Source: Nonomuraea rhodomycinica (lineage in GTDB: Bacteria > Actinomycetota > Actinomycetes > Streptosporangiales > Streptosporangiaceae). From it: a stretch of 64,000 nt of DNA. The translations under genes were made by a program, and so were the position numbers. This document shows positions 1-64,000 of the stretch, piece by piece; position 1 is the first letter of the stretch, and each line of letters begins with the position of its first letter. The notes below the pieces were generated by a model that saw nothing but the letters and a program-made list of their open reading frames with translations, ran no database searches and was not told the DNA's origin. The DNA is taken from the NCBI RefSeq assembly GCF_013363995.1, contig NZ_JABWGO010000001.1, positions 2,055,222 to 2,119,221 of the forward strand, read 5' to 3'.

Positions 1-1038
1 CCCGTGCGAGACGCTCAGCCAGAGCGCCGCGACGGCCACGACCGACGAGCCCGCGCCGACCAGCGACGAGGCGCTGAAGCGGCGCATCAGCCGGCCGGCG
101 AGCAGCGAGACGGCCAGCATCAGCAGCGCCGTCGGCAGCAGGTACAGGCCGACCTGGAGCACCGAGGCGCCGAGCCGGCCCTGGGCGACGGACGACAGCG
201 TGGTGATGACGCCGAACAGCGCGAACCCGAGCAGCAGCGAGGCCACGGTCGCCCCGACGGTCCCCCGGTGCAGCAGCATCGGCAGCTCGATGAGCGGCGC
301 CGCGACGCGCCGGGCCGACAGCACCCAGGCCGCGCACAGCACGACGCTCCCCGCCAGCAGCCCCAGGGTCGCCGCCGACGTCCAGCCCCAGACCGTCCCC
401 TTGCTCACGGCCAGCAGCAGGCAGACCAGCCAGGCGGCCGTCAACGCCGCGCCGGCGAAGTCGGGGCGCGCGCCCGGCGCGGGCCGGAGGGGCTCGTGGA
501 CGAACACGGCGACGAGCCCTGTTCCGGCGGCCGCGAGTCCGGCCAGCACCCAGAACAGCGCCTGGTAGCCGCCTCCGACCAGCCCGGCGAGGATCATGCC
601 GCCTCCGCTGCCGACGCCCATCATGGCGCTCAGCACGCCGATCGCCGTGGGCAGCCGGTCACGCGGCACCTCGTGCCGGGCGATCCCCATGGCGAGGGGC
701 AGCAGCGGCGCGGCGAAGCCCTGGAGCACGCGGCCGACGACGACCCCGGCGAGCGTGGTCGCCAGCGCGGCGACGACCGATCCGGCGACGAGCAGGCCGA
801 GCGACACGATGGCGACGCGCCGCCGCCCGTACAGGTCGCCGAGGCGCGACAGGAGCGGGATGGAGATCGCCCCGGAGAGCAGCGAGGCGGTCACGGTCCA
901 GGAGGCGGACGTCATCGACGTATGGAGGTCGCGTTGCAGCGCGGGCAGCAGCGGCACCACGGCCGTCATCTGCAGGGTGCCGACGGCCACGCCGAAGGCG
1001 AGGACGCACACGGCCGCCCACGGTGACTTTTTATACAT
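1..1038 (-). CDS. MFS drug/metabolite exporter, C-terminus beyond window
   Basis: Reverse-strand reading frame open from an ATG to the window edge (346 residues visible), so the 3' part is missing. The N-terminus begins MYKKSPWAAV and continues into alternating hydrophobic helices. The MFS motif A loop (LGDLYGRRR, about residues 66-74) lies between TM2 and TM3, which marks a proton-driven major facilitator. Long hydrophobic stretches after residue 170 and the visible length suit a 12-14 helix drug exporter of the DHA type, but the substrate cannot be read. It diverges from a TetR regulator gene 22 bp away, and the start codon lies inside a near-perfect palindrome, the classical arrangement of a TetR-repressed efflux pump. 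A second ATG 16 nt upstream opens only a 7-codon frame and was not used. Confidence 0.85.
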   Translation of the reverse strand, partial: MYKKSPWAAVCVLAFGVAVGTLQMTAVVPLLPALQRDLHTSMTSASWTVTASLLSGAISIPLLSRLGDLYGRRRVAIVSLGLLVAGSVVAALATTLAGVVVGRVLQGFAAPLLPLAMGIARHEVPRDRLPTAIGVLSAMMGVGSGGGMILAGLVGGGYQALFWVLAGLAAAGTGLVAVFVHEPLRPAPGARPDFAGAALTAAWLVCLLLAVSKGTVWGWTSAATLGLLAGSVVLCAAWVLSARRVAAPLIELPMLLHRGTVGATVASLLLGFALFGVITTLSSVAQGRLGASVLQVGLYLLPTALLMLAVSLLAGRLMRRFSASSLVGAGSSVVAVAALWLSVSHG

Positions 1039-1049
1039 GTATAGAAAGT
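1026..1049. promoter_or_regulatory. TetR-type operator palindrome between exporter and regulator
   Basis: A 24-bp inverted repeat with 11 of 12 base pairs symmetrical, core TATACATGTATA. It is strikingly AT-rich against the surrounding DNA. It covers the exporter start codon (1036-1038) and ends 11 bp before the tetR ATG, so one bound dimer could block both transcripts. The palindrome is seen directly; binding by the neighbouring TetR is inferred from position. Confidence 0.8.
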
Positions 1050-1060
1050 AACATGACAGC

Positions 1061-1711
1061 ATGCCGGCGCGCACGGGGCGGCCCCCCAAGATCTCGAAGA
1101 CGGACATCCTCACCGCGGCCCACCGCGTGATCGACGAGGAGGGCACGCAGGCCCTGACCATGCGCCGGCTGGCCCGCGAGGTCGGCACGACGCCGATGGC
1201 GCTCTACCACCACGTACGCGACAAGGACGAGCTGCTCCTGCTGCTGCTCGACGAGTACGCCGCCGGAGTGCCGAGGCCGGAGCCGCCGGCCGGGGCGGGG
1301 CCGGGCGAGCGGGTGGTGGCCGCCGCCGTGGCCATGCGCGAGGCGCTGACGAGGGTGCCGTGGATCGTGGAGGTGCTCAGGGCCGACGACCTGATGTCGG
1401 CCCGCGCCCTGTGGTACCCGGAGGAGATCATCGACGCGGCCGTCCAGGCGGGGCTGACACCGGAGGACGCCGTGGACGCGTACCGGATCATCTGGCACTA
1501 CACGGCCGGGGAGATCAGTGCGCGCTCGGCCGCCGCCCGCCGCCGCGAGGACGACCGGCCGACGCACCGGGGCCGGGTGTTCGAGGACCTCGACGCGACC
1601 CGGCTGCCCCGCCTGGCCGCGCTCGGCCCGCGCTGGGAGGAGCTGACCTCCCGCGACACGTACGACAAGGGGATCCGAGCCCTGGTCCGCGGCCTGCTGC
1701 CGCGCCCCTGA
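1061..1711 (+). CDS. TetR/AcrR-family transcriptional regulator
   Basis: 216 residues. The N-terminal helix-turn-helix runs over about residues 10-55 (ILTAAHRVIDEEG, then TMRRLAREVGTTPMALYHHV), typical of TetR DNA-binding domains. The C-terminal two thirds is all-helical with several Trp and Arg-rich positions and resembles the TetR_C ligand-binding class. Likely represses its own gene and the divergent MFS exporter through the palindrome between them, with release by the exporter's substrate. No good Shine-Dalgarno precedes the ATG, so the transcript may have little or no leader. Confidence 0.9.
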   Translation: MPARTGRPPKISKTDILTAAHRVIDEEGTQALTMRRLAREVGTTPMALYHHVRDKDELLLLLLDEYAAGVPRPEPPAGAGPGERVVAAAVAMREALTRVPWIVEVLRADDLMSARALWYPEEIIDAAVQAGLTPEDAVDAYRIIWHYTAGEISARSAAARRREDDRPTHRGRVFEDLDATRLPRLAALGPRWEELTSRDTYDKGIRALVRGLLPRP

Positions 1712-1828
1712 GCCGCCCCCGCCACCAGAACCGCGTCGCGCCCGGACCGGCCTCAGCGGGACGCGAGGCGGGGGCCGGGCCCGTCGGCCGCGGCTCTCAC
1801 CCGAAGGCCGCCCGCCGACGGGCGGGCG

Positions 1829-2155
1829 TCAGCCCCGGGTGCCGTCGCGGTCGCGGGCCGCCGGGGCCGCGAAGTTGAGCTGCGACTCGGCGTCGAAGCC
1901 CGCGAGCTGTAACAGCTTCTCCAGCGCGGCCTGCCGCGTCTCCTCCACGGTCTCGCCCCGCTCGCCGAAGCAGTCGGCCGCCACGTCGAGCACGGCCATG
2001 ACCACCGCCGCGTCCGGATACGGCACGTCGATCACGATGGCGCCGTCCTTGGCCCGGTCGGCGGGCAGCAGGTGCAGCCGCAGCAGCCGGCGCATCTCCT
2101 CGGCCATGGCGACCCCCAGCACGGCCGCGCGCTCGAACTTCTCAGCAGCAAGCAT
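1829..2155 (-). CDS. Small conserved-looking protein of unknown function
   Basis: 108 residues from the ATG preceded by CTGGAGAG about 6 nt upstream; an in-frame GTG 18 nt earlier is a weaker start. The protein is amphipathic and helical (LAAEKFERAAVLGVAMAEEMRR), has a central VIDVPYPDAAVVMAVLDVAADCF segment and no signal peptide or membrane helix. Codon use is typical of neighbouring genes. I do not recognise a family. A palindrome lies 19 bp upstream and could be its operator. Confidence 0.55.
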   Translation of the reverse strand: MLAAEKFERAAVLGVAMAEEMRRLLRLHLLPADRAKDGAIVIDVPYPDAAVVMAVLDVAADCFGERGETVEETRQAALEKLLQLAGFDAESQLNFAAPAARDRDGTRG

Positions 2156-2173
2156 GGAACTCTCCAGTCGCAC

Positions 2174-2189
2174 AGGTGTTCGGGAACAC
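2174..2189. promoter_or_regulatory. Inverted repeat upstream of small unknown gene
   Basis: Perfect 7-bp arms GGTGTTC and GAACACC with a 2-bp centre, 19-34 bp before the minus-strand ATG at 2155. Position and symmetry suit a dimeric repressor site. It is not the actinobacterial SOS box, which has the half-sites in the opposite order with a 4-bp gap. Confidence 0.45.
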
Positions 2190-2278
2190 CCAAGCTAGCC
2201 TGCGCCACCGACAGAATCCGCGCGCCGGAACCCCGCCCCCGGGCGCGCACGGCAAGATCCGCCGATTAGGCTCGAACG

Positions 2279-2905
2279 GTGTACGAGAAGTCCGTCGTCG
2301 CCGACGACCTCCATGTCGCCCTCGGCGGCGACCCCGTGCTCCAGGGATTCTCGCTGAGCACCGCCCCCGGCGAGATCGTCGCCGTCGTGGGCCCGAACGG
2401 CTCGGGCAAGTCCACCCTGCTCCGCTGCCTGGCGGGGCTGCAGCCGGTCGAACGTGGACGGGTCACCGTGTTCGGGGTCGCGCCCGCCGACGACGCCGCG
2501 TTCTGGCGGGACGTGGCGCTGCTGACCGACGAGCCCGCCTGGTACCCGGGCCTGACCAGCCGCGAGCACCTGGAGCTCGTGGAGGCCGTCCACGGGACGC
2601 CCCGGATGACAGCCGAGACGGCTCTCGGCCTGTTCGAGCTGGCCGGGCGCGCCGACGCGCCGCCGCAGAACCTCTCCACCGGGCAGCGCCAGCGTCTCTC
2701 CCTCGCCGCCGCCTTCCTCCGGCCCAGCCGGCTCCTCCTTCTCGACGAGCCCGAACGCGGCCTGGACGCCTCCTTCCGCGTACGGCTCGCGGAGCTGATC
2801 GACGCGTACGCGGCCGAGGGCGGCACGGTGGTCATGGCCACGCACGACCCGGCCCTGGCGGACCGCGCACGCCGGGTCTCCCCCGCCGGCCAGGCGACGG
2901 CGTGA
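2279..2905 (+). CDS. ABC transporter ATP-binding protein
   Basis: 208 residues with all ABC ATPase motifs: Walker A GPNGSGKST, signature LSTGQRQRLSL, Walker B LLLLDEPERGLD and the switch histidine in ATHD. Slightly short for the family. The GTG start is preceded by TAGGCT (2267-2272), a -10 hexamer 6 nt before the codon, which fits leaderless transcription. It is followed 58 bp later by a multi-helix membrane protein that is the probable permease half. Substrate unknown. Confidence 0.9.
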   Translation: MYEKSVVADDLHVALGGDPVLQGFSLSTAPGEIVAVVGPNGSGKSTLLRCLAGLQPVERGRVTVFGVAPADDAAFWRDVALLTDEPAWYPGLTSREHLELVEAVHGTPRMTAETALGLFELAGRADAPPQNLSTGQRQRLSLAAAFLRPSRLLLLDEPERGLDASFRVRLAELIDAYAAEGGTVVMATHDPALADRARRVSPAGQATA

Positions 2906-2963
2906 CGCCCCGGCCCGCCCACTCGCCCGCCTGACTGCACGCCCCCGTTCGAAGGACCACCGC

Positions 2964-4625
2964 GTGAACCCTCCCCACTCCCCCACCCCGGCCTCCGTCC
3001 GGCAGTTCCTGCGGCAGCGGCGCGGCTCCGCCGGCGCCCTGGACCGGTACGTCACCTGGTTCGGCCTGGCCCTGGTCGCCGCGATCGCCGGGAAGCCGGT
3101 GTCCTCGCTCATCGCGAGCATGGCCGGGCAGCCGGCCCCGGCCCGCATGAGCGCGGGGCTGGCGCTGGTCCTGCTGGCCTTCGCCGGGTTCGTCGCCGCC
3201 GCCCGCGCCGCGGGGCCCGTCGCGCTGCCCGCCTCGGACGCGTCCTGGCTGCTGCTGTCGCCGCTGGACCGGCGCGGGGTCCTCGGCCGGACGCCCCGCG
3301 TGCTCGTGGTGACCGCCGTGGTGGCGGGTGCGCTGCTCGGGCTGGGGCTGCTCGCGGTGCTGGGCGCTCCTGACGCGTTCCTCTGGCGGCTGGCCGGGGC
3401 GCTGGTGCTCGGCGTGTCCATGACGGCGGGCGCCATGGCCCTGGCGGTGCTGGAGCAGGCGTCGAGGGTCTGGGACGGCTGGCTGGGGATCGCGTTGACG
3501 GCCTTGGTGACGCTGGCCGCGGTCCTGAGCGCGGCGGCCGTCGCCGCCCAGACGGCCCGCCCGGCACTGACCGGCGCCGGCCTGGCCACCGGGACCGGCC
3601 CGCTGCCCGGGAGCGGGTCGGCCACCGGGACGGTCGCGAGCGCCGCGGGCATCGTCCCGGCGGCAGTTCACGGGGTTCTGGGGGCCGTGGGCGCCGTGGC
3701 CGCCACTCCTCCGGCGGTCGTCGCGGCCGTCGCCACCGCGGCCGCCCTGGTCGCCGCCCTCCTCGTACGGCGGGCACGGGCGACCCTGGGACGCATGCCG
3801 GCCCGGGCGGTGCTGGCCGCCTCCACCCGGACGGCGCACGTCACCCGCGCGGCCGCGCTGCTGGACCCGGGAGCGCTGACCTGGATCGCCGAGGACAACC
3901 ACTGGCGGGCCAGGAGGCTCCGGTCCAGGAGGTGGCCGTCGCTCCCGGCTCCGGCGGCGCTGGCCTGGCACGACTGGCGCCGCCTGGCCCGCCGTCCGGG
4001 CCGCCTGGCCGCGATGGCGGCCTCCGCCGCGCTCCCCGCCGTCCTGTCCCGGGCCCTGGGCGTCACGGCGGCGGCTCCGTCGTCGGCCGCCGTGGCCGTG
4101 ACCGCCGGGGCCGTGCTGGCCGGAGCCCTGGCCATGGCGGCGGCCGTCGCGGCGGGCGCCCGGCGCGACGCCGACAACCCCGCCCTGAGCAGGCTCGCCG
4201 CCGTCGGCCTGCGGCCGGCGCTGGCCGCCCGCGCGGTGCTGCCCGCGCTGCTCGCCGCCGCCTGGACGGCCGCCGCGCTGACCGGTCTGACCCTGGTGGG
4301 CGCGCTGCCGGCCGGGGCGTGGTGGGCGTTCGGGCCGGCGATCGCCCCGGCTCTGGCGGCCGGGGCGCTGCGGATGGCGCGGCGGCGGCCGGTCGACCAC
4401 TCCATGCCGATCATCGACACCCCGGGCGGGGCCATCCCCACGGGGCCGGTGATCTGGGCGCTGACGGGTGCCGACGTCGCCCTGGCGGGCTGCCTGCCGG
4501 CGCTCGTCGCCCTCCTGACGCCACCGGACGACCTGGCCGTGCCGCTCACCCTCCAGGCCGTCGCCGGCGCGACGGCCCTCGCGGCCTACCTGGTGAGAGC
4601 CCGCAAGCCCAGGAACGATCGGTGA
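2964..4625 (+). CDS. Multi-helix membrane protein, probable ABC permease partner
   Basis: 553 residues, very rich in Ala, Leu and Val, with roughly ten to twelve hydrophobic helices and short Arg-rich loops. No extracellular domain of note. The GTG start has GAAGGA about 9 nt upstream. Its length and its place behind a lone ATPase match actinobacterial membrane proteins of the DUF6297 type that pair with one ABC ATPase; this family assignment is from memory and tentative. A single polypeptide could supply both membrane halves as a homodimer. Function unknown. Confidence 0.75.
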   Translation: MNPPHSPTPASVRQFLRQRRGSAGALDRYVTWFGLALVAAIAGKPVSSLIASMAGQPAPARMSAGLALVLLAFAGFVAAARAAGPVALPASDASWLLLSPLDRRGVLGRTPRVLVVTAVVAGALLGLGLLAVLGAPDAFLWRLAGALVLGVSMTAGAMALAVLEQASRVWDGWLGIALTALVTLAAVLSAAAVAAQTARPALTGAGLATGTGPLPGSGSATGTVASAAGIVPAAVHGVLGAVGAVAATPPAVVAAVATAAALVAALLVRRARATLGRMPARAVLAASTRTAHVTRAAALLDPGALTWIAEDNHWRARRLRSRRWPSLPAPAALAWHDWRRLARRPGRLAAMAASAALPAVLSRALGVTAAAPSSAAVAVTAGAVLAGALAMAAAVAAGARRDADNPALSRLAAVGLRPALAARAVLPALLAAAWTAAALTGLTLVGALPAGAWWAFGPAIAPALAAGALRMARRRPVDHSMPIIDTPGGAIPTGPVIWALTGADVALAGCLPALVALLTPPDDLAVPLTLQAVAGATALAAYLVRARKPRNDR

Positions 4626-4649
4626 GCCGCCACGGGACCGCGACGGCGG

Positions 4650-6479
<1,830 letters not shown>

Positions 6480-6534
6480 CGAAGTCCGTTTCGACAGGGT
6501 TGAGGTCAAGCGTCTTTCATGGTGACATGCCCGG

Positions 6535-7545
6535 GTGATCTCCCGAACCGTCATCCGCCGCGGCCTGCGCCTGCTCGCGCTTGCCTTGGTCGTCGTGGTC
6601 GCGCTGGTCGGCCTCCTGGCCGCCGCGTTCCGCGTCCAGTTTACCGGCGACGCGGCAGGCTGGGCGAAGAGCACGGGCAACGACGCCCTCTGGCTCGGCC
6701 ACATGTGGGTGGACGGCCGCCGTGACCGGGCCGACGTGGACGAGCTCGCGGAGCGGCTGAGGGGCACGGGCATCAGGGAGCTGTACGTCCATTCGGGGCC
6801 GTTCGAGGCCGATGGACGCCTGGATCCCGCCAAGTATCCCGCCGCCGGAAATTTCGTGAAATGGGTGCACGAGGCGCTCCCCGGGGTCCGCGTCTCCGCC
6901 TGGCTCGGCCAGAAGGTGGACGGCGTCCTCGACCTGGACGACGCCCGGTCCCGGGCCAACGTCCTGGACGGTGTCCGCGCGGTGGTCGCGGCCGGGTTCG
7001 ACGGCGTCCACTACAACTTCGAGCCGATCGGCAGCGGCGACGAGGAGTTCCTCGACCTGCTGACGCGCACCCGCCCCCTGACGAGGCTGCTGTCCACCTC
7101 GACCCCGCAGATCGAGCCGTACCCGCTCATGCGCCCGGCGGCCCGCGTCGCCCTCTCCCACGACAAGTACTGGTCGCAGGACTACTTCCGGCAGGTGGCC
7201 GAGCGCGTCGACCAGGTGGCGGTCATGACGTACGACACGGGCATGCCGACGCGCCCGCTCTACGGCGGGTACGTCGCGCGCCAGGCGGAACTGGCCCTCG
7301 ACCTGGTGCCGGAGGACCGGCTGCTGCTCGTCGGCGCCCCCGCCTACCACGACCACGGCATCTCCTGGAGCGACGACGCGGAGAGCGTGGCCGACGCGGC
7401 GCGCGCCGCCCGGCTGGCCCTGTCGGAGCACGGCCGCCGCGACCGGTTCGGCCTCGCCCTGTACGTGGACTTCGCTGCCACGGAGCAGGACTGGAGGGAG
7501 TACGCTTCGGGGTGGCTCGTCAATGGAGCCCACCCAGGTCGTTGA
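6535..7545 (+). CDS. Membrane-anchored glycoside hydrolase family 18-like protein
   Basis: 336 residues. One N-terminal transmembrane helix (about residues 8-32) probably anchors it to the outside of the membrane. The rest looks like a TIM barrel: WLGQKVDG, then [19 protein letters not shown], which resembles the GH18 catalytic strand with the Glu of NFEP in the acid position, and a later VAVMTYD strand. The canonical DxxDxDxE is only partly kept, so activity on chitin or peptidoglycan is uncertain. It diverges from lepA across 55 bp and is followed by rpsT. Confidence 0.7.
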
Positions 7546-7546
7546 T

Positions 7547-7576
7547 TTGAGCAGCCACCTGGGTTATTGGTAATCT
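7547..7576 (+). promoter_or_regulatory. Candidate rpsT promoter
   Basis: TTGAGC (7547-7552) and TAATCT (7571-7576) separated by 18 bp, in a short AT-richer stretch between the GH18-like gene and rpsT. Spacing and hexamers suit the main vegetative sigma factor. It would give a leader of about 70 nt. Confidence 0.5.
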
Positions 7577-7653
7577 GTTCAACTGCGTGTGGCGCGCCCT
7601 CTCTCGAGCCCGCGCGCCCCATCCATCACCCAGACTTTCACCGAGGCTTCTTC

Positions 7654-7923
7654 GTGGCGAACATCAAGTCCCAGATCAAGCGCAACAAGCAGAACGAGAA
7701 GGCCCGCCTGCGCAACAAGGCGGTCAAGTCGTCCCTGAAGACGGCCGTTCGCAAGTTCCGCGAGGCCGCCGAGCAGGGCGACGTCGAGCAGGCCGCGGCG
7801 CTGCAGCGCGACGCCGCCCGTCAGCTCGACAAGGCCGTCAGCAAGGGCGTCATCCACAAGAACCAGGCCGCCAACCGCAAGTCGGCGATCGCCAAGCAGG
7901 CCGCCGCCCTGGCCGCCAAGTAA
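7654..7923 (+). CDS. rpsT: 30S ribosomal protein S20
   Basis: 89 residues, Lys/Arg/Ala-rich and wholly helical ([26 protein letters not shown]). S20 binds 16S rRNA early in small-subunit assembly. The GTG start has GAGG about 8 nt upstream. Normal length. A strong rho-independent terminator follows, so it is a single-gene transcript. Confidence 0.97.
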
Positions 7924-7938
7924 GACGGTTCTTCCGAG

Positions 7939-7970
7939 CGCCGCACTTCCTCGTGAAGTGCGGCGTTTGT
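7939..7970 (+). terminator. Rho-independent terminator of rpsT
   Basis: Perfect 11-bp stem (CGCCGCACTTC paired with GAAGTGCGGCG), 5-nt loop, then TTTGTGTT. It begins 15 bp after the rpsT stop. The most convincing intrinsic terminator in the window. Confidence 0.9.
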
Positions 7971-8145
7971 GTTCCCGCGCGCGATATCGCCCCGTGACGG
8001 CGATGTCCAGCGGCTCTGTGTCACAGTTTCGATATCACATCGGTATCGCCGGGCCGTATCGGCTCCGTCACCGTTGACAAGATCGCTTGCCCCGCCCCCC
8101 GCCGTTCCCCAGAGTTCTCTGAGAAACCGGCGGAAGGGGGGCACG

Positions 8146-11100
8146 GTGCGGGGGCCGTGGGTGCTCAGGCGCGCGCTCAGCGAGCCGTTGCTGCTGCTGG
8201 CGGCGTTCGGCTCGATCCTCCTGGCGACGACCACGCTGGTCTCGCTCACCCTGTACGCCACGTCCACGGCCGAGGCGGGCGTGCGGCGGGCGATGGAGAC
8301 CGCGTCGTTGCGCCAGGTGGCCGCGACCGTCTCCACCCCCGTGACGGCCGAGACGTTCCCCCGGCTCGACGCGGCCGTGCGCGAGCGGATCGGCTCCGCC
8401 TACGCCGGGGCCCCGGTCACGATCACGACGGCCTTCCGCTCCGACTCGTACGTGCTGCCCGGGCAGGAGCACCGGGAGCGGCCCGGACTGCTCAGGTTCG
8501 GCTCCTACGACTCCCTGGACCGGCACGCCAGGCTGGTGACGGGCTCCTGGCCGCGTCCCGCCCCCGCCGGGACCCCCGTGGTCGAGGCGGCCGTGTCCCT
8601 CTCGGCGGCGTCGGCGGCCGGGTGGGAGAGCGGGCAGGAGTTCACCACCCAGGGACGCCTCGACCACCGGACGGTGCGGGTGCGGATCACCGGCGTCTTC
8701 CAGCTCGACGACCCGTTCGGCGACCGCTGGGCCGGCGAGCAGCTCCTCAGCCGGGGCGTGGAGAGCGGCGGCTTCACCACCTACGGCCCGCTCATGGTGG
8801 TGCGCGAGACCTTCCTCGCCCGCTTCGCCACCAACGTGAACACCACCTGGACGGCGGTCCCCGACCTGCGCGGCATCACCCCCGAGGCGCTGCGGCCGTT
8901 CGCCGCGCGCGTGGCGGGGCTGCGCCAGGCCCTCCAGGACGGCGGCTGCGGCTCCTGCACCGTCACCAGCCGCCTGCCGGAGCTGCTGACCCAGCTCGGC
9001 ACGGCCGCGCTGGTCGCGCGCTCCACCATGCTCATCCCGGTGCTCCAGCTTCTGCTGCTCGCCGCGTACGCCCTCATGCTCACCGCGCGGCTGCTCGCCG
9101 ACCACCGCCGGATGGAGGTCGCGCTGCTGCGCTCGCGCGGCGCGGGCACGCCGCGCCTGGCCGCGCTCGCGGCCGGCGAGGCGCTGCTGGTGGCGCTGCC
9201 GTGCGCGCTCGTCGCGCCGTTCCTGGCCCCGCCGCTGCTGTCGCTCGTCGGGTCGCTGCCGTGGATCGCCGCCTCCGGCGTGCGGCTGGCGCCGCGGGCC
9301 GACCTGAGCACGTTCCTCGTGTCCACGGGCGTGGCGCTGGCCTCGGCGGTGCTGCTCGTGCTGCCCGCGCTCGCCGGCGCCCGCCGTACGTACGTGGAGG
9401 AGCAGGCGGCCCGCGGGCGCGGCGGGCGCGGCCTGGTCGAGCGGGCGGGCGCCGACGTCGCGCTGCTCGTCGTGGCGGCGCTGGCCATCTGGCAGCTGCG
9501 CCGGTACGGCGCGCCCGTCACCACCACGGCCACCGGCGAGCTGGGCATCGACCCGCTGATCGTCTCCGGGCCCGCGCTGGCGCTGCTCACCGGCGGCATG
9601 CTGGGACTGCGGCTGGTGCCGCGGATCTCCCGGTTCGCCGAGCGGCTGACCGCCCGCCGCCGCTCGCTCGCCCCGGCGCTCGGCGCCTGGCAGGTGAGCC
9701 GGCGCCCGCTGCGGTACTCCGGGCCGGCGCTGCTGCTGACCATGGCCGTCGCGATCGGCGTCATGTCGATGGCCACGGCGGCCACCTGGCGCACCTCCCA
9801 GCAGGACCAGGCCGACCACCGGGCCGGCGCCGACCTGCGGCTGTCGGGGCCGCCCGACGGGCCGGAGCTGGGCGCCCTCGGGCGCGGGACGGCGTTCGCC
9901 GCGCTGCCGGGCGTCACGGCGGTCTCCCCCGCGTTCCGGGGACAGGCGGAGTTCGGCGGCGGTGACGCGGTCCTGCTCGGGCTCGACGCCGCGCGGCTGA
10001 CCGAGCTGTTCCGGCTGCGCCCTGACCTGACCGACCGCGGCACGGGCGAGCTGTCGCGCGCCCTGCGGCCCGCCGGGCAGGGCTCCGGCGGGGTGGAGCT
10101 GCCCGGCGAGCCGGCCGCGCTCGCCGTCGAGGCCCGCTCCGACGCCGCGGCGCCGCTGCGGCTGACCGTCTCCGACGCGCTCGGCGTGTGGCGCGAGCTC
10201 CCGCTCGGCATGCTGAAGGCCGGCGCCAACCGGCTGGAGGCGTCCCTGGACGGGCTGGCCGGCCGCGGCGGGAAGATCGCTTACCCGCTGAGCGTCCGCG
10301 GCCTGACCATCGGGCCGGTCACGGAGGGCACGGCCGAGGTGACGCTGTCCGGCCTGGTCGCCGGCGGCCGTACGGTCGCCCTGCCGGGAGCCGGGACCCT
10401 GGAGGTCACGGCGGCGCGGCCGGTCGTCTTCACCCCGGGCCGGGCGCCGGCCCGGGAACCGCTGCCCGTGGTGCTCACCGCCGGGCTCGCCAAGTCGCTG
10501 AAGCTGCGCACCGGGCAGATCGGGCGCGTCACGCTGGACCGGGACGTGATCGAGGTGGAGGTGGCGGGGATCGTCGAGCGGATGCCCACGACGGCCGGCG
10601 ACCAGCAGGCCGTCCTCGCCGACTGGGGTGCGCTCCAGGCCCGCGCGCTGGCGGCGGGACAGCAGCCGAGGCCCGCGACCGAGTGGTGGCTGGCCGTGCG
10701 CGAGGGCGACACCGGGCCCGCCCGCGCCGCCCTCGGCCGCCATCCCCAGTGGGACGTGACCGCGGTGGACCGGCGCGAGGTGACCGCCGCGCTGCGCGAC
10801 GACCCGCTCGCCGGCGGCCTGCAGGGCGCGCTGATCCTCGGCTTCGTGGCGGCGCTGGTGTTCGCGGTGCTCGGGTTCCTCGTCAACGCCACGGTCGCGG
10901 CACGCGAGCGGTCGGCGGAGTTCGCGGTCCTGCGGGCCCTCGGGGTCAGCTCGCGGCAGCTGCTCGGGCTGCTGGCCGTCGAGCAGGCGTTCGTGGTCGG
11001 GCTGTCGCTGGTCGCGGGCACCGCGCTCGCCGCCGTCATGGGCGTGCTGGTCGTGCCGCACATCGTGCTGACCGGGCAGGCGTCGGCGGTCACGCCGGAC

Positions 11101-11232
11101 GTGGTGCTCGACGTCCCCTGGGCCGCGACCGCCGGCATGCTGGCGCTCGTGACGGCCCTGCTGTTCGTCATCGTCGCCGGGCTCGCGCGCAGCGTGCGCG
11201 GGCGCGGCGCCCGCCTCGGGGAGCTGCAGTGA
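8146..11232 (+). CDS. Large FtsX-type ABC transporter permease
   Basis: 1028 residues. A TM helix near the N-terminus (about 15-38) is followed by a large extracytoplasmic domain of some 290 residues, a block of TM helices (about 290-480), a second extracytoplasmic domain, and a final set of three helices with the FtsX-like pattern (ARERSAEFAVLRALGVSSRQLLGLLAVEQA). This is the MacB/LolC-type mechanotransmission layout with two FtsX domains. The GTG start has GGAAGGGGGG just upstream; the open frame extends further 5' but lacks a start with an RBS. The stop overlaps the GTG of the first of two decoy mini-ORFs, then comes a paralogous permease and two ATPases. Confidence 0.9.
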   Translation: MRGPWVLRRALSEPLLLLAAFGSILLATTTLVSLTLYATSTAEAGVRRAMETASLRQVAATVSTPVTAETFPRLDAAVRERIGSAYAGAPVTITTAFRSDSYVLPGQEHRERPGLLRFGSYDSLDRHARLVTGSWPRPAPAGTPVVEAAVSLSAASAAGWESGQEFTTQGRLDHRTVRVRITGVFQLDDPFGDRWAGEQLLSRGVESGGFTTYGPLMVVRETFLARFATNVNTTWTAVPDLRGITPEALRPFAARVAGLRQALQDGGCGSCTVTSRLPELLTQLGTAALVARSTMLIPVLQLLLLAAYALMLTARLLADHRRMEVALLRSRGAGTPRLAALAAGEALLVALPCALVAPFLAPPLLSLVGSLPWIAASGVRLAPRADLSTFLVSTGVALASAVLLVLPALAGARRTYVEEQAARGRGGRGLVERAGADVALLVVAALAIWQLRRYGAPVTTTATGELGIDPLIVSGPALALLTGGMLGLRLVPRISRFAERLTARRRSLAPALGAWQVSRRPLRYSGPALLLTMAVAIGVMSMATAATWRTSQQDQADHRAGADLRLSGPPDGPELGALGRGTAFAALPGVTAVSPAFRGQAEFGGGDAVLLGLDAARLTELFRLRPDLTDRGTGELSRALRPAGQGSGGVELPGEPAALAVEARSDAAAPLRLTVSDALGVWRELPLGMLKAGANRLEASLDGLAGRGGKIAYPLSVRGLTIGPVTEGTAEVTLSGLVAGGRTVALPGAGTLEVTAARPVVFTPGRAPAREPLPVVLTAGLAKSLKLRTGQIGRVTLDRDVIEVEVAGIVERMPTTAGDQQAVLADWGALQARALAAGQQPRPATEWWLAVREGDTGPARAALGRHPQWDVTAVDRREVTAALRDDPLAGGLQGALILGFVAALVFAVLGFLVNATVAARERSAEFAVLRALGVSSRQLLGLLAVEQAFVVGLSLVAGTALAAVMGVLVVPHIVLTGQASAVTPDVVLDVPWAATAGMLALVTALLFVIVAGLARSVRGRGARLGELQ

Positions 11233-11352
11233 AGCCCTTGGTGCCGGCGCGCGTCCATCGTGGGAGGGCGCTGTGAGGTCGTTGGTCCCGGCGCGCGTCC
11301 ATCCTGGGAGGCCGCTGTGAGGTCACTGGTCCCGGCGCGCGTCCACCTCGGT
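11229..11352 (+). repeat. Three tandem 44-bp copies of a start-codon cassette
   Basis: Units begin at 11229, 11273 and 11317, the third being partial. Each starts GTGA(A/G)G and encodes V-(K/R)-(P/S)-LVPARVH; copies 1 and 2 end with GGGAGG-N5-GTGA, i.e. an RBS and the next start. Copies 1 and 2 are therefore complete 15-codon mini-ORFs (VKPLVPARVHRGRAL and VRSLVPARVHPGRPL) chained by 4-bp GTGA overlaps. Copy 3 is the true start of the downstream permease. Confidence 0.9.
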
Positions 11353-13935
11353 CCGGTGGTGCTGCTCGGCGTCCTCACGCTGAGCGCGTGCCTGCTCGTC
11401 GGCGGGCTGCCGCGCGCCCTGCAGGCGTCCTTCGACGACGCCCTCCACGCGGCGCTGCGCGGCGCGCCGGCGCTCCAGACCGACCTGCTGGCGCAGGTGG
11501 AGCCGCCCGCCGCGGAGAACAGCCTGCGCGACCCCGCCCAGTTCGCCGCCGCCGACGCGCGGCTGCGCGCCCTGCTGCCCCCGGCGCTGCGGCCGCTCGT
11601 GCTGCCCGCCGGCCAGGGCACCAGCCACATGAGCGCCGTGACGTACGACACGCCGGTCCACGGCTCCAGCGGCAAGCGCTACCTCAACGTCGGCTGGCTG
11701 TCCGACGCCGACCGGCGGGTGCGCTGGACCGAGGGCCGCCCGCCCGGCGCCCCGGGCTCCATGACGTACGAGCGGGAGACCATCCCCGTGTTCGAGGTCG
11801 GCGTCTCCGAGGACGCCCGCGCCAAGATGGGACTGAAGGTCGGCACCACGCACATCCTCGGCGAGAGCGACTACGCGGCCGTCAAGGTCGTCGGCGTGTT
11901 CGCCGCCGTGGACCCGGCCGACCGTTACTGGAGCCTCCACAGCGACGTCCCCCGGGTGATCGAGACGCTGCCGCCCGGCGGCCTGGACTTGGAGCGCCGC
12001 GCGACCGCCCTCGTCTCGGCCGCGAGCCTGACCCGGCTCGACGGCGACGACCGCAACCTCGTCTACACCTGGACGCTCGGGCTGGACCCGGGCGCGCCCA
12101 CCTCGCTCGGCGTCGCCGACGTCGAGGCGGCCATCACCGACTACGAGCGGGCCGTGACGGTCGAGCCGGGCACCGCCGCCGGCCGCTACCAGCTCAACAC
12201 CCGGCTGCCCGAGCTGCTCGGCAAGTTCCTCACCGCGCAGAACACGGCGCGGACCGTGACGATCCTGGTCCTCGGCGGGCTGCTGGCCGTGGCCGCCGGC
12301 GTGATCGTGCTGGCCGTACGGCTGCTGTCCGAACGCGCGGACACCGCCCTGGCGCTCGCCCGGGCGCGCGGCGCGTCGCTGCCGCGCCTCGCGGCGGCCG
12401 GGGCCGGACCGGTGGCGCTCGCCGCCGTGCCGGCCGCCGTCGCCGGGTACGCCCTGTCCTGGCTGGTGCCCGGACCGCCCACGCTCGTCGTCCACGCCGG
12501 GCCGGCGCTGGTGCTCGCCGTGGCGCTCGGCTACGCCGCCGGGCGGCCGGTCGTCGCCCACCGCACGCCGTTGCGCGAGCGCCGCGACGACGTGGCCGCC
12601 GCCCGGCCGCCGCTGCGCCGGACCACGCTGGAGGCGCTGGTCGTGTTGCTCGCGCTGGCCGGGGCGTACCTGCTGCGCTCGCGCAGCCTCGCGGGCGAGG
12701 CCGGCGACGACCCGTTCCTGCTGGTCGTGCCGGTTGCGCTGACCGTGGCCGCCGCGCTGGTCACGATCCGCTGCTACCCCTACCCCCTCCGCCTCCTCGT
12801 ACGGCTGGCCTCGCGCGGCCGGGCGGCCGTGCCGTTCCTCGGCCTGACCCGGGCGGCGCGGGCCCGGCCGGCCAGCGTGCTGCCGGTGCTCATCCTGCTG
12901 CCGGCGCTGGCCGTGTCGGTGTTCGCCTCGGTGATCTCCAGTGGCGTGGGGACGGCGCAGCGGCAGGCCGCCTGGCAGGCCGTCGGCGCGCCGATCAAGG
13001 TGACGTCCCGCGTGGAGCTGCCCGCCGACGTGGTGGAACGGGTCAGGGCCGTGCCCGGTGTGGAGCTGGTGGTGCCCGCGCAGACCGGGCAGGTGCAGCT
13101 CGGCTACACCGGCGAGCGGGCCGAGGCCATCGCGGTGGACGTGGCCGCCTGGCGGCGGGTGCTGGCGGACTCGCCGGTCGGCCTGCCCGCGTTGCCCGCG
13201 TCCGCCTCCGGGCTGCCCGCGCTGGTCTCGCCGGAGCTGCACGGGCGCGGCACGATGGACATCGGCTGGCACGCCCGGGCGAAGATCACCGAGGCCGGCG
13301 TGGTCACGGCCGTGCCCGGGTTCTTCACCCGCGGCAAGTTCCTCGTGACGCCGCTGCGGGTCAACGCGCGGCCGTCCGTGAACACGCTGCTCGTCAAGGG
13401 CGACGCCGACCCGGCGGCGGTGGCCCGGGCCGTCCGGCAGCCGCTGGCGGTCGTGACCTCCCAGTCATCCGAGCTAGCCGCGATCCGCGACGCCCCGCTC
13501 ACCGGCACCGTGCGGGCCGTCCTCGCGATCACCACCGTGGCGCTGGCCGCGTACGCGCTGGTCGCCGTCGTCGTCATGCTGGTGATGGGGGCGGCGGACC
13601 GGACGCGGGCGCTGGCCTTCCTGCGCCCGCTCGGGCTGTCGGAGCGGCAGGCGCGCGGGCTGACCACGCTGGAGATCCTGCCTCTGGTGCTCGTCACCGC
13701 CCTGGTCGGCCTGGGGCTGGGGCTCGCCCTCCCGGCGGCGCTCGGGCCCGGCATCGACCTGTCGTCGTACGCGGGCGGGGTGGCCGTGCAGGGGTACGCC
13801 CCGGACCTGGCCGTGCCGGTGCTGCTGGCGGCGGGGCTCGCGGTGGCCGCCGGGCTCGGCGCGTACGTCCACACAGCGGCCGGGCGCGGACGCGGCACCG
13901 GGGCGACGCTCCTGCGGACGGGCGAGCTCACATGA
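11317..13935 (+). CDS. Second FtsX-type ABC transporter permease
   Basis: 872 residues with N-terminal TM helix, a 270-residue extracytoplasmic domain, a central TM block, a second external domain and C-terminal FtsX helices (ADRTRALAFLRPLGLSERQARGLTTLEI). Paralogous in plan to the preceding permease; the two probably form the heterodimeric membrane part of one transporter. The start chosen is the GTG of the third cassette copy, preceded by GGGAGG; reading through from upstream GTGs would only be possible in other frames. Its TGA overlaps an ATG that opens a 36-codon ORF. Confidence 0.88.
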   Translation: MRSLVPARVHLGPVVLLGVLTLSACLLVGGLPRALQASFDDALHAALRGAPALQTDLLAQVEPPAAENSLRDPAQFAAADARLRALLPPALRPLVLPAGQGTSHMSAVTYDTPVHGSSGKRYLNVGWLSDADRRVRWTEGRPPGAPGSMTYERETIPVFEVGVSEDARAKMGLKVGTTHILGESDYAAVKVVGVFAAVDPADRYWSLHSDVPRVIETLPPGGLDLERRATALVSAASLTRLDGDDRNLVYTWTLGLDPGAPTSLGVADVEAAITDYERAVTVEPGTAAGRYQLNTRLPELLGKFLTAQNTARTVTILVLGGLLAVAAGVIVLAVRLLSERADTALALARARGASLPRLAAAGAGPVALAAVPAAVAGYALSWLVPGPPTLVVHAGPALVLAVALGYAAGRPVVAHRTPLRERRDDVAAARPPLRRTTLEALVVLLALAGAYLLRSRSLAGEAGDDPFLLVVPVALTVAAALVTIRCYPYPLRLLVRLASRGRAAVPFLGLTRAARARPASVLPVLILLPALAVSVFASVISSGVGTAQRQAAWQAVGAPIKVTSRVELPADVVERVRAVPGVELVVPAQTGQVQLGYTGERAEAIAVDVAAWRRVLADSPVGLPALPASASGLPALVSPELHGRGTMDIGWHARAKITEAGVVTAVPGFFTRGKFLVTPLRVNARPSVNTLLVKGDADPAAVARAVRQPLAVVTSQSSELAAIRDAPLTGTVRAVLAITTVALAAYALVAVVVMLVMGAADRTRALAFLRPLGLSERQARGLTTLEILPLVLVTALVGLGLGLALPAALGPGIDLSSYAGGVAVQGYAPDLAVPVLLAAGLAVAAGLGAYVHTAAGRGRGTGATLLRTGELT

Positions 13936-14042
13936 CCGGCCACGCCCGCCTCCCCACGCAAGCTCTCATGTCCCGCCCCCGCACCGTCGCGAGCAGGCTC
14001 CTCATGACCGATCCCCACCCCCATCACGTCGCGAGCAGGTGA
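13932..14042 (+). CDS. 36-residue ORF bridging permease and ATPase genes
   Basis: Starts with an ATGA overlap on the permease stop and ends 7 bp before the next ATG. The peptide is MTGHARLPTQAL followed by Ser/Arg/His/Pro-rich sequence. It contains two copies of CGTCGCGAGCAGG 42 bp apart, each preceded by CTCATG, so it looks like a degenerate tandem duplication. It may serve only to couple translation across the gap. No protein family recognised. Confidence 0.35.
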   Translation: MTGHARLPTQALMSRPRTVASRLLMTDPHPHHVASR

Positions 14043-14049
14043 TCCCGCC

Positions 14050-14962
14050 ATGAACCCCACCCTGTCCGAGCTGGAGGCCCAGGCCGGCGCGCCCCGGGCC
14101 GCCTTCGGCGGCGACGCCCACATCGTGTGCGACAACCTCGTGCGCATCTACAAGACCGAGGGCGTCGAGGTGGTCGCCCTCCAGGGCCTGGACCTGCTGA
14201 TCGACGAGGGCGAGCTGGTCGCCGTCGTCGGCGCGTCCGGCTCCGGCAAGTCGACCCTGCTCAACGTGCTGTCCGGCCTGGACGTGCCCACCGCCGGCGT
14301 GGCCAGGGTGGCGGGCATGGACCTGCTGTCGATGACGGCCAAGGACCGGCTGCGCTACCGGCGGGAGGTGGTCGGGTTCATCTGGCAGCAGACGGCGCGC
14401 AACCTGCTGCCGTACCTGACCGCGCGCGAGAACGCCGAGCTGCCGGTACGGCTGGCCGGCCGCCGCGGCAAGGGCCGGGCGATGGAGCTGCTGGACCTGC
14501 TCGGCGTCGCCGACCGGGCCGGGCGCAGACCCGGCGAGCTGTCCGGCGGCGAGCAGCAGCGGGTGGCCATCGCCGTCGCGCTGGCCAACTCCCCGCAGCT
14601 CATCCTGGCCGACGAGCCCACCGGCGAGCTGGACAGCGACACCTCCGAGGAGGTGTTCGACGCCCTGCGCAAGGCCAACAGGGAGCTGGGCGTGACCGTG
14701 GTCATCGTGACCCACGACCCGCTCGTGGCCGAGCAGGTGGACCGGACGATCGGCATCCGCGACGGCCGTACCAGCAGCGAGACGCTGCGCCGGGAGGGCG
14801 CGGAGGGGCAGGTCGTCGCCGAGGAGTACGCCGTGCTCGACCGGGTCGGGCGGCTGCAGCTCCCGCGCGACTTCATGAACGCCCTGAACATGGAGCGCCG
14901 GGTACGCCTGGAGCTCGAATCCGACCATATCGGCGTATGGCCGGCCAGAGAGGAGCCCTCGG

Positions 14963-14973
<11 letters not shown>
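14050..14973 (+). CDS. ABC transporter ATP-binding protein (MacB/LolD type)
   Basis: 307 residues: Walker A GASGSGKST, Q-loop in FIWQQ, signature LSGGEQQRVAIAVALANS, Walker B LILADEPTGELD, H-loop VTHD. The C-terminal 65 residues after the ATPase core are an extra tail ending in LESDHIGVWPAREEPSGEQ, not seen in the companion ATPase. The operon context (two FtsX permeases upstream, a second ATPase overlapping downstream) indicates a heteromeric exporter or envelope-remodelling machine. Confidence 0.93.
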
Positions 14974-15661
<688 letters not shown>

Positions 15662-16229
15662 CGATCGCCGCGAGGTTCGCCGCGGCCACCAGCGCCCCGG
15701 CCGCGAGCAGCAGCCCGGTCGCGCCGGCCAGCCCGGCCAGCGGCACCGCCACGGCCAGCCCGAGCGGCCGGGCCGCGAACGAGATGAGCTGGTCCAGGGA
15801 CCGTACCCGGCCGAGCGCAGCCTCCGGGATCTCCTGCGCCACGACGGTCTCCCACAGCGGGCTCAGCACGCCGAGGCCGCACATGGCCGCGAAGTAGGCG
15901 CCCGCGACGACCCAGGCGGGCGCCGGGACGGCCAGGGCCGCCAGTGGCAGGCCGTACAGGGCGGCGGCGACCTGCACCACGACGATCGGCCGGCGGATCG
16001 GCAGGCGCGGCGCCGCGAGCACACCCAGGACCAGGCCCGCCGTGCCGGCCTGCGCGACCAGCACCCACGCGGCCTCGCCGCCGAGGCTCGCGACGGCGGT
16101 CAGCGGGCCGAGGGTGAGGAAGAGGCCGGCGGTGAAGTGCCAGACGCCGTGGCCGAGCACGCTCCGCAGGAACCAGGGCCGCACCCTGACCTCCCGCCAC
16201 CCGTCGGCCAACTCCCGCCCGAACCGCTT

Positions 16230-16337
16230 CTCCGCGCTCCGGCCCTGGTTCGCGCTCCGGCGCTGCTCCGCGCTCCGGCGCTCCTCGCCGTTCGGGCGCT
16301 CCTCCACGTTCGGTGGCTGCTCCGCGTTCCTGCGCTT
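16230..16337. repeat. Six 18-bp units inside MFS loop
   Basis: Consecutive 18-bp units related to CTCCGCGCTCCGGCGCTG, diverging at the ends. They code, on the minus strand, for a Glu/Arg/Ser/Ala hexapeptide repeat in the loop between the two halves of the transporter, so length changes here would be tolerated. Confidence 0.8.
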
Positions 16338-16919
16338 CTCGGGCGTGGCGTCCCCGGAGGTGCGGATGCCGCCCAGAGTGAGAGCGGAGCCGGCGAACAG
16401 CAGGCCCGTCAGCGCGGCGGCCCAGCCGGGGCCCACGGCCAGCGCCATGCCACCGGCCACCGCGGGGGCGGCCACGCCCGACACGCTCGTCACGACGCCG
16501 ATGCGCGCGTTCACGCGCAGCCGGTCGGGCCCCGGCACCACGGCCGCCACCAGGCGCGGCACGGCCGGCATGCCGAACGCGATGGCCACGCCGGACACCG
16601 CCGACAGCACGGCGAGCACGGGCAGGCGCCCGGACCCGGCGATCAGCTCGGCGCCGATCCCGACCTGGGCCAGGCAGCGTACGAGATCGGCCAGCAGGAT
16701 GACCCGCTCGGGACGCAGCCGGTCGGCCAGCACCCCGCCGACGGGCAGGAACACGAGCAGTGGGACCAGCTCGCAGGCCAGCACCGCCCCGAGCGCGCCG
16801 GACTCGGATCCGTGGGTGCGCAGGACGGCAAGGGTGAGGGTCGTGGGGATGAGCGCGGTGGCCAGGGCGGACAGCCCGCGCCCGACGAGCAGGCGACGTG
16901 TCATGGGCCGCGAGCATAT

Positions 16920-17020
16920 TTCGCCAGCGAATGTTTCGTCAACGAACATTACGGCGGCGTAAGGTGTCGTCACCCTTACGACGCTTCGGATCTTTCGCCG
17001 CCGAACGCTTCGCCACCGAA
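16920..17020. promoter_or_regulatory. Four TTCG-N4-CGAA operator-like repeats between MFS and marR
   Basis: Copies at 16920-16931, 16935-16946, 16994-17005 and 17009-17020. The members of each pair start exactly 15 bp apart, one pair near each gene. A further palindrome TTACGGCGGCGTAA lies at 16949-16962. The arrangement suits cooperative binding by a dimeric MarR protein controlling both divergent genes. Repeats are seen; binding is inferred. Confidence 0.65.
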
Positions 17021-17053
17021 CTTTCCCGCCTCGGCCGACGTATGATCGGGCGC

Positions 17054-17539
17054 GTGGAGGACTCGGTCGATCGACACCTGGTGCGCTGGCGCGGCAAGGC
17101 TCCCTACGACGAGCGGGTCGAGGGCGTGGTCACGCGGATGCAGTTCCTGGTCAAGCACCTCAAGCAGTTCAAGGAGGCGGCGCTGGCTCAGGTGGGGATG
17201 CAGGACTTCGAGTTCGAGACGCTGCACCGGCTGGTGGCGGCCGGCGGGTCGGCCACGCCGTCGAAGCTCGCGGCCGAGATGCTGCTGTCACCGGCGGGCA
17301 TGACCGGCCGCCTCGACACGCTGGAGCGTTCGGGCCTGGTGCGTCGCGTCCGCGGGGCGGACGACCGCCGCCGGGTGGACGTGGAGCTGACCCCCAAGGG
17401 ACGCGAGCTGTGGACGGAGGCGATGGCCATCCGGGGACGGGTGGAGTCGGAGCTGGTGTCGGTGCTGGACGCGGGCGAGCAGCAGACCTTGGACGCCCTG
17501 CTCAAACGCCTCCTGGTACAGGCGGAGTCCCACCGCTGA
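17054..17539 (+). CDS. MarR-family transcriptional regulator
   Basis: 161 residues. Winged helix-turn-helix: SATPSKLAAEMLLSPAGMTGRLDTLERSGLVRRVRGADDRRRVDVELTPKG is the recognition region and wing with the invariant DxR (shown here as family motif: ADDRRR). The GTG start is 7 nt behind TATGAT (17041-17046), a good -10, so leaderless expression is likely; an ATG inside that hexamer (17042) would add four residues. Likely governs itself and the divergent MFS transporter. Confidence 0.88.
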   Translation: MEDSVDRHLVRWRGKAPYDERVEGVVTRMQFLVKHLKQFKEAALAQVGMQDFEFETLHRLVAAGGSATPSKLAAEMLLSPAGMTGRLDTLERSGLVRRVRGADDRRRVDVELTPKGRELWTEAMAIRGRVESELVSVLDAGEQQTLDALLKRLLVQAESHR

Positions 17540-17976
17540 CCTGCAGAGCGTGCGAGCACCAAGTCCCCAGCCGCGCTTCGGCCTGATGCGTCAACCGGGT
17601 CGTGGATCGACGACGGAAGAGGTCTCCGGTAGCCGGTTGGTCGCCCACGAACACCCCTGCCTGTCGGAGACCTCCTGGGCACCTCATCGGTCGAGGCGAT
17701 GCGCCCCGACCGATGCACGGCGGGCGGCGCCGGAACCACCGCTGCCGATACCGCGGCGGCCGGGGCGGCCTCCGTTGTCCGGCGAGCGGCGCTCGATCGA
17801 TGGAACCCGCCGGCGAGCGGCGGGCGATCGCGGGATCCGCCGGCGAGTGCGGGTCTGCGCACCCTGACGCGAGCACGCGAGCCCGCGAGCCCGCGAGCCC
17901 GCGCGCACCCGAGCACCCGAGCACCCGAGCACCCGAGCACCCGAGGGTACTGGCAGAACACACTTCGATGGAGGCC
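17540..17976. other. 437-bp intergenic tract with hairpins and 8-bp minisatellite
   Basis: No convincing gene. It holds two strong inverted repeats: GAGGTCTCCG (17619-17628) with CGGAGACCTC (17665-17674), and CATCGGTCG (17685-17693) with CGACCGATG (17707-17715), the latter enclosing a further GGCG/CGCC stem. At 17869-17945 is a run of about nine 8-bp units, GCGAGCCC drifting into CACCCGAG. The hairpins lack T-tracts. Could be a structured RNA or merely a decayed region. Confidence 0.5.
17869..17945. repeat. 8-bp minisatellite downstream of holA
   Basis: GCGAGCAC once, GCGAGCCC three times, a short GCGC transition, then CACCCGAG five times without interruption. It ends 31 bp after the holA stop codon (minus strand). 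Confidence 0.85.
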
Positions 17977-18960
17977 CTAGCGGCCCGTGCGGCTGGCCAC
18001 GATGATCTGGACCGCATGTTCCAGCGCGTACGCCGGGTCGGCGCCGCCACCCTTCACCTGCTCGTCGGCGTCGGCCACGGCCTGGATGGCCCGCGACAAC
18101 CCCTGCGGCCCCCAGCCGTTGAGCTGCCGTTTGACGCGATCGATCTTCCAGGGAGGCATGCCCAGATGGCTCGCCAGCTGACCACCCCGCAGGTTGCGCG
18201 GAGCCCCGGCGACCTTGGCGATCGACCTCAGCCCGCCCGCCAGCGCGCTGACCAGCAGCACGGGGGCGACCCCGGTGCCGAGCGCCCAGCGCAACTGCTC
18301 CAGGGCCTCGGCCAGCCGCCCTTCCACCGCGGCGTCCGCCACGTTGAACCCCGTGACCTCCGCCCGGCCCTTGTGGTAGCGGGCCACAGCGGCGACGCCG
18401 ACCGTCTTCTCCTCGGTGTCGAAGATGAGCTGGCTGCACGCGGCGGCCAGCTCACGCAGGTCGTTGCCCACGGCGTCGAGCAGCGCCTGGGCGGCGTCGG
18501 AGGCGATCGAGCGGCCCGCCCGCTTGAACTCGCTCTTGATGAAGTCGAGCCGCTCCCCCGCCTTGGTCGGCTTGGCCACGGTGACGACGTGCGCCTTGGC
18601 CTTCTTGAGCCCGTCGACCAGCGCCTTGCCCTTCGCGCCGCCCGGATGCGCCAGCACGAGCACGGTGTCACCCGACGGGTGGGCGGCGTAGGCGACGACC
18701 TCGGCGGCGACCTCCTTGACCAGGTCCTGCGCGGACCGGATCACCACCACCGACCGGTCGCCGAACAGCGACGGCGAGGTGAGCTGGACCAGTTCCCCGG
18801 TCCCCACCTTGGACCCCACGAGGTCATGCACCTCGGCTCCCGGGTCGGCGGCCCGCGCCGCCGCCACGACGGCGCCGACGGCCCGCTCGGCCAGCAACTC
18901 CTCGTCGCCGACGACCAGGGTCACCAGTGCTGGATCGCTTCCCGCCATGTCGAGCAGCAT
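17977..18960 (-). CDS. holA: DNA polymerase III subunit delta
   Basis: 327 residues. Delta opens the sliding clamp as part of the clamp loader. Recognisable features are VVGDEELLAERAV near the N-terminus, SPSLFGDRSVVVIRSAQDL, the degenerate AAA+ lid GNDLRELAAACSQL, and the C-terminal LGMPPWKIDRVKRQLNGW, all characteristic of actinobacterial HolA. The start MLLDMAGSDPAL is chosen because GGAG stands 6 nt before it; the internal Met four residues on has no RBS. Sits in the usual comEC-holA order. Confidence 0.95.
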   Translation of the reverse strand: MLLDMAGSDPALVTLVVGDEELLAERAVGAVVAAARAADPGAEVHDLVGSKVGTGELVQLTSPSLFGDRSVVVIRSAQDLVKEVAAEVVAYAAHPSGDTVLVLAHPGGAKGKALVDGLKKAKAHVVTVAKPTKAGERLDFIKSEFKRAGRSIASDAAQALLDAVGNDLRELAAACSQLIFDTEEKTVGVAAVARYHKGRAEVTGFNVADAAVEGRLAEALEQLRWALGTGVAPVLLVSALAGGLRSIAKVAGAPRNLRGGQLASHLGMPPWKIDRVKRQLNGWGPQGLSRAIQAVADADEQVKGGGADPAYALEHAVQIIVASRTGR

Positions 18961-19519
18961 CCCACGCTCCACCGACAACCGGGTACTCGGCGACGCCGTC
19001 CACCGCATCGCCGCTGTCACCGCGCCAGGACGGGCACGGGCCGCGCCCCTCCTGCGGACGAGCCCCGTTCACAGGCCGGCGCGCACGACACCCAAGCCGG
19101 GCACGGGCTGGGACACCGAGCGCCTCACCCCGAGCCCGAGACACCACCAGCGAGAACTACGTCCCCCACACCCCCCGCCCTTGGCGAAGACGCGAGTGCG
19201 CGGGAGTACTGCAAGAAGCGTGCGCACCGCTGCCGATCCTCCGACCCCCGTGAACTCCTGGCCAGTCTCCGAACCCACCAGCGCATGACGGGCAGCCGGG
19301 AAGGGGCACCGGCGGCGAAGGACCCCCGGACCCCCGGGCCCCCGGGCCCCCGGGCGCAAGCGTGAGTCCACCGGGACCCGGACCACACCTGACGGGCAAG
19401 AACTCCAAACCACCTGCTGACCCGCAAAGCGCAAACCAGCGCCCGACAGGCAGGGGCTCAAAATCACGACCCGACAGGCAAAGAGGCCGAGACCACCACC
19501 CGACCGAACTGCTCCGGCA
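18961..19519. other. 559-bp intergenic tract between holA and comEC
   Basis: No gene I can support. It contains four CCCCCGGG/CCCCCGGA-like 8-bp units (about 19323-19358) and loose direct repeats around CCGACAGGCA (19443-19484). Open frames on both strands are long only because of base composition. Confidence 0.5.
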
Positions 19520-22516
19520 TCACGGAGGAGGCCGGGCGTCCTCCTGCCTGCCCCGGGACACGATGGCCAGGTGTCCCTCCCGTTCCACCACTGCGACATC
19601 TCCCGACCGATCGGTACGGTGGACGCGGACCCCCAGGCGCTGCAGAAGCGACAGCGTGGGTTGCGCCGGATGGCCGTAGTCGTTGCCCGCGCCCACGCTG
19701 ATCAGGGCGGCGCGGGCGCCCACGGCGGCGAAGAAGGCGGGGTCCTGTCTGGGTGAGCCGTGGTGCGGGACCTTGAGGATGTCGGCCTGGGGAAGCAGTC
19801 CGCCGCGCAGCAGGTCGTCCTGGGCCTCCGTCTCGATGTCGCCGCTCAGCAGCGCCGAGCCGGCCCGCCAGCGTACGTGGACGACGACACTGGAGTTGTT
19901 GGCGGCGCTGCCCTCGCCCTGGCCGGCGGGCGCGGCACGGGTGGGTTCGGGGGCCAGGACGGTCAGCTCGGACGGGCCCAGCCGCCAGCGAGCCCCCGGC
20001 GGCGCCGTCCACTGCGGGATGCGGCGCCGGGCGAGGTCCGCCGACAGCCGGGACGCCTGCTGTTCGAGAGTGCGCTGCGGGCTGACGACGACGGCGCCCA
20101 CACGCCTGCCCCTGAGGACGCCGGACAGCCCGTCGATGTGGTCGGCGTGCGGGTGGGTGAGGATGACCAGCGGGACGTCGGTCACGCCGAGGCGGCGCAG
20201 GCAGCGGTCCATGGTGACGGGATCGGGGCCGGTGTCCACCACGACGCCCCGTCCCGGGCCCGCCGCCAGGACCAGGCCGTCGCCCTGGCCGACGTCGCAC
20301 ACCACCATCAGCCACGCCTTCGGCGGCCAGGGAGCGACGAGCGGCCGGAAGACCAGCAGCACGACCAGCGCGCCCGCCGCCAACGCCAGCGCCACGGCCC
20401 TCCAGGCTCGGCGCCTGATCAACAGCGTCACGACGACAGCCGCCAGGGCGAGCAGCCCGAGACCCGTGACGCCGCCGGGCCAGGGCACGGTCGCGAGCGG
20501 GAGTCCCACGGCCCAGCGGGCCACCGTGATGATCCAGCCCACCGCGTAGCCGGCGGGGACGACGATCAGCCGCGCCGCCTCCGGCCAGAACGGCGCCACC
20601 AGCGCGGCGGCGAACCCGAGCAGCGTCGCGGGCGCCACCGCCGGGCCGGCGAGCAGGTTGGCCGGGATCGCGGCCAGGGACACCTGACCGGCCATGAGCA
20701 CGAGCACGGGTGTCACGGCGACCTGCGCGGCGGAGGGCACGGCGACCGCCTCGGCCGCCCACCCGGGCAACCTGGTCCTCAGCTTCAGCCGGTCACGCCA
20801 TCGGGGCGCCAGGAGGAGGATGCCGGCCGTCGCGCAGACGGACAGGGCGAAGCCGTACGAGATCGCCAGATCGGGCGAGAAGAGGAGCAGGAGCAGCACC
20901 GCGGCCGAGAGAGCGGCGATCCCGTCCTTGGGCCGCCCAGTACCGAGGGCGACGGCGGCGACCAGGCCCATGAGGAGGGCTCGGAGCACGCTCGGCGAGG
21001 GTCGGGCCACCACGGCGAAGCCGATCATCGCCACGGCGGCGAAGAGCGCCCTGACGGTGAGCGGGAGTCCGGCGAGGCGGGAGAGGGCGAGCGCCGCGCC
21101 CGCCACGATGGACAGGTTCGTGCCGCTCACGGCATTGAGGTGGTTCAGGCCGGAGTCCTTGAGGTCCGCACTGACTTGGGGGTCCATGCGTGAGACGTCG
21201 CCCACCACGAGGCCGGGCAGGAGGCCCCGCTGATCGGCGGGGAGGACGTCGGCCGCCGTGCGCAGACCTTGTCTCAGCGTTCCGGCGACGGCTTGGACGT
21301 GGCTCGGGGGTGTGAGGACGCTGGGGTTTCCGCGGACGAGCAGGACGGCGGCGGTCAGTTCGCCCGGGGTGGGCTCGGCGAGGCGCGTGGTCACCCGGAC
21401 GCGCTGGCTGGGGAGCAGGGGACGCCATGCGGGGCCGTGGGCGAGGACGAGGACGGGGAGACTCACGGCTTCGCGGCGACGGGCTGTCCGGTAGGCGTCG
21501 AGGGTGGCATGGACGACGACCTGCTCCTGCCCGAACCGGCCAGGCTTGATCTTGGGGTCGTCGGTGAGGGTGATCTCGGCGGTGATCGTCGCCCCTTGAC
21601 GGGCGAGCACGGCGACGGGGCCCGTGGTGACGGCGTGAACCCGCGCGGCCACGGACGCGGAGGCGGCGGCCGTGCAGACCAGGGTGGCGATGATCAGGTT
21701 GCGCCAGGGGCGGGGGCGACGGCCGTGATCTTGGCGGTAACCGCGTGGGTGAGGGATGCCCCCGCGGCGGCTGTCTTCTGCTTGAGGGTGCGGGTCGCCC
21801 TGGGGCTGCATGTCGCCCTGAGGGTGCGGGTCGCCCTGAAGGTGCGCGTCACCCTGAGGGTGCGGGCAGCCGTCTATGTGCGAATGACCCTCCGCGTGGA
21901 AGAGACCCGCTGCGTACGGGCGGGCGCCTGGATGCGGGGTGCCCTCTGTGCGGAGTTGGGCGGTATGGGGCTGCTCGTTTGGGTGGTGTTGGTCGAAGTG
22001 CTGCTGTGTGTTGTCTCCGGAGGGCCTGTTTGTGGCTTCGTGGGAGAGGTCGGTGTGGCGGGCAGCTCTGGAGGGTTCGGCAGGGTGAGGAGCGGCTCCC
22101 TGGGAGAGGTTGTCGCGGTTGCGTGTGATCAACGCCGTGGCGAGGGCTCCAAGTGCGGCGAGCGCTGACACGGTGAGGCCGGCGGCGGGCGAACTGCGAA
22201 GGAGTGCCAGGGTCGCCGCCCACGTGGCCAGGGCAGGGCATGTGAGGATCCAGATGTGAGCTCCGACGGCCGTTGGGGCTGCTTCCTCGGCTGGTGTCGT
22301 GACTGGATGCGGGCTGGTGGTTGGATCGCCGGGCCTGTCCAGGGCGGTCTTGGGCGGGCAATCGTGGGGCTCGTCGGAGGTGGGCCGAGGCGGAGCATCG
22401 CGAGGGTCGTCGGGAACGTGGCCGGGGATGGAGTCTCGCGGCATGTCGGAGGCCGACCTGGGGACGGAGTCGCGCGGCATGTCGGAGGCTGACCTGGGGG
22501 TGGAGTGGTGGGGCAT
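19520..22516 (-). CDS. comEC: ComEC/Rec2 competence channel with metallo-beta-lactamase domain
   Basis: 998 residues. ComEC forms the membrane channel for single-stranded DNA entry. Order: a polar N-terminal arm, two TM helices (about 85-135), a hydrophilic 150-residue insert rich in His, Gln, Pro, Gly and Asp, the ComEC channel core (LNAVSGTNLSIVAG) with many helices, and a C-terminal metallo-beta-lactamase domain (THPHADHIDGL and KVPHHGS). Longer than usual (700-850) because of the arm and insert. ATG is one base after the comEA stop. The first 25 residues are a repeat with three in-frame Met codons, so the true start could be any of 22516, 22480 or 22444. Confidence 0.93.
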   Translation of the reverse strand: MPHHSTPRSASDMPRDSVPRSASDMPRDSIPGHVPDDPRDAPPRPTSDEPHDCPPKTALDRPGDPTTSPHPVTTPAEEAAPTAVGAHIWILTCPALATWAATLALLRSSPAAGLTVSALAALGALATALITRNRDNLSQGAAPHPAEPSRAARHTDLSHEATNRPSGDNTQQHFDQHHPNEQPHTAQLRTEGTPHPGARPYAAGLFHAEGHSHIDGCPHPQGDAHLQGDPHPQGDMQPQGDPHPQAEDSRRGGIPHPRGYRQDHGRRPRPWRNLIIATLVCTAAASASVAARVHAVTTGPVAVLARQGATITAEITLTDDPKIKPGRFGQEQVVVHATLDAYRTARRREAVSLPVLVLAHGPAWRPLLPSQRVRVTTRLAEPTPGELTAAVLLVRGNPSVLTPPSHVQAVAGTLRQGLRTAADVLPADQRGLLPGLVVGDVSRMDPQVSADLKDSGLNHLNAVSGTNLSIVAGAALALSRLAGLPLTVRALFAAVAMIGFAVVARPSPSVLRALLMGLVAAVALGTGRPKDGIAALSAAVLLLLLFSPDLAISYGFALSVCATAGILLLAPRWRDRLKLRTRLPGWAAEAVAVPSAAQVAVTPVLVLMAGQVSLAAIPANLLAGPAVAPATLLGFAAALVAPFWPEAARLIVVPAGYAVGWIITVARWAVGLPLATVPWPGGVTGLGLLALAAVVVTLLIRRRAWRAVALALAAGALVVLLVFRPLVAPWPPKAWLMVVCDVGQGDGLVLAAGPGRGVVVDTGPDPVTMDRCLRRLGVTDVPLVILTHPHADHIDGLSGVLRGRRVGAVVVSPQRTLEQQASRLSADLARRRIPQWTAPPGARWRLGPSELTVLAPEPTRAAPAGQGEGSAANNSSVVVHVRWRAGSALLSGDIETEAQDDLLRGGLLPQADILKVPHHGSPRQDPAFFAAVGARAALISVGAGNDYGHPAQPTLSLLQRLGVRVHRTDRSGDVAVVEREGHLAIVSRGRQEDARPPP
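21785..21874. repeat. Five 18-bp units in comEC
   Basis: Units related to AGGGTGCGGGTCGCCCTG, read on the minus strand as HPQGDP-like hexapeptides in the insert between the second and third membrane segments. Units 1 and 3 are identical; unit 5 is the most diverged. Confidence 0.85.
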
Positions 22517-22531
22517 GTCAGATGCGGACCT
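22437..22531. repeat. 36-bp start-junction repeat, comEA/comEC
   Basis: Units at 22437-22472 and 22473-22508 and a partial unit from 22509. Each holds GGCATGTC(A/G)GA, i.e. an ATG on the minus strand. The partial unit carries the comEA stop and the first comEC ATG; the others extend ComEC in frame as MPRDS(V/I)P repeats. The intercistronic junction has thus been copied into the downstream gene. Confidence 0.85.
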
Positions 22532-24311
22532 TGTCCTTGATTTCCTCGTACTTCTTGGCGCCGATGCCTGGGACTTCCTGGAGTTGGGTCACGCTGGTGA
22601 AGCCGCCGTGGGCGGTGCGGAACTCGGCGATGCGTGCTGCCAGGACCTCCCCTACGCCGGGGAGCTGATCCAGTTGGTCGGGGGTGGCGGTGTTGAGGTC
22701 GAGGACCGTGGTGGCGGGGTCCGTGAGAGGCGGGGCTTGGCTGGTGCCGACGCCGGGAGCGCCGACGGTGATCTGCTCTCCGTCGACGAGGCGTCTGGCG
22801 AGATTCACCGAGGCCGCGGCGGCGGGCTGACGTACTCCCCCGGCGGCCTTCACCGCGTCGGCCACGCGGGCGCCCATCGGGAGGGTGTACATACCGGGTT
22901 TGCGCACCTTGCCGGTGATGTGGACGGTGACCTCGCCCGTGGGGGTCGGTGGGAGTGGCGGCGCAGGACGGGACGCCCGTTCTTGCGGCGCGGGGGACGC
23001 GACGGGCAGCGGTTCCGGAGTCGGTGCTGAACGCCAGAGGAAGACGCCTGCGGCCAAGGCCGCCAGGACGGCTAGGAGAAGGAGCACGCGCAAGCCCGGA
23101 CGGCCGGGGTCAAGGGCGGGGGCCTTGGCGGTGATGGCTGCGCGGAACGCTTCGAAGGAAGGGGGCAAGGTCGGGGGCATTGGTGGTCGGAGCGTGGGTG
23201 GGTCCGGTGTCGTCGTCTCATGGCGCGGGGCGTCGGTGCCGACAGCGACGTGCCGGACGTGCCGGCTCAGGACATGCGAGCCCAGAGGATGCGAGCTCAG
23301 ACTGGCAGCGCCGGCGCCCTGGTGATGCGAGCCCGCGGCATGTGGCAAGCCGGCGACATGCGGCCCCAGAGTGTGCGGGTCCGCACAGTTCGGGTCCGCA
23401 CAGTTCGGGTCCGCACAGTTCGGGTCCGCAGCGTTCGGGCTCACAGCGTGCTGGTCCGCAGCGTTCGGGCTCACGGCGTGCGTGGTGTGGGAGTAGGGGC
23501 TCAGGCGATGGGTGCTCAGCGTGGCGGGGTCTTGCCGGTGCGGGGCGAGGCCGTGCGGCGTTGGTGCGTGGGTGTCCAAGGAGTATGGGACGTGAGCTTG
23601 GGGGCCTAAGGTCCGGTCGACATGGGTGTCGGCGTCGCCCACGTGTGGGACATCGGCGTGGGCGTTCAACGGGTGCCCGGCATGAGTCTCAGCGTCGCCC
23701 AGCTGCGGGACATCGGCATAGGCGTTCAGCCTGTGCCTGACATGGGCGTCGGCGTTCGTCGGGTGGTTGTTGCCGGGATGGGTGGCCCGGGAGGCAGCGG
23801 TCAGAGGGTGCGGGTCTGTGGGGTGGGCGGCTCGTAGCGGGGCGGGGGGACGTCGGCGGTGTGGTTCGTCGGCGTCCGATGCGCCGACGGTGTCAAGGGA
23901 GGAGGTGGGGTGGAGGGTGTGGGAGCGGGTCTGCGGCAGGGGAACACGGTGGGGGTCGGCGTCGTCCTGGGGATGGGCGTCGGCGGTGTGCGCGGTCGGC
24001 TGGTCGGTGGTGGTGGCGTGGTTCGGGGGCTGCCTGTACGGGTGCCGGCGTTCGGTGGTGCGGACCGGCGGGGCGATCGAGGCAGCGGACCGAGGGTGGT
24101 CCTGGTGCGCTTCCGCGGCATTGGGCTGCGGCCCCGGAGCGGACGGGAGCGCCGCGACGGGCCCCTCCGCCGGAGGGGCGAGGGGTGCCGGCGCGCCTGG
24201 AGCGTCCTGGAGGGCGGAGATGGGGCGGGGGCGGCGGCGGGCAGGAGCCGTGAGGGAGCGCAGCCGCGCCTCGGCCACGGTCCGCTCGTTGATCAGGTCC
24301 TGGGAACGCAC
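22518..24311 (-). CDS. comEA: ComEA-like DNA receptor with long low-complexity N-terminal arm
   Basis: 597 residues, far longer than typical actinobacterial ComEA (200-300). The C-terminal 200 residues are standard: a TM helix (LRVLLLLAVLAALAAGVFLW, about 400-420), an SLBB domain (VTVHITGKVRKPGMYTLP), and the helix-hairpin-helix pair LNTATPDQLDQLPGVGEVLA that binds DNA. The first 380 residues are His/Pro/Asp/Ala-rich, with pentapeptide PNCAD and related repeats, and must lie in the cytoplasm. GTG start. One base separates its stop from comEC, so the two are translated together. Confidence 0.9.
   Translation of the reverse strand: MRSQDLINERTVAEARLRSLTAPARRRPRPISALQDAPGAPAPLAPPAEGPVAALPSAPGPQPNAAEAHQDHPRSAASIAPPVRTTERRHPYRQPPNHATTTDQPTAHTADAHPQDDADPHRVPLPQTRSHTLHPTSSLDTVGASDADEPHRRRPPAPLRAAHPTDPHPLTAASRATHPGNNHPTNADAHVRHRLNAYADVPQLGDAETHAGHPLNAHADVPHVGDADTHVDRTLGPQAHVPYSLDTHAPTPHGLAPHRQDPATLSTHRLSPYSHTTHAVSPNAADQHAVSPNAADPNCADPNCADPNCADPHTLGPHVAGLPHAAGSHHQGAGAASLSSHPLGSHVLSRHVRHVAVGTDAPRHETTTPDPPTLRPPMPPTLPPSFEAFRAAITAKAPALDPGRPGLRVLLLLAVLAALAAGVFLWRSAPTPEPLPVASPAPQERASRPAPPLPPTPTGEVTVHITGKVRKPGMYTLPMGARVADAVKAAGGVRQPAAAASVNLARRLVDGEQITVGAPGVGTSQAPPLTDPATTVLDLNTATPDQLDQLPGVGEVLAARIAEFRTAHGGFTSVTQLQEVPGIGAKKYEEIKDKVRI
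23378..23482. repeat. 15-bp and 30-bp units in comEA arm
   Basis: GGTCCGCACAGTTCG three times in exact succession, followed by two 30-bp units that are a 15-bp relative (GGTCCGCAGCGTTCG) plus 15 bp. On the minus strand they code for PNCAD repeats and a 10-residue AVSPNAAD-type repeat. All units are multiples of three. Confidence 0.9.
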
Positions 24312-24447
24312 GCCCCAGAACGTACGGCCGGACCCCGCCTCCGGGATCGGGCGAACGAGGTTCTGGGGATGGGGGGTGGAGCGTCGCGCGTCGTTGTGGA
24401 GAACCGCTCAGAAACGCCGTCCCAGGCAGCCGACCAGACGGGCGCCC

Positions 24448-24494
24448 TACACGTCCACACGTCCCACGTCTACACGTCTACACGTCTACACGTC
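24448..24494. repeat. 8-bp minisatellite at degV 3' end
   Basis: About six units of TACACGTC, one shortened to seven bases, beginning 7 bp past the degV stop codon and lying between degV and comEA. Confidence 0.85.
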
Positions 24495-24501
24495 CACGCG
24501 C

Positions 24502-25317
24502 CTACGGACGGCCTTCCGGGCACACCGTCAGGCCGAGCATGCCGGGCCCCACGTGCACCCCGATCACCGCCCCCACCTCCACGAGCTGTAAGTCCGTCAC
24601 CCCGGCCAACCTCTTCGGCAGGCGCTCCGCCAGCGCCCTGGCCCGGTCCCAGGCCGCCAGGTGCTGGACCGCCACCCGCGCCGGCCCCTGGCCGGCCGCC
24701 GCGACCGCCAGGTCCTCCAGGCGGGCGATGGCCCGCGTGGCCGTGCGGACCTTCTCCAGCAGTGTCACCCGCCCGTCCACGAACTGCAGCAGCGGCTTGA
24801 TGGCCAGCGCCGACCCGAACAGCGACGCCGCCGTCCCGACGCGCCCGCCGCGGCGCAGGAACTCCAGCGTGTCGGCGTAGAAGAACGTCCGCGTACGGGC
24901 CGCGCACCCCAGCGCCGCCCGGACCACCCCCTCCAGCTCCTCCCCGCGGACGGCGGCCTCGGCGGCGGCCAGGACCGGGAAGCCGAGTCCCATGGCGATG
25001 GAGCCGCTGTCGATCACCTCCACCGGCAGCGGCGCCTCCTTGGCGGCGATCCGGGCCGACTCCGCCGTGCCGGACAGCTCCCCCGACAGGTGGATCGACA
25101 CGATCTCCGTGGCTCCCGCGGCGGCCAGGGCCGCGTAGCAGGAGGCGAAGCGGGCGGGCGCGGGGCGTGAGGTGGTGGCCGCGTGCAGGTCTCCGGTGAA
25201 CGCCCCCTCGTCGCAGGACGTGCCGCTCGACACCACCTGTACGGGGACGACCGAGACGCCCGGCGTCGGGGGCAGGTAGGCGGTGGAGTCCGTGACGACG
25301 GCGACCGAGGGCGGCAT
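24502..25317 (-). CDS. DegV-family fatty-acid-binding protein
   Basis: 271 residues beginning MPPSVAVVTDSTAYLPP, the family N-terminus. DegV/FakB proteins bind a fatty acid for phosphorylation by FakA; SIHLSGELSGTAESA and EVIDSGSIAMGLGF are the lipid-contact segments, and FLRRGGRVGTAASLFGSALAIKPLLQF the C-terminal signature. The ATG stands 6 nt after TACTCT, suggesting a leaderless message. The gene is commonly found beside comEA in actinobacteria. Confidence 0.93.
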   Translation of the reverse strand: MPPSVAVVTDSTAYLPPTPGVSVVPVQVVSSGTSCDEGAFTGDLHAATTSRPAPARFASCYAALAAAGATEIVSIHLSGELSGTAESARIAAKEAPLPVEVIDSGSIAMGLGFPVLAAAEAAVRGEELEGVVRAALGCAARTRTFFYADTLEFLRRGGRVGTAASLFGSALAIKPLLQFVDGRVTLLEKVRTATRAIARLEDLAVAAAGQGPARVAVQHLAAWDRARALAERLPKRLAGVTDLQLVEVGAVIGVHVGPGMLGLTVCPEGRP

Positions 25318-25405
25318 ATCAGGAGAGTAGCCAGTTCGGGATATTTCAACCCTGGCGATCAAAGCCCGTTCAGCCGCGCCGGTCGGAGGACGTGCCGTCC
25401 CCGCG

Positions 25406-26614
25406 TCACTGGACGGGGATGCCGCCCCGCCACACCCGGCGCGGCTTGAGGCCGAAGGACCAGGCGAAGGCGCCCTCGTGGTCGGCGTCCCACTGGACGA
25501 TGTCGGCCAGCCGGCCCGGGGCGAGGACGCCGCGGTCGGGCGCGCCGAGCACCGTGGCGCCGCCCAGCGTGGCCGCGCGCAGGGCGTCGTTGACGCTCAT
25601 CCCGAACGCCGACACCGCGAGCGCGATGACCAGCGACATCGAGGTGATGCCGCAGTAGCCGGGATTGTGGTCGCTGCCGAGCGCGATCTGCACGCCGTGC
25701 TTGATCATCTGGCGCACCGGCGGGAGCTTGCCCCGCTGGAGCGCCGTGGCGGGGCTGACCACGGCCGGCACGCCGTACCGGGACATGATCGCGATGTCCT
25801 CGTCGGACATGTGGTGCAGGCCGTCGGCGGAGGCGCAGCCCAGCTCGGCGGCGAGCTGCACGGCGCCGCGGCGGCTGAACAGGCCGGCGTGGATGCGCGG
25901 CAGCAGGCCGACGTTGCGGCCCGAGGCGAGCACCCAGCGGGACTCCTCGGTGGTGAAGTGGCCCTCGTCGCAGTAGACGTCGACGCTGTCGGCGCCCGCG
26001 GCCGCGGCGTCGGCGCACCAGGCGCCCACGGCCTCGACGTACTCGCGCTGACGGCCGAAGTACTCGGGCGGCACGACGTGCCCGGCGAGGAACGTGACGT
26101 GCACCCGCGGCATCATCGGCTCCTTCTCCAGCTCGCGCAGGAGCCGCACGTCGGCGAGCTCGCCGTCGCGGGTGAGGTGGTAGCCGGTCTTGGCCTCGAC
26201 GGTCGTGGTGCCGCTGAGCAGCCACCCGCGCAGGCGCTCGCGCACGCCGTTGCACAGCGTCCACGGGTCGGTGCCGCGGGTCACGGTGACGGTGGAGCCC
26301 ACGCCGCCGCCCGCGGCGGTGATGGCCGAGGAGGTGGAGCCGCTGGTGCGGATCGCCAGCTCGGCGTAGCGGTTGCCGGCGTAGACGGGATGCGTGTGCG
26401 CGTCGATGAGGCCGGGGGTGACCAGGGCGCCGCCGAGGTTCTCGACGTGGTCGACGTCGACGATGTCGTCGACGACTCCGGGGACGCTCTGCGGGAGGTC
26501 GGGAGCCCGTCCGACCCAGGCGATCCGGTCGTTGTGCACGAGAATGGCCGCGTTGCTGAGGACCTCGTTGCCGGTCCACAGGCGGCCGATGTTGGTCAGC
26601 AGCCGAACGGTCAC
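25406..26614 (-). CDS. hutI: Imidazolonepropionase
   Basis: 402 residues, normal length. Hydrolyses 4-imidazolone-5-propanoate to N-formiminoglutamate in histidine degradation. Amidohydrolase landmarks: HTHPVYAGNR (metal His pair and substrate Arg), GTTTVEAKTGY, a DEGHFT strand and GSDHNPGYC with the metal Asp. The GTG giving VTVRLLTNIGRLWTG is chosen; longer versions would run through a region that instead contains a 28-codon ORF overlapping this GTG by four bases. No hutU, hutH or hutG lies nearby. Confidence 0.92.
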   Translation of the reverse strand: MTVRLLTNIGRLWTGNEVLSNAAILVHNDRIAWVGRAPDLPQSVPGVVDDIVDVDHVENLGGALVTPGLIDAHTHPVYAGNRYAELAIRTSGSTSSAITAAGGGVGSTVTVTRGTDPWTLCNGVRERLRGWLLSGTTTVEAKTGYHLTRDGELADVRLLRELEKEPMMPRVHVTFLAGHVVPPEYFGRQREYVEAVGAWCADAAAAGADSVDVYCDEGHFTTEESRWVLASGRNVGLLPRIHAGLFSRRGAVQLAAELGCASADGLHHMSDEDIAIMSRYGVPAVVSPATALQRGKLPPVRQMIKHGVQIALGSDHNPGYCGITSMSLVIALAVSAFGMSVNDALRAATLGGATVLGAPDRGVLAPGRLADIVQWDADHEGAFAWSFGLKPRRVWRGGIPVQ

Positions 26615-26697
26615 CGCATCACCACCCCGCACGAGCACATCACCCAGCGCACGGCACGCGCGGCGCCCACTGAGTCGGCTCCGGGTAGGGACGACAT
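26611..26697 (-). CDS. 28-residue leader ORF coupled to hutI
   Basis: ATG with AGGAG 8 nt upstream, ending CGGTGA where the GTGA holds both its stop and the hutI start. The peptide begins MSSLPGADSVGAARAVRW and ends VMCSCGVVMR. No His run, so no classical histidine attenuator. It has a better RBS than hutI and may set hutI translation by coupling. Confidence 0.5.
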   Translation of the reverse strand: MSSLPGADSVGAARAVRWVMCSCGVVMR

Positions 26698-27018
26698 GGG
26701 GGAGTCTCCTGATCTCATCCGCTCGGCTGTGCGGTGACCGTATCGCCGGACTCATGATCCGGCGATTTCAGTTCAGTTACGTTATTTCACAGGCTGGCTC
26801 GGTGTACAGGGTTATTCGGAAGAAAGCCCAATCATCCCAGCTGTCACCATGCCCCGATCGTTCCCTGAGACCCCCGCAGGCACCAAGAATCGTCATCTGA
26901 AACCCGCGACGTTAGTGTGGTAAGGCTCGGCATATCCTAGCAATCCGAGGGTTCCACGGCCACTGTCGCTTTTGGGCAGCCCTGCGAACTATTTCGACAG
27001 AGCTGCCCAACCATCCCA
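26698..27018. other. Intergenic region upstream of hutI and downstream of hflX
   Basis: AT-richer than the rest. Holds a perfect inverted repeat ATCGCCGGA-N7-TCCGGCGAT (26742-26766) about 45 bp before the leader-ORF ATG, a plausible operator, and a 9-bp-arm hairpin TTGGGCAGC/GCTGCCCAA (26972-26980 with 27002-27010) right after the hflX stop. The latter has no U-tract in the hflX direction. No gene seen. Confidence 0.55.
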
Positions 27019-28443
27019 TCAAGAAGAGACGCGTTCCACCGGCTTGCCCACGCGCTCCAATTCCTGGAACAGGCCGCCGAGCACGCGCGCGTGGAGCACG
27101 GTGCCGTCCTCGACGTGGTCCACGGAGAGCACCTCGCCCTCCTTGTGGGCGCGCGAGACCAGGTCGCCCCGCTCGTACGGGACGAGCAGCGTGACCTCGT
27201 GGTCGAGCCGGGGCAGCCGCCGCTCGATGAGCTCCATCAGCTCGGCGATGCCGGCGCCGGTGCGCGCGGAGACCACGATGCTGTCGCGCTCGCGGCGGGA
27301 GATCCGGTCGAGCACGTCGGGATCGGCGGCGTCGGCCTTGTTGATCACCACGATCTCGGGCAGCTCGGAGGCGCCCTCGATGTCGGCGATGACCTCGCGG
27401 ACCGCCGCGAGCTGGCCCTCGGGGTCGGGGTGGGAGCCGTCGACCACGTGCAGGATCAGATCGGCGTCGCCGACCTCCTCCAGCGTGGAGCGGAACGCCT
27501 CGACCAGCTGGTGCGGCAGGTGCCGCACGAAGCCGACGGTGTCGGCGATCGTGAACAGCCTGCCCTCCGGCGTGCGCGCCCGGCGCACGGTCGGGTCGAG
27601 CGTGGCGAACAGCGCGTCCTCCACCAGCACGCCCGCGCCGGTGACGCGGTTGAGCAGGGAGGACTTGCCGGCGTTGGTGTAGCCGGCGATCGCGACCGCC
27701 GGGACCTCGCGCTTGGCGCGCCGCTGGCGCATGGTCTCGCGCGAGGTGGACATGCCGCTGATCTGGCGGCGCAGCTTGGACATCCGCTCGCGGATGCGGC
27801 GGCGGTCCAGCTCGATCTTCGTCTCACCGGGGCCGCGGCCGCCGATGCCGACGCCGCCGGCCGCGCGGCCGCCGACCTGGCGCGACAGGTTGCCGCCCCA
27901 GCCGCGCAGGCGCGGCAGGAGGTACTGCAGCTGGGCCAGCTCGACCTGGGCCTTGCCCTCTCGGCTCTTGGCGTGCTGGGCGAAGATGTCGAGGATCAGC
28001 GCGGTGCGGTCGATGACCTTCACCTTGACCGTGTCCTCGAGCTGGCGGAGCTGGCCGGGGGTCAGCTCGCCGTCGCAGATCACGGTGTCGGCGCCGGTCG
28101 ACTCGACGATGTCGCGCAGTTCGAGCGCCTTGCCCGAGCCGATGTAGGTGGCGGGGTCGGGCTTCTGACGGCGCTGGATGAGGCCCTCCAGGACCTCCGA
28201 TCCGGCCGTCTCGGCCAGGAGCTTCAGCTCCAGCAGGGAGTTCTCGGCGTCCTCCGCCGTGCCCGAGGTCCAGACGCCGACGAGGACGACCCGCTCGAGC
28301 CGCAGCTGCCGGTATTCGACCTCGGAGACATCCTGGAGCTCGGTGGACAGGCCGGCCACGCGCCGCAGCGCCTGGCGCTCCTCAAGGTCCATCTCGCCGG
28401 TCTCGAACGGTTCGAGCGCGGAGTATTCGTGCATTCGTGTCAT
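27019..28443 (-). CDS. hflX: Ribosome-associated GTPase HflX
   Basis: 474 residues. HflX splits stalled or inactive ribosomes. The N-terminal domain includes VVLVGVWTSG and the Gly-rich GGRAAGGVGIGGRGPGETK linker; the GTPase domain has G1 AGYTNAGKSS, G3 DTVGF, G4 NKAD, then a C-terminal extension. The start MTRMHEYSAL is weakly supported (AGAG immediately upstream); Met 4 is an alternative. It normally neighbours dapF and miaA in actinobacteria; here about 20 kb intervenes. Confidence 0.95.
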   Translation of the reverse strand: MTRMHEYSALEPFETGEMDLEERQALRRVAGLSTELQDVSEVEYRQLRLERVVLVGVWTSGTAEDAENSLLELKLLAETAGSEVLEGLIQRRQKPDPATYIGSGKALELRDIVESTGADTVICDGELTPGQLRQLEDTVKVKVIDRTALILDIFAQHAKSREGKAQVELAQLQYLLPRLRGWGGNLSRQVGGRAAGGVGIGGRGPGETKIELDRRRIRERMSKLRRQISGMSTSRETMRQRRAKREVPAVAIAGYTNAGKSSLLNRVTGAGVLVEDALFATLDPTVRRARTPEGRLFTIADTVGFVRHLPHQLVEAFRSTLEEVGDADLILHVVDGSHPDPEGQLAAVREVIADIEGASELPEIVVINKADAADPDVLDRISRRERDSIVVSARTGAGIAELMELIERRLPRLDHEVTLLVPYERGDLVSRAHKEGEVLSVDHVEDGTVLHARVLGGLFQELERVGKPVERVSS

Positions 28444-28536
28444 CTCTAATAGGCAACGTCTGGACACCGTGGTGTCTTCCCCGATGGTGGCACGACATCC
28501 GCGATGCGAGCACCTGGTTATCGGGGCAACACGCGG

Positions 28537-29235
28537 TTAGGCGGGCGAGACGGTGATGTCACCCGACCCGGCCTCCAGCGTGAGCTTGCGCGGCGAGGCG
28601 TCGTCGTCCTTGACGGAGATGCTCTCGTCGCCCGAGCCGGTCTTGGTGGTCACCGCGTACGAGCCGTCGGGGACGCGCAGCCCGATGTCGCCCGAGCCGG
28701 CGTCGACCTGGACGCTGTCGGGCGCCGCCACGTACTTGAGCTCGACGCCGCCCGAGCCCGCCTCGGCGATGGTGGACTTGGCGCCGAGGCCGGTGCCGTC
28801 GATGTCGCCCGAGCCGGTCGAGACCTCGGTGGGCCCGGTGAGCGAGCGCAGCGTGATGTCGCCGGAGCCGTTCTTCACGGTCACCGCGAGGCCCTTGGGC
28901 ACCTCGACCTTGTAGTTGACGTCGCAGTCGCCCCAGCCCTTGATGCCGCTCCCACAGGTGTAGGTGAGCAGCAGGGTGTCGCCCTCGACCTTGTGCTCGG
29001 TCTTCGGCTTGTTCTCGCGCCACTGGATGGTCTCGGTGACGCGCACGGCGGTCCCGTCGTACTCGGTGACCGCGACGTCGCCCGAGCCGCTCTTGACCTG
29101 GAGCCGGGAGACCTTGTCGGTGACCTGGTAGTCCACGGTGTCCTGGTTGGTCGGGCCGGCCAGGCTCTTGAGCCCGCAGCCGGTCAGCAGCGCCGTCGAG
29201 GCGAGCAGTCCGCCCGCGATCACGATCGTCTTCAT
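28537..29235 (-). CDS. DUF4097-like lipoprotein with GSGD repeats
   Basis: 232 residues. Signal peptide with lipobox (MKTIVIAGGLLASTALLTGC), so a lipid-anchored surface protein. The mature part has at least seven GSGD(I/V) or related turns at 20-25-residue spacing, the pattern of a right-handed beta-solenoid as in DUF4097 proteins. Two Cys (TYTCGSG and GDCDV) may form a disulfide. Function unknown; such proteins often accompany envelope-stress regulators. Divergent from the glyoxylate operon. GGGGAC precedes the ATG. Confidence 0.82.
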   Translation of the reverse strand: MKTIVIAGGLLASTALLTGCGLKSLAGPTNQDTVDYQVTDKVSRLQVKSGSGDVAVTEYDGTAVRVTETIQWRENKPKTEHKVEGDTLLLTYTCGSGIKGWGDCDVNYKVEVPKGLAVTVKNGSGDITLRSLTGPTEVSTGSGDIDGTGLGAKSTIAEAGSGGVELKYVAAPDSVQVDAGSGDIGLRVPDGSYAVTTKTGSGDESISVKDDDASPRKLTLEAGSGDITVSPA

Positions 29236-29310
29236 GTCCCCGATCCTCGCGCGCGCCGGGCCTTCCGGCATCCGGGACGCCCCTGAGCGGTCCCCGGGGT
29301 ACCCCCACCT

Positions 29311-29339
29311 TTGACCCTGGAACGGGCGTCAAGTAGCTT
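29311..29339 (+). promoter_or_regulatory. Promoter of the malate synthase-glcDEF-iclR operon
   Basis: TTGACC and TAGCTT with exactly 17 bp between, the best vegetative promoter match in the window, 50 bp upstream of the malate synthase ATG. Confidence 0.75.
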
Positions 29340-29341
29340 CG

Positions 29342-29367
29342 CTTCCATAACCCGGAAGTGAATTTCC
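29342..29367. promoter_or_regulatory. Candidate IclR operator over the transcription start
   Basis: Two overlapping inverted repeats: CTTCC-N7-GGAAG (29342-29358) and GGAAGTGAATTTCC (29354-29367), the second close to the enterobacterial IclR box GGAAAT-N-ATTTCC. It lies immediately downstream of the -10, where a repressor would block initiation. The cognate IclR gene is the last gene of the operon. Confidence 0.6.
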
Positions 29368-29388
29368 ACCATGCGAAAAAGGAGCGAT

Positions 29389-30966
29389 ATGGAGATCAAC
29401 GGCCCGATCCTCGACCGGTTCGACGAGATCCTCACGCCGGAGGCGCTCGGCTTCGTGGCGGCGCTCCAGAAGGAGTTCGGCCCCCGCCGCCTGGAACTGC
29501 TCGAAGCCCGGCAGGCCAAGCAGGAGGAGCTGGCCGCCGGCGGCACCCTCGACTTCCTGCCCGAGACGCGGACGGTCAGGGAGAGCGAGTGGAGCGTCGC
29601 CCCGCCCGCGCCCGGCCTGGAGGACCGCAGGGTCGAGATCACCGGCCCGGTCGACCGCAAGATGACCATCAACGCGCTCAACTCCGGCGCCAAGGTCTGG
29701 CTGGCCGACTTCGAGGACGCCAACTCCCCGCTCTGGGCCAACTGCGTCGGCGGCCAGCTCAACCTGCGCGACGCGCTCGACCGCGCCATCGACTTCGAGT
29801 CGGGCGGCAAGACGTACGCGCTGCGGCCGGACGACGAGCTGGCGACGATCGTCGTGCGCCCGCGCGGCTGGCACCTGGACGAGAAGCACGCCAAGGTGGA
29901 CGGCCGGCCCGTGTCGGCGTCGCTGTTCGACTTCGGCCTCTACTTCTTCCACTGCGCGCAGCGGCAGCTCGACAAGGGCAAGGGCCCCTACTTCTACCTG
30001 CCCAAGATGGAGTCGCACCTGGAGGCCCGGCTCTGGAACGAGGTGTTCGTGCGTGCCCAGGACCTGCTCGGCATCCCCCGCGGCACGATCCGGGCCACCG
30101 TGCTCATCGAGACCTACCCCGCCGCGTTCGAGATGGAGGAGATCCTGTACGAGCTGCGCGAGCACTCGGCGGGGCTGAACGCGGGCCGCTGGGACTACCT
30201 GTTCAGCGTCATCAAGAAGTTCCGCACCCGGGGCCGGGAGTTCCTGCTGCCCGAGCGCAACGCGGTCACGATGACGGCGCCGTTCATGCGCGCGTACACC
30301 GAGCTGCTGGTGCGCACCTGCCACAAGCGGGGCGCGCACGCGATCGGCGGCATGGCGGCGTTCATCCCGTCGCGGCGCGACCCCGAGGTCAACGCGGTGG
30401 CGCTGGAGAAGGTCCGCGCGGACAAGACCCGCGAGTCGGGCGACGGCTTCGACGGCTCCTGGGTGGCGCACCCCGACCTGGTGCCGGTCTGCCGCGAGGT
30501 GTTCGACGCGGTCCTCGGCGAGCGGCCGAACCAGCTCGACCGCAAGCGCGAGGACGTCAGCGTGTCGGCCGCCGACCTGCTGTCGGTGTCCAAGACGCCC
30601 GGCGAGATCACCGAGAAGGGGCTGCGCGGCAACGTGGAGGTGGCGCTGCGCTACCTGGCCGCCTGGATGGGCGGGCTGGGCGCGGTGGCCATCCACAACC
30701 TCATGGAGGACGCCGCCACCGCCGAGATCTCCCGCTCGCAGGTCTGGCAGTGGATCCACAACGACATCACGCTCGCCGACACCGGCGAGCGGGTGACCAA
30801 GGAGCTCGTCGAGCGGATCATCGCCGAGGAGCTGGAGGCGATCGCCGCCGAGCCGGGTCACGACGAGGAGCTGTACGCTCAGGCCACGGCGCTGTTCAAG
30901 GAGGTCGCCCTGGACGACGAGTTCGCCGAGTTCCTCACGCTTCCCGCGTACGCGCGCATGCCGTAG
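29389..30966 (+). CDS. aceB: Malate synthase A
   Basis: 525 residues from the ATG with AAGGAG 5 nt upstream (an ATG six codons earlier lacks an RBS). Condenses glyoxylate with acetyl-CoA to malate. Family motifs include [15 protein letters not shown] (Mg-binding Glu/Asp), [11 protein letters not shown] (active-site Arg), and [15 protein letters not shown]. Length fits the A form. First gene of an operon with glycolate oxidase, so its glyoxylate probably comes from glycolate. No isocitrate lyase sensu stricto is adjacent. Confidence 0.96.
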
Positions 30967-30976
30967 AAGGAGCCGT

Positions 30977-32437
30977 ATGACCCCGAGCCCGTCCCCCGCG
31001 ATCGCTCCCCTGACGGCCGCCCTGCGCTCGGCCCTGCCCGGCGACTCGGTGATCACCGATCCCGTGCGGCTGCGCACGTACGAGTGCGACGGCCTGACCT
31101 ACCACCGGGCCGTCCCCGGCGTGGTGACGCTGCCGGAGACGGCCGAGCAGGTGGCGCTGGTGGTGCGGCTGTGCAACGAGCACGGCGTGCCGTTCGTGGC
31201 CCGGGGCTCCGGCACCGGGCTGTCGGGCGGCGCGCTGCCGCGCGAGGACGGCGTGCTCATCGTCACCTCGAAGATGCGCCGCATCCTGGAGATCGACCTG
31301 CCGGACCGGCGGGCCGTGGTGGAGCCGGGCGTGACGAACCTCGCCATCACCGAGGCCGTGCGCGACCGGGGCCACTACTACGCGCCCGACCCGTCCAGCC
31401 AGCAGGTGTGCTCCATCGGCGGCAACGTGGCCGAGAACTCCGGCGGCGCCCACTGCCTGAAGTACGGCTTCACCGTCAACCACGTCGAGGCGTGCGAGAT
31501 CGTCACCCCCGACGGCGCCCTGGTCCGGCTCGACCGCATGGACCCCGGCTACGACCTGCTCGGCGCGTTCGTCGGCTCCGAGGGCACGCTGGGGATCGCC
31601 ACCAAGGTCACGGTACGGCTGAGCCGCGCGCCGGAGGCGGTGACGACCGTGCTGGCCGCGTTCCGGAGCATCGAGGAGGGCGGCCGGGCGGTGTCGGCGA
31701 TCATCGGCGCGGGCATCGTGCCGGCGGCGATCGAGATGATGGACGCGCTGGCCATCGAGGCCGCCGAGGCGGCCGTGGCCTGCTCCTACCCGGCCGGCGC
31801 CGGCGCGGTGCTGATCGTGGAGCTCGACGGCCCCGCGGCCGAGGTGCAGGCGCAGTTCGCGCGGCTGCGCGAGCTGTGCTCGGGCGCGTTCGAGCTGCGG
31901 GTGGCGGCCGACGCGGCCGAGCGGGCGGCCGTGTGGCGGGGCCGCAAGTCGGCGTTCGCGGCGGTGGGACGCATCAGCCCGGCCTACATCGTGCAGGACG
32001 GCGTGGTGCCGCGCACCTCGCTGCCACGGGTGCTGGCCGCCATCGACCGGCTGTCGGCCGAGCACGGCATCCGGGTGGCCAACGTCTTCCACGCCGGTGA
32101 CGGCAACCTGCATCCGCTGGTGCTGTTCGACGACGCCGAGCCGGGCGCGGGCGAACGGGCCGAGGTGGTGTCGGGCGCGATCCTCGACCTGTGCGTCGAG
32201 CACGGCGGCTCGATCACCGGCGAGCACGGCGTGGGCGTGGACAAGGCCCGCTACATGCCGAAGATGTTCACCGGCGACGACCTGGACACCATGCAGCTCG
32301 TCCGGTGCGCCTTCGACCCGAGGGGGCTGTCCAACCCGGGCAAGGTGTTCCCGACGCCGCGGCTGTGCGGCGAGGTCCCGGGCGTGCGCAAGGGCGTCCA
32401 CCCGCTGGTCGAGTCGGGGAAGGCGGAGCAGTTCTGA
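30977..32437 (+). CDS. glcD: Glycolate oxidase subunit GlcD (FAD-linked)
   Basis: 486 residues. FAD-binding type-4 domain (about 40-220: VPFVARGSGTGLSGGALP, QQVCSIGGNVAENSGG, GSEGTLGI) and FAD-oxidase C-terminal domain with the metal/substrate motifs FHAGDGNLHP and GSITGEHGVG. Oxidises glycolate to glyoxylate as part of GlcDEF. 10 bp after the malate synthase gene and overlapping glcE by one base (TGATG). Confidence 0.95.
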   Translation: MTPSPSPAIAPLTAALRSALPGDSVITDPVRLRTYECDGLTYHRAVPGVVTLPETAEQVALVVRLCNEHGVPFVARGSGTGLSGGALPREDGVLIVTSKMRRILEIDLPDRRAVVEPGVTNLAITEAVRDRGHYYAPDPSSQQVCSIGGNVAENSGGAHCLKYGFTVNHVEACEIVTPDGALVRLDRMDPGYDLLGAFVGSEGTLGIATKVTVRLSRAPEAVTTVLAAFRSIEEGGRAVSAIIGAGIVPAAIEMMDALAIEAAEAAVACSYPAGAGAVLIVELDGPAAEVQAQFARLRELCSGAFELRVAADAAERAAVWRGRKSAFAAVGRISPAYIVQDGVVPRTSLPRVLAAIDRLSAEHGIRVANVFHAGDGNLHPLVLFDDAEPGAGERAEVVSGAILDLCVEHGGSITGEHGVGVDKARYMPKMFTGDDLDTMQLVRCAFDPRGLSNPGKVFPTPRLCGEVPGVRKGVHPLVESGKAEQF

Positions 32438-33627
32438 TGGCGCGCGAGCTGCTGGAGAAGACCGGCGTGACGCTCAGGGACGCCGTGGCCGACGACGCGG
32501 TGGCGGGGGTGACGCCGCGCTGGGTGGCGCTGCCGGAGACGGTCGAGGAGGTCTCGGCCGTGCTGCGCGCCTGCGCCGAGGGCGACCTCGCGCTCACGCC
32601 GGCGGGCGGCGGCACGAAGCTGCACTGGGGCGCGCCGCCGGAGCGCTGCGACGTGCTGCTCGACCTGTGCTGCCTGAACGAGGTGCTGGAGCACGCGGCG
32701 GGCGACCTGGTGGTGCGCGTCCAGGCCGGGGTGACGATGGGCGCCCTCGCCGGCGTGCTGGCCGCCGAGGGGCAGGAGCTGGCGCTGGACGCGCCGTCCG
32801 GGGCCACCGTGGGCGGCACGCTGGCCACCGCCGCGTGCGGCCCGCGCGCCTTCCGGTACGGGGCGGCGCGCGACCTGCTCATCGGCGTCACCGTCGTGCT
32901 GGCCGACGGCACCGTGGCCCGCTCGGGCGGCAAGGTGGTCAAGAACGTCGCGGGCTACGACCTGGGCAAGCTGTTCACCGGCTCGTACGGCACGCTGGGT
33001 GTGATCGCCGAGGCCGCGTTCCGGCTGCACCCGCTGCCCCCCGACCGGCGCTGGCTGGTGGTGGGCGACGCCCGGCGGCCCCGCGAGCTGGCCGCGGTCC
33101 TGGCCGCCTCCCAGGCCGAGCCCAGCGCGGTCGAGCTCGACCGGCCCGGCCCCGGCGCCCCGGTGGCGATGGCCGCGCTGGTCGAGGGCACGGCCGCCGA
33201 GGAGCGGGCGCGCGCCCTGCGCGACGCCGCCGGAGCGGGTGAGGTCTCGCCGGAGCCGCCCCCGTGGTGGGAAAGCTCGTGGTGGGACGCGCCGCCGGAC
33301 GAGGAGGTGCTGGTGGAGGCCCGGTTCCTGCCGAGCGCGCTGGACGGGGTGCTGGAGGCCGCCGACGCGCACGCGCTGCGGCTGCGCGGCTCGCCGGTCT
33401 CCGGCCGCCTGCGCCTGTCCCCCGCGGGCGAGGTCACCGAGGAGCGGCTGGCCGCCGCCGTGGCCGCGCTGCGGGAGCGGGCGCACGCCGCGGTCGTGCT
33501 GGCCGCGCCGTACGAGGGCGTGGACCGGTGGGGTCCCGTCGGCGCGCTGCCGCTGATGCGGCGGGTCAAGCAGCAATTCGACCCCGGGCGCAGGATGTCG
33601 CCGGGACGGTTCGCGGGAGGGATCTGA
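32437..33627 (+). CDS. glcE: Glycolate oxidase subunit GlcE
   Basis: 396 residues. FAD-binding type-4 fold: ALTPAGGGTKLHWG, LALDAPSGATVGGTLATAA, NVAGYDLGKLFTGSYGTLGVI. Shorter than GlcD and lacking the full oxidase C-terminal domain, as usual for GlcE. Translationally coupled to glcD. The last codons and stop are part of a 28-bp tandem duplication that leads into glcF. Confidence 0.93.
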   Translation: MARELLEKTGVTLRDAVADDAVAGVTPRWVALPETVEEVSAVLRACAEGDLALTPAGGGTKLHWGAPPERCDVLLDLCCLNEVLEHAAGDLVVRVQAGVTMGALAGVLAAEGQELALDAPSGATVGGTLATAACGPRAFRYGAARDLLIGVTVVLADGTVARSGGKVVKNVAGYDLGKLFTGSYGTLGVIAEAAFRLHPLPPDRRWLVVGDARRPRELAAVLAASQAEPSAVELDRPGPGAPVAMAALVEGTAAEERARALRDAAGAGEVSPEPPPWWESSWWDAPPDEEVLVEARFLPSALDGVLEAADAHALRLRGSPVSGRLRLSPAGEVTEERLAAAVAALRERAHAAVVLAAPYEGVDRWGPVGALPLMRRVKQQFDPGRRMSPGRFAGGI

Positions 33628-33664
33628 CATGGACCCGTTCGCGGGAGGGATCTGAGATGGACCC
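33609..33664 (+). repeat. 28-bp tandem duplication at glcE/glcF junction
   Basis: Two copies (33609-33636, 33637-33664) differing at three positions. Each holds GTTCGCGGGAGGGATCTGA, i.e. the glcE end with its RBS-like GGGAGGG, then ATGGACCC. The first ATG opens MDPFAGGI and stops; the second, at 33657, is the glcF start. The decoy of eight codons is a fusion of the glcF start with the glcE end. Confidence 0.9.
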
Positions 33665-34859
33665 GGAGCTGATCGACGACTGCGTCCACTGCGGGTTCTG
33701 CCTGCCCACGTGCCCGACGTACGTGCTGTGGGGCGAGGAGATGGACTCGCCGCGCGGCCGTATCCACCTGATGAAGCAGCACGTCGAGGGCACACCGGTC
33801 ACGCCCGAGATGGCCGGGCACTTCGACGCCTGCCTGGGCTGCATGGCCTGCGTCACCGCCTGCCCGTCCGGGGTGCGCTACGACCGGCTGATCGAGCTGA
33901 CGCGGGCCGAGGTGGAGCGCGTCCACGAGCGGGAGCCGCGTGAGCGGGCCGTGCGCGAGCTGGTCTTCGGCCTGTTCCCCTATCCGCGCCGGCTGCGGCT
34001 GTCCCGGCCGCTGACCGGCCTGACGCGGCGGCTGGCGCCGTTCCTGGAGCGGGCGCACCCGAGCCTGGGCGCGATGGCCGCGCTCACGCCCGTCGTCGAG
34101 CGGCGGCAGCGCCTGCCGCGCCTGGTACGCGCCAGGGGGCCGCGCCGCGCCGTCGTGGGCATGCTCACGGGCTGCGTGCAGCGGGAGTTCTTCCCGCAGG
34201 TGAACGCCGCCACCGCCCGGGTGCTGGCGCTGGAGGGCTGCGACGTGGTCATCCCGCCGGGCCAGGGCTGCTGCGGCGCGCTCAGCGTCCACTCCGGGCG
34301 CGAGGAGCAGGCCAGGCGGCTGGCCCGCCGCACGGTCCGCGTGTTCGAGCGGGCCGGGGTGGACACCGTGGTGGTCAACGCCGCGGGCTGCGGCTCGTCG
34401 ATGAAGGAGTACGGCGAGCTGCTCGGCGCCGAGCCCGCCTTCCGGGTGCGCGACCTGTCGGAGTTCCTGGCCGAGCTGGGTCCGGTGGCCACGCGGCATC
34501 CGCTGCCGCTCGTCGCGGCCTACCACGACGCCTGCCACCTCGCCCACGCGCAGGGGGTACGGGCCCAGCCGCGCGCCCTGCTGGCCGGCATCCCGGAGCT
34601 GGAGCTGCGCGAGGTGCCCGAGGCGGCCATCTGCTGCGGCTCGGCCGGCACGTACAACATCTTCCAGCCCGAGGCCGCCCGCGACCTCGGCGACCGCAAG
34701 GCCAAGGGAGTGGCCTCGACCGGCGCCGAGCTGCTGGTGTCGGCCAACCCGGGCTGCACCATGCAGATCGCCGCCGCCATGCGCCGGGCCGGGGCGTCGA
34801 TCAGGGTGGCGCACACGGCCGAGGTGCTGGACGCCTCGCTGCGCGGGGTGCCGCTGTGA
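33657..34859 (+). CDS. glcF: Glycolate oxidase iron-sulfur subunit GlcF
   Basis: 400 residues. Two 4Fe-4S clusters are bound by CVHCGFCLPTCPTY (about 9-22) and CLGCMACVTACPSG; two CCG-type domains follow (GQGCCGALSVHSG and AAICCGSAGTYN), as in heterodisulfide-reductase-like proteins. Passes electrons from GlcDE to the respiratory chain. Start at the second ATG of the duplicated cassette, with GGGAGGG 7 nt upstream. Confidence 0.94.
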   Translation: MDPELIDDCVHCGFCLPTCPTYVLWGEEMDSPRGRIHLMKQHVEGTPVTPEMAGHFDACLGCMACVTACPSGVRYDRLIELTRAEVERVHEREPRERAVRELVFGLFPYPRRLRLSRPLTGLTRRLAPFLERAHPSLGAMAALTPVVERRQRLPRLVRARGPRRAVVGMLTGCVQREFFPQVNAATARVLALEGCDVVIPPGQGCCGALSVHSGREEQARRLARRTVRVFERAGVDTVVVNAAGCGSSMKEYGELLGAEPAFRVRDLSEFLAELGPVATRHPLPLVAAYHDACHLAHAQGVRAQPRALLAGIPELELREVPEAAICCGSAGTYNIFQPEAARDLGDRKAKGVASTGAELLVSANPGCTMQIAAAMRRAGASIRVAHTAEVLDASLRGVPL

Positions 34860-34902
34860 GCGCTGTGACGGTGACCGAGGCGAGGGACGGGGGTACGGCC
34901 GC

Positions 34903-35655
34903 GTGAGCGTGCAGTCGATCGAGCGGGCGCTGGACGTGCTGGAGAGCCTGGCCGAGCACGGCGGCGCGGCGGGCCTGTCGGAGATCGCCGCCAAGACCGG
35001 CCTGCCGTACGGGACGATCCACCGGCTGCTGCGCACGCTGCTCGCCCGGGGCTACGTGCGTCAGGAGTCCGACCGGCGCTACGCGCTCGGGGCCGGCCTC
35101 ATGCGGCTCGGCGGGGTGGCCGAGGGCATGGTCGGCGCGTGGGCGCGGCCGTACCTCGCGCGGATGGTGGAGCTGTCCGGCGAGACGGCCAACCTCGCCG
35201 TCATGGAGGGCGACTTCGTCGTGTACGTGGCGCAGGTGCCCTCGCCGCGGCGGCTGCGGATGTTCGCCGAGGTGGGCCGGAGGGTCCTGCCGCACAGCAC
35301 GGCCGTGGGCAAGGTGCTGCTCGCCGACCGCGCCGCCGACGACGCGGTGACGCTGCTGGAGCGCACCGGCATGCCGCGCCGCACCCCGAACACCATCACC
35401 GAGGCCGGGGCGATGCTGGCCGAGCTGGACCGGGTGCGGGCGCTCGGCTACGCCATGGACCTGGGCGAGGAGGAGCTGGGCGTGCACTGCCTGGCCGTGC
35501 CCGTCAGCGACGGCGAGCGGGTGGTGGCCGCCATGTCGGTGTCGGGGCCGGCCGAGCGGATCGACGCGGTGGACCGCGAGGAGCTGGCCGAGGGCATGCG
35601 GGGCATCGCGCGGGCGTTCGGCGTGGAGCTGGCGCCGGTGACGGGCGAGCGCTGA
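34903..35655 (+). CDS. IclR-family regulator, probable glyoxylate/glycolate repressor
   Basis: 250 residues. N-terminal winged HTH (AGLSEIAAKTGLPYGTIHRLLRTLLARGYV) and C-terminal IclR effector domain (VLPHSTAVGKVLLA, LAVPVSDGERVVAAMSVSG). 43 bp after glcF, so the last gene of the operon. Probable autoregulated repressor of the operon, with glyoxylate or a relative as effector (inference from context and from IclR of E. coli). GTG start; another GTG two codons later is possible. Confidence 0.9.
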   Translation: MSVQSIERALDVLESLAEHGGAAGLSEIAAKTGLPYGTIHRLLRTLLARGYVRQESDRRYALGAGLMRLGGVAEGMVGAWARPYLARMVELSGETANLAVMEGDFVVYVAQVPSPRRLRMFAEVGRRVLPHSTAVGKVLLADRAADDAVTLLERTGMPRRTPNTITEAGAMLAELDRVRALGYAMDLGEEELGVHCLAVPVSDGERVVAAMSVSGPAERIDAVDREELAEGMRGIARAFGVELAPVTGER

Positions 35656-35727
35656 CGGCGTCGGCCACCACGGATTCCGACGGTGCCGGCCACCACGGAT
35701 TCTGACGGTGCCGGCCACTACGGTTGA
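35653..35727 (+). repeat. Three 25-bp units between iclR and DUF2277 gene
   Basis: Units begin at 35653, 35678 and 35703; consensus TGACGGTGCCGGCCACCACG plus GATTC. The first starts on the iclR stop codon, the third ends GGTTGA three bases before the ATG at 35731. Copies 1 and 2 differ at three sites; copy 3 has drifted at its end. Confidence 0.9.
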
Positions 35728-35730
35728 GGC

Positions 35731-35943
35731 ATGTGCCGAAGCATCAAGACGCTGCGCCCGCCGTACGCCGAGGACGTCACCGAGGACGACGTGCGGGCCG
35801 CGGCGCTGCAGTACGTGCGCAAGATCTCCGGCTTCCGCTCGCCCGCCCCGCACAACGCGGAGGCGTTCGAGCGGGCGGTCGAGGAGATCACCCGGGCCTC
35901 GGAGGAGCTGCTGGGAGCGCTGAAGGTCCGCGGCTCCCGCTGA
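35731..35943 (+). CDS. DUF2277 small protein
   Basis: 70 residues starting MCRSIKTLRPP and containing DVRAAALQYVRKISGFRSP, which is the DUF2277 signature. Family members are short, soluble and of unknown function. Cys2 is conserved in the family. No clear RBS: TTGAGG lies 4 nt before the ATG. Confidence 0.9.
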   Translation: MCRSIKTLRPPYAEDVTEDDVRAAALQYVRKISGFRSPAPHNAEAFERAVEEITRASEELLGALKVRGSR

Positions 35944-36044
35944 TCCGCCGCCCGCCACGGGCCCGCGACCGCGCGGGTCGTTGACAGCGGCCCCCGCCGG
36001 GAGAAGTCTCCCCGGTGTACCCCATCGGTTCCCAGGGAGCTGCC

Positions 36045-37970
36045 ATGATCAGCGGGCTGTATCAGGGTCAGGACGGCGGATCGCGGCTGGAGCTCCGGGT
36101 CGACGTGGACGGCGCGCGGCCCACCGGCCGGGTCAGCGGCGACCTGTTCTCCGTGGCGGGCTCGACCACCACGTACGCCGGCTCGTTCGTGGTCCACTCC
36201 CCCACGGTCCGGGCCGAGGGCGACGAGGCGCGCATCGCGGGCCGGGGCGCGTTCACCTTCGAAACGCCCGCCAAGGACGTCACCGTCACGCTGACCGGCG
36301 GCTCCGGCACCGCCGAGGTGGCCGGTCACGTCTACCCGGTGGCGTTCGCCTCGCCCCACTTCCGGCAGGTGCTGCTGGAGGTCGACTCGGTCGCCGGGAC
36401 GGTGCCGTTCGCCTCCTACGCGACCTCGGCCCTGCCGACGCCCGCCGGGTGCCCGCCCCGCGAGCTGAGCGTGGCCGCCGCCTACGCCGAGGCCGGGATC
36501 GGGCTGACCGTGGCCGAGCCGGGCGTCATCCCGGCCGACGGCTCCGGCGCCGACCTGGCCTGGGACGACGCCGAGCTGCACCACGCGATGACGCAGCAGT
36601 TCAGCCTGTTCGCCGACGCGCCGGCCTGGCGCGTGTGGCTGCTGGTGGCCGGCCGGCACGTGGGCGGCTACCGCGGCATCATGTTCGACTACGACGACGC
36701 CCACCAGCGGCAGGGCTCGGCCGTGTTCTACGACGCGATCAAGGGCGACACGCCGCAGGCCCAGCGGGCGCAGCTGCGCACGTACGTCCACGAGCTCGGG
36801 CACGCCTTCAACCTGCTGCACTCCTGGCAGAAGAACCTGGCCGCCCCGCCGCAGCCGCTCGGCCCCGACGGCGGCTTCGGCGACCTGTCGTGGATGAACT
36901 ACGTCCAGAACTACCGTCCCGGCGGCGAACCGGGCTACTGGGCGGCGTTCCCGTTCCAGTTCACCGACGCCGAGCTCGTGCACCTGCGGCACGGCTTCTA
37001 CCGTGACGTCGCGATGGGCGCCAACGCCTTCGGCACCGGCGCGGCCGAGATCGCGCCGTTCGAACGGCCGGTGGAGGACCTGTCGGGGCTGCGGCTGGAG
37101 GTGCGGGCCAAGGAGCGGTTCGGCTTCGGCGAACCGGTCGTGGTGGAGCTGAAGCTGTCGTACACCGGCGAGCCCCGCGTCACCCACGGCCACCTGCACC
37201 CCGACACCGAGTTCACGCAGATCGCCATCACCCGGCCGGGCGGGCGCACCGTCCTGTACCGGCCGATGATGCGCCACTGCGTGGACGACTCCGCCGAGGT
37301 GCGGCTCGACCCGGGCAACCCGGCCCTGTACCGCAGCGCGTACGTGGGGCACGGCCGCGACGGCCACTACTTCCAGCAGCCCGGCGAGTACCTCGTGCGC
37401 GGCCAGTACATCGCCGCCGACGGCTCGCGCATCGTCTCCGACCCGTGCCTGGTGCGGGTGCGCTACCCGGCCGGCGCCGACGACCACCGGGTCGCCGAGC
37501 TGATGCTCGGCGAGGAGCAGGGCAAGCTGTTCTCGCTGCTCGGCTCCGACTCGCCGGAGCTGCGCGCCGGCAACGAGGCGCTGGACGAGCTGATCGACCG
37601 GTACGGCGGGCACCCCCTCACGGTGTACGCCCGGATGGTCAAGGGACTCAACGCCGAGCGGGAGTTCAAGGCGATCACGGCCGGCAAGCGGCTGCGGGTC
37701 CGCCCCCCGGACCCCAAGCAGGGGGTCGAACAGCTTTCGGCCGTGGCCCGCGAGGCCGCGTCGGGCGGGCTCATCGACAACATCACGCTCAACATGGTGA
37801 TGCGCCGGCTGGCCAGGGCCGAGGCCCGGCAGGGCGACCTCGGCCGGGCCGGCGCCGTGCTGGACCGGATGGTGGCGCTGTTCGAGGACAAGGGCGTCAA
37901 CCCGATCGTGCTCGGCGGGATCAGGCGGCAGGCGGAGGAGACGAAGACGGCGCTCGGCGCGCGGTCCTGA
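36045..37970 (+). CDS. Metzincin-like zinc protein with beta-rich N-terminal domain
   Basis: 641 residues. The N-terminal 135 residues look like a beta-sandwich. A zinc-protease-like motif HELGHAFNLLH lies at about 249-259 with Glu250 as potential base, followed 37 residues later by SWMNY, a Met-turn-like element. The usual metzincin Gly between the second and third His is Asn here. A second beta-rich region (370-480) and a helical C-terminus follow. No signal peptide, although the motif type is normally extracellular. GGGAG precedes the ATG by 6 nt; an upstream in-frame GTG lacks an RBS. Substrate unknown. Confidence 0.7.
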   Translation: MISGLYQGQDGGSRLELRVDVDGARPTGRVSGDLFSVAGSTTTYAGSFVVHSPTVRAEGDEARIAGRGAFTFETPAKDVTVTLTGGSGTAEVAGHVYPVAFASPHFRQVLLEVDSVAGTVPFASYATSALPTPAGCPPRELSVAAAYAEAGIGLTVAEPGVIPADGSGADLAWDDAELHHAMTQQFSLFADAPAWRVWLLVAGRHVGGYRGIMFDYDDAHQRQGSAVFYDAIKGDTPQAQRAQLRTYVHELGHAFNLLHSWQKNLAAPPQPLGPDGGFGDLSWMNYVQNYRPGGEPGYWAAFPFQFTDAELVHLRHGFYRDVAMGANAFGTGAAEIAPFERPVEDLSGLRLEVRAKERFGFGEPVVVELKLSYTGEPRVTHGHLHPDTEFTQIAITRPGGRTVLYRPMMRHCVDDSAEVRLDPGNPALYRSAYVGHGRDGHYFQQPGEYLVRGQYIAADGSRIVSDPCLVRVRYPAGADDHRVAELMLGEEQGKLFSLLGSDSPELRAGNEALDELIDRYGGHPLTVYARMVKGLNAEREFKAITAGKRLRVRPPDPKQGVEQLSAVAREAASGGLIDNITLNMVMRRLARAEARQGDLGRAGAVLDRMVALFEDKGVNPIVLGGIRRQAEETKTALGARS

Positions 37971-38172
37971 GGGGGTCGCCGGCCTCGGCATCGCCGGTTT
38001 CCGACGCCGTTCCCGCCGGTCAGGGGCGGGTTCGCGGGTCTTGTGCGATTTTCTGGACGTTCTCTGTACGGGCGATCCGCAATCTTGGTCCCCAGCAAGC
38101 GCGTTTCGACAGAGCCAACACAGCTCGGGCGCCGTGCGGGACCCGTCCCCGGCGTCCGTGGAAGGAATTCGC

Positions 38173-39198
38173 ATGAGATCCAAAGGGATGCTCACGGTGG
38201 GCTTCGCCCTGTTAATCGGCCTTGCATCGGGCCAGGCCGCCGCGTCAGCCAGCACGGTCTGGGCGCCGACGGCGACCACCACGCCCACACCCACTCCCAC
38301 CGCGACGGCGACGTCGCCCGCCGAGGACGAGGGCGAGGGCGGCGACCCGGCGGACGAGGTGAACGTCCCCTTCGCGGCCACCCTGGCGGCGCCGAAGTTC
38401 CAGCTTCCCTTCCCCTGCGGCCAGTCGTGGACCGGCAACTCCAGCAACAGCAGCGCCCACCGGTCCTATGAGATCGACTGGAACCGGGGCAGCACGGCCG
38501 ACGCCGACCTCGGCGACACCGTGGTGGCCGCGGCGGCGGGCACCGTGGTCATCTCGGCCCACCAGGGCTCGACCAACGGCTACGGCAACCTCGTCAAGAT
38601 CGACCACGGTGGCGGCTACACGTCCTTCTACGCGCACCTGAACTCGCGCGCCGTCTCGGCCGGCGCCAAGGTCTCCCAGGGCCAGAAGATCGGCACGGTC
38701 GGCAAGACCAGCAAGCCGGGCAACAACATCAGCCCGCACCTGCACTTCGAGATCCGCAAGGGCAGCAGCTACCCGTCGAACATCCAGAAGGCCGTCTTCA
38801 ACGGCGTCACCTTCGGCTACCCGAACCAGACGCTGACCTCCAAGAACTGCGGCGGCGGGGGCAGCACCCCGGGCAACCCGCACACCGCGGCCTCCGTGTG
38901 CGGCAGCGGCTTCAAGGTGATCGACCAGCAGGCGCTCGGCACGGCCGGCACCGTCTACCTCACCTACAACAGCGGCAACGGCCAGAACTGCGTGGCGACG
39001 ATCAAGAAGACGTCGCTCGGCGCCAAGACCACCACCAGCGCCTTCCTGGAAGTGAAGGGCAAGGCCCGCGTCACCGACAGCGGCAAGTTCGACTACTACG
39101 CGGGCCCGGCCAAGGCCAGCGCGTCCGGCAAGTGCGTCAAGTGGGGCGGCAGCGCCGGGTCGTCCACCTACACCAGTCCCTTCGAGCACTGCGGCTGA
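38173..39198 (+). CDS. Secreted M23-family metallopeptidase
   Basis: 341 residues. Signal peptide (about 1-28), a Thr/Pro linker, then a LytM-type M23 domain (about 75-230): HRSYEIDW, GYGNLVKIDHGGGYTSFYAHL, and HLHFEIRKG supply the zinc ligands and catalytic His. The spacing in HRSYEID is longer than the usual HxxxD. A C-terminal domain with two Cys pairs follows and may bind the cell wall. Likely peptidoglycan endopeptidase. GAAGGA stands 7 nt before the ATG. Two hairpins follow the stop. Confidence 0.9.
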   Translation: MRSKGMLTVGFALLIGLASGQAAASASTVWAPTATTTPTPTPTATATSPAEDEGEGGDPADEVNVPFAATLAAPKFQLPFPCGQSWTGNSSNSSAHRSYEIDWNRGSTADADLGDTVVAAAAGTVVISAHQGSTNGYGNLVKIDHGGGYTSFYAHLNSRAVSAGAKVSQGQKIGTVGKTSKPGNNISPHLHFEIRKGSSYPSNIQKAVFNGVTFGYPNQTLTSKNCGGGGSTPGNPHTAASVCGSGFKVIDQQALGTAGTVYLTYNSGNGQNCVATIKKTSLGAKTTTSAFLEVKGKARVTDSGKFDYYAGPAKASASGKCVKWGGSAGSSTYTSPFEHCG

Positions 39199-39206
39199 CC
39201 TTCGAC

Positions 39207-39290
39207 GGCCGCCCGCGCCTGGGGCGGGCGGCCGATCTCAGGTGACCGCGGCCCGTCGTCTCACCCCACGAGACGGCGGGCCGCGGTCAC
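39207..39290. terminator. Double hairpin between convergent genes
   Basis: First hairpin: 10-bp stem GGCCGCCCGC/GCGGGCGGCC with 7-nt loop (39207-39233). Second: 21-bp stem with a single mismatch (39242-39262 with 39270-39290), 7-nt loop, which covers the stop codon of the minus-strand gene. Likely bidirectional terminator, though T-tracts are weak. Confidence 0.75.
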
Positions 39291-39775
39291 TTCTGCCTGG
39301 GCAGGCTCACGGGCCGGCCGCCGGAGCAGACGATCGTCACCTCGACCTCCTCGCCCTCCTCCGGCTCGAACTCGACCTTGGCGCGGAGCGCGGGACCGGG
39401 CTCGACGCCGTCCACGGAGAAGCCCTGCGCCGGGCTCCAGGAGCGCAGCCGTACCCGGTCGCCCTCGCAGGAGGCGATGACCGTGCCGCCGGCCGTCTGG
39501 AGGAGCCGCCCGCCCGCCGCCGGAGCGGAGGTGCCCGGCGAAGGCTCGGGGGTGGCCGGCGAAGACGCGGGCGTGTCCGGCGAGGGGGCGGGGATGCCGG
39601 TCCCCGTGGGGTGGGGGCGCGCGGTCGCGGAGGCCAGCGCGGCCCGCACGTCGTCCCGGTCGAGCACCCGCCCGGAACCGGCCGTCAGGGAGCCGCCCAG
39701 CAGGCCGAGCACCGCCACGGCGGCGCCGGTCGCGGCAGCCGCGGTGGCGGCCCACGCCACGACGTACCTCTTCAC
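39287..39775 (-). CDS. Membrane-anchored or secreted protein of unknown function
   Basis: 162 residues. One N-terminal hydrophobic helix (about 5-30), a Pro/Ser/Thr/Ala linker (about 55-95) and a small acidic beta-type domain (GGTVIASCEGDRVRLRSW, VEFEPEEGEEVEVTIVC) with two Cys that could form a disulfide. The layout is that of a cell-surface domain on a flexible stalk. It stands directly upstream of, and divergent to, a two-component system, so it may belong to its regulon. No family recognised. Confidence 0.75.
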   Translation of the reverse strand: MKRYVVAWAATAAAATGAAVAVLGLLGGSLTAGSGRVLDRDDVRAALASATARPHPTGTGIPAPSPDTPASSPATPEPSPGTSAPAAGGRLLQTAGGTVIASCEGDRVRLRSWSPAQGFSVDGVEPGPALRAKVEFEPEEGEEVEVTIVCSGGRPVSLPRQK

Positions 39776-39798
39776 CGCCCCAGCTTCCCCCGTCCGCC

Positions 39799-39826
39799 GC
39801 TAAGCCGCCGTTAACGCGAGGATAAG
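39799..39826. promoter_or_regulatory. 11-bp-phased TAAG/TAAC repeats upstream of response regulator
   Basis: TAAG at 39801, TAAC at 39812 and TAAG at 39823, exactly one helical turn apart, inside an AT-richer patch. This is the spacing of OmpR/PhoP-type direct-repeat sites and suggests autoregulation. Similar phased elements stand before the PepSY gene. Confidence 0.55.
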
Positions 39827-39867
39827 AGAGCCGGGCCACCCGTCCGCACCGTCTACGGTTTCCTCAT

Positions 39868-40545
39868 ATGGCTGACATCCTGCTCATCGAGGACGACGGG
39901 GCGATCCGGACCGCGCTCAGCCGCGGGCTGCGCGACCTGGGCCACGCCGTCTCCTCCTCCTCCACCGCGTTCGAGGGGCTGCGGCTGGCCGTCGAGGACC
40001 GGCCCGACCTGGTGGTCCTCGACCTCGGGCTGCCCGACCTCGACGGCGTGGAGCTGCTGCGCATGCTGCGCGCGGTGAGCCGGGTGCCGGTCATCGTGGC
40101 GACGGCCCGCGACGGCGACGCCGAGATGGTGCCGGTGCTCGACGCGGGCGCCGACGACTACGTGGTCAAGCCGTTCAGCGCGGCGCAGCTCGACGCGCGG
40201 GTCAGGGCCGTGCTGCGGCGCGCCGGCGAGCCCGCGCCCGCCGCGCTGCGCGTCGGCGGCCTCAGCGTGGACCCGCGGGGGCGCGCCGCCACGCTCGACG
40301 GCGCGCCGCTGGACCTGACGCCGCGCGAGTTCGACGTGCTGCACTACCTCGCCGCCCGGCCGGGCGAGGTGGTGACCAAGCGGCAGCTCCTGACGGAGGT
40401 GTGGCAGCTCCCGTACGGCGGCGCCGACAAGACCGTGGACGTCCACCTGTCGTGGCTGCGCAGGAAGCTCGGCGAGACCGCCTCCGAGCCCCGCTACCTG
40501 CACACGGTGCGCGGGGTCGGGGTGAAGCTGGTCGATCCGTCGTGA
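39868..40545 (+). CDS. OmpR/PhoB-family response regulator
   Basis: 225 residues. Receiver domain with acidic pocket Glu8-Asp9-Asp10, phosphoacceptor Asp52 (VVLDLGLPD) and Lys in VVKPF; winged-helix effector domain (LDLTPREFDVLHYLAARPGEVVTKRQLL ... DVHLSWLRRKLGE). Its TGA overlaps the GTG of the kinase gene. Probable targets: itself, the PepSY gene and perhaps the divergent surface protein. Confidence 0.95.
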   Translation: MADILLIEDDGAIRTALSRGLRDLGHAVSSSSTAFEGLRLAVEDRPDLVVLDLGLPDLDGVELLRMLRAVSRVPVIVATARDGDAEMVPVLDAGADDYVVKPFSAAQLDARVRAVLRRAGEPAPAALRVGGLSVDPRGRAATLDGAPLDLTPREFDVLHYLAARPGEVVTKRQLLTEVWQLPYGGADKTVDVHLSWLRRKLGETASEPRYLHTVRGVGVKLVDPS

Positions 40546-41780
40546 GGCGCTGGCTCGCGCTGCTGGTGGCGGCCACCACGTCGGTGGTGCTCATCGCGCT
40601 GCTGGTGCCGATGGCGCTGCTCATCCGCGCCGTGGCCGAGAACGGCGCGATGAGCCGCGCCACGGGCGCGGCGGCGTCGGTCGGCGTCGCGGCCGGCACC
40701 GACGACCTGCCGCTGGCGGTGGAGCGCGTGGAGCTGCCGGTCACGGTGTTCCTGCCGGACGGGCGCACCCTGGGCGCCCCCGCCCCGCGCTCCGAGGCGG
40801 TACGGCTGGCGGCGACGGGCCGCAGCGTGACGGCGGAGGCGCCGGGCGGCAGGGAGGTGCTGGCCGCGGCCCAGTCGCCGCAGGGCACGGTCGTGACCCG
40901 GGTGTTCGTGAGCGAGGACGAGCTGACGCGCGGGGTGCGCGAGGCGTGGGGCGCGCTGGCGGGCCTCGGGCTGGCGCTGGTGGTGCTCGGCATCCTGCTG
41001 GCCGACCGGCTCGCGCTCGCGGTGACGCGGCCGGTGGACGGGCTGGCCCGCGTGTCGCACCGGCTGGCGGGCGGCGACCTGGAGGCGCGGGCCGAGCCAG
41101 GCGGGCCGCCGGAGGTGCGGTCGGTGGCGCTCGCGCTCAACCACCTGGCCGGGCGGATCGGCGACCTGCTCACGGCCGAGCGCGAGTCGGTGGCGGACCT
41201 GTCGCACCGGCTGCGCACGCCGCTGACGGCGCTGCGGCTGGACGCCGAGTCGCTGCGCGACCCCGAGGAGGCGGCCCGGCTGGGGGCCCGCGTGGACGCG
41301 CTGGAGCGGGCGGTGAGCGCGGTCATCACCGGGGCGCGCCGCCGCTCGGCCGGGCGGGAGACGTGCGACGCGGCGGCCGTGGTGCGGGAGCGGGTGCGGT
41401 TCTGGTCGGTGCTGGCCGAGGACCAGGGGCGCGAGGTCGAGGTGTCCGTGCCCGCGACGGCCCTGCCGGTGGCGGTGGGCGCGCAGGACCTCGCGGCGTG
41501 CGTGGACGCGCTGCTGGGCAACATCTTCGCGCACACGCCCGAGGGCGCGGCCCTGTCCGTGCGGCTCGGGCCGCGCCCGGAGGGGGTGGTGCTGGTGGTG
41601 GCCGACCAGGGGCCGGGGTTCGAGCCGGCGCTGCTCAGGCGGGGCGACAGCGGAGGCGGCTCGACCGGGCTCGGGCTCGACATCGCCTGCCGTACGGCGG
41701 AGTCGTCGGGCGGCTCCCTCGGGATCTCGCGCGGCCCGGACGGCGGCGCGGTCGTCGAGGTGGTCCTGGGCGCCGGTTGA
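40542..41780 (+). CDS. Sensor histidine kinase
   Basis: 412 residues. Two TM helices (about 5-28 and 135-155) enclose a 100-residue extracytoplasmic sensor; HAMP (about 155-210), HisKA with His222 in ADLSHRLRTPLTAL, and an HATPase domain with N box LLGNIFAHTPEG, G1 ADQGPGFEP and G2 GLGLDIA. GTGA overlap with the regulator gene. Layout resembles PhoQ/CssS-like kinases that sense envelope conditions. Confidence 0.94.
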   Translation: MRRWLALLVAATTSVVLIALLVPMALLIRAVAENGAMSRATGAAASVGVAAGTDDLPLAVERVELPVTVFLPDGRTLGAPAPRSEAVRLAATGRSVTAEAPGGREVLAAAQSPQGTVVTRVFVSEDELTRGVREAWGALAGLGLALVVLGILLADRLALAVTRPVDGLARVSHRLAGGDLEARAEPGGPPEVRSVALALNHLAGRIGDLLTAERESVADLSHRLRTPLTALRLDAESLRDPEEAARLGARVDALERAVSAVITGARRRSAGRETCDAAAVVRERVRFWSVLAEDQGREVEVSVPATALPVAVGAQDLAACVDALLGNIFAHTPEGAALSVRLGPRPEGVVLVVADQGPGFEPALLRRGDSGGGSTGLGLDIACRTAESSGGSLGISRGPDGGAVVEVVLGAG

Positions 41781-41913
41781 GTCCGGCGCCGTCGAGCGGC
41801 ACGGACCCTGGCGGGCGGTCACGGGGTGAGACGAGGGGCCTGGTGGACGGACAGGGTGGGCGGACAGGGTGTGCGGCTGGCGTCGTCGGGTGCCCACGCG
41901 GTACACCGGGGGG

Positions 41914-42159
41914 ATGACGCCGTACCTGGTCGGGCCGGACGGGCTCCGGGTGGAGCCGGTCGAACTGCGCGTGGACACGGTCCACTGGCTGTTCGCGCGC
42001 ATGATCGAGCCCGCGGCCCGGCCGGGCGAGGTCTGGTACCGGGTCACCCGGCACGGCCACGCCCTCGGCACGGGCTACTACCAGCTCGACCAGCTCCAGG
42101 AGATCGTGGACCTGGCCGAGCTGCGCGCCCCGGCGGACGCCGGGGAGGAGACGGCCTGA
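41914..42159 (+). CDS. Small conserved hypothetical protein
   Basis: 81 residues starting MTPYLVGPDGLRVEPVEL, with aromatic-rich VWYRVTRHGHALGTGYYQLDQLQEIVDLAEL. Soluble, no signal. GGGGGG precedes the ATG closely. I know of similar short actinobacterial proteins without function. Direct repeats of GGACAGGGTG lie 40-65 bp upstream. Confidence 0.6.
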   Translation: MTPYLVGPDGLRVEPVELRVDTVHWLFARMIEPAARPGEVWYRVTRHGHALGTGYYQLDQLQEIVDLAELRAPADAGEETA

Positions 42160-42190
42160 GAGCGCCGTCCGGGGTCCAACCGCGTACGGC

Positions 42191-42244
42191 GCTAAAAAGT
42201 CCATAACCGCGGCTTAGCGCCGGCTTACCGCTCGCCGCGCTTAC
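42191..42244. promoter_or_regulatory. Phased CTTA/TAA repeats upstream of PepSY gene
   Basis: TAA-type elements at 42193 and 42204 (11 bp apart) and CTTA at 42213, 42224 and 42240 (11 and 16 bp apart), the latter being TAAG on the other strand. They resemble the elements before the response-regulator gene 2.4 kb upstream, so the PepSY gene may be its target. Confidence 0.5.
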
Positions 42245-42252
42245 CTGAGGAC

Positions 42253-42654
42253 ATGCAGCTCACGAAGAGATTCATGATCGTCGGTACCGGTGTCGTGCTG
42301 TCCATCGCGGGCGGGAGCTACGCGCTGGCGGCGGCCGCCACCTCCGAGGAGGGAGCCCGGGACCGGGCCGTCTCCGTCGCGGCCCCCTCCGCACCCAAGG
42401 TGCTCGCCGAGCAGGCGCTCAAGATCGCGGAGAAGGAGGTGCCGGGCGGCTGGGTCGCGCACCTGTCGCTCGACCGGGACGACGACGGCAAGGACGTCTG
42501 GGACGTCGACGTCGTCAAGGGCGACACGCGCAGCGACCTGGACATCGACGCCACCACCGGCAAGGTCCTGTCCAACAAGGCCGACGACGACCACCGGGAC
42601 GACAACGACGGCCGCGACGACCGGGACGACGACCACGACGACGACGGCAACTGA
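42253..42654 (+). CDS. Secreted PepSY-domain protein with Asp-rich tail
   Basis: 133 residues. Signal peptide (about 1-28), then one PepSY unit (VLAEQALKIAEKEVPGGWVAHLSLDRDDDGKDVWDVDVVKGD ... DIDATTGKVL is the family pattern) and a C-terminal tail of about 25 residues that is nearly all Asp, His, Asn and Arg, a likely divalent-cation binder. PepSY proteins are often targets of the two-component system encoded beside them. Confidence 0.85.
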   Translation: MQLTKRFMIVGTGVVLSIAGGSYALAAAATSEEGARDRAVSVAAPSAPKVLAEQALKIAEKEVPGGWVAHLSLDRDDDGKDVWDVDVVKGDTRSDLDIDATTGKVLSNKADDDHRDDNDGRDDRDDDHDDDGN

Positions 42655-42759
42655 GACGACGACGGCGACTGACCGGACGCCTCCGCTCCGGCGCCGAACC
42701 CCCGCCACGTGACCCGCCGCCCTCCGGCCGACCGGCCGGAGGGCGTCTCGAACGGGAGC

Positions 42760-42960
42760 GAGACCCAGCAGGCCGGAACGCACCCCGCAGACCGGAGCCG
42801 GACCCCGCACGCCGGAGCCGGACCCCGCAGGCCGGAGCCGGACCCCGCAGGCCGGAGCCGGACTCCGCAAGCGGGAGGGAGACTCAGCAGGCGGGAGGGG
42901 GGCTCAGCAAGAGGGAGGAGGGGCTCAGCGGGCGGGAGGAGGGCTCAGCAGGAGGACAGG
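42760..42960. repeat. Ten 20-bp units at the 3' end of the HNH gene
   Basis: Units of 20 bp (two of 21) running from GACCCCGCAGGCCGGAGCCG forms to CTCAGCAGGCGGGAGG forms. The unit nearest the HNH gene holds its stop codon (42945-42947) in CTCAGCAG; each more distant unit keeps CCGCA or CTCAGCA but drifts. Reads as outward reiteration of the gene's end. Confidence 0.85.
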
Positions 42961-43628
42961 ATGCCCTGCATGGCGTCCTTCTCGCCGCTCGTGACCCACA
43001 CGCCGTACTTCGCCTTCACCTCGATCTGCCGGGCGATGTAGGCACACCGGTACGCCTTGCGCGGCGGCAGCCAGGTGGCGGCGTCGGAGTCGCTCTTCTG
43101 GCCGTTCAGCGGGCCGTCCACCGCGAGCAGGTTGAGCGGGTCGTTCGCGAACTCCTTGCGCTTGGCGGCCGTCCACTGCTGGGCGCCCTTCTGCCAGGCG
43201 TCGGACAGCGGCACCAGGTGGTCGATCTGCACGTCCGTGCTGGTGTCCTGGCCGCGCTTGAACTGGATCGTCTTCCCGCTGTAGGGGTCGTCCAGGACGC
43301 CGCTGAGCACGATGCAGTCGTGCGTGCCGGCCTTGAACTTCTCGTCGCGCAGGTCGCGCTTCAGGATGTCGTTGCGCGTGTCGCAACCGTTGCGGTCGAC
43401 GTCCGCCCACGCGGGCCCGAACTTGTCCCGTTCGAAGCCCGTCCGCGGCGCCCGGCCCTTGACCTCCAGCTTTCCGAGCTTCTTCCGCGCCTCTCCGACG
43501 TCGATCTTGTCGGACTTGGACGACGAGGACGAGGTGCCGGTGTCCGCCCCCGTCCGGGCCTCCAGGCCCCCACATCCGGCGAGCGCCACCACCGCCGCTA
43601 ATCCAGCCAGACCAGCCCGAACCCGCAC
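42945..43628 (-). CDS. HNH-type nuclease-like lipoprotein
   Basis: 227 residues. Lipoprotein signal (VRAGLAGLAAVVALAGC), a Ser-rich linker, then the DUF1524/GmrSD-C-type HNH domain with QIDHLVPLSDAWQKGA and FANDPLNLLAVDGPLNGQKSD, which supplies the His-Asn metal and catalytic residues, and a C-terminal Cys pair. Exported HNH proteins of this group are common in actinobacteria and may be secreted nucleases. The GTG with GGGGGA 6 nt upstream is chosen over one two codons earlier. Confidence 0.85.
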   Translation of the reverse strand: MRVRAGLAGLAAVVALAGCGGLEARTGADTGTSSSSSKSDKIDVGEARKKLGKLEVKGRAPRTGFERDKFGPAWADVDRNGCDTRNDILKRDLRDEKFKAGTHDCIVLSGVLDDPYSGKTIQFKRGQDTSTDVQIDHLVPLSDAWQKGAQQWTAAKRKEFANDPLNLLAVDGPLNGQKSDSDAATWLPPRKAYRCAYIARQIEVKAKYGVWVTSGEKDAMQGILSSC

Positions 43629-44249
43629 GTCCACTCCCCCAGACTTCAGAATGGTGTAAAGCCTAGGTAGAGAAATTACCCTTAATCACCCAAGTATCCC
43701 GCCATGGCGCTGAGGTGCCATTTCATCAGGTACGCGGTGTACCAGGCGGTGACGCGCGCCGACCAGGGCAAAGCCCCCGCCGGGCGCCGGCGCGAAGGGG
43801 AGGGGGCGGCTCGCGGTGGCGGGGAAGCGTCCATACCCTGGGGAAGGTGGAGGACGTCGTACACGTCGGCGAGGTTCCCCAGGCCGGGCTGCTCGGCGAA
43901 GCGCGGCGCCGGCCGGACCTTATCGACGCGATCGATCTCACACTCGTGCGGGCCGACCGGGGGGTCACCCGCCACGAGCCGCTCGGCCACGGCCTCAGGC
44001 ACGCTCGCCGAACCCCTCCCCCGCACCGCCCCCAGGCCGCCCCCTCGGCGCCACGGGACGAGCCGCTCCTGACTTCCCCGCACTCCGCGCTGGTCCGCGC
44101 CACGTGCCCACACTTCACGGCTCGCCCCCACCGCCGCGCCCCGGCCGCCGGACGAGTAGAGCCCGCCCAGCACCCGCGCGCGACCGACCAGCAGGCACCA
44201 TTCCGCGCAGCGCTCGAGGCCGCCCAGTCGCCACAACCACCGCAGCCGC

Positions 44250-44360
44250 TCAGGGCCGCCTCATCGCTAGAGCCACGCCGGCCGCTCAGGGCCGCCTCAT
44301 CGCTAGAGCCACGCCGGCCGCTCGTGGCCGCCTCATCGCTAGAGCCACGCCAGCCGCTCA
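44250..44360. repeat. 36-bp tandem repeat
   Basis: About three copies of a unit running GCCGCTCAGGGCCGCCTCAT then CGCTAGAGCCACGCCG; copies 1 and 2 are identical, copy 3 has GTGG for AGGG. Confidence 0.85.
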
Positions 44361-44574
44361 GGGCCGAGCAGTCGCGCAGGCGTGCATCGCTGTCAAGCGA
44401 GCGGCAGGCCCGATCGCGCAGAGCACTCGTCTTCGAGGAGCAGCCGTGCCGGCACGCGTCGCTCCAGTCCGGCCAGCAGGCACCATTCCGCGCAGCGCTC
44501 GAGGCCGCCCAGTCGCCACAACCCCGCGCACAGGTCGGCGGCGAGCGGCGCGGCCGCGTAGCCCCGCGCTCCGA

Positions 44575-44860
44575 CCCGGCCGTACTGGGACGGCAGGCCG
44601 GTCCGGCGCTCGCAGGAGACGAGTTCCGCCCCGCGGGCCCTCGCTCCGACGCGGCCGTGCTGGTGGAGCAGGCCGCTCCGGCATGCGCAGGAGACGATCT
44701 CCGCCCCGCAGCCCCTCGCTCCAACGCGGCCGTGCTGGTGGAGCAGGCCGCTCCGGCATGCGCAGGAGACGATCTCCGCCCCGCAGCCCCTCGCTCCAAC
44801 GCGGCCGTGACGGTGCGGCAGGCCGGTCCGGCGCTCGCAGGAGGCGGCCTCCGCCTCGCC
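44575..44860. repeat. 75-bp tandem repeat
   Basis: Units contain GCCGTGCTGGTGGAGCAGGC, CGCAGGAGACGATCTCCGCC and CCTCGCTCCAACGCG. The middle two are near-identical; the flanking ones have diverged. Each includes a GGAGACGATCTCC partial palindrome. Confidence 0.8.
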
Positions 44861-45218
44861 GACCCGGTCGAAGTGTGGCCGTCCACCGCTCTCGCCCCGG
44901 CCGCGGCCCAGCCCGCCGCGGCAGGTGACGCCGCAGGCGAACTCGGGCACCGCCGGGGACGGCCTGGCCGGGAAGAGCAGGGCGCGGGCGTGCGGGCCGG
45001 GGTCTCCGGCGGTGTGGAGGCGGCCCTGCTGTGCGACGGTGAGGTCGGTCCGGCCGCGTTCGGCGGGTTCGCCGACCAGACCACGGCCTGCGACGCAGCA
45101 GCCCGCGACGACGAGACGCGGCCGGCCTACCCCGCGCCCTCCGGGTTCTTATTACGCAGCCGCCACCGGATCACGCGACGACCGAAGAAGGAAGACAGCC
45201 GGGCAGGGCCACGGGGTG

Positions 45219-45581
45219 TCAGGAACGCCCGTAGGCGTCCTCGAGGCGCTCGATGTCGTCCTCGTCGAAGTGGCCGAACGCGATCTCCAGGATGCGGGTG
45301 GCCGGGCCGGAGGAGCTCAGCCGGTGGGTCTGCCCGCGCCGGATCAGGATGCGCTCGCCCACCTCGGGCTCCACGCGCTGCCCGTCGACCTCGAACACGC
45401 AGCCCGGGTCGAGCGCCACCCACAGCTCGTCGCGGTGCTCGTGCCGCTGGAGGCTCAGCCGCTCCCCGGGCAGGACCTCGATGATCTTGACGGTGGACGG
45501 CTCGTTGAGCGTGAACCGCTCGAAGCCGCCCCAGGGCCGCTCGTCGCGGATGACCGCGGCCAGCCTGTCGATGTCCTGCAT
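45219..45581 (-). CDS. Cupin, type II mannose-6-phosphate isomerase-like
   Basis: 120 residues. Single cupin barrel: RPWGGFERFTLNEPSTVKI at the start, then metal motif RHEHRDELWVAL and second motif RRGQTHRLSSSG. This matches the C-terminal isomerase domain of bifunctional GMP/PMI enzymes standing alone. Probably interconverts mannose- and fructose-6-phosphate or a related sugar. GGAGGGG precedes the ATG. Operator-like repeats and a -10 lie upstream. Confidence 0.88.
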   Translation of the reverse strand: MQDIDRLAAVIRDERPWGGFERFTLNEPSTVKIIEVLPGERLSLQRHEHRDELWVALDPGCVFEVDGQRVEPEVGERILIRRGQTHRLSSSGPATRILEIAFGHFDEDDIERLEDAYGRS

Positions 45582-45683
45582 GGTCCCCTCCACGTGTGCC
45601 GCGCGGGCAGACGCGCCCGCGCGTGGTGTACGGCGCCGGAGCGGTCCCGGGGCGCGTCCGGGCCCGCTCCGATCCGCAGCGCA

Positions 45684-45758
45684 AGCTATCAGGTGATCCA
45701 CCGGAGCCACCCGGCGGATCACACCGTCGCGCCCCACCGGCGTGATCCCGCGGATCAC
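45684..45758 (-). promoter_or_regulatory. Promoter/operator region of cupin gene
   Basis: Two inverted repeats of the same half-site: GTGATCC-N16-GGATCAC (45693-45722) and GTGATCC-N3-GGATCAC (45742-45758). On the minus strand TAGCTT (45689-45684), a -10 hexamer, follows the first repeat by four bases. Four identical 7-bp half-sites over the core promoter suggest a dedicated repressor, not encoded nearby. Confidence 0.6.
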
Positions 45759-45781
45759 CCTCCGCAGGGCGCGACGTCCGC

Positions 45782-45889
45782 GGCCTCGCTCAGAGGCCGC
45801 ACTCCACTGGCCTCGCTCAGAGGCCACACTCCGTCGGCCTCGCTCAGAGGCCACACTCCGTCGGCCTCGGTCAGAGGCCGTACTCCTTC
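45782..45889. repeat. Four 27-bp hairpin units at gene end
   Basis: Units at 45782, 45809, 45836 and 45863. Each contains GGCCTCG(C/G)TCAGAGGCC, a 6-bp stem with 5-nt loop. The fourth holds the stop codon of the upstream (minus-strand) gene; the other three repeat that end, with its stop, beyond it. They may act together as a terminator or 3'-end stabiliser. Confidence 0.9.
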
Positions 45890-48147
45890 ACTATGCGCTC
45901 GTGCCGCTCGACCTCGACGTTCACCTCGCGGGCCAGGTCGAGCCAGGCCAGCGGGTGCGACCAGCGCTCGGTGGCGTCGTCGAGCAGGGCGTCGACCTCG
46001 ACCGCCGACACGCCCGGGGGCACCGCCACCCAGCCGAAGACGCCGGGCAGCGCCTCGCCGCTGGTGGGGTGGGTGACCGTGTAGTTCTCGTCGCTGTAGA
46101 CCCACATCGGCCAGCCGCGCTCGGCCATGGTCTCGGTGAAGTCGGCCCAGTCGTCCTCGGCCGGCGCGGCGCCGTCGAAGAAGTAGCTGGTGTAGCCGCC
46201 GGGCCGCAGGATGCGCACCGCGGCGAACGGCGGCACGAAGTTCTGCGCCTCCTGCGGGTCCTCCGGCACCGGCTCCAGGAGCTGCGGGTCGAACACGACG
46301 AGGTCGCCCGCGTTGTAGTCCATGCCGCGCGGCTGCGGCAGGGCGAGGCGGGCGGTGGCCGGGCCGGTGCGGATGGACAGCACCTGGCGCTGGCCGCCGT
46401 CGGGCGCCGGGAGGATGACCCGGATGAGGCCCATCTCCTCCTCGATCGGCCCCGACGTGGACTTGATCGGCATGCCGATCTTGGCCGCGCCCTTGCGCAC
46501 GGTGTCCCAGTCCTCGGCGGAGGTCGCCATGACGATCATGCGCCAGGTGTCCTCCTCGGTGAGCTCGTCGAGGATCTCGAGCAGCGCCTGGGCGCCCTTG
46601 GCGTTGTCGTCGAGCTGCTGGGCCGCGGCGCCGACGATGCGCCGGGCCTCCAGGCCGGCGCCCGCCGCGACGGCGTGCTCGGCCTCCTCCAGCGCCTGCT
46701 GCCAGCGCTCGCGCGCCATGTGCAGGCGGGCCAGCGTGAGGTGCTGCTGGTCGTGCGGGAGGAGCGCGGCCATCTGCTCCAGCCGCTCGTCCTGGCGGGC
46801 CTCGACGAGCAGGGTGGTCAGGTAGGCGATGTCGTCGGCGTCGGCGGAGGCGACGTCGCCCTCGTCCACGAGCAGCTTCCAGTAGATGTCGGCGCCCGTG
46901 GCGGGGTAGCCGAGGTAGCCGAGCGTGGTGGTGTGCCGGCGGGTGGTCTCGAGGTCCTGACCGGACAGCGGGGACAGCCAGCCGGCCCAGCGCTCGGGGT
47001 CGGCGTTGTGGCCGTCGGCGGCGTCGAAGTAGGCGACGCGCTCGGCGACCGGGCCGGGCGCGGGCGGCTCGGGGGTGGCGTCGGCGGCGGCGCGCAGCGC
47101 CGCGACGCGCTCGGCCAGGCCGGTGCTGTCGCGCAGCTCGCCCATGCCGGACTCGGCGAGGTCGGCCAGCAGCCGGGCCTGCCACACGCCCTGCCGGGCG
47201 ATGGCCAGGTCGCCGGCGACCAGGGCCAGCTCGACGCGGGCGCGGTAGCCGCCCATCATGCCGAAGTAGTCGATCCACTGGCGGATCACGCGGCCGAGCT
47301 GCCAGGTGTTGGTGATCTGGGACGAGCCGGCCAGCAGGCTGACCGCGCGGGTCCACTCGACCCAGGAGCGCGGGTGCTCGCCCACGACGTCGAGGTCGGG
47401 CAGCGCGTCGACGGCCTCGGCGACCCGGCCCAGCGTGGCGAGGATGAGCGCGCGGCGCACGCCGTCGCGCTGCGCCTTGGCCACCGGGTCGTCGGCCTGG
47501 AAGTCGGCCGCGGCCTGCAGGGCGCTGAGCGCGTCCTCGGCGCGGCCGGCGGCCAGCAGCGCGCGGGCGCTCTCGGCGCCCAGCTCCCAGCTCGCCTGGC
47601 GGCCGGCGGCGACCAGCCGCTCGACGGCGGACTCGGCGTAGGTGACGGCCTCGCCGGCCCGGCCGGCGTCGGTCAGGGCCGAGACGTACTGCGTGACCAG
47701 GCCGGTGTAGACCGGGTCGGCCGGGTCGGCGGCCTCGATGGCCGGGCCGAGCTTCTCCAGGCGCAGGGCCGCGTAGCCCGGGCCGTCGGCGTTGGCCCAG
47801 GCGAGCGCGAGCGCCTCGACCGCCGCCGGGGCGGCCGGGCAGTCGCGGACGTCTTCGCGCTGGGCGAACGCGAGAAGCTGCTCCGCGTCGCCGATCGCGA
47901 CCGCGCCCTGGGCGCGGTCGCCGACGCGGCCGATCAGGTGCCAGTAGCGGGCGTAGAACTCCAGCCAGGGCAGCTCCAGGGTCTCCGCCTGCTGCGCGAT
48001 GGCCGGGGCCATGACGTCGAGCTGCGGGTAACGGCCCTCGTAGGCCTGTGCGGGGAGGTCTCCCAGCGCCATGGCGAGGCCCACGTTGCCCGCCTCGGAA
48101 AGCTGCTGCTGGGTGTCGCCGACCCAGGCCCAGATGTCCACGTCCAT
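45871..48147 (-). CDS. Large helical-repeat (TPR-like) protein
   Basis: 758 residues, soluble, mostly paired helices with Ala at TPR-like positions (AGRAEDALSALQAAADFQ, AGEAVTYAESAVERLVAAG), so a protein-interaction scaffold. The C-terminal 220 residues change to a mixed alpha/beta domain (MGLIRVILPAPDGGQRQVLSIRTGP ... VVFDPQLLEPVPED) with no recognised family. No signal peptide or catalytic motif seen. Start at MDVDIWAWVGD; RBS weak. Its last codons are reiterated downstream. Confidence 0.75.
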   Translation of the reverse strand: MDVDIWAWVGDTQQQLSEAGNVGLAMALGDLPAQAYEGRYPQLDVMAPAIAQQAETLELPWLEFYARYWHLIGRVGDRAQGAVAIGDAEQLLAFAQREDVRDCPAAPAAVEALALAWANADGPGYAALRLEKLGPAIEAADPADPVYTGLVTQYVSALTDAGRAGEAVTYAESAVERLVAAGRQASWELGAESARALLAAGRAEDALSALQAAADFQADDPVAKAQRDGVRRALILATLGRVAEAVDALPDLDVVGEHPRSWVEWTRAVSLLAGSSQITNTWQLGRVIRQWIDYFGMMGGYRARVELALVAGDLAIARQGVWQARLLADLAESGMGELRDSTGLAERVAALRAAADATPEPPAPGPVAERVAYFDAADGHNADPERWAGWLSPLSGQDLETTRRHTTTLGYLGYPATGADIYWKLLVDEGDVASADADDIAYLTTLLVEARQDERLEQMAALLPHDQQHLTLARLHMARERWQQALEEAEHAVAAGAGLEARRIVGAAAQQLDDNAKGAQALLEILDELTEEDTWRMIVMATSAEDWDTVRKGAAKIGMPIKSTSGPIEEEMGLIRVILPAPDGGQRQVLSIRTGPATARLALPQPRGMDYNAGDLVVFDPQLLEPVPEDPQEAQNFVPPFAAVRILRPGGYTSYFFDGAAPAEDDWADFTETMAERGWPMWVYSDENYTVTHPTSGEALPGVFGWVAVPPGVSAVEVDALLDDATERWSHPLAWLDLAREVNVEVERHERIVKEYGL

Positions 48148-48166
48148 GGCATGCCAGTCTGCCAGG

Positions 48167-48922
48167 TCAATGACCCTGCCCAAAACGCAGAAGCTCGATG
48201 AGCTCGTCCGATTCATCCTCGTTAAGCACCGAAAAAACCGGTGCCAGGAGTTCGTCCGTGGCGTCCTCCACCGCTGCCCGGCGGGCGACGAGCTCGGGCG
48301 TCGGCTCGGGATACGGCTCGGGCCACTGGAAGAATCTCGCCATCGTCTCCCCGGTCACGTGCCCGAAGGGCGATCCGTCGTGCGCTCGGGCGAGCATCGC
48401 CTCCAGCGGGCTCATGCCCGCCGCGATCACCGCGTTGGCGTGCAGGCCGCCGCGCAGCTCGCGTACGACGTGCATGAGCTGCGCGGCCCGCGCGGGCGGG
48501 TCGTCGGGCAGGGGGACGGCGCGCCACCCGGCGAACAGCGGCGCGCCGGGCGAGGGGGCCCGCGCGACGACCCGTTCGAGCAGTTCGGCGATCCGGGCGC
48601 AGCCGTCGTGTTCGCCGAGCTTGCGCCGCCCCCACGCGTGGCAGACCCCGGCGTAGAGCTCGACCGCCTCCTCGGCGGGCAGCTTGCGCCCGCCGTTCCA
48701 GCTCTCCTCGACGTGGGCCGGCGGGAAGAAGACCGCGACCGAGGTGACGACGTCGGCCGCGCACTCGCCGAGGACGCCGCAGCGCCCGCGGAAGTACAGC
48801 TCGCGGGCGCCGAGACCGAGCTTCTCGCACAGCGCCTTGGCCTCGCGCGAGAGCATGAAGCCGCCGCCGTACTGCCCGATGGGCGCCTTCACCTGTCGTG
48901 CGGTCGTGCGTGGGTCGGCCAT
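48167..48922 (-). CDS. SCO6745-like conserved protein
   Basis: 251 residues starting MADPRTTARQVKAPIG. All-helical; YFRGRCGVLGECAADVVTSVAVFFPPAHVEESW recalls the SCO6745 family, which has no known function. The family match is from memory. GGGGTGG precedes the ATG; an ATG 21 codons earlier would overlap the end of dapF and is less likely. 19 bp upstream of the TPR-like gene's start region, so possibly co-transcribed with it. Confidence 0.6.
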   Translation of the reverse strand: MADPRTTARQVKAPIGQYGGGFMLSREAKALCEKLGLGARELYFRGRCGVLGECAADVVTSVAVFFPPAHVEESWNGGRKLPAEEAVELYAGVCHAWGRRKLGEHDGCARIAELLERVVARAPSPGAPLFAGWRAVPLPDDPPARAAQLMHVVRELRGGLHANAVIAAGMSPLEAMLARAHDGSPFGHVTGETMARFFQWPEPYPEPTPELVARRAAVEDATDELLAPVFSVLNEDESDELIELLRFGQGH

Positions 48923-48974
48923 GGGTCCACCCCTCTCGGTTCGGGAAGTGGACCCAGCATCGCTCAAGAGAACA

Positions 48975-49787
48975 TTATTCTGCAAGCATGAGCTCGCCGG
49001 CCGCGACGATCACGGCGGGGCCCGCCAGGTAGCTGGTGTCCGCGGTGAGCGTGACGGTCAGCGTGCCGCCCGGCACCTCGATGGTCCAGGAGCCGGTGCT
49101 CTCGCCGCTGAGCGCCGCCGCCGCGACGGCCGTGGCGACCGCGCCGGTGCCGCACGCGCGGGTCTCGGCCGAGCCGCGCTCGTACACGCGCATGACCGCG
49201 CGCGCCGGGCCCACCGCGTTGAACAGCTCGACGTTGACGCCGTGGGGGAAGACCCCCGGGTCGAAGCCCGGCTGGTGGGTGAGGTCGAGCTGGACCACGG
49301 GCTCGCCGATGGCGCAGGCCAGGTGGGGGTTGCCCATGTCGACGTGCAGCCCCTCGAACTCCTGGCCCGCGACCGTGGCGACGCTGCGGCCGTGCACGGC
49401 GGGCAGGCCCATGTCGACGGTCACGTCGCCGGAGACGTCCAGGCTGACCCGCTTGAGGCCGCCGCGGGTCGCGATCGCGAACTCGCCGGGCTGGGCCAGC
49501 CCCGCGTCCACGAGGTGGCGGGCGAAGACCCGGGTGCCGTTGCCGCACATCTCGGCCACGCTGCCGTCGGCGTTGCGGTAGTCCATGAACCACTCGGCCT
49601 CGCCCGCGAGGTCGGACACCTCCGGGCTGACCTTCGTGCGCACCACGCGGAGCACGCCGTCGGCGCCGATGCCGGCGCGCCTGTCGCAGATCGCGGCCAC
49701 GAGCGAGGCCGACAGTTCCAGCTCGCCGTCGGGATCGGGCAGGATGACGAAGTCGTTCTCGGTGCCGTGCCCCTTGAGAAAACGCAT
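48975..49787 (-). CDS. dapF: Diaminopimelate epimerase
   Basis: 270 residues. Converts LL- to meso-diaminopimelate for lysine and peptidoglycan. The two catalytic Cys are visible: Cys81 in MCGNGTR and Cys212 in RACGTGA; KGHGTENDFV starts the fold. Normal length. In most actinobacteria it stands between miaA and hflX; that order is kept here but with accessory genes on both sides. Confidence 0.97.
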   Translation of the reverse strand: MRFLKGHGTENDFVILPDPDGELELSASLVAAICDRRAGIGADGVLRVVRTKVSPEVSDLAGEAEWFMDYRNADGSVAEMCGNGTRVFARHLVDAGLAQPGEFAIATRGGLKRVSLDVSGDVTVDMGLPAVHGRSVATVAGQEFEGLHVDMGNPHLACAIGEPVVQLDLTHQPGFDPGVFPHGVNVELFNAVGPARAVMRVYERGSAETRACGTGAVATAVAAAALSGESTGSWTIEVPGGTLTVTLTADTSYLAGPAVIVAAGELMLAE

Positions 49788-49834
49788 CGAACAATTTTAT
49801 ACGGGCCGGCGTAAAGGGCCGTTGAAGGGGCCGG

Positions 49835-50506
49835 TCAGGCCGTCGCGCCGCGCGGTTTGACGAGCCCGCAGTCGTAGGCGAGGACCACGGCCTGGGCCCG
49901 GCTGCTCAGGTTGAGCTTGGTCATGAGCCGGTTGAGGTGGGTCTTGACCGTGGCCTCGCTCACGTGCAGCCGGTCGGCGATCTCCCTGTTCGACAGCGCC
50001 CGCCCGACGGCGCGCAGCACCTCGGTCTCGCGCGTGGTGAGCTGGGCGAGGTCGGGGACCTCGCGCGGGTCCGTGGCGGGGGTGCCGGCGAACGCCTCCA
50101 CGAGCCTCTTGACGGCGCCGGGGACGAGCAGGACGTCACCGGCGGCCACGGTGTGGATCGCGGAGATCAGCCGCTCGGGCGGGGTGTCCTTGAGCAGGAA
50201 GCCGCCGGCGCCCAGGCGCAGCGCGTTGTAGACGTACTCGTCGATGTCGAAGGTCGTGAGGATCAGCACCTTCGGCGCCCGCTCGCCCCCCTCGGCCAGG
50301 ATGCGCTCGGTCGCGGCCAGCCCGTTCATGCCGGGCATCCGGATGTCCATCAGCACCACGTCGGGCCGGACCGACGCCGCCAGTTCCACGGCCTCCTCGC
50401 CGGTGGCGGCCTCCCCCACGACGTCCAGCCCGGGCGCGGCGCGGATGAGGGCGGCCAGGCCGGCCCGGATCAGGACCTGGTCATCGACCACCAGCACGGT
50501 GACCAT
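49835..50506 (-). CDS. NarL/FixJ-family response regulator
   Basis: 223 residues. Receiver with Asp8-Asp9 and phosphoacceptor Asp54 (VVLMDIRMPG), Lys in LLKD, then LuxR-type HTH (LTTRETEVLRAVGRALSNREIADRLHVSEATVKTHLNRL). GAGG 8 nt before the ATG. 47 bp after the kinase gene, so co-transcribed. Likely controls the divergent secreted protein and ABC operon. Confidence 0.95.
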   Translation of the reverse strand: MVTVLVVDDQVLIRAGLAALIRAAPGLDVVGEAATGEEAVELAASVRPDVVLMDIRMPGMNGLAATERILAEGGERAPKVLILTTFDIDEYVYNALRLGAGGFLLKDTPPERLISAIHTVAAGDVLLVPGAVKRLVEAFAGTPATDPREVPDLAQLTTRETEVLRAVGRALSNREIADRLHVSEATVKTHLNRLMTKLNLSSRAQAVVLAYDCGLVKPRGATA

Positions 50507-50553
50507 GCGCGTCCTCACGGGTAGGGGGGCGCCCGGCCGGCGGGCGCCCGGCG

Positions 50554-51768
50554 TCACCCACGTTCGTCGGGCACCGGCAGCGGGAAGGTGGCCCGCACGT
50601 CGAATCCGCCCTCCGGGAGTGGGCCTGCGGTGATCGTTCCACCGTAGAGCCTGACACGTTCGGTCATGCCCATCAACCCGTGCCCGGTGGAGCCCGGCGC
50701 GGGCTGCGGGGCGGCGCCGTCGTCCGTCACGCGGACGGTCAGGTCCCGCGGTCCGTAGGCCAGCACGATCTCGACGCGGGCCGCGCGGGCGTGCTTGAGC
50801 ACGTTGGTGAGCGACTCCTGGATGATCCGGTACGCGCACAGGTCGAGCCCCGGGGGCAGGGGCCGGGCGGTTCCCTCGACCCGCGTCTCGACCGCCGGGC
50901 CGGCCATGCGGATCCGCTCGACGAGCGGCTCCAGCCGGCCCAGGCCGGGCATGGCGGCGTACAGGTCGGCGCCGTCGTCCCTGTCCTCGTCGTCGCGCGG
51001 AGGACCCTCCGTGCGCAGGACGGACAGGATGCGCCGCATCTCGGTCAGCGCCTCGTGACTGGTGTCGGCGATGACCTCCAGGGTGGCGTGCGCGGTGGCC
51101 GGGTCCGACAGGGCCACGTAACGGCCCATGCCCGCCTGCACCGAGATGACCGACATGTGGTGCGCGACGACGTCGTGCAGCTCCCGCGCGATGCGCACGC
51201 GCTCCTGCATGGCCGCGTGCGCCGCGGCGGTGGCCTGCTCGCGGTGCAGCTCCACCGCGAGATCGGTGAGCTGCCTGGTGCGCAGGGCCAGCAACCGCAT
51301 GCTGGTGCCGACGCACACGGCGATCGCGGCGACCACGAGAGCCTGCCCGAGGGCCGACCACCACGCGACGCCCGGGTGCAGCGTGCCGGCGTGCGCCCAT
51401 TCCGCGGTGACCAGCACGGCGCCCGCCACGACGAGGACGGTCGAACGGTACAGCGTCACCGTGTAGAGGGCCAGCAGGGGCGCCATGCTGTTCAGGCCGT
51501 AGTGGTAGCCGAGCGCGTGGTAGACCGCGGCGGCCGCCGTCGAGACGACCAGCACGGCGAACGGGGCGCGCCGCCGCAGCGCCAGCGGCAGGCCGGCGAC
51601 CGCCGTCAGCAGCACCGACGCCGCGTCCACCGGCCGTGTCCCCCGGCCCGGCTCGTACCAGGCCCACAACCAGGTGCCCCCGAACAGCAGCAGCGCCAGG
51701 CCCACGTCCAGCAGGAGGGGATCGACGGAGGCGAGACGCCGGAGCATCGAAGCGGCACCACCGTGCAT
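50554..51768 (-). CDS. DesK/NarL-type sensor histidine kinase
   Basis: 404 residues. Four to five TM helices in the first 160 residues with little extracellular sequence, then HisKA_3 with His198 in ARELHDVVAHHMSVI, and an HATPase domain (IIQESLTNVLKHARA and GHGLMGMTERVRLYGG). Membrane-embedded sensing of lipids, drugs or a partner transporter is typical for this class. The ATG is 6 nt behind TAGCAT, consistent with leaderless expression; a Met seven codons later is an alternative. Confidence 0.93.
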   Translation of the reverse strand: MHGGAASMLRRLASVDPLLLDVGLALLLFGGTWLWAWYEPGRGTRPVDAASVLLTAVAGLPLALRRRAPFAVLVVSTAAAAVYHALGYHYGLNSMAPLLALYTVTLYRSTVLVVAGAVLVTAEWAHAGTLHPGVAWWSALGQALVVAAIAVCVGTSMRLLALRTRQLTDLAVELHREQATAAAHAAMQERVRIARELHDVVAHHMSVISVQAGMGRYVALSDPATAHATLEVIADTSHEALTEMRRILSVLRTEGPPRDDEDRDDGADLYAAMPGLGRLEPLVERIRMAGPAVETRVEGTARPLPPGLDLCAYRIIQESLTNVLKHARAARVEIVLAYGPRDLTVRVTDDGAAPQPAPGSTGHGLMGMTERVRLYGGTITAGPLPEGGFDVRATFPLPVPDERG

Positions 51769-52106
51769 CGTTGGATGCTAATCCGGCGCCGCCGCGCCGC
51801 ACATCCATCCTTCGATTGACGCGGACGTACCGCGGGAGGTGGAGTCACGGGCGTCGCGGCCCGCACGGGGCGCGGCCTCCCCGGCCGTCACGGACGCCCA
51901 TGGTCGCCGGCCCGCTTGAAACGACCGGAGTAAGCCGGTCGGATGACGCCGCCGCGCGCTACCGCGCCCGATTGACGGAGAAATCCATTCGCCGGTTGAC
52001 GCCGCGCCGACCGGCCGCGAATTACGTTGTGACCCCACCGGACCGAAACGGGTCCCGATCACCGCGAAGGCGATTCGGGATTCCACGACCGAAGGAGGAG
52101 ATTCGC
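51769..52106. promoter_or_regulatory. Divergent promoter region, kinase and secreted-protein genes
   Basis: 338 bp without a supported gene. Contains three TTGACG elements, all in plus orientation (about 51817, 51972 and 51997), an AATTACGTT patch that could serve the plus-strand gene, and TAGCAT serving the kinase gene. No exact palindrome stands out. Confidence 0.45.
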
Positions 52107-52532
52107 ATGGCTGTTTCCATGGGGCGCGTTCTCGGGAAAGGCGCCGTGATCGCCGCCACGATCTGCGCGGTGGGCGCCGCCGGAGCCACTCTGGCCTCCG
52201 CGGAGGGGGGCTTCAGGACCAGCATGGCCAACGTCGCCGGCGGCTTCGAGTCGCGTACCTGGAAGGACCGCAACAGCGACCACTGGCGGACCGCTGTGGA
52301 GCTGTCCGGCTGCTCGTCGAACTCGCCGCAGGCCGCGCCCGCGCTCGGCCTGTTCCGGGAGCGCCTCGGCCCGGACAGCAACTACGGCACGAGGGGGTAC
52401 GGCGGCTGCGACCGGCGGATGGTGCGCGGCGACTGGGGGGACGTCCGCTCCGGCAAATACCACTTCACCGTCAAGAACATGCCCGAGAGCTGGTACCGGG
52501 TGTCGGCACGAAAGGTCCAGGTCTGGTACTAG
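52107..52532 (+). CDS. Small secreted protein of unknown function
   Basis: 141 residues with an ideal RBS (GGAGGAG, 7 nt). Signal peptide about 1-32 (VIAATICAVGAAGATLASA), mature domain of about 108 residues rich in Arg, Gly, Ser, Trp and Tyr, with exactly two Cys (SGCSSNS and YGGCDRR). No family recognised. Placed between a two-component system and an ABC transporter, it could be the transported or sensed factor, or an envelope effector of the regulon. Confidence 0.8.
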   Translation: MAVSMGRVLGKGAVIAATICAVGAAGATLASAEGGFRTSMANVAGGFESRTWKDRNSDHWRTAVELSGCSSNSPQAAPALGLFRERLGPDSNYGTRGYGGCDRRMVRGDWGDVRSGKYHFTVKNMPESWYRVSARKVQVWY

Positions 52533-52634
52533 GAATCGCGCAATCGCGGCCGGCCGGTCTCCGGAGAACGATCCGGGCGGCCGGCCGCGGTTTCCCGCGA
52601 GACGTTTCCGAATTCCGCGGCAGGCGAGGAAGAG

Positions 52635-53432
52635 ATGCCTATTTCCTTTCACGGGTGCGCCTTCGGACATCGCCGGGGCTCCCATGTCTTCACCCGGCTG
52701 GACCTCGACGTCCCGGCGGGCCGCACGGCCCTGATCGGCCCCAACGGGTGCGGCAAGTCGACGCTGCTCGCCCTGGCCGCCTCGGCGCTGCGCCCGCGCA
52801 GGGGGCGGGTCTCGTACCAGGGGCTCGATCCGTTCCGGCGCGGGAACCTGGCGCGCTACCGCGCCCTGGTGGGCTGGATGCCCCAGGGGGTCAGGCCGCT
52901 GCCCGGCCTGACCGCGCGCGAGCAGGTGGGCTACGCCGGCTGGCTGAAGGGCATGTCCCGCGGGAACGCCTGGCGCCGCTCCCTGGAGGCCCTGGAGACC
53001 GTCGAGCTGGGCGCGCTGGCGGACACGAGGTGCGCGGAGCTGTCCGGGGGCCAGCTCCGCCGGGTCGGGCTCGCGCAGACGCTGGTGCACGACGCCGAGG
53101 TGGTGCTGCTGGACGAGCCCACGGCCGGGCTGGACCCGGAGCAGCGGGAGCGGTTCCGCAGGATCGTGGCGCGGATCGGCGAGCGCGGTCACCTGATCGT
53201 GTCCACCCATGACACCGCGGAGCTGGCGCGGACGTACGACTCGGTCGTGGTGCTCGACCGGGACCGGGTCCGCTACGCCGGGCCGGTCGCGGGCCTGGAC
53301 TCGGTCGCGGGCCTGGACTCGGTCACGGGCCTGGACTCGGTCACGGGCCTCGGCTCGACCACGGGGCTGGGCGCGGGGCCGGGTGCGGTCGCGTGGCCGG
53401 GCGCCGCCGCGGGGATCGCCGGGGAGGTGTGA
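52635..53432 (+). CDS. ABC transporter ATP-binding protein with repeat tail
   Basis: 265 residues. Walker A GPNGCGKST, signature LSGGQLRRVGLAQTL, Walker B VVLLDEPTAGLD, H-loop STHD. After the core (about 215) comes a low-complexity tail of (A/T)GLDSV repeats, from four 18-bp units, then a Gly/Ala stretch; the tail has no ABC counterpart. 102 bp after the secreted-protein gene and 3 bp before the permease gene. Confidence 0.93.
   Translation: MPISFHGCAFGHRRGSHVFTRLDLDVPAGRTALIGPNGCGKSTLLALAASALRPRRGRVSYQGLDPFRRGNLARYRALVGWMPQGVRPLPGLTAREQVGYAGWLKGMSRGNAWRRSLEALETVELGALADTRCAELSGGQLRRVGLAQTLVHDAEVVLLDEPTAGLDPEQRERFRRIVARIGERGHLIVSTHDTAELARTYDSVVVLDRDRVRYAGPVAGLDSVAGLDSVTGLDSVTGLGSTTGLGAGPGAVAWPGAAAGIAGEV
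53291..53362 (+). repeat. Four 18-bp units at the ATPase 3' end
   Basis: GGCCTGGACTCGGTCGCG-type units in direct succession, the last diverged (CTCGGCTCGACC). Read in frame as GLDSVA/T hexapeptides in the C-terminal tail. Confidence 0.88.
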
Positions 53433-53435
53433 GCC

Positions 53436-54692
53436 GTGCCGCTTCGCCGCTGGGCGCGTTCCTCCGCGGCCGTGCTCGCCCTCCCGGTCCTGATGGCCTA
53501 CCTGTTCTTCGTGATGAGCCGTTCGGTGGACGTCCTGGAGGACAACTGGCTGTCCGCGACCGTGCTCGTCTCCTCGGCCGCTGTCCTCGCGGCCGGTCCG
53601 GTGTGCGCCGCGGCCGGCGCGTGGGAGGGGGCCAGGCTGGCGCGGGGCGGGGTGGACGGCGCCGCCGCGGCACGGTCGCGGGCGGCGGTGCTGGCCTGGT
53701 CGCTGCTGCCGATCCTGGGGGCGGCGCTGGTGGCGCTGCTGGGCGGGCTGGCGCTGGCCGGGGTCGCGATGGCGGGCGTCCCCGGCCTGCCGGACCCGCT
53801 GGTGCTCGCGGTGGCGCTGCTGGTGATCGTGGCCTGGACCCTCGCCGGGTTCGCCGCGGGCCGCCACCTGCATCCGCTGGTCGGCGTGCCCCTGCTGCTG
53901 GTGGGCACGTGGCTCTGGCTGGCGTACCCGGCCGCGCTGGAGACCTTCTGGGTACGCCACCTCACCGGGAACAACCTGGGCTTCTGCTGCGAGACCCACA
54001 CCGTCTACGACCAGCGCGCCCTGTACGCGCAGGCGGTCGTCGCCGGGTGCCTGGCCGGTGCGGCCTTCCTGGTCTGGAGCCGGCGCCGGGGCGCCCGCCT
54101 GGCGTGGGCGGGGATCGCCGGGCTGCCTCTGCTGGCCGTGGCCGTGGCGGTCCCCTTGGTACGGGACATGGGGCCGGAGGCGCAGGTGCCCCGTACGAGC
54201 GGCCTGGCGTGCGGCCGGAGCGACGGCGTCGAGGTGTGCGTGTGGCGCGAACGCGAGAAGCGGCTGGGCACCGCCGCCCTGATCGCTGTGCCGGGCGCGC
54301 GGCGGCTGGCCGCCGCGACCGGGCTGCCCGCGCCCCGGCGCGTCACGGAGGGGCCGGCCACCGGCGGGGACTCCTGGCGCTTCGCGGCGCCGCCCGGCGC
54401 GAAGCCGGATGATGTGCTGTTCGGGCTGGCCACGAGCCTGCTGCCGGCCGAGCCGCCGGTGTGCGGGCCCGGCTGGTCCGGCGCCGACGCCTACGGCCCG
54501 CTGAGCGCCTGGCTGGCCCTGAAGGCGGGCGCCGGTCAGGACGCCGTCGAGCGCAGGACCGGGCCGCGCTCCCTCGGCGCCGCCCGGCGGGCGCTCGCTC
54601 GGCCCGAGGCCGCGCAGGTCCGCTGGTTCCGGCACAACCTGGACGCGCTGCGCCGTTGCGACGTCGCGCCCTCGGAGGTGACGCTCCCGTGA
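53436..54692 (+). CDS. Membrane protein, probable ABC permease
   Basis: 418 residues. Six or seven TM helices in the first 260 residues, a loop GNNLGFCCETHTVYDQRALY between helices, then a C-terminal soluble domain of about 150 residues with several Cys (GLACGRSDGVEVCVWRE). The external-domain sequence suggests contact with an extracellular ligand. GTG start 3 bp after the ATPase stop. Probably the membrane half of the transporter; no family recognised. Confidence 0.8.
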   Translation: MPLRRWARSSAAVLALPVLMAYLFFVMSRSVDVLEDNWLSATVLVSSAAVLAAGPVCAAAGAWEGARLARGGVDGAAAARSRAAVLAWSLLPILGAALVALLGGLALAGVAMAGVPGLPDPLVLAVALLVIVAWTLAGFAAGRHLHPLVGVPLLLVGTWLWLAYPAALETFWVRHLTGNNLGFCCETHTVYDQRALYAQAVVAGCLAGAAFLVWSRRRGARLAWAGIAGLPLLAVAVAVPLVRDMGPEAQVPRTSGLACGRSDGVEVCVWREREKRLGTAALIAVPGARRLAAATGLPAPRRVTEGPATGGDSWRFAAPPGAKPDDVLFGLATSLLPAEPPVCGPGWSGADAYGPLSAWLALKAGAGQDAVERRTGPRSLGAARRALARPEAAQVRWFRHNLDALRRCDVAPSEVTLP

Positions 54693-55267
54693 GGACCTGG
54701 CTGCGGGTGCACCGCGCCGCGCAGGTGTGCGTCGCGCTCGCCCTGACGGCGGGGCTGGTGGCGGTGGTGGGAGAGGTGCTCGTGCCCGTCCCGGGCGTGG
54801 CCCTCGACGACCTGGCGGGGGTGCCTGTGGCGCTGGTCGCGCCGCTGGTGGCGAGCTCCGTGCTGGTGCGCGGCGCCCTCGCGGGCGCCGGAGGGCCGGA
54901 GGCGGTGGCCGTGCGTCCCGTGCTCGCCTACCGCACCGGCATGGTCGCCGTCACGTGCGCGCTGTCGGTGGCCGTGGCGCTGGTGGAGACGGTGCCGTAC
55001 GGGGCGGCGGCGGCCCGCAACCTCGTGGGCTTCACCGGGCTGGCGGCGCTGGCCGCCCTGTGGCGGCGGGACGCGGCGACCGCGGCGCCGGCCGCCTACC
55101 TGGTCGCCGCGATGCTCCTGGGCCGGCCCGGCGCCGGGTCGTGGTGGGACTGGCCGGTCGAACCGTCGCCGCACCCGGCGACCTGGGTGGTCCCGGCCGC
55201 GTGCCTGGGGCTCGGACTGGCCGCCCCGGCGCTCCCGCGCCTCAGGGCTCGCCGCCGCCCGCGGTGA
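54689..55267 (+). CDS. Second membrane protein of the ABC cluster
   Basis: 192 residues, five to six TM helices, no recognisable domain. GTGA overlap with the previous gene and GGAGG 8 nt upstream show co-translation. Probably an accessory membrane subunit. Its 3' end, with the stop codon, lies in a 39-bp duplication shared with the end of the convergent miaA gene. Confidence 0.78.
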   Translation: MRTWLRVHRAAQVCVALALTAGLVAVVGEVLVPVPGVALDDLAGVPVALVAPLVASSVLVRGALAGAGGPEAVAVRPVLAYRTGMVAVTCALSVAVALVETVPYGAAAARNLVGFTGLAALAALWRRDAATAAPAAYLVAAMLLGRPGAGSWWDWPVEPSPHPATWVVPAACLGLGLAAPALPRLRARRRPR

Positions 55268-55309
55268 CGACCAGGCCGCCTCAGGGCTCGCCGCCGCCCG
55301 CGGTGACGA
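55240..55309. repeat. 39-bp duplication of a convergent gene junction
   Basis: A 31-bp sequence beginning CCTCAGGGCTCGCCGCCGCC is identical at 55240-55270 and 55279-55309. The plus-strand gene uses the TGA in copy 1 (55265-55267); miaA uses the TCA (minus TGA) in copy 2 (55281-55283). With only one copy the two genes would overlap tail to tail. Confidence 0.9.
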
Positions 55310-56189
55310 GCGCGAGGGCGCGGTCGGGCAGGTCGGGCGCGTCGTACGGCAGCCAGCGCACCCGCGGGTCGCGGCGGAACCACGACTCCTGCCGCCGGGC
55401 GAAGCGCTTGGTCGCCCGCACCGTCTCCTCGAACGCCTGCTCCTCCGTCCACTCCCCCTGCAGGAACCGCAGCACCTGGGCGTACCCGAGGGCGCGGCTC
55501 GCCGTGCGGCCCCGCGCGAGCCCCTGCCCGAGCAGCCCGCGCACCTCCTCCACCAGGCCGGCCGCCCACATGCGCTCCACCCGCAGCGCGATCCGCTCGT
55601 CCAGCTCCGGTCTGGGCACCTCCAGCCCGATCTGCACGCAGGGGTAGACGCCGTCGTAGGACGGCATGGTCGCCGAGAACGGCCGGCCGGAGTGCTCGAT
55701 CACCTCCAGCGCGCGCACGATGCGGCGGCCGTTGCTCGGCAGGATCGCCGCGGCGGCTACCGGGTCCTCGCGGGTCAGCCGCTCGTACAGGGGCGCGGGG
55801 CCGTGCTCGGCCAGCTCCGCCTCCAGGCGGGCCCTGATCGCCGGGTCCGTGCCGGGGAACTCCAGGTCGTCGACCGCCGCCCGTACGTACAGGCCGCTGC
55901 CGCCGACCAGCACGGGCACCGCGAGCGTGTCGAGCAGCGCCCGGGCGAGCTTCTGGTACTCGGCGACGCTGGCGGTGACGGTGACGTCCCAGATGTCCAG
56001 CAAGTGGTGCGGCACGCCGCGCCACTCCTCGGGGGTCAGCTTGGCCGTGCCGATGTCCATGCCGCGGTAGAGCTGCATGGAGTCGGCGTTGACGCATTCA
56101 CCCCCCAACCTGAGGGCGATGTCCACGGCGAGATCCGACTTCCCGGCCGCCGTGGGACCCACGACGGCGATGACTGGCTGCTGGCGCAC
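55281..56189 (-). CDS. miaA: tRNA dimethylallyltransferase
   Basis: 302 residues. Transfers dimethylallyl to A37 of tRNAs reading UNN codons; MiaB, encoded at the window end, then methylthiolates it. Motifs: P-loop VGPTAAGKSDLA, NADSMQLYRGMDIGTAK, GGSGLYVRAAVDD, and the C-terminal KRFARRQESWFRRDPRV. GTG start with no obvious RBS (VRQQPVIAVVG); the frame stays open upstream but without conserved sequence. Confidence 0.96.
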   Translation of the reverse strand: MRQQPVIAVVGPTAAGKSDLAVDIALRLGGECVNADSMQLYRGMDIGTAKLTPEEWRGVPHHLLDIWDVTVTASVAEYQKLARALLDTLAVPVLVGGSGLYVRAAVDDLEFPGTDPAIRARLEAELAEHGPAPLYERLTREDPVAAAAILPSNGRRIVRALEVIEHSGRPFSATMPSYDGVYPCVQIGLEVPRPELDERIALRVERMWAAGLVEEVRGLLGQGLARGRTASRALGYAQVLRFLQGEWTEEQAFEETVRATKRFARRQESWFRRDPRVRWLPYDAPDLPDRALALVTAGGGEP

Positions 56190-56276
56190 ACCGATAAGTG
56201 TGTCAACTGTCGGGGTATGGGGTGACAGACGGCACCCCTCGGGAGCCGTCCGGGGGATCACTGATCGGGGGATCAG

Positions 56277-56717
56277 ATGTCCATTCTCGAGAAGATCAAG
56301 GACATGTTCACCGCTCACGGCAAGCACCACCACGTGCCCGGCCAGGCCGGGGAGGCGGAGCGGCCGGCGGCGGAGCACGAGGACCTGCTGGACCGCCTGC
56401 GCGAGCGGGTGTCGGACGCGACCGGCTCCGACACGACCGGTCCGGAGGCCGGCGGCTCCGACACGACGCGTTCCGAGGCGCCGGGACCGGAGACCGGATC
56501 CGGCCCGGGGGCCGGCGGCACGCCGGGCACCGGTCGCACCGGCCAGGGCACGGGCCAGGACATGGGCGGTGAGACGACCGGCGGGCTGGCCGGCGCCGCC
56601 GGGGCCATGGGCGGCATGACCGGCGCCGCCGCCGGCGGAGCCATGGGCGGCGCCGCCCGCGAGAGCGCGGAGCACGACGGCGACGAGGGCGGCCCGGCCG
56701 AGGGCTCCGAGGGCTGA
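56277..56717 (+). CDS. Gly-rich small protein of unknown function
   Basis: 146 residues. A helical N-terminus (MSILEKIKDMFTAHGKHHH), a charged middle, then Gly/Ala/Met-rich low complexity (GAMGGMTGAAAGGAMGG). The N-terminus recalls short actinobacterial antitoxin-like proteins, but no toxin partner is present, so I do not assign that function. GGGGGA stands 5 nt before the ATG. Confidence 0.65.
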   Translation: MSILEKIKDMFTAHGKHHHVPGQAGEAERPAAEHEDLLDRLRERVSDATGSDTTGPEAGGSDTTRSEAPGPETGSGPGAGGTPGTGRTGQGTGQDMGGETTGGLAGAAGAMGGMTGAAAGGAMGGAARESAEHDGDEGGPAEGSEG

Positions 56718-56750
56718 CTCTCCGCCCGCCCGCGCTGGAGCCCGCCGGCC

Positions 56751-57266
56751 CTAGAGGTCGAGCAGGGTCGGCTGCAGGTAGCCCTCGTGGGTCAGCAGCC
56801 AGCGCTTGGTCTCCACGCCCTCGCCGCCGCTGAACCCGCCGAGCCCGTTGCCCGCGATGACGCGGTGGCAGGGCACCACGATGGGGATCGGGTTGGCGGC
56901 CATGATGGAGCCGATCCCGCGGGCCGGCACGGCCGACGCGCTGCGCGTGGCCAGTTCCCCGTACGTCACCGCGCTGCCGTACGGCACCCGGTGGAGGGCC
57001 TGGAGCACCACGCGCCGCGAGCCGGACGTCAGCCGCCAGTCGACCGGCGTCTCGAACGCGCGCAGCTCACCGGCGAAGTACGCCTCCAGCTCGGCGACCA
57101 CCTGGGCCGTGCGAGCCGGGTCGCGCACCTCGGCGATGCCCGGCCCGACGCGCTCGCGCGCCACCACCATGCCGCCCCAGCCGAGGGCGACGAGCCCCTT
57201 CTCGGTGACGGCGGGCACCAGCGTCCCCACCGGGCTCGGCACCTCGGCGAACGCCACTGTGGTCAT
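56751..57266 (-). CDS. ogt: Methylated-DNA-protein cysteine methyltransferase
   Basis: 171 residues. Direct reversal repair of O6-alkylguanine by transfer to Cys133 in the PCHRV motif; [10 protein letters not shown] is the DNA-binding helix and [18 protein letters not shown] the C-terminal signature. Start at the second of two adjacent ATGs, because GAGG is five bases before it. Normal length for Ogt without an Ada domain. Confidence 0.96.
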
Positions 57267-57445
57267 CATGTCCTCGCCTGAACTCGTGCGGCGCCGCCCG
57301 CGCGGCGCCTCCCTGTCACCGTAACTCCTACGGCTGGAAAATCCTTTCGAGTGGTGAACACCGATCGGCCCTCGCGGGATGCGATCCCGGCCGTCGCCGT
57401 GAAGGCCGTACGATCCGGGGATGGAACTCCGCCGCCGAGCCCGTC

Positions 57446-58360
57446 ATGTCGTCGCGTGAGCTGGTGGTGCTGGGCACCTCCAGCGCCGTCCCCACCAGGC
57501 ACCGCAACCACAACGGCTACTTCCTGCGCTGGGACGGTCAGGGATTCCTGTTCGACCCCGGCGAGGGCACGCAGCGGCAGATGGCCTACGCCGGGCTGAG
57601 CGCCAACGACGTGCACTGGCTGTGCGTGACGCACTTCCACGGCGACCACTGCCTGGGCGTCCCCGGCGTCGTGCAGCGCATCGCGCGCGACAAGGTGCGT
57701 CACCCGGTGCGCGCCGTGTTCCCCGCCTCCGGCCTGACCTACTGGCAGCGCCTTCGCCACGCCACGGCGTTCGCCGACACGGACGTCATCGGCGAGCACC
57801 CCCTCAGCGGCGAGCACGCGGCCCTCGGGCAGCTCTCCGCCCGTCGCCTGTCGCACCCGGTCGAGTCCTACGGCTACCGCCTCCAGGAGCCGGCGGGCCG
57901 CCGCATGCTCCCCGACCGGCTGGCGGCGCACGGCATCGGCGGCGCGGAGATCGGCGAGCTGCAGCGCACCGGGTCGGTCAGGGGCGTCACCCTCGACCAG
58001 TGCAGCATCCCGCGGCCCGGCCAGAGCTTCGCCTTCGTCATGGACACCCGCCTCTGCGACGCCGTCTTCGAGCTGGCCGACCGCGCTGACCTGCTCGTCA
58101 TCGAGTCCACGTTCCTGTCGGCCGAGGAGGGCCTGGCACAGGAGTACGGACACCTCACCGCCGAGCAGGCCGGCCTGGTCGCCGCCCGCGCCGGCGCCCG
58201 GCGTCTCGTCCTGACGCACTTCTCCGAGCGGTACGGCTTCGCCGACGAGCCCGCCTTCCTGGCCGAGGCGGGCCGCCACTACGACGGCGAGGTCGTGGTC
58301 GCCCGCGACCTGACGACCGTTCCGGTCCCGAGCCGTCCCCGGCACCTGACCCTGGGGTGA
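57446..58360 (+). CDS. RNase Z-like metallo-beta-lactamase fold hydrolase
   Basis: 304 residues. Zinc motif THFHGDH with His63, His65, Asp67 and His68, [20 protein letters not shown] at the start, [11 protein letters not shown] and LTHFSERY near the end: the RNase Z pattern for tRNA 3' processing. The flexible arm between about 120 and 175 is present. No close tRNA gene, so an annotation of tRNase Z rests on sequence only. ATG without a strong RBS. Confidence 0.9.
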
Positions 58361-58372
58361 CGGCGGGGCCGG

Positions 58373-58726
58373 TCAGTCCTCGCCCTGGGACCAGGCGGCC
58401 ACGGGGAGCGTGAGATAGACGCCGAAGTCGTCCAGCCCGGTCGCCTCGGCGATGCCCTCGTGCAGCAGGTCCACGCGTTCCTGGCGGTCGGCGGCCCGGC
58501 TCTCGAACCACTTCGACCGCACCTCGATCACGACGTCCAGGCCGCCGCGGTCCAGCGGGCCGTACGGCCGGAACCTCAGGTCGACGTCGCCGGGCCGCAG
58601 GTCGACGTCGTAGGGCTCCTCGGGGCACTCCACGGCCTTGGAGACCAGGTGGGGCAGCGCGGAGGCGAGCTCGCGCAGCGTGGACTCGGCGACGTGCGGG
58701 GCGTAGGTGATCTCGACGAGCGGCAT
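58373..58726 (-). CDS. Tautomerase-superfamily-like small protein
   Basis: 117 residues starting MPLVEITYAPHVAESTLRELASALPHLVSKAVE. Pro2 after the initiator Met and the beta-alpha-beta pattern suit the tautomerase/CHMI superfamily, where Pro1 is catalytic after Met removal. The match is modest and the substrate unknown. Stop lies 13 bp from the convergent RNase Z-like gene's end. Confidence 0.6.
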   Translation of the reverse strand: MPLVEITYAPHVAESTLRELASALPHLVSKAVECPEEPYDVDLRPGDVDLRFRPYGPLDRGGLDVVIEVRSKWFESRAADRQERVDLLHEGIAEATGLDDFGVYLTLPVAAWSQGED

Positions 58727-58760
58727 CGCACCAACCTAGCGCCACGCGGGCGCGGCGCGG

Positions 58761-59441
58761 TCAGGTCCAGGCGGCCACGAAGTAGCCGACGCCGTAGGGG
58801 GCGACGTCGGCCAGCAGCCTCCCCTTGAGCCCTCCGGCTCCGCCGCGGCCCGCGGCGCCCGCGAGGACCTGCAGGGCCGCGCGCCCGGCCACCCACAGCT
58901 CCGCCGCCCGCTCCGGGTCGAGCCCCGCGAGCGCCGCCGCGTCGGCGTCGGCCACCGCCCGCACGAGCATCGCGTTGTACGGCTCGGCGTCCGGATGGTG
59001 GTAGCCCGGCGACTTCGCGGTCAGCCGGGCCGAGCCGTCGGCCATGACCAGCAGCGCCACCCGGCCCTCACGCGCCAGCGACTCCCCCAGCGCCAGGCAG
59101 CCCGCCGGCTCCGCGTCGAACGCCACGGCCTCGAACCCGTCCGCCGGCCGCTCCCCCAGCAGCCGGCGGCCGATGGTCAGCGACAGCGGCAGCACCGGCT
59201 CGCCCTCGCCGACCAGCACGTCCACGCCCCACGGGCGCAGGCTCCCCGCCGCCCGGCCGCCGTACGAGCCCGCGGACGCGGCGCCGCCCACCACGACGAG
59301 CCGGTCCGGGGCGGCGGCGTCGAGCTCGGCGAGCGCGTCACGGCAGGCCGCGCGCAGGCCGTCCAGCTCGTGGGCGGCCGCACCGGCCAGCTCGGGCACC
59401 ATCAGGGGCGGATGCGGGCAGAGCGCCGCTGCGACAAGCAC
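58761..59441 (-). CDS. LigB-like class III dioxygenase-fold protein
   Basis: 226 residues. LVAAALCPHPPLMVPELAG at the N-terminus carries the His of the extradiol-dioxygenase B-subunit fold; DRLVVVGGAAS and VALLVMADGSARLT follow. The protein is usually found beside miaA in actinobacteria and has no tested activity. GTG start 6 nt after TACGCT, another leaderless candidate; the longer open frame lacks conserved sequence. Confidence 0.85.
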   Translation of the reverse strand: MLVAAALCPHPPLMVPELAGAAAHELDGLRAACRDALAELDAAAPDRLVVVGGAASAGSYGGRAAGSLRPWGVDVLVGEGEPVLPLSLTIGRRLLGERPADGFEAVAFDAEPAGCLALGESLAREGRVALLVMADGSARLTAKSPGYHHPDAEPYNAMLVRAVADADAAALAGLDPERAAELWVAGRAALQVLAGAAGRGGAGGLKGRLLADVAPYGVGYFVAAWT

Positions 59442-59565
59442 AGGGCCAGCGTATGCCCACCCGCGGCTTCGCCCGCCTCTGAACCGATCAGGATCGGAGA
59501 AGCGACGGCCGCCGGGTCTCCGTAGCGTGACGTGCAACAGCACTCGCTCTTAAGGGAGACCAGGC

Positions 59566-59979
59566 ATGAAAGCGCACGTGAGCTCGATTCTTCTCGGCGT
59601 CCGGGACATGGAGGCGTCCAAGCGGTTCTACACGGAGGGTCTCGGCTGGAAGGTCCAGCACGATTACGGCATCTCGGTGTTCTTCGAGTCGGACGGAGCC
59701 TCGCCCGTCGGCTTCTACGGCCGCGAGGGCCTGGCCGCCCAGGTGGGCACGAGCCCGGAGGGCAGCGGCTTCAGCGGGCTGGTCCTCACTTACGTGGTCC
59801 GCAGCGAGGCGCGGGTCGACGAGATCATCGCGGAGGCCGAGAAGGCCGGCGCGACGATCCTCAAGCCCGCCGGCCTCCTGCCGTGGGGCGGGTACGGCGG
59901 CTCCTTCGCCGACCCGGACGGCTACGTCTGGAGCCTCGGCTACAGCGCTCAGGGGGAGGACCAGCCCTACGCGGAGTAG
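59566..59979 (+). CDS. VOC-family (glyoxalase-like) protein
   Basis: 137 residues, one VOC domain of two beta-alpha-beta-beta-beta modules: VSSILLGVRDMEASKRFYTEGLGW and the ending SFADPDGYVWSLGY. Metal ligands typical of glyoxalase I are only partly present, so its role (isomerase, dioxygenase or resistance) is open. GGGAGA 8 nt before the ATG. Its stop is in the first of three 15-bp units shared with the convergent gene. Confidence 0.88.
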   Translation: MKAHVSSILLGVRDMEASKRFYTEGLGWKVQHDYGISVFFESDGASPVGFYGREGLAAQVGTSPEGSGFSGLVLTYVVRSEARVDEIIAEAEKAGATILKPAGLLPWGGYGGSFADPDGYVWSLGYSAQGEDQPYAE

Positions 59980-60875
59980 CCGGGCGCGGAGTAGCCGGGC
60001 GCGGAGTAGCCGGGCGCGTAGGGATCGCGGCCGGCGGCGACGGCCTGGAGGAGGAGTCTGGTGTGGGCCTGGACCGCCTGGTGGAGGCCGTGGCCGAAGC
60101 TGATCCGGGCCACCCCCAGCTCCGCCAGCCTGGCCGCCGGCGGCGTCCCCGGCCGGAACAGGACGTTCACCGGCGCCCCGATCTCCGCGACCAGGAGCTC
60201 GATCTCCTGCTCGCCGTGCGCCCCGATCGGGTACACGCAGTCGGCGCCCGCGTCCAGGTAGCGCCGCGCCCGGTCCACGGCCGCCGCGCGGCTGCCGTCG
60301 CCGCCGATGTACGTGTCCACGCGGGCGTTGATCACCAGCCGGGGACCGGCGGCGTCCCGGACCCGGGCCAGGAACTCCGCCTGCCGCTCCGGTGGGACCA
60401 GCTCGCCGGTACGCGGGTCGGAGTCCTCCAGGTTGCACCCGACGGCCCCGGCCGCCAGCAGCCGCTCGGCCAGTTCGGCCGGGTCGAGGCCGTAGCCGCG
60501 TTCGACGTCGGCGGTGACCGGCACCGGGACGGCCCTGGCGATGCGGCCGATCGCGGCCATCATCTCGGCGGCGGGCGTCCCCTCACCGTCCTCGTACCCG
60601 AGGACCGGCGCCACCGCCGCGCTGCCCGTGGCCACCACGGGGAACCCCGCCTCCACCACGGCGCGCGCCGAGGCGGCGTCCCAGGCGTTCGGCAGGACCA
60701 GGGGATCGCCCGGCACGTGCAGCCGCCGCAACAGGGCGGCGGCCTCCGCCAGGGATTCCACCGGGGAGCCGGCCGGGGTTTCTGCCGGGGATCCCGCCGG
60801 GGTTTCTGCCCGGGGCGCCTCGCCGGTCGCCGCCGGGCCGCCGGGCTGCTCGTCTCTCTTCATACCGCGCGTCAT
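59967..60875 (-). CDS. Isocitrate lyase/PEP mutase-family protein
   Basis: 302 residues. Residues about 50-285 form the ICL/PEPM barrel: LVLPNAWDAASARAVVEAGF, VTADVERGYG with metal-binding Asp/Glu, and NLEDS. The usual KKCGH lyase loop is missing, so carboxyvinyl-carboxyphosphonate or oxaloacetate-type chemistry is as likely. Unusual ends: N-terminal (AE)TPAGSP repeats and C-terminal (APGYS)n, both from tandem DNA repeats. ATG is 6 nt behind TAGGGT, so probably leaderless. Confidence 0.85.
   Translation of the reverse strand: MTRGMKRDEQPGGPAATGEAPRAETPAGSPAETPAGSPVESLAEAAALLRRLHVPGDPLVLPNAWDAASARAVVEAGFPVVATGSAAVAPVLGYEDGEGTPAAEMMAAIGRIARAVPVPVTADVERGYGLDPAELAERLLAAGAVGCNLEDSDPRTGELVPPERQAEFLARVRDAAGPRLVINARVDTYIGGDGSRAAAVDRARRYLDAGADCVYPIGAHGEQEIELLVAEIGAPVNVLFRPGTPPAARLAELGVARISFGHGLHQAVQAHTRLLLQAVAAGRDPYAPGYSAPGYSAPGYSA
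59971..60020. repeat. 15-bp units at convergent gene ends
   Basis: GCGGAGTAGCCGGGC three times in exact succession from 59971, then a partial fourth (GCGTA). The VOC gene stops in copy 1; the convergent gene reads through all copies as APGYS. Copies are identical. Confidence 0.92.
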
Positions 60876-60952
60876 GCCGCGACCCTAGGCGCGCGGCGAG
60901 CCCGGTCCCAGGGCCACTGCGTGCCTGAAGGGCCGAGCCACTTGAGGGCGTC

Positions 60953-61549
60953 TCAGCAGCCGCTCTTGGAGCACTGCCCCGCGACCTGACCGGCCGGGCC
61001 GTCGGCGGCGCCGTCGGAGGGGTCGCCCTCCTGGTCCCGCGGCGGCTCGGCGGGCGAGGCGGTCGGCTTCTCGGCCGTGCCCGTGCCCGTCGTGCTGTCC
61101 TTGCCCGCAGAGCCCGTGTCGGAGCGCGTGGTCGTGCCCGGGTCGGCGGGGTTCTTCGCGGTGCCGGAGTCGCCGCCGGTGTCGGCCGTGCCCTCGTCGG
61201 CGGCGGGGTCGTCGGTGACGGCGTCGCCCATGGCGGCCTCCTCGTCATCGGCCAGCCCGTCGTCCGCCTCCGGGGACCCCTGCCGGTCGCCGCCGCCCTG
61301 CTCGACCGTGCTGCCCTGCTCGACCGTCCCGCCCTGCTGAGCGGTCCCACTCGGCTGCGCGCCGGGCAAGCCGCCGTCCGCCAGGACGAACCCGACGCCG
61401 CCCGCGGCGAGCACCGCCACGAGCGCCGACGCGGCGATGAGAGCGGTCTTGCGGCTCTTGGGGGTGGTACGAGCGGACCTGGGCGGTCTGGGATCGTCGC
61501 CCGGTCCTGTCAGGATCTCCTGGCGGTCCGGCTCGTTCGGATCTTGCAT
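60953..61549 (-). CDS. Membrane-anchored low-complexity protein ending CSKSGC
   Basis: 198 residues. Short cytoplasmic N-terminus, TM helix (about 35-58), then an external region rich in Gly, Thr, Asp, Ser and Ala with TVEQGS repeats, ending GQCSKSGC. The terminal Cys pair with three residues between is the only ordered feature and could bind metal or form a disulfide. No family recognised. Divergent from another secreted low-complexity protein. Confidence 0.7.
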   Translation of the reverse strand: MQDPNEPDRQEILTGPGDDPRPPRSARTTPKSRKTALIAASALVAVLAAGGVGFVLADGGLPGAQPSGTAQQGGTVEQGSTVEQGGGDRQGSPEADDGLADDEEAAMGDAVTDDPAADEGTADTGGDSGTAKNPADPGTTTRSDTGSAGKDSTTGTGTAEKPTASPAEPPRDQEGDPSDGAADGPAGQVAGQCSKSGC

Positions 61550-61711
61550 GGTGGCACAACTCCCTGCGGTCGTATCGGGAAAGCTCGCCGGCTTCCGCGG
61601 GTGATGGACCACACTAGCCGCATCAGTGGAATGCTCGCTCACCCTTCACTGACAAATCGCCATCACATCCACAATCAGCGATCACAGCGACAATCACGAA
61701 GGAATCACGAC
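61550..61711. promoter_or_regulatory. Divergent promoter region with ATCAC repeats
   Basis: AT-richer 162 bp between two secreted-protein genes. Contains six ATCAC elements between 61660 and 61710 at irregular spacing, TAGTGT on the minus strand as a possible -10 for the minus gene, and GAAGGAATC as RBS for the plus gene. Suggests shared control. Confidence 0.4.
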
Positions 61712-62524
61712 TTGTCTCGCCTCAAGGGCATTCGCGCAGGTAGTCAGGACCGCATGGCGCCGGCGGCGAGCGTGGCCGGAGTGCTCATGATCGCCGGAAT
61801 GGGCGTCGTCCTGGCGTTCGCCGGCACCCCGCGTACGGCCCAGAAAAGCACGCCGGCCAATGATCGGATAAACCTGCTTACCGGTGACGCGAGCATTTCC
61901 GCGCCGCCCCGAGCCCGCCGGCAGGGGAAGGCGGAGTGGCCCGGGGAGTGGCCGGCCGACTGGGCGGGCACCTCGCCGGGGCCCGCGCCGGGGCCCACGC
62001 TCGCGCCGGCGGGCGTCCCCGCCCCTCCCGGCCCGGACAGGTGGCTCGAACGCGTCAGCCCGCCCGCCCGCGAGCGCGGCGAGAGGCGACGCCCGCCCCG
62101 GCTCGGGGTGCCGCCGGCGATGTCCCCGTGGGTCACGCCGCCACTGGACGCGGGCGCGGCCACGCCGTCGGTCGCGGACACCCCGCGGGAAAGCGTGCTG
62201 CCGCAGGCGCCGGGCGAGCCGGCGCCCGCCGCCCGGGTGGCCCCGTCGCCGTCTCCCGTCCCGGTGGCGCCCCCGCGTCCCCGGGCGACGCCCGTACCGG
62301 ATGTGCAGCCCGAGACCGTGGCACCGCCCGAGCCCGCCGAACGGCGCCGCCAGGACCCCGAGCCCGCCGCTCGCCGCGGGGAACCGGCGGGCACCGGACG
62401 CGGCCAGGAGCCCGAGGACGCGGGACGCGACGCGACCGCCGACCGGCTTCCCGCGCCCGACCCGTGCGCGACCTTCCCCGACGCCCGCCGGGACTACTGC
62501 TACCGCCTCCTCGGCGGCCGGTGA
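61712..62524 (+). CDS. Pro-rich secreted or membrane-anchored protein
   Basis: 270 residues from a TTG with GAAGGA 8 nt upstream; the ATG at residue 15 (MAPAASVAGVLMIAGMG) is an alternative. One TM helix or signal (about 16-40), then a long Pro/Ala/Arg/Glu-rich region, and a conserved-looking C-terminal end DPCATFPDARRDYCYRLLGGR with a Cys pair. Probably spans the cell wall with the Cys-bearing tip outside. No family recognised. Confidence 0.65.
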   Translation: MSRLKGIRAGSQDRMAPAASVAGVLMIAGMGVVLAFAGTPRTAQKSTPANDRINLLTGDASISAPPRARRQGKAEWPGEWPADWAGTSPGPAPGPTLAPAGVPAPPGPDRWLERVSPPARERGERRRPPRLGVPPAMSPWVTPPLDAGAATPSVADTPRESVLPQAPGEPAPAARVAPSPSPVPVAPPRPRATPVPDVQPETVAPPEPAERRRQDPEPAARRGEPAGTGRGQEPEDAGRDATADRLPAPDPCATFPDARRDYCYRLLGGR

Positions 62525-62543
62525 GCCCCGGCGCTCACCCTGC

Positions 62544-64000
62544 TCAGGCCGGACAGCCGCCCACGGAGGCGGCGGGCGCGGCGGCCGGGCGGCCGATGGA
62601 CGGCATGCCCAGCATGACGCCCGCGGCGCCCTGCGAGGAGGCGCCCTGACGGGCCTCCCAGGCGTCGCCGGCCCGGGTGCGGCGCAGCCCGAGGACCGCG
62701 CCGTCGGCCACCAGGTGGTGCGGCGCCGCGTAGGTGACCTCGACGGTCACCATGTCGCCGGGCCGCGGCGTCTCGTCGCCGGCGGCGAAGTGGACCAGGC
62801 GGTTGTCGGGGGCACGGCCGGACAGCCGCCGCGTGGCGTCGTCCTTGCGGCCCTCGCCCTCGGCGACCAGCACCTCAAGCGTGCGGCCGACCTGCTTCTT
62901 GTTCTCCTCCCAGGAGATCTCCTCCTGCAGCGCGACGAGCCGCTCGTAGCGCTCCTGGACGACCTCCTTGGGGATCTGGTCGTCCATGGTGGCCGCCGGG
63001 GTGCCGGGGCGGATGGAGTACTGGAAGGTGAAGGCGTTGGCGAAGCGGCTCTGCCGGACGACGTCGAGGGTGGCCTGGAAGTCCTCCTCGGTCTCGCCGG
63101 GGAAGCCGACGATGATGTCGGTGGAGATGGCCGCGTCGGGCATGGCGGCGCGGACCCGCTCGATGATCCCGAGGTAGCGCTCGGCGCGGTAGGAGCGGCG
63201 CATGGCCTTGAGGACCCGGTCGGAGCCCGACTGGAGCGGCATGTGCAGCTGGTGCATGACGTTGGGCGTCTCGGCCATGGCGGCGATCACGTCGTCGGTG
63301 AACGCGGCCGGGTGCGGGGAGGTGAAGCGGACCCGCTCCAGCCCCTCGACGCCGCCGCAGGCCCGCAGCAGCTTGCCGAACGCCAGCCGGTCGCCGAACT
63401 CGACGCCGTAGGTGTTGACGTTCTGGCCGAGCAGCGTGACCTCCAGCACGCCCTGGCCGACCAGGGTCTCGACCTCGGCGAGGACGTCGCCGGGACGCCG
63501 GTCCTTCTCCTTGCCGCGCAGCGAGGGCACGATGCAGAACGTGCACGTGTTGTTGCAGCCGACGGAGATGGCCACCCAGGCGGCGTAGGCCGACTCGCGC
63601 TTGGTGGGCAGCGTCGAGGGGAAGACCTCGAGCGACTCCTTCAGCTCCACCTGCGCCTCGCCGGCGACGCGGGCCCGCTCCAGCAGCACCGGCAGCGAGC
63701 CGATGTTGTGGGTGCCGAACACGACGTCGACCCAGGGGGCCTTGCGGATGATCTCGCCCTGGTCCTTCTGCGCCAGGCAGCCGCCCACGGCGATCTGCAT
63801 GCGCGGGTTGCCCACCTTGGCGGGACGCAGATGGCCGAGGTTGCCGTAGAGGCGGTTGTCGGCGTTCTCGCGCACGGCGCACGTGTTGAACACGACCACG
63901 TCGGCGGTCTCGCCGTCGGCCGCGCGGACGTAGCCGGCGTCCTCCAGCAAACCCGAAAGCCGTTCGGAGTCGTGCACGTTCATCTGGCACCCGTACGTGC
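62544..64000 (-). CDS. miaB: tRNA-2-methylthio-N6-dimethylallyladenosine synthase, 5' end beyond window
   Basis: 485 residues visible; the true start lies outside, since the edge still codes [14 protein letters not shown], which holds the first cluster Cys. Radical-SAM motif [15 protein letters not shown], the MTTase N-terminal domain ([16 protein letters not shown] and [10 protein letters not shown]), and a TRAM domain ([11 protein letters not shown] ... [17 protein letters not shown]). Methylthiolates i6A37 made by MiaA. The C-terminal 30 residues beyond TRAM are a Gly/Ala-rich extension. Confidence 0.96.

Follow-up and report, generated by a model that had tools for sequence, protein, structure and literature searches.

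Mini-ORF chains from duplicated gene junctions in Nonomuraea as candidate bridges between coupled genes

Mycobacterial interspersed repetitive units (MIRUs; Supply et al. 1997, as covered by the review PMC12548453) are, according to that review, repeats that seem to be mobile and lie inserted at start codons. In the termination-reinitiation pairs of Huber et al. (2019, 2023; PMC6728339, PMC10666635) two genes, often coding for subunits of a single complex, are joined by a 4-nt RTGA overlap. According to Huber et al. (PMC10666635), 14 additional nt cut re-initiation by 40–80% in native E. coli pairs and 38 additional nt nearly abolish it; the terminal 15 nt of the upstream gene are enough for re-initiation in E. 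coli. It is disputed whether the terminating ribosome itself moves on to the overlapping start or another ribosome is newly recruited (PMC10666635, PMC12548453), and one ribosome-profiling study, cited in PMC10666635, favours de novo initiation at coupled E. coli genes. Bicistronic designs and synthetic nonsense leader ORFs (PMC13255528) feature a short leader with an internal Shine-Dalgarno (SD) motif by its stop, which feeds the next gene. The minigene located before txe (PMC8708949) is a tiny ORF with a cis effect on the cistron that follows, and there the distance from stop to start matters.

An array with features in common with all these systems was found in the window (the whole stretch of 64,000 nucleotides analysed), which is part of a Nonomuraea genome of 9.6 Mb. 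It resides in an ABC transporter operon at 8146–15661, made by two FtsX-type permeases and two ATPases, all on the plus strand. Permease 1 spans 8146..11232 (Pfam FtsX PF02687, E 2.2e-17); its start at GTG 8146 is a reading of the ORF, the Pfam query having begun one codon further upstream. Permease 2 (11317..13935; PF02687, E 3.2e-8) begins VRSLVPARVHLGP; both permeases score above the Pfam cut-off for the FtsX domain. ATPase 1 (14050..14973) and ATPase 2 (14963..15661) match Pfam ABC_tran with E 4.3e-30 and 4.3e-33, respectively. Pfam and NCBIfam name the transporter parts in general terms only.

Three start modules, as read from the sequence, lie between the permeases, with GTG codons at 11229, 11273 and 11317 and a 44-bp spacing. 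The first two open mini-ORFs of 15 codons, mini-ORF 1 (11229..11276, plus strand; VKPLVPARVHRGRAL and stop) and mini-ORF 2 (11273..11320, plus strand; VRSLVPARVHPGRPL and stop). Neighbouring ORFs are linked throughout by 4-nt GTGA overlaps: the TGA of permease 1 (11230–11232) overlaps the GTG at 11229, the terminal GTGA of mini-ORF 1 overlaps mini-ORF 2, and that of mini-ORF 2 overlaps permease 2. SD-like GGGAGG motifs are found on the plus strand 5 nt before GTG 11273 (11262..11267) and 5 nt before GTG 11317 (11306..11311), with duplex energies of −10.7 and −10.2 kcal/mol, respectively, computed with an assumed anti-SD tail. The GGGAGG-N5-GTGA arrangement noted in the sequence-only reading holds for the second and third starts; at the first, GGGGAG-N5-GTGA is found, which is the end of permease 1 itself. 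Tandem Repeats Finder delimits a repeat at 11238–11345 (period 44, 2.5 copies, 92% matches, score 181), and a separate repeat search found three copies with spacings of 44 and 44; the three 44-bp start copies, the two 15-codon ORFs and the 4-nt overlaps described earlier are borne out by the sequence. Six of the 44 bases are different between copies 1 and 2, so the array is not a single copy assembled twice; the doubt about an assembly artefact is answered also by two sister genomes, which have arrays of their own. Folding at the three starts gave z values of −1.94, 0.26 and −0.26, nothing clear beyond composition, and an RNA-switch reading was dropped for this reason.

Overlaps of 4 nt, which with those of 1 nt define coupled termination-reinitiation pairs, mark every step of the chain, and the anatomy could pass ribosomes on through them, as had been noticed. 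Compared with the pairs of Huber et al., with which the array shares the RTGA overlap, one or several mini-ORFs are interposed here between long genes. Both mini-ORFs hold the SD motif of the next gene and a stop overlapping the next start (GGGAGG-N5-GTGA), as do the leaders of bicistronic designs described in PMC13255528, but the array is natural, intra-operon and serial, and apparently derives from junction duplication. The txe minigene, as presented in PMC8708949, measures two codons, ends 15 nt from the start, and involves no duplicated junction. MIRUs share with the modules at 11229, 11273 and 11317 a short repeat and a small ORF coupled to the neighbour gene by a 4-nt overlap, a layout that lets MIRU DNA occupy a start codon while expression changes little (PMC12548453), and that may do so here. 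MIRUs are interspersed, whereas the 88-nt array has no second copy in its own genome. Searched against that genome, the array matched itself (1.2e-39) and had a next best E of 0.211, and an origin as a mobile repeat was set aside as unsupported. Among the titles and abstract openings of the matches listed, in a coverage that leaves most subscription papers outside, no paper on mini-ORF chains originating from junction duplication was found.

The path from the permease 1 stop was followed at 44 distinct FtsX junctions among the matches listed, nearly all from Nonomuraea, some of them paralogues, with 11 repeated FtsX sequences counted once. In 38 of the 44 the stop of permease 1 overlaps the start of permease 2 directly. 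Loci in this and similar ortholog walks are the best matches of each search (best 30 at most), so that some genomes are unrepresented; L024, L029, L196 and L251, where the upstream-gene match is absent, and L026–L028 were left out. Alignment of the junction in relatives, the check that the sequence-only reading had proposed, revealed related but different arrays in N. montanisoli and N. roseoviolacea: the window array comprises two 15-codon mini-ORFs, against a single one in N. montanisoli (15 codons) and in N. roseoviolacea (13 codons). In the last species a second unit of 36 bp (0 mod 3) is in frame with permease 2, and adds 12 residues to it. Single mini-ORFs were found in three more genomes, two from Nonomuraea and one from another family, and measure 9 (L022), 23 (L047) and 37 (L025) codons; the L047 path seems to stop inside permease 2, and the case is doubtful. 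In L022 (genome G013), the permease 2 homologue has one internal TGA, beside the independent 9-codon mini-ORF.

Mini-ORFs in the window share their N-terminus (V..LVPARV) with the start of permease 2. The C-terminus of the N. roseoviolacea mini-ORF (RLGRAL and stop) resembles the end of permease 1 (RLGELQ and stop), and CCTCGG is present on both sides of the junction. Judged from these matches, the mini-ORF is a duplicated gene junction, the start of permease 2 joined to the end of permease 1, as a tandem duplication would make. The suggestion that the array is a by-product of duplication is supported to this extent, in what concerns its origin. Copy 1 of the window and copy 1 of N. montanisoli differ by a single base out of 44, while window copy 2 and the last N. 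montanisoli copy are identical over their first 29 bases. On these similarities, the simplest history would be one duplication in the common ancestor of the three species, and a second 44-bp duplication in the window lineage.

The operon contains another bridging mini-ORF (13932..14042, plus strand; 36 codons), which joins permease 2 to the first ATPase. It overlaps the permease 2 stop by ATGA, and 7 nt separate its end from the ATPase start. In the two sister species its counterparts measure 60 and 35 codons and contain internal repeats. Among 24 permease 2/ATPase joints, 14 are direct NTGA overlaps, 6 feature a bridging ORF, 1 an extension, and 3 are not linked in any of these ways. The six bridged joints are those of the window, the two sisters, L019 (12 codons), L013 (25 codons) and L021 (2 codons); the bridging ORFs of L013 and L021 have a TTG start.

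Similar arrays mark the genomes of many Nonomuraea. Paired modules (GGAGG-N5-RTGA, 15–45 nt, GGAGG-N5-RTGA) were searched in 54 genomes of the genus, and 74 were found in 35 of them, against 12 in 4 genomes for the reversed pattern; an RTGB control pattern showed no excess in the same genomes (353 versus 404 reversed). Unit lengths of the 74 modules are 2, 0 and 1 mod 3 in 45, 22 and 7 cases, respectively. Modules merge into 65 sites, of which 43 pass and 22 fail a junction test, which asked for a long in-frame ORF of high GC3 downstream and for no coding read-through from upstream. At 32 of the 43 junction sites the first RTGA closes an ORF of 100 codons or more. Similarity between units averages 0.62 within a site and 0.33 between sites, with 26 of 52 above the 99% null quantile; each unit here copies its own junction, and this speaks against mobile insertion of the kind that PMC12548453 attributes to MIRUs. 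Eight pairs of flanking genes were assigned by Pfam on both sides. Five appear to encode parts of the same complex: nitrate reductase beta/delta, Mrp antiporter subunits, two BPD_transp_1 pairs, and one ABC2 pair, whose hits are below the Pfam cut-off. The other three are not obviously subunits (enolase-like/SDR, LacI-type binding domain/xylose-isomerase-like, acyl-CoA dehydrogenase/luciferase-like).

At the 43 junction sites the length of the last unit is 2, 0 and 1 mod 3 in 35, 5 and 3 cases, respectively (chi-square p 1.8e-10 versus thirds), and with one count per gene-B cluster (n=31) the phases are 24/5/2. Nine gene-B clusters comprise two or more sites. Six of them have 2 mod 3 lengths throughout (35/47; 41,47/50,50/35; 44/32; 35/44; 56/41/32/35; 35/35); the remaining three are 58/32, 29,29/58, where 58 conceals a middle start, and the cluster to which the window belongs (44/36). 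In L118 a middle start has GGAGA in place of GGAGG, and the unit would split into 29+29. L102 and L118, both 58 nt, were kept as 1 mod 3, and L130, which failed the junction test, was left out. That units are free of stops is uninformative, since 92% of shuffled units are also open.

Stop-start paths were followed in four gene-pair families, FtsX, ABC2, BPD and NarJ, with 44, 30, 40 and 29 distinct junctions, respectively. All 143 junctions, among the matches listed, lead by RTGA steps to an ORF of 60 codons or more, taken as gene B in its usual frame by eye, from its length; 121 do so directly, and 22, a number including the doubtful L047, via one to four mini-ORFs. The longest path, in L193, has four serial mini-ORFs (11, 11, 13 and 12 codons) between two BPD_transp_1-type permease genes.

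The mini-ORFs are probably bridges that keep termination-reinitiation coupling across duplicated DNA. A junction duplication in the ancestor of the three Nonomuraea species would have created a 15-codon ORF with GTGA at both ends. At the 4-nt overlap seen in most relatives, a ribosome finishing permease 1 could re-start at once, and a 44-nt insert, if untranslated, would be expected to break contact between the permeases; the spacing effects reported for E. coli (PMC10666635) imply that such an insert should uncouple them unless translated. Units of 2 mod 3, having their own SD motif and GTGA, would relay ribosomes from permease 1 to a 15-mer, to a second 15-mer, and to permease 2. Units of 0 mod 3 would lengthen the second protein, and units of 1 mod 3 would send ribosomes out of frame into the second gene. 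This order, 2 > 0 > 1 mod 3, is that of the frequencies at the 43 junctions, and for this the mini-ORFs are read as bridges. Number and length of the units would drift, while the path remains unbroken, and the peptides themselves probably do nothing. The label of decoys given earlier is unsupported as stated, for the phase bias in Nonomuraea and the unbroken paths suggest that coupling is kept and ribosomes are not diverted. From the observed anatomy, duplication, recurrence and phase bias within Nonomuraea we infer that mini-ORFs are translated, that re-initiation occurs at each step, and that the same ribosome steps through. Against the relay were counted the 36-bp unit of N. roseoviolacea, the L047 path, an RNA structure that is not clearly unusual, and the phases outside the genus; the strong SD motif at each start also counts against it, and leaves room for independent initiation, as does the profiling study on E. 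coli cited in PMC10666635.

If each downstream start worked on its own, the phase of an inserted unit would be invisible to selection. Arrays could be neutral duplications whose downstream start is used via its own SD, with a phase bias due solely to codon-phased microhomology at slippage sites. We hold this to be unlikely. From the second start on, each has a GGGAGG of its own, and unit number and length vary among the sister species, both of which speak for a by-product; lengths of sister mini-ORFs, however, differ by whole codons (15/13; 36/60/35). The contribution of microhomology was estimated by counting in the 121 direct junctions all blocks able to seed a junction duplication of 29–59 bp. 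Because codons are GC-phased, microhomology by itself yields about half phase 2, i.e. 48–53% with a minimum block length of 4, 5 or 6 nt; with a minimum of 7 or 8 nt few blocks are left (25 and 13, with 36% and 31% phase 2), and these were set aside. The phase-2 counts in Nonomuraea exceed this null by site (binomial p 5e-6 to 1e-4) and by cluster (0.0007 to 0.005). At the level of the order, 41 of 121 genomes, Nonomuraea included, had a match. Outside Nonomuraea 51 rows in 36 genomes have raw phases 15/31/5 for 2/0/1 mod 3, and 12/17/5 with one row per repeated sequence; 14 of 32 sites put in context are junctions, and their phases (8/5/1) go in the same direction, but are not clearly above the null. 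Microhomology would thus explain part of the bias, and the remaining excess suggests selection for an unbroken ribosome path in Nonomuraea; the data support, without proving, the use of the upstream starts in this genus. Since the excess is demonstrated in Nonomuraea alone, confidence in the relay was lowered slightly, and that in a by-product raised slightly.

Arrays may also set the ratio of the two proteins, ribosomes being lost at each step, so that copy number would fix the amount of permease 2 relative to permease 1 and be selected for it. This is compatible with the relay, and improbable as the reason why arrays are kept. Copy number varies among the three sisters, and one BPD_transp_1 permease-pair junction features 0 to 4 mini-ORFs across the genus; yet copy number is inconsistent at compared junctions (2 versus 1 and 1 in the sisters), no fixed setting is conserved, and partners are presumably needed in near-equal amounts. 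Placed immediately before a transporter gene, the short ORFs recall regulatory leader peptides stalling ribosomes on a signal, a role that we consider highly improbable: no conserved stalling peptide is found, as peptides measure 15 or 13 codons with different residues in the sisters, those at other junctions are unlike, and RNA structure is not clearly special.

Arrays are natural experiments on the question of stepping versus recruitment, and exemplify a route by which small ORFs originate. It is conceivable, though rather doubtful, that coupled junctions of high-GC actinomycetes are a birthplace of serial mini-genes, copied stop-start joints becoming self-contained cistrons whose number may change without touching either protein. 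Surviving arrays, filtered for phase, would on this tentative proposal record ribosomes stepping through overlaps, and arrays could serve at once to tune subunit ratios and to supply the material from which new small proteins are made.

At three joints the window organism exceeds both sisters by one unit: the permeases, a BPD_transp_1 pair (14,14 codons versus 14 and 14 in the sisters), and a joint at 33609–33665. The latter, by its sequence, is an independent second case within the window. A 28-bp junction duplication (Tandem Repeats Finder, 33609–33665) has created there an 8-codon mini-ORF (33629..33655, plus strand; MDPFAGGI and stop), absent from both sisters. The duplication keeps a stop-N-start spacing, and 28 is 1 mod 3, the phase which such spacing needs. 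Genes flanking it are a glycolate-oxidase-like pair, as judged by eye. In L122 a 39-bp in-frame start repeat features four starts (MTAPTSTDATEAG-like units), and would lengthen the downstream protein. In the window, repeats at 4087–4115 and 4808–4848 lie inside a stretch open in at least one frame, and a 25-bp repeat at 35654–35723 (2.8 copies) is apparently located between two plus-strand genes.
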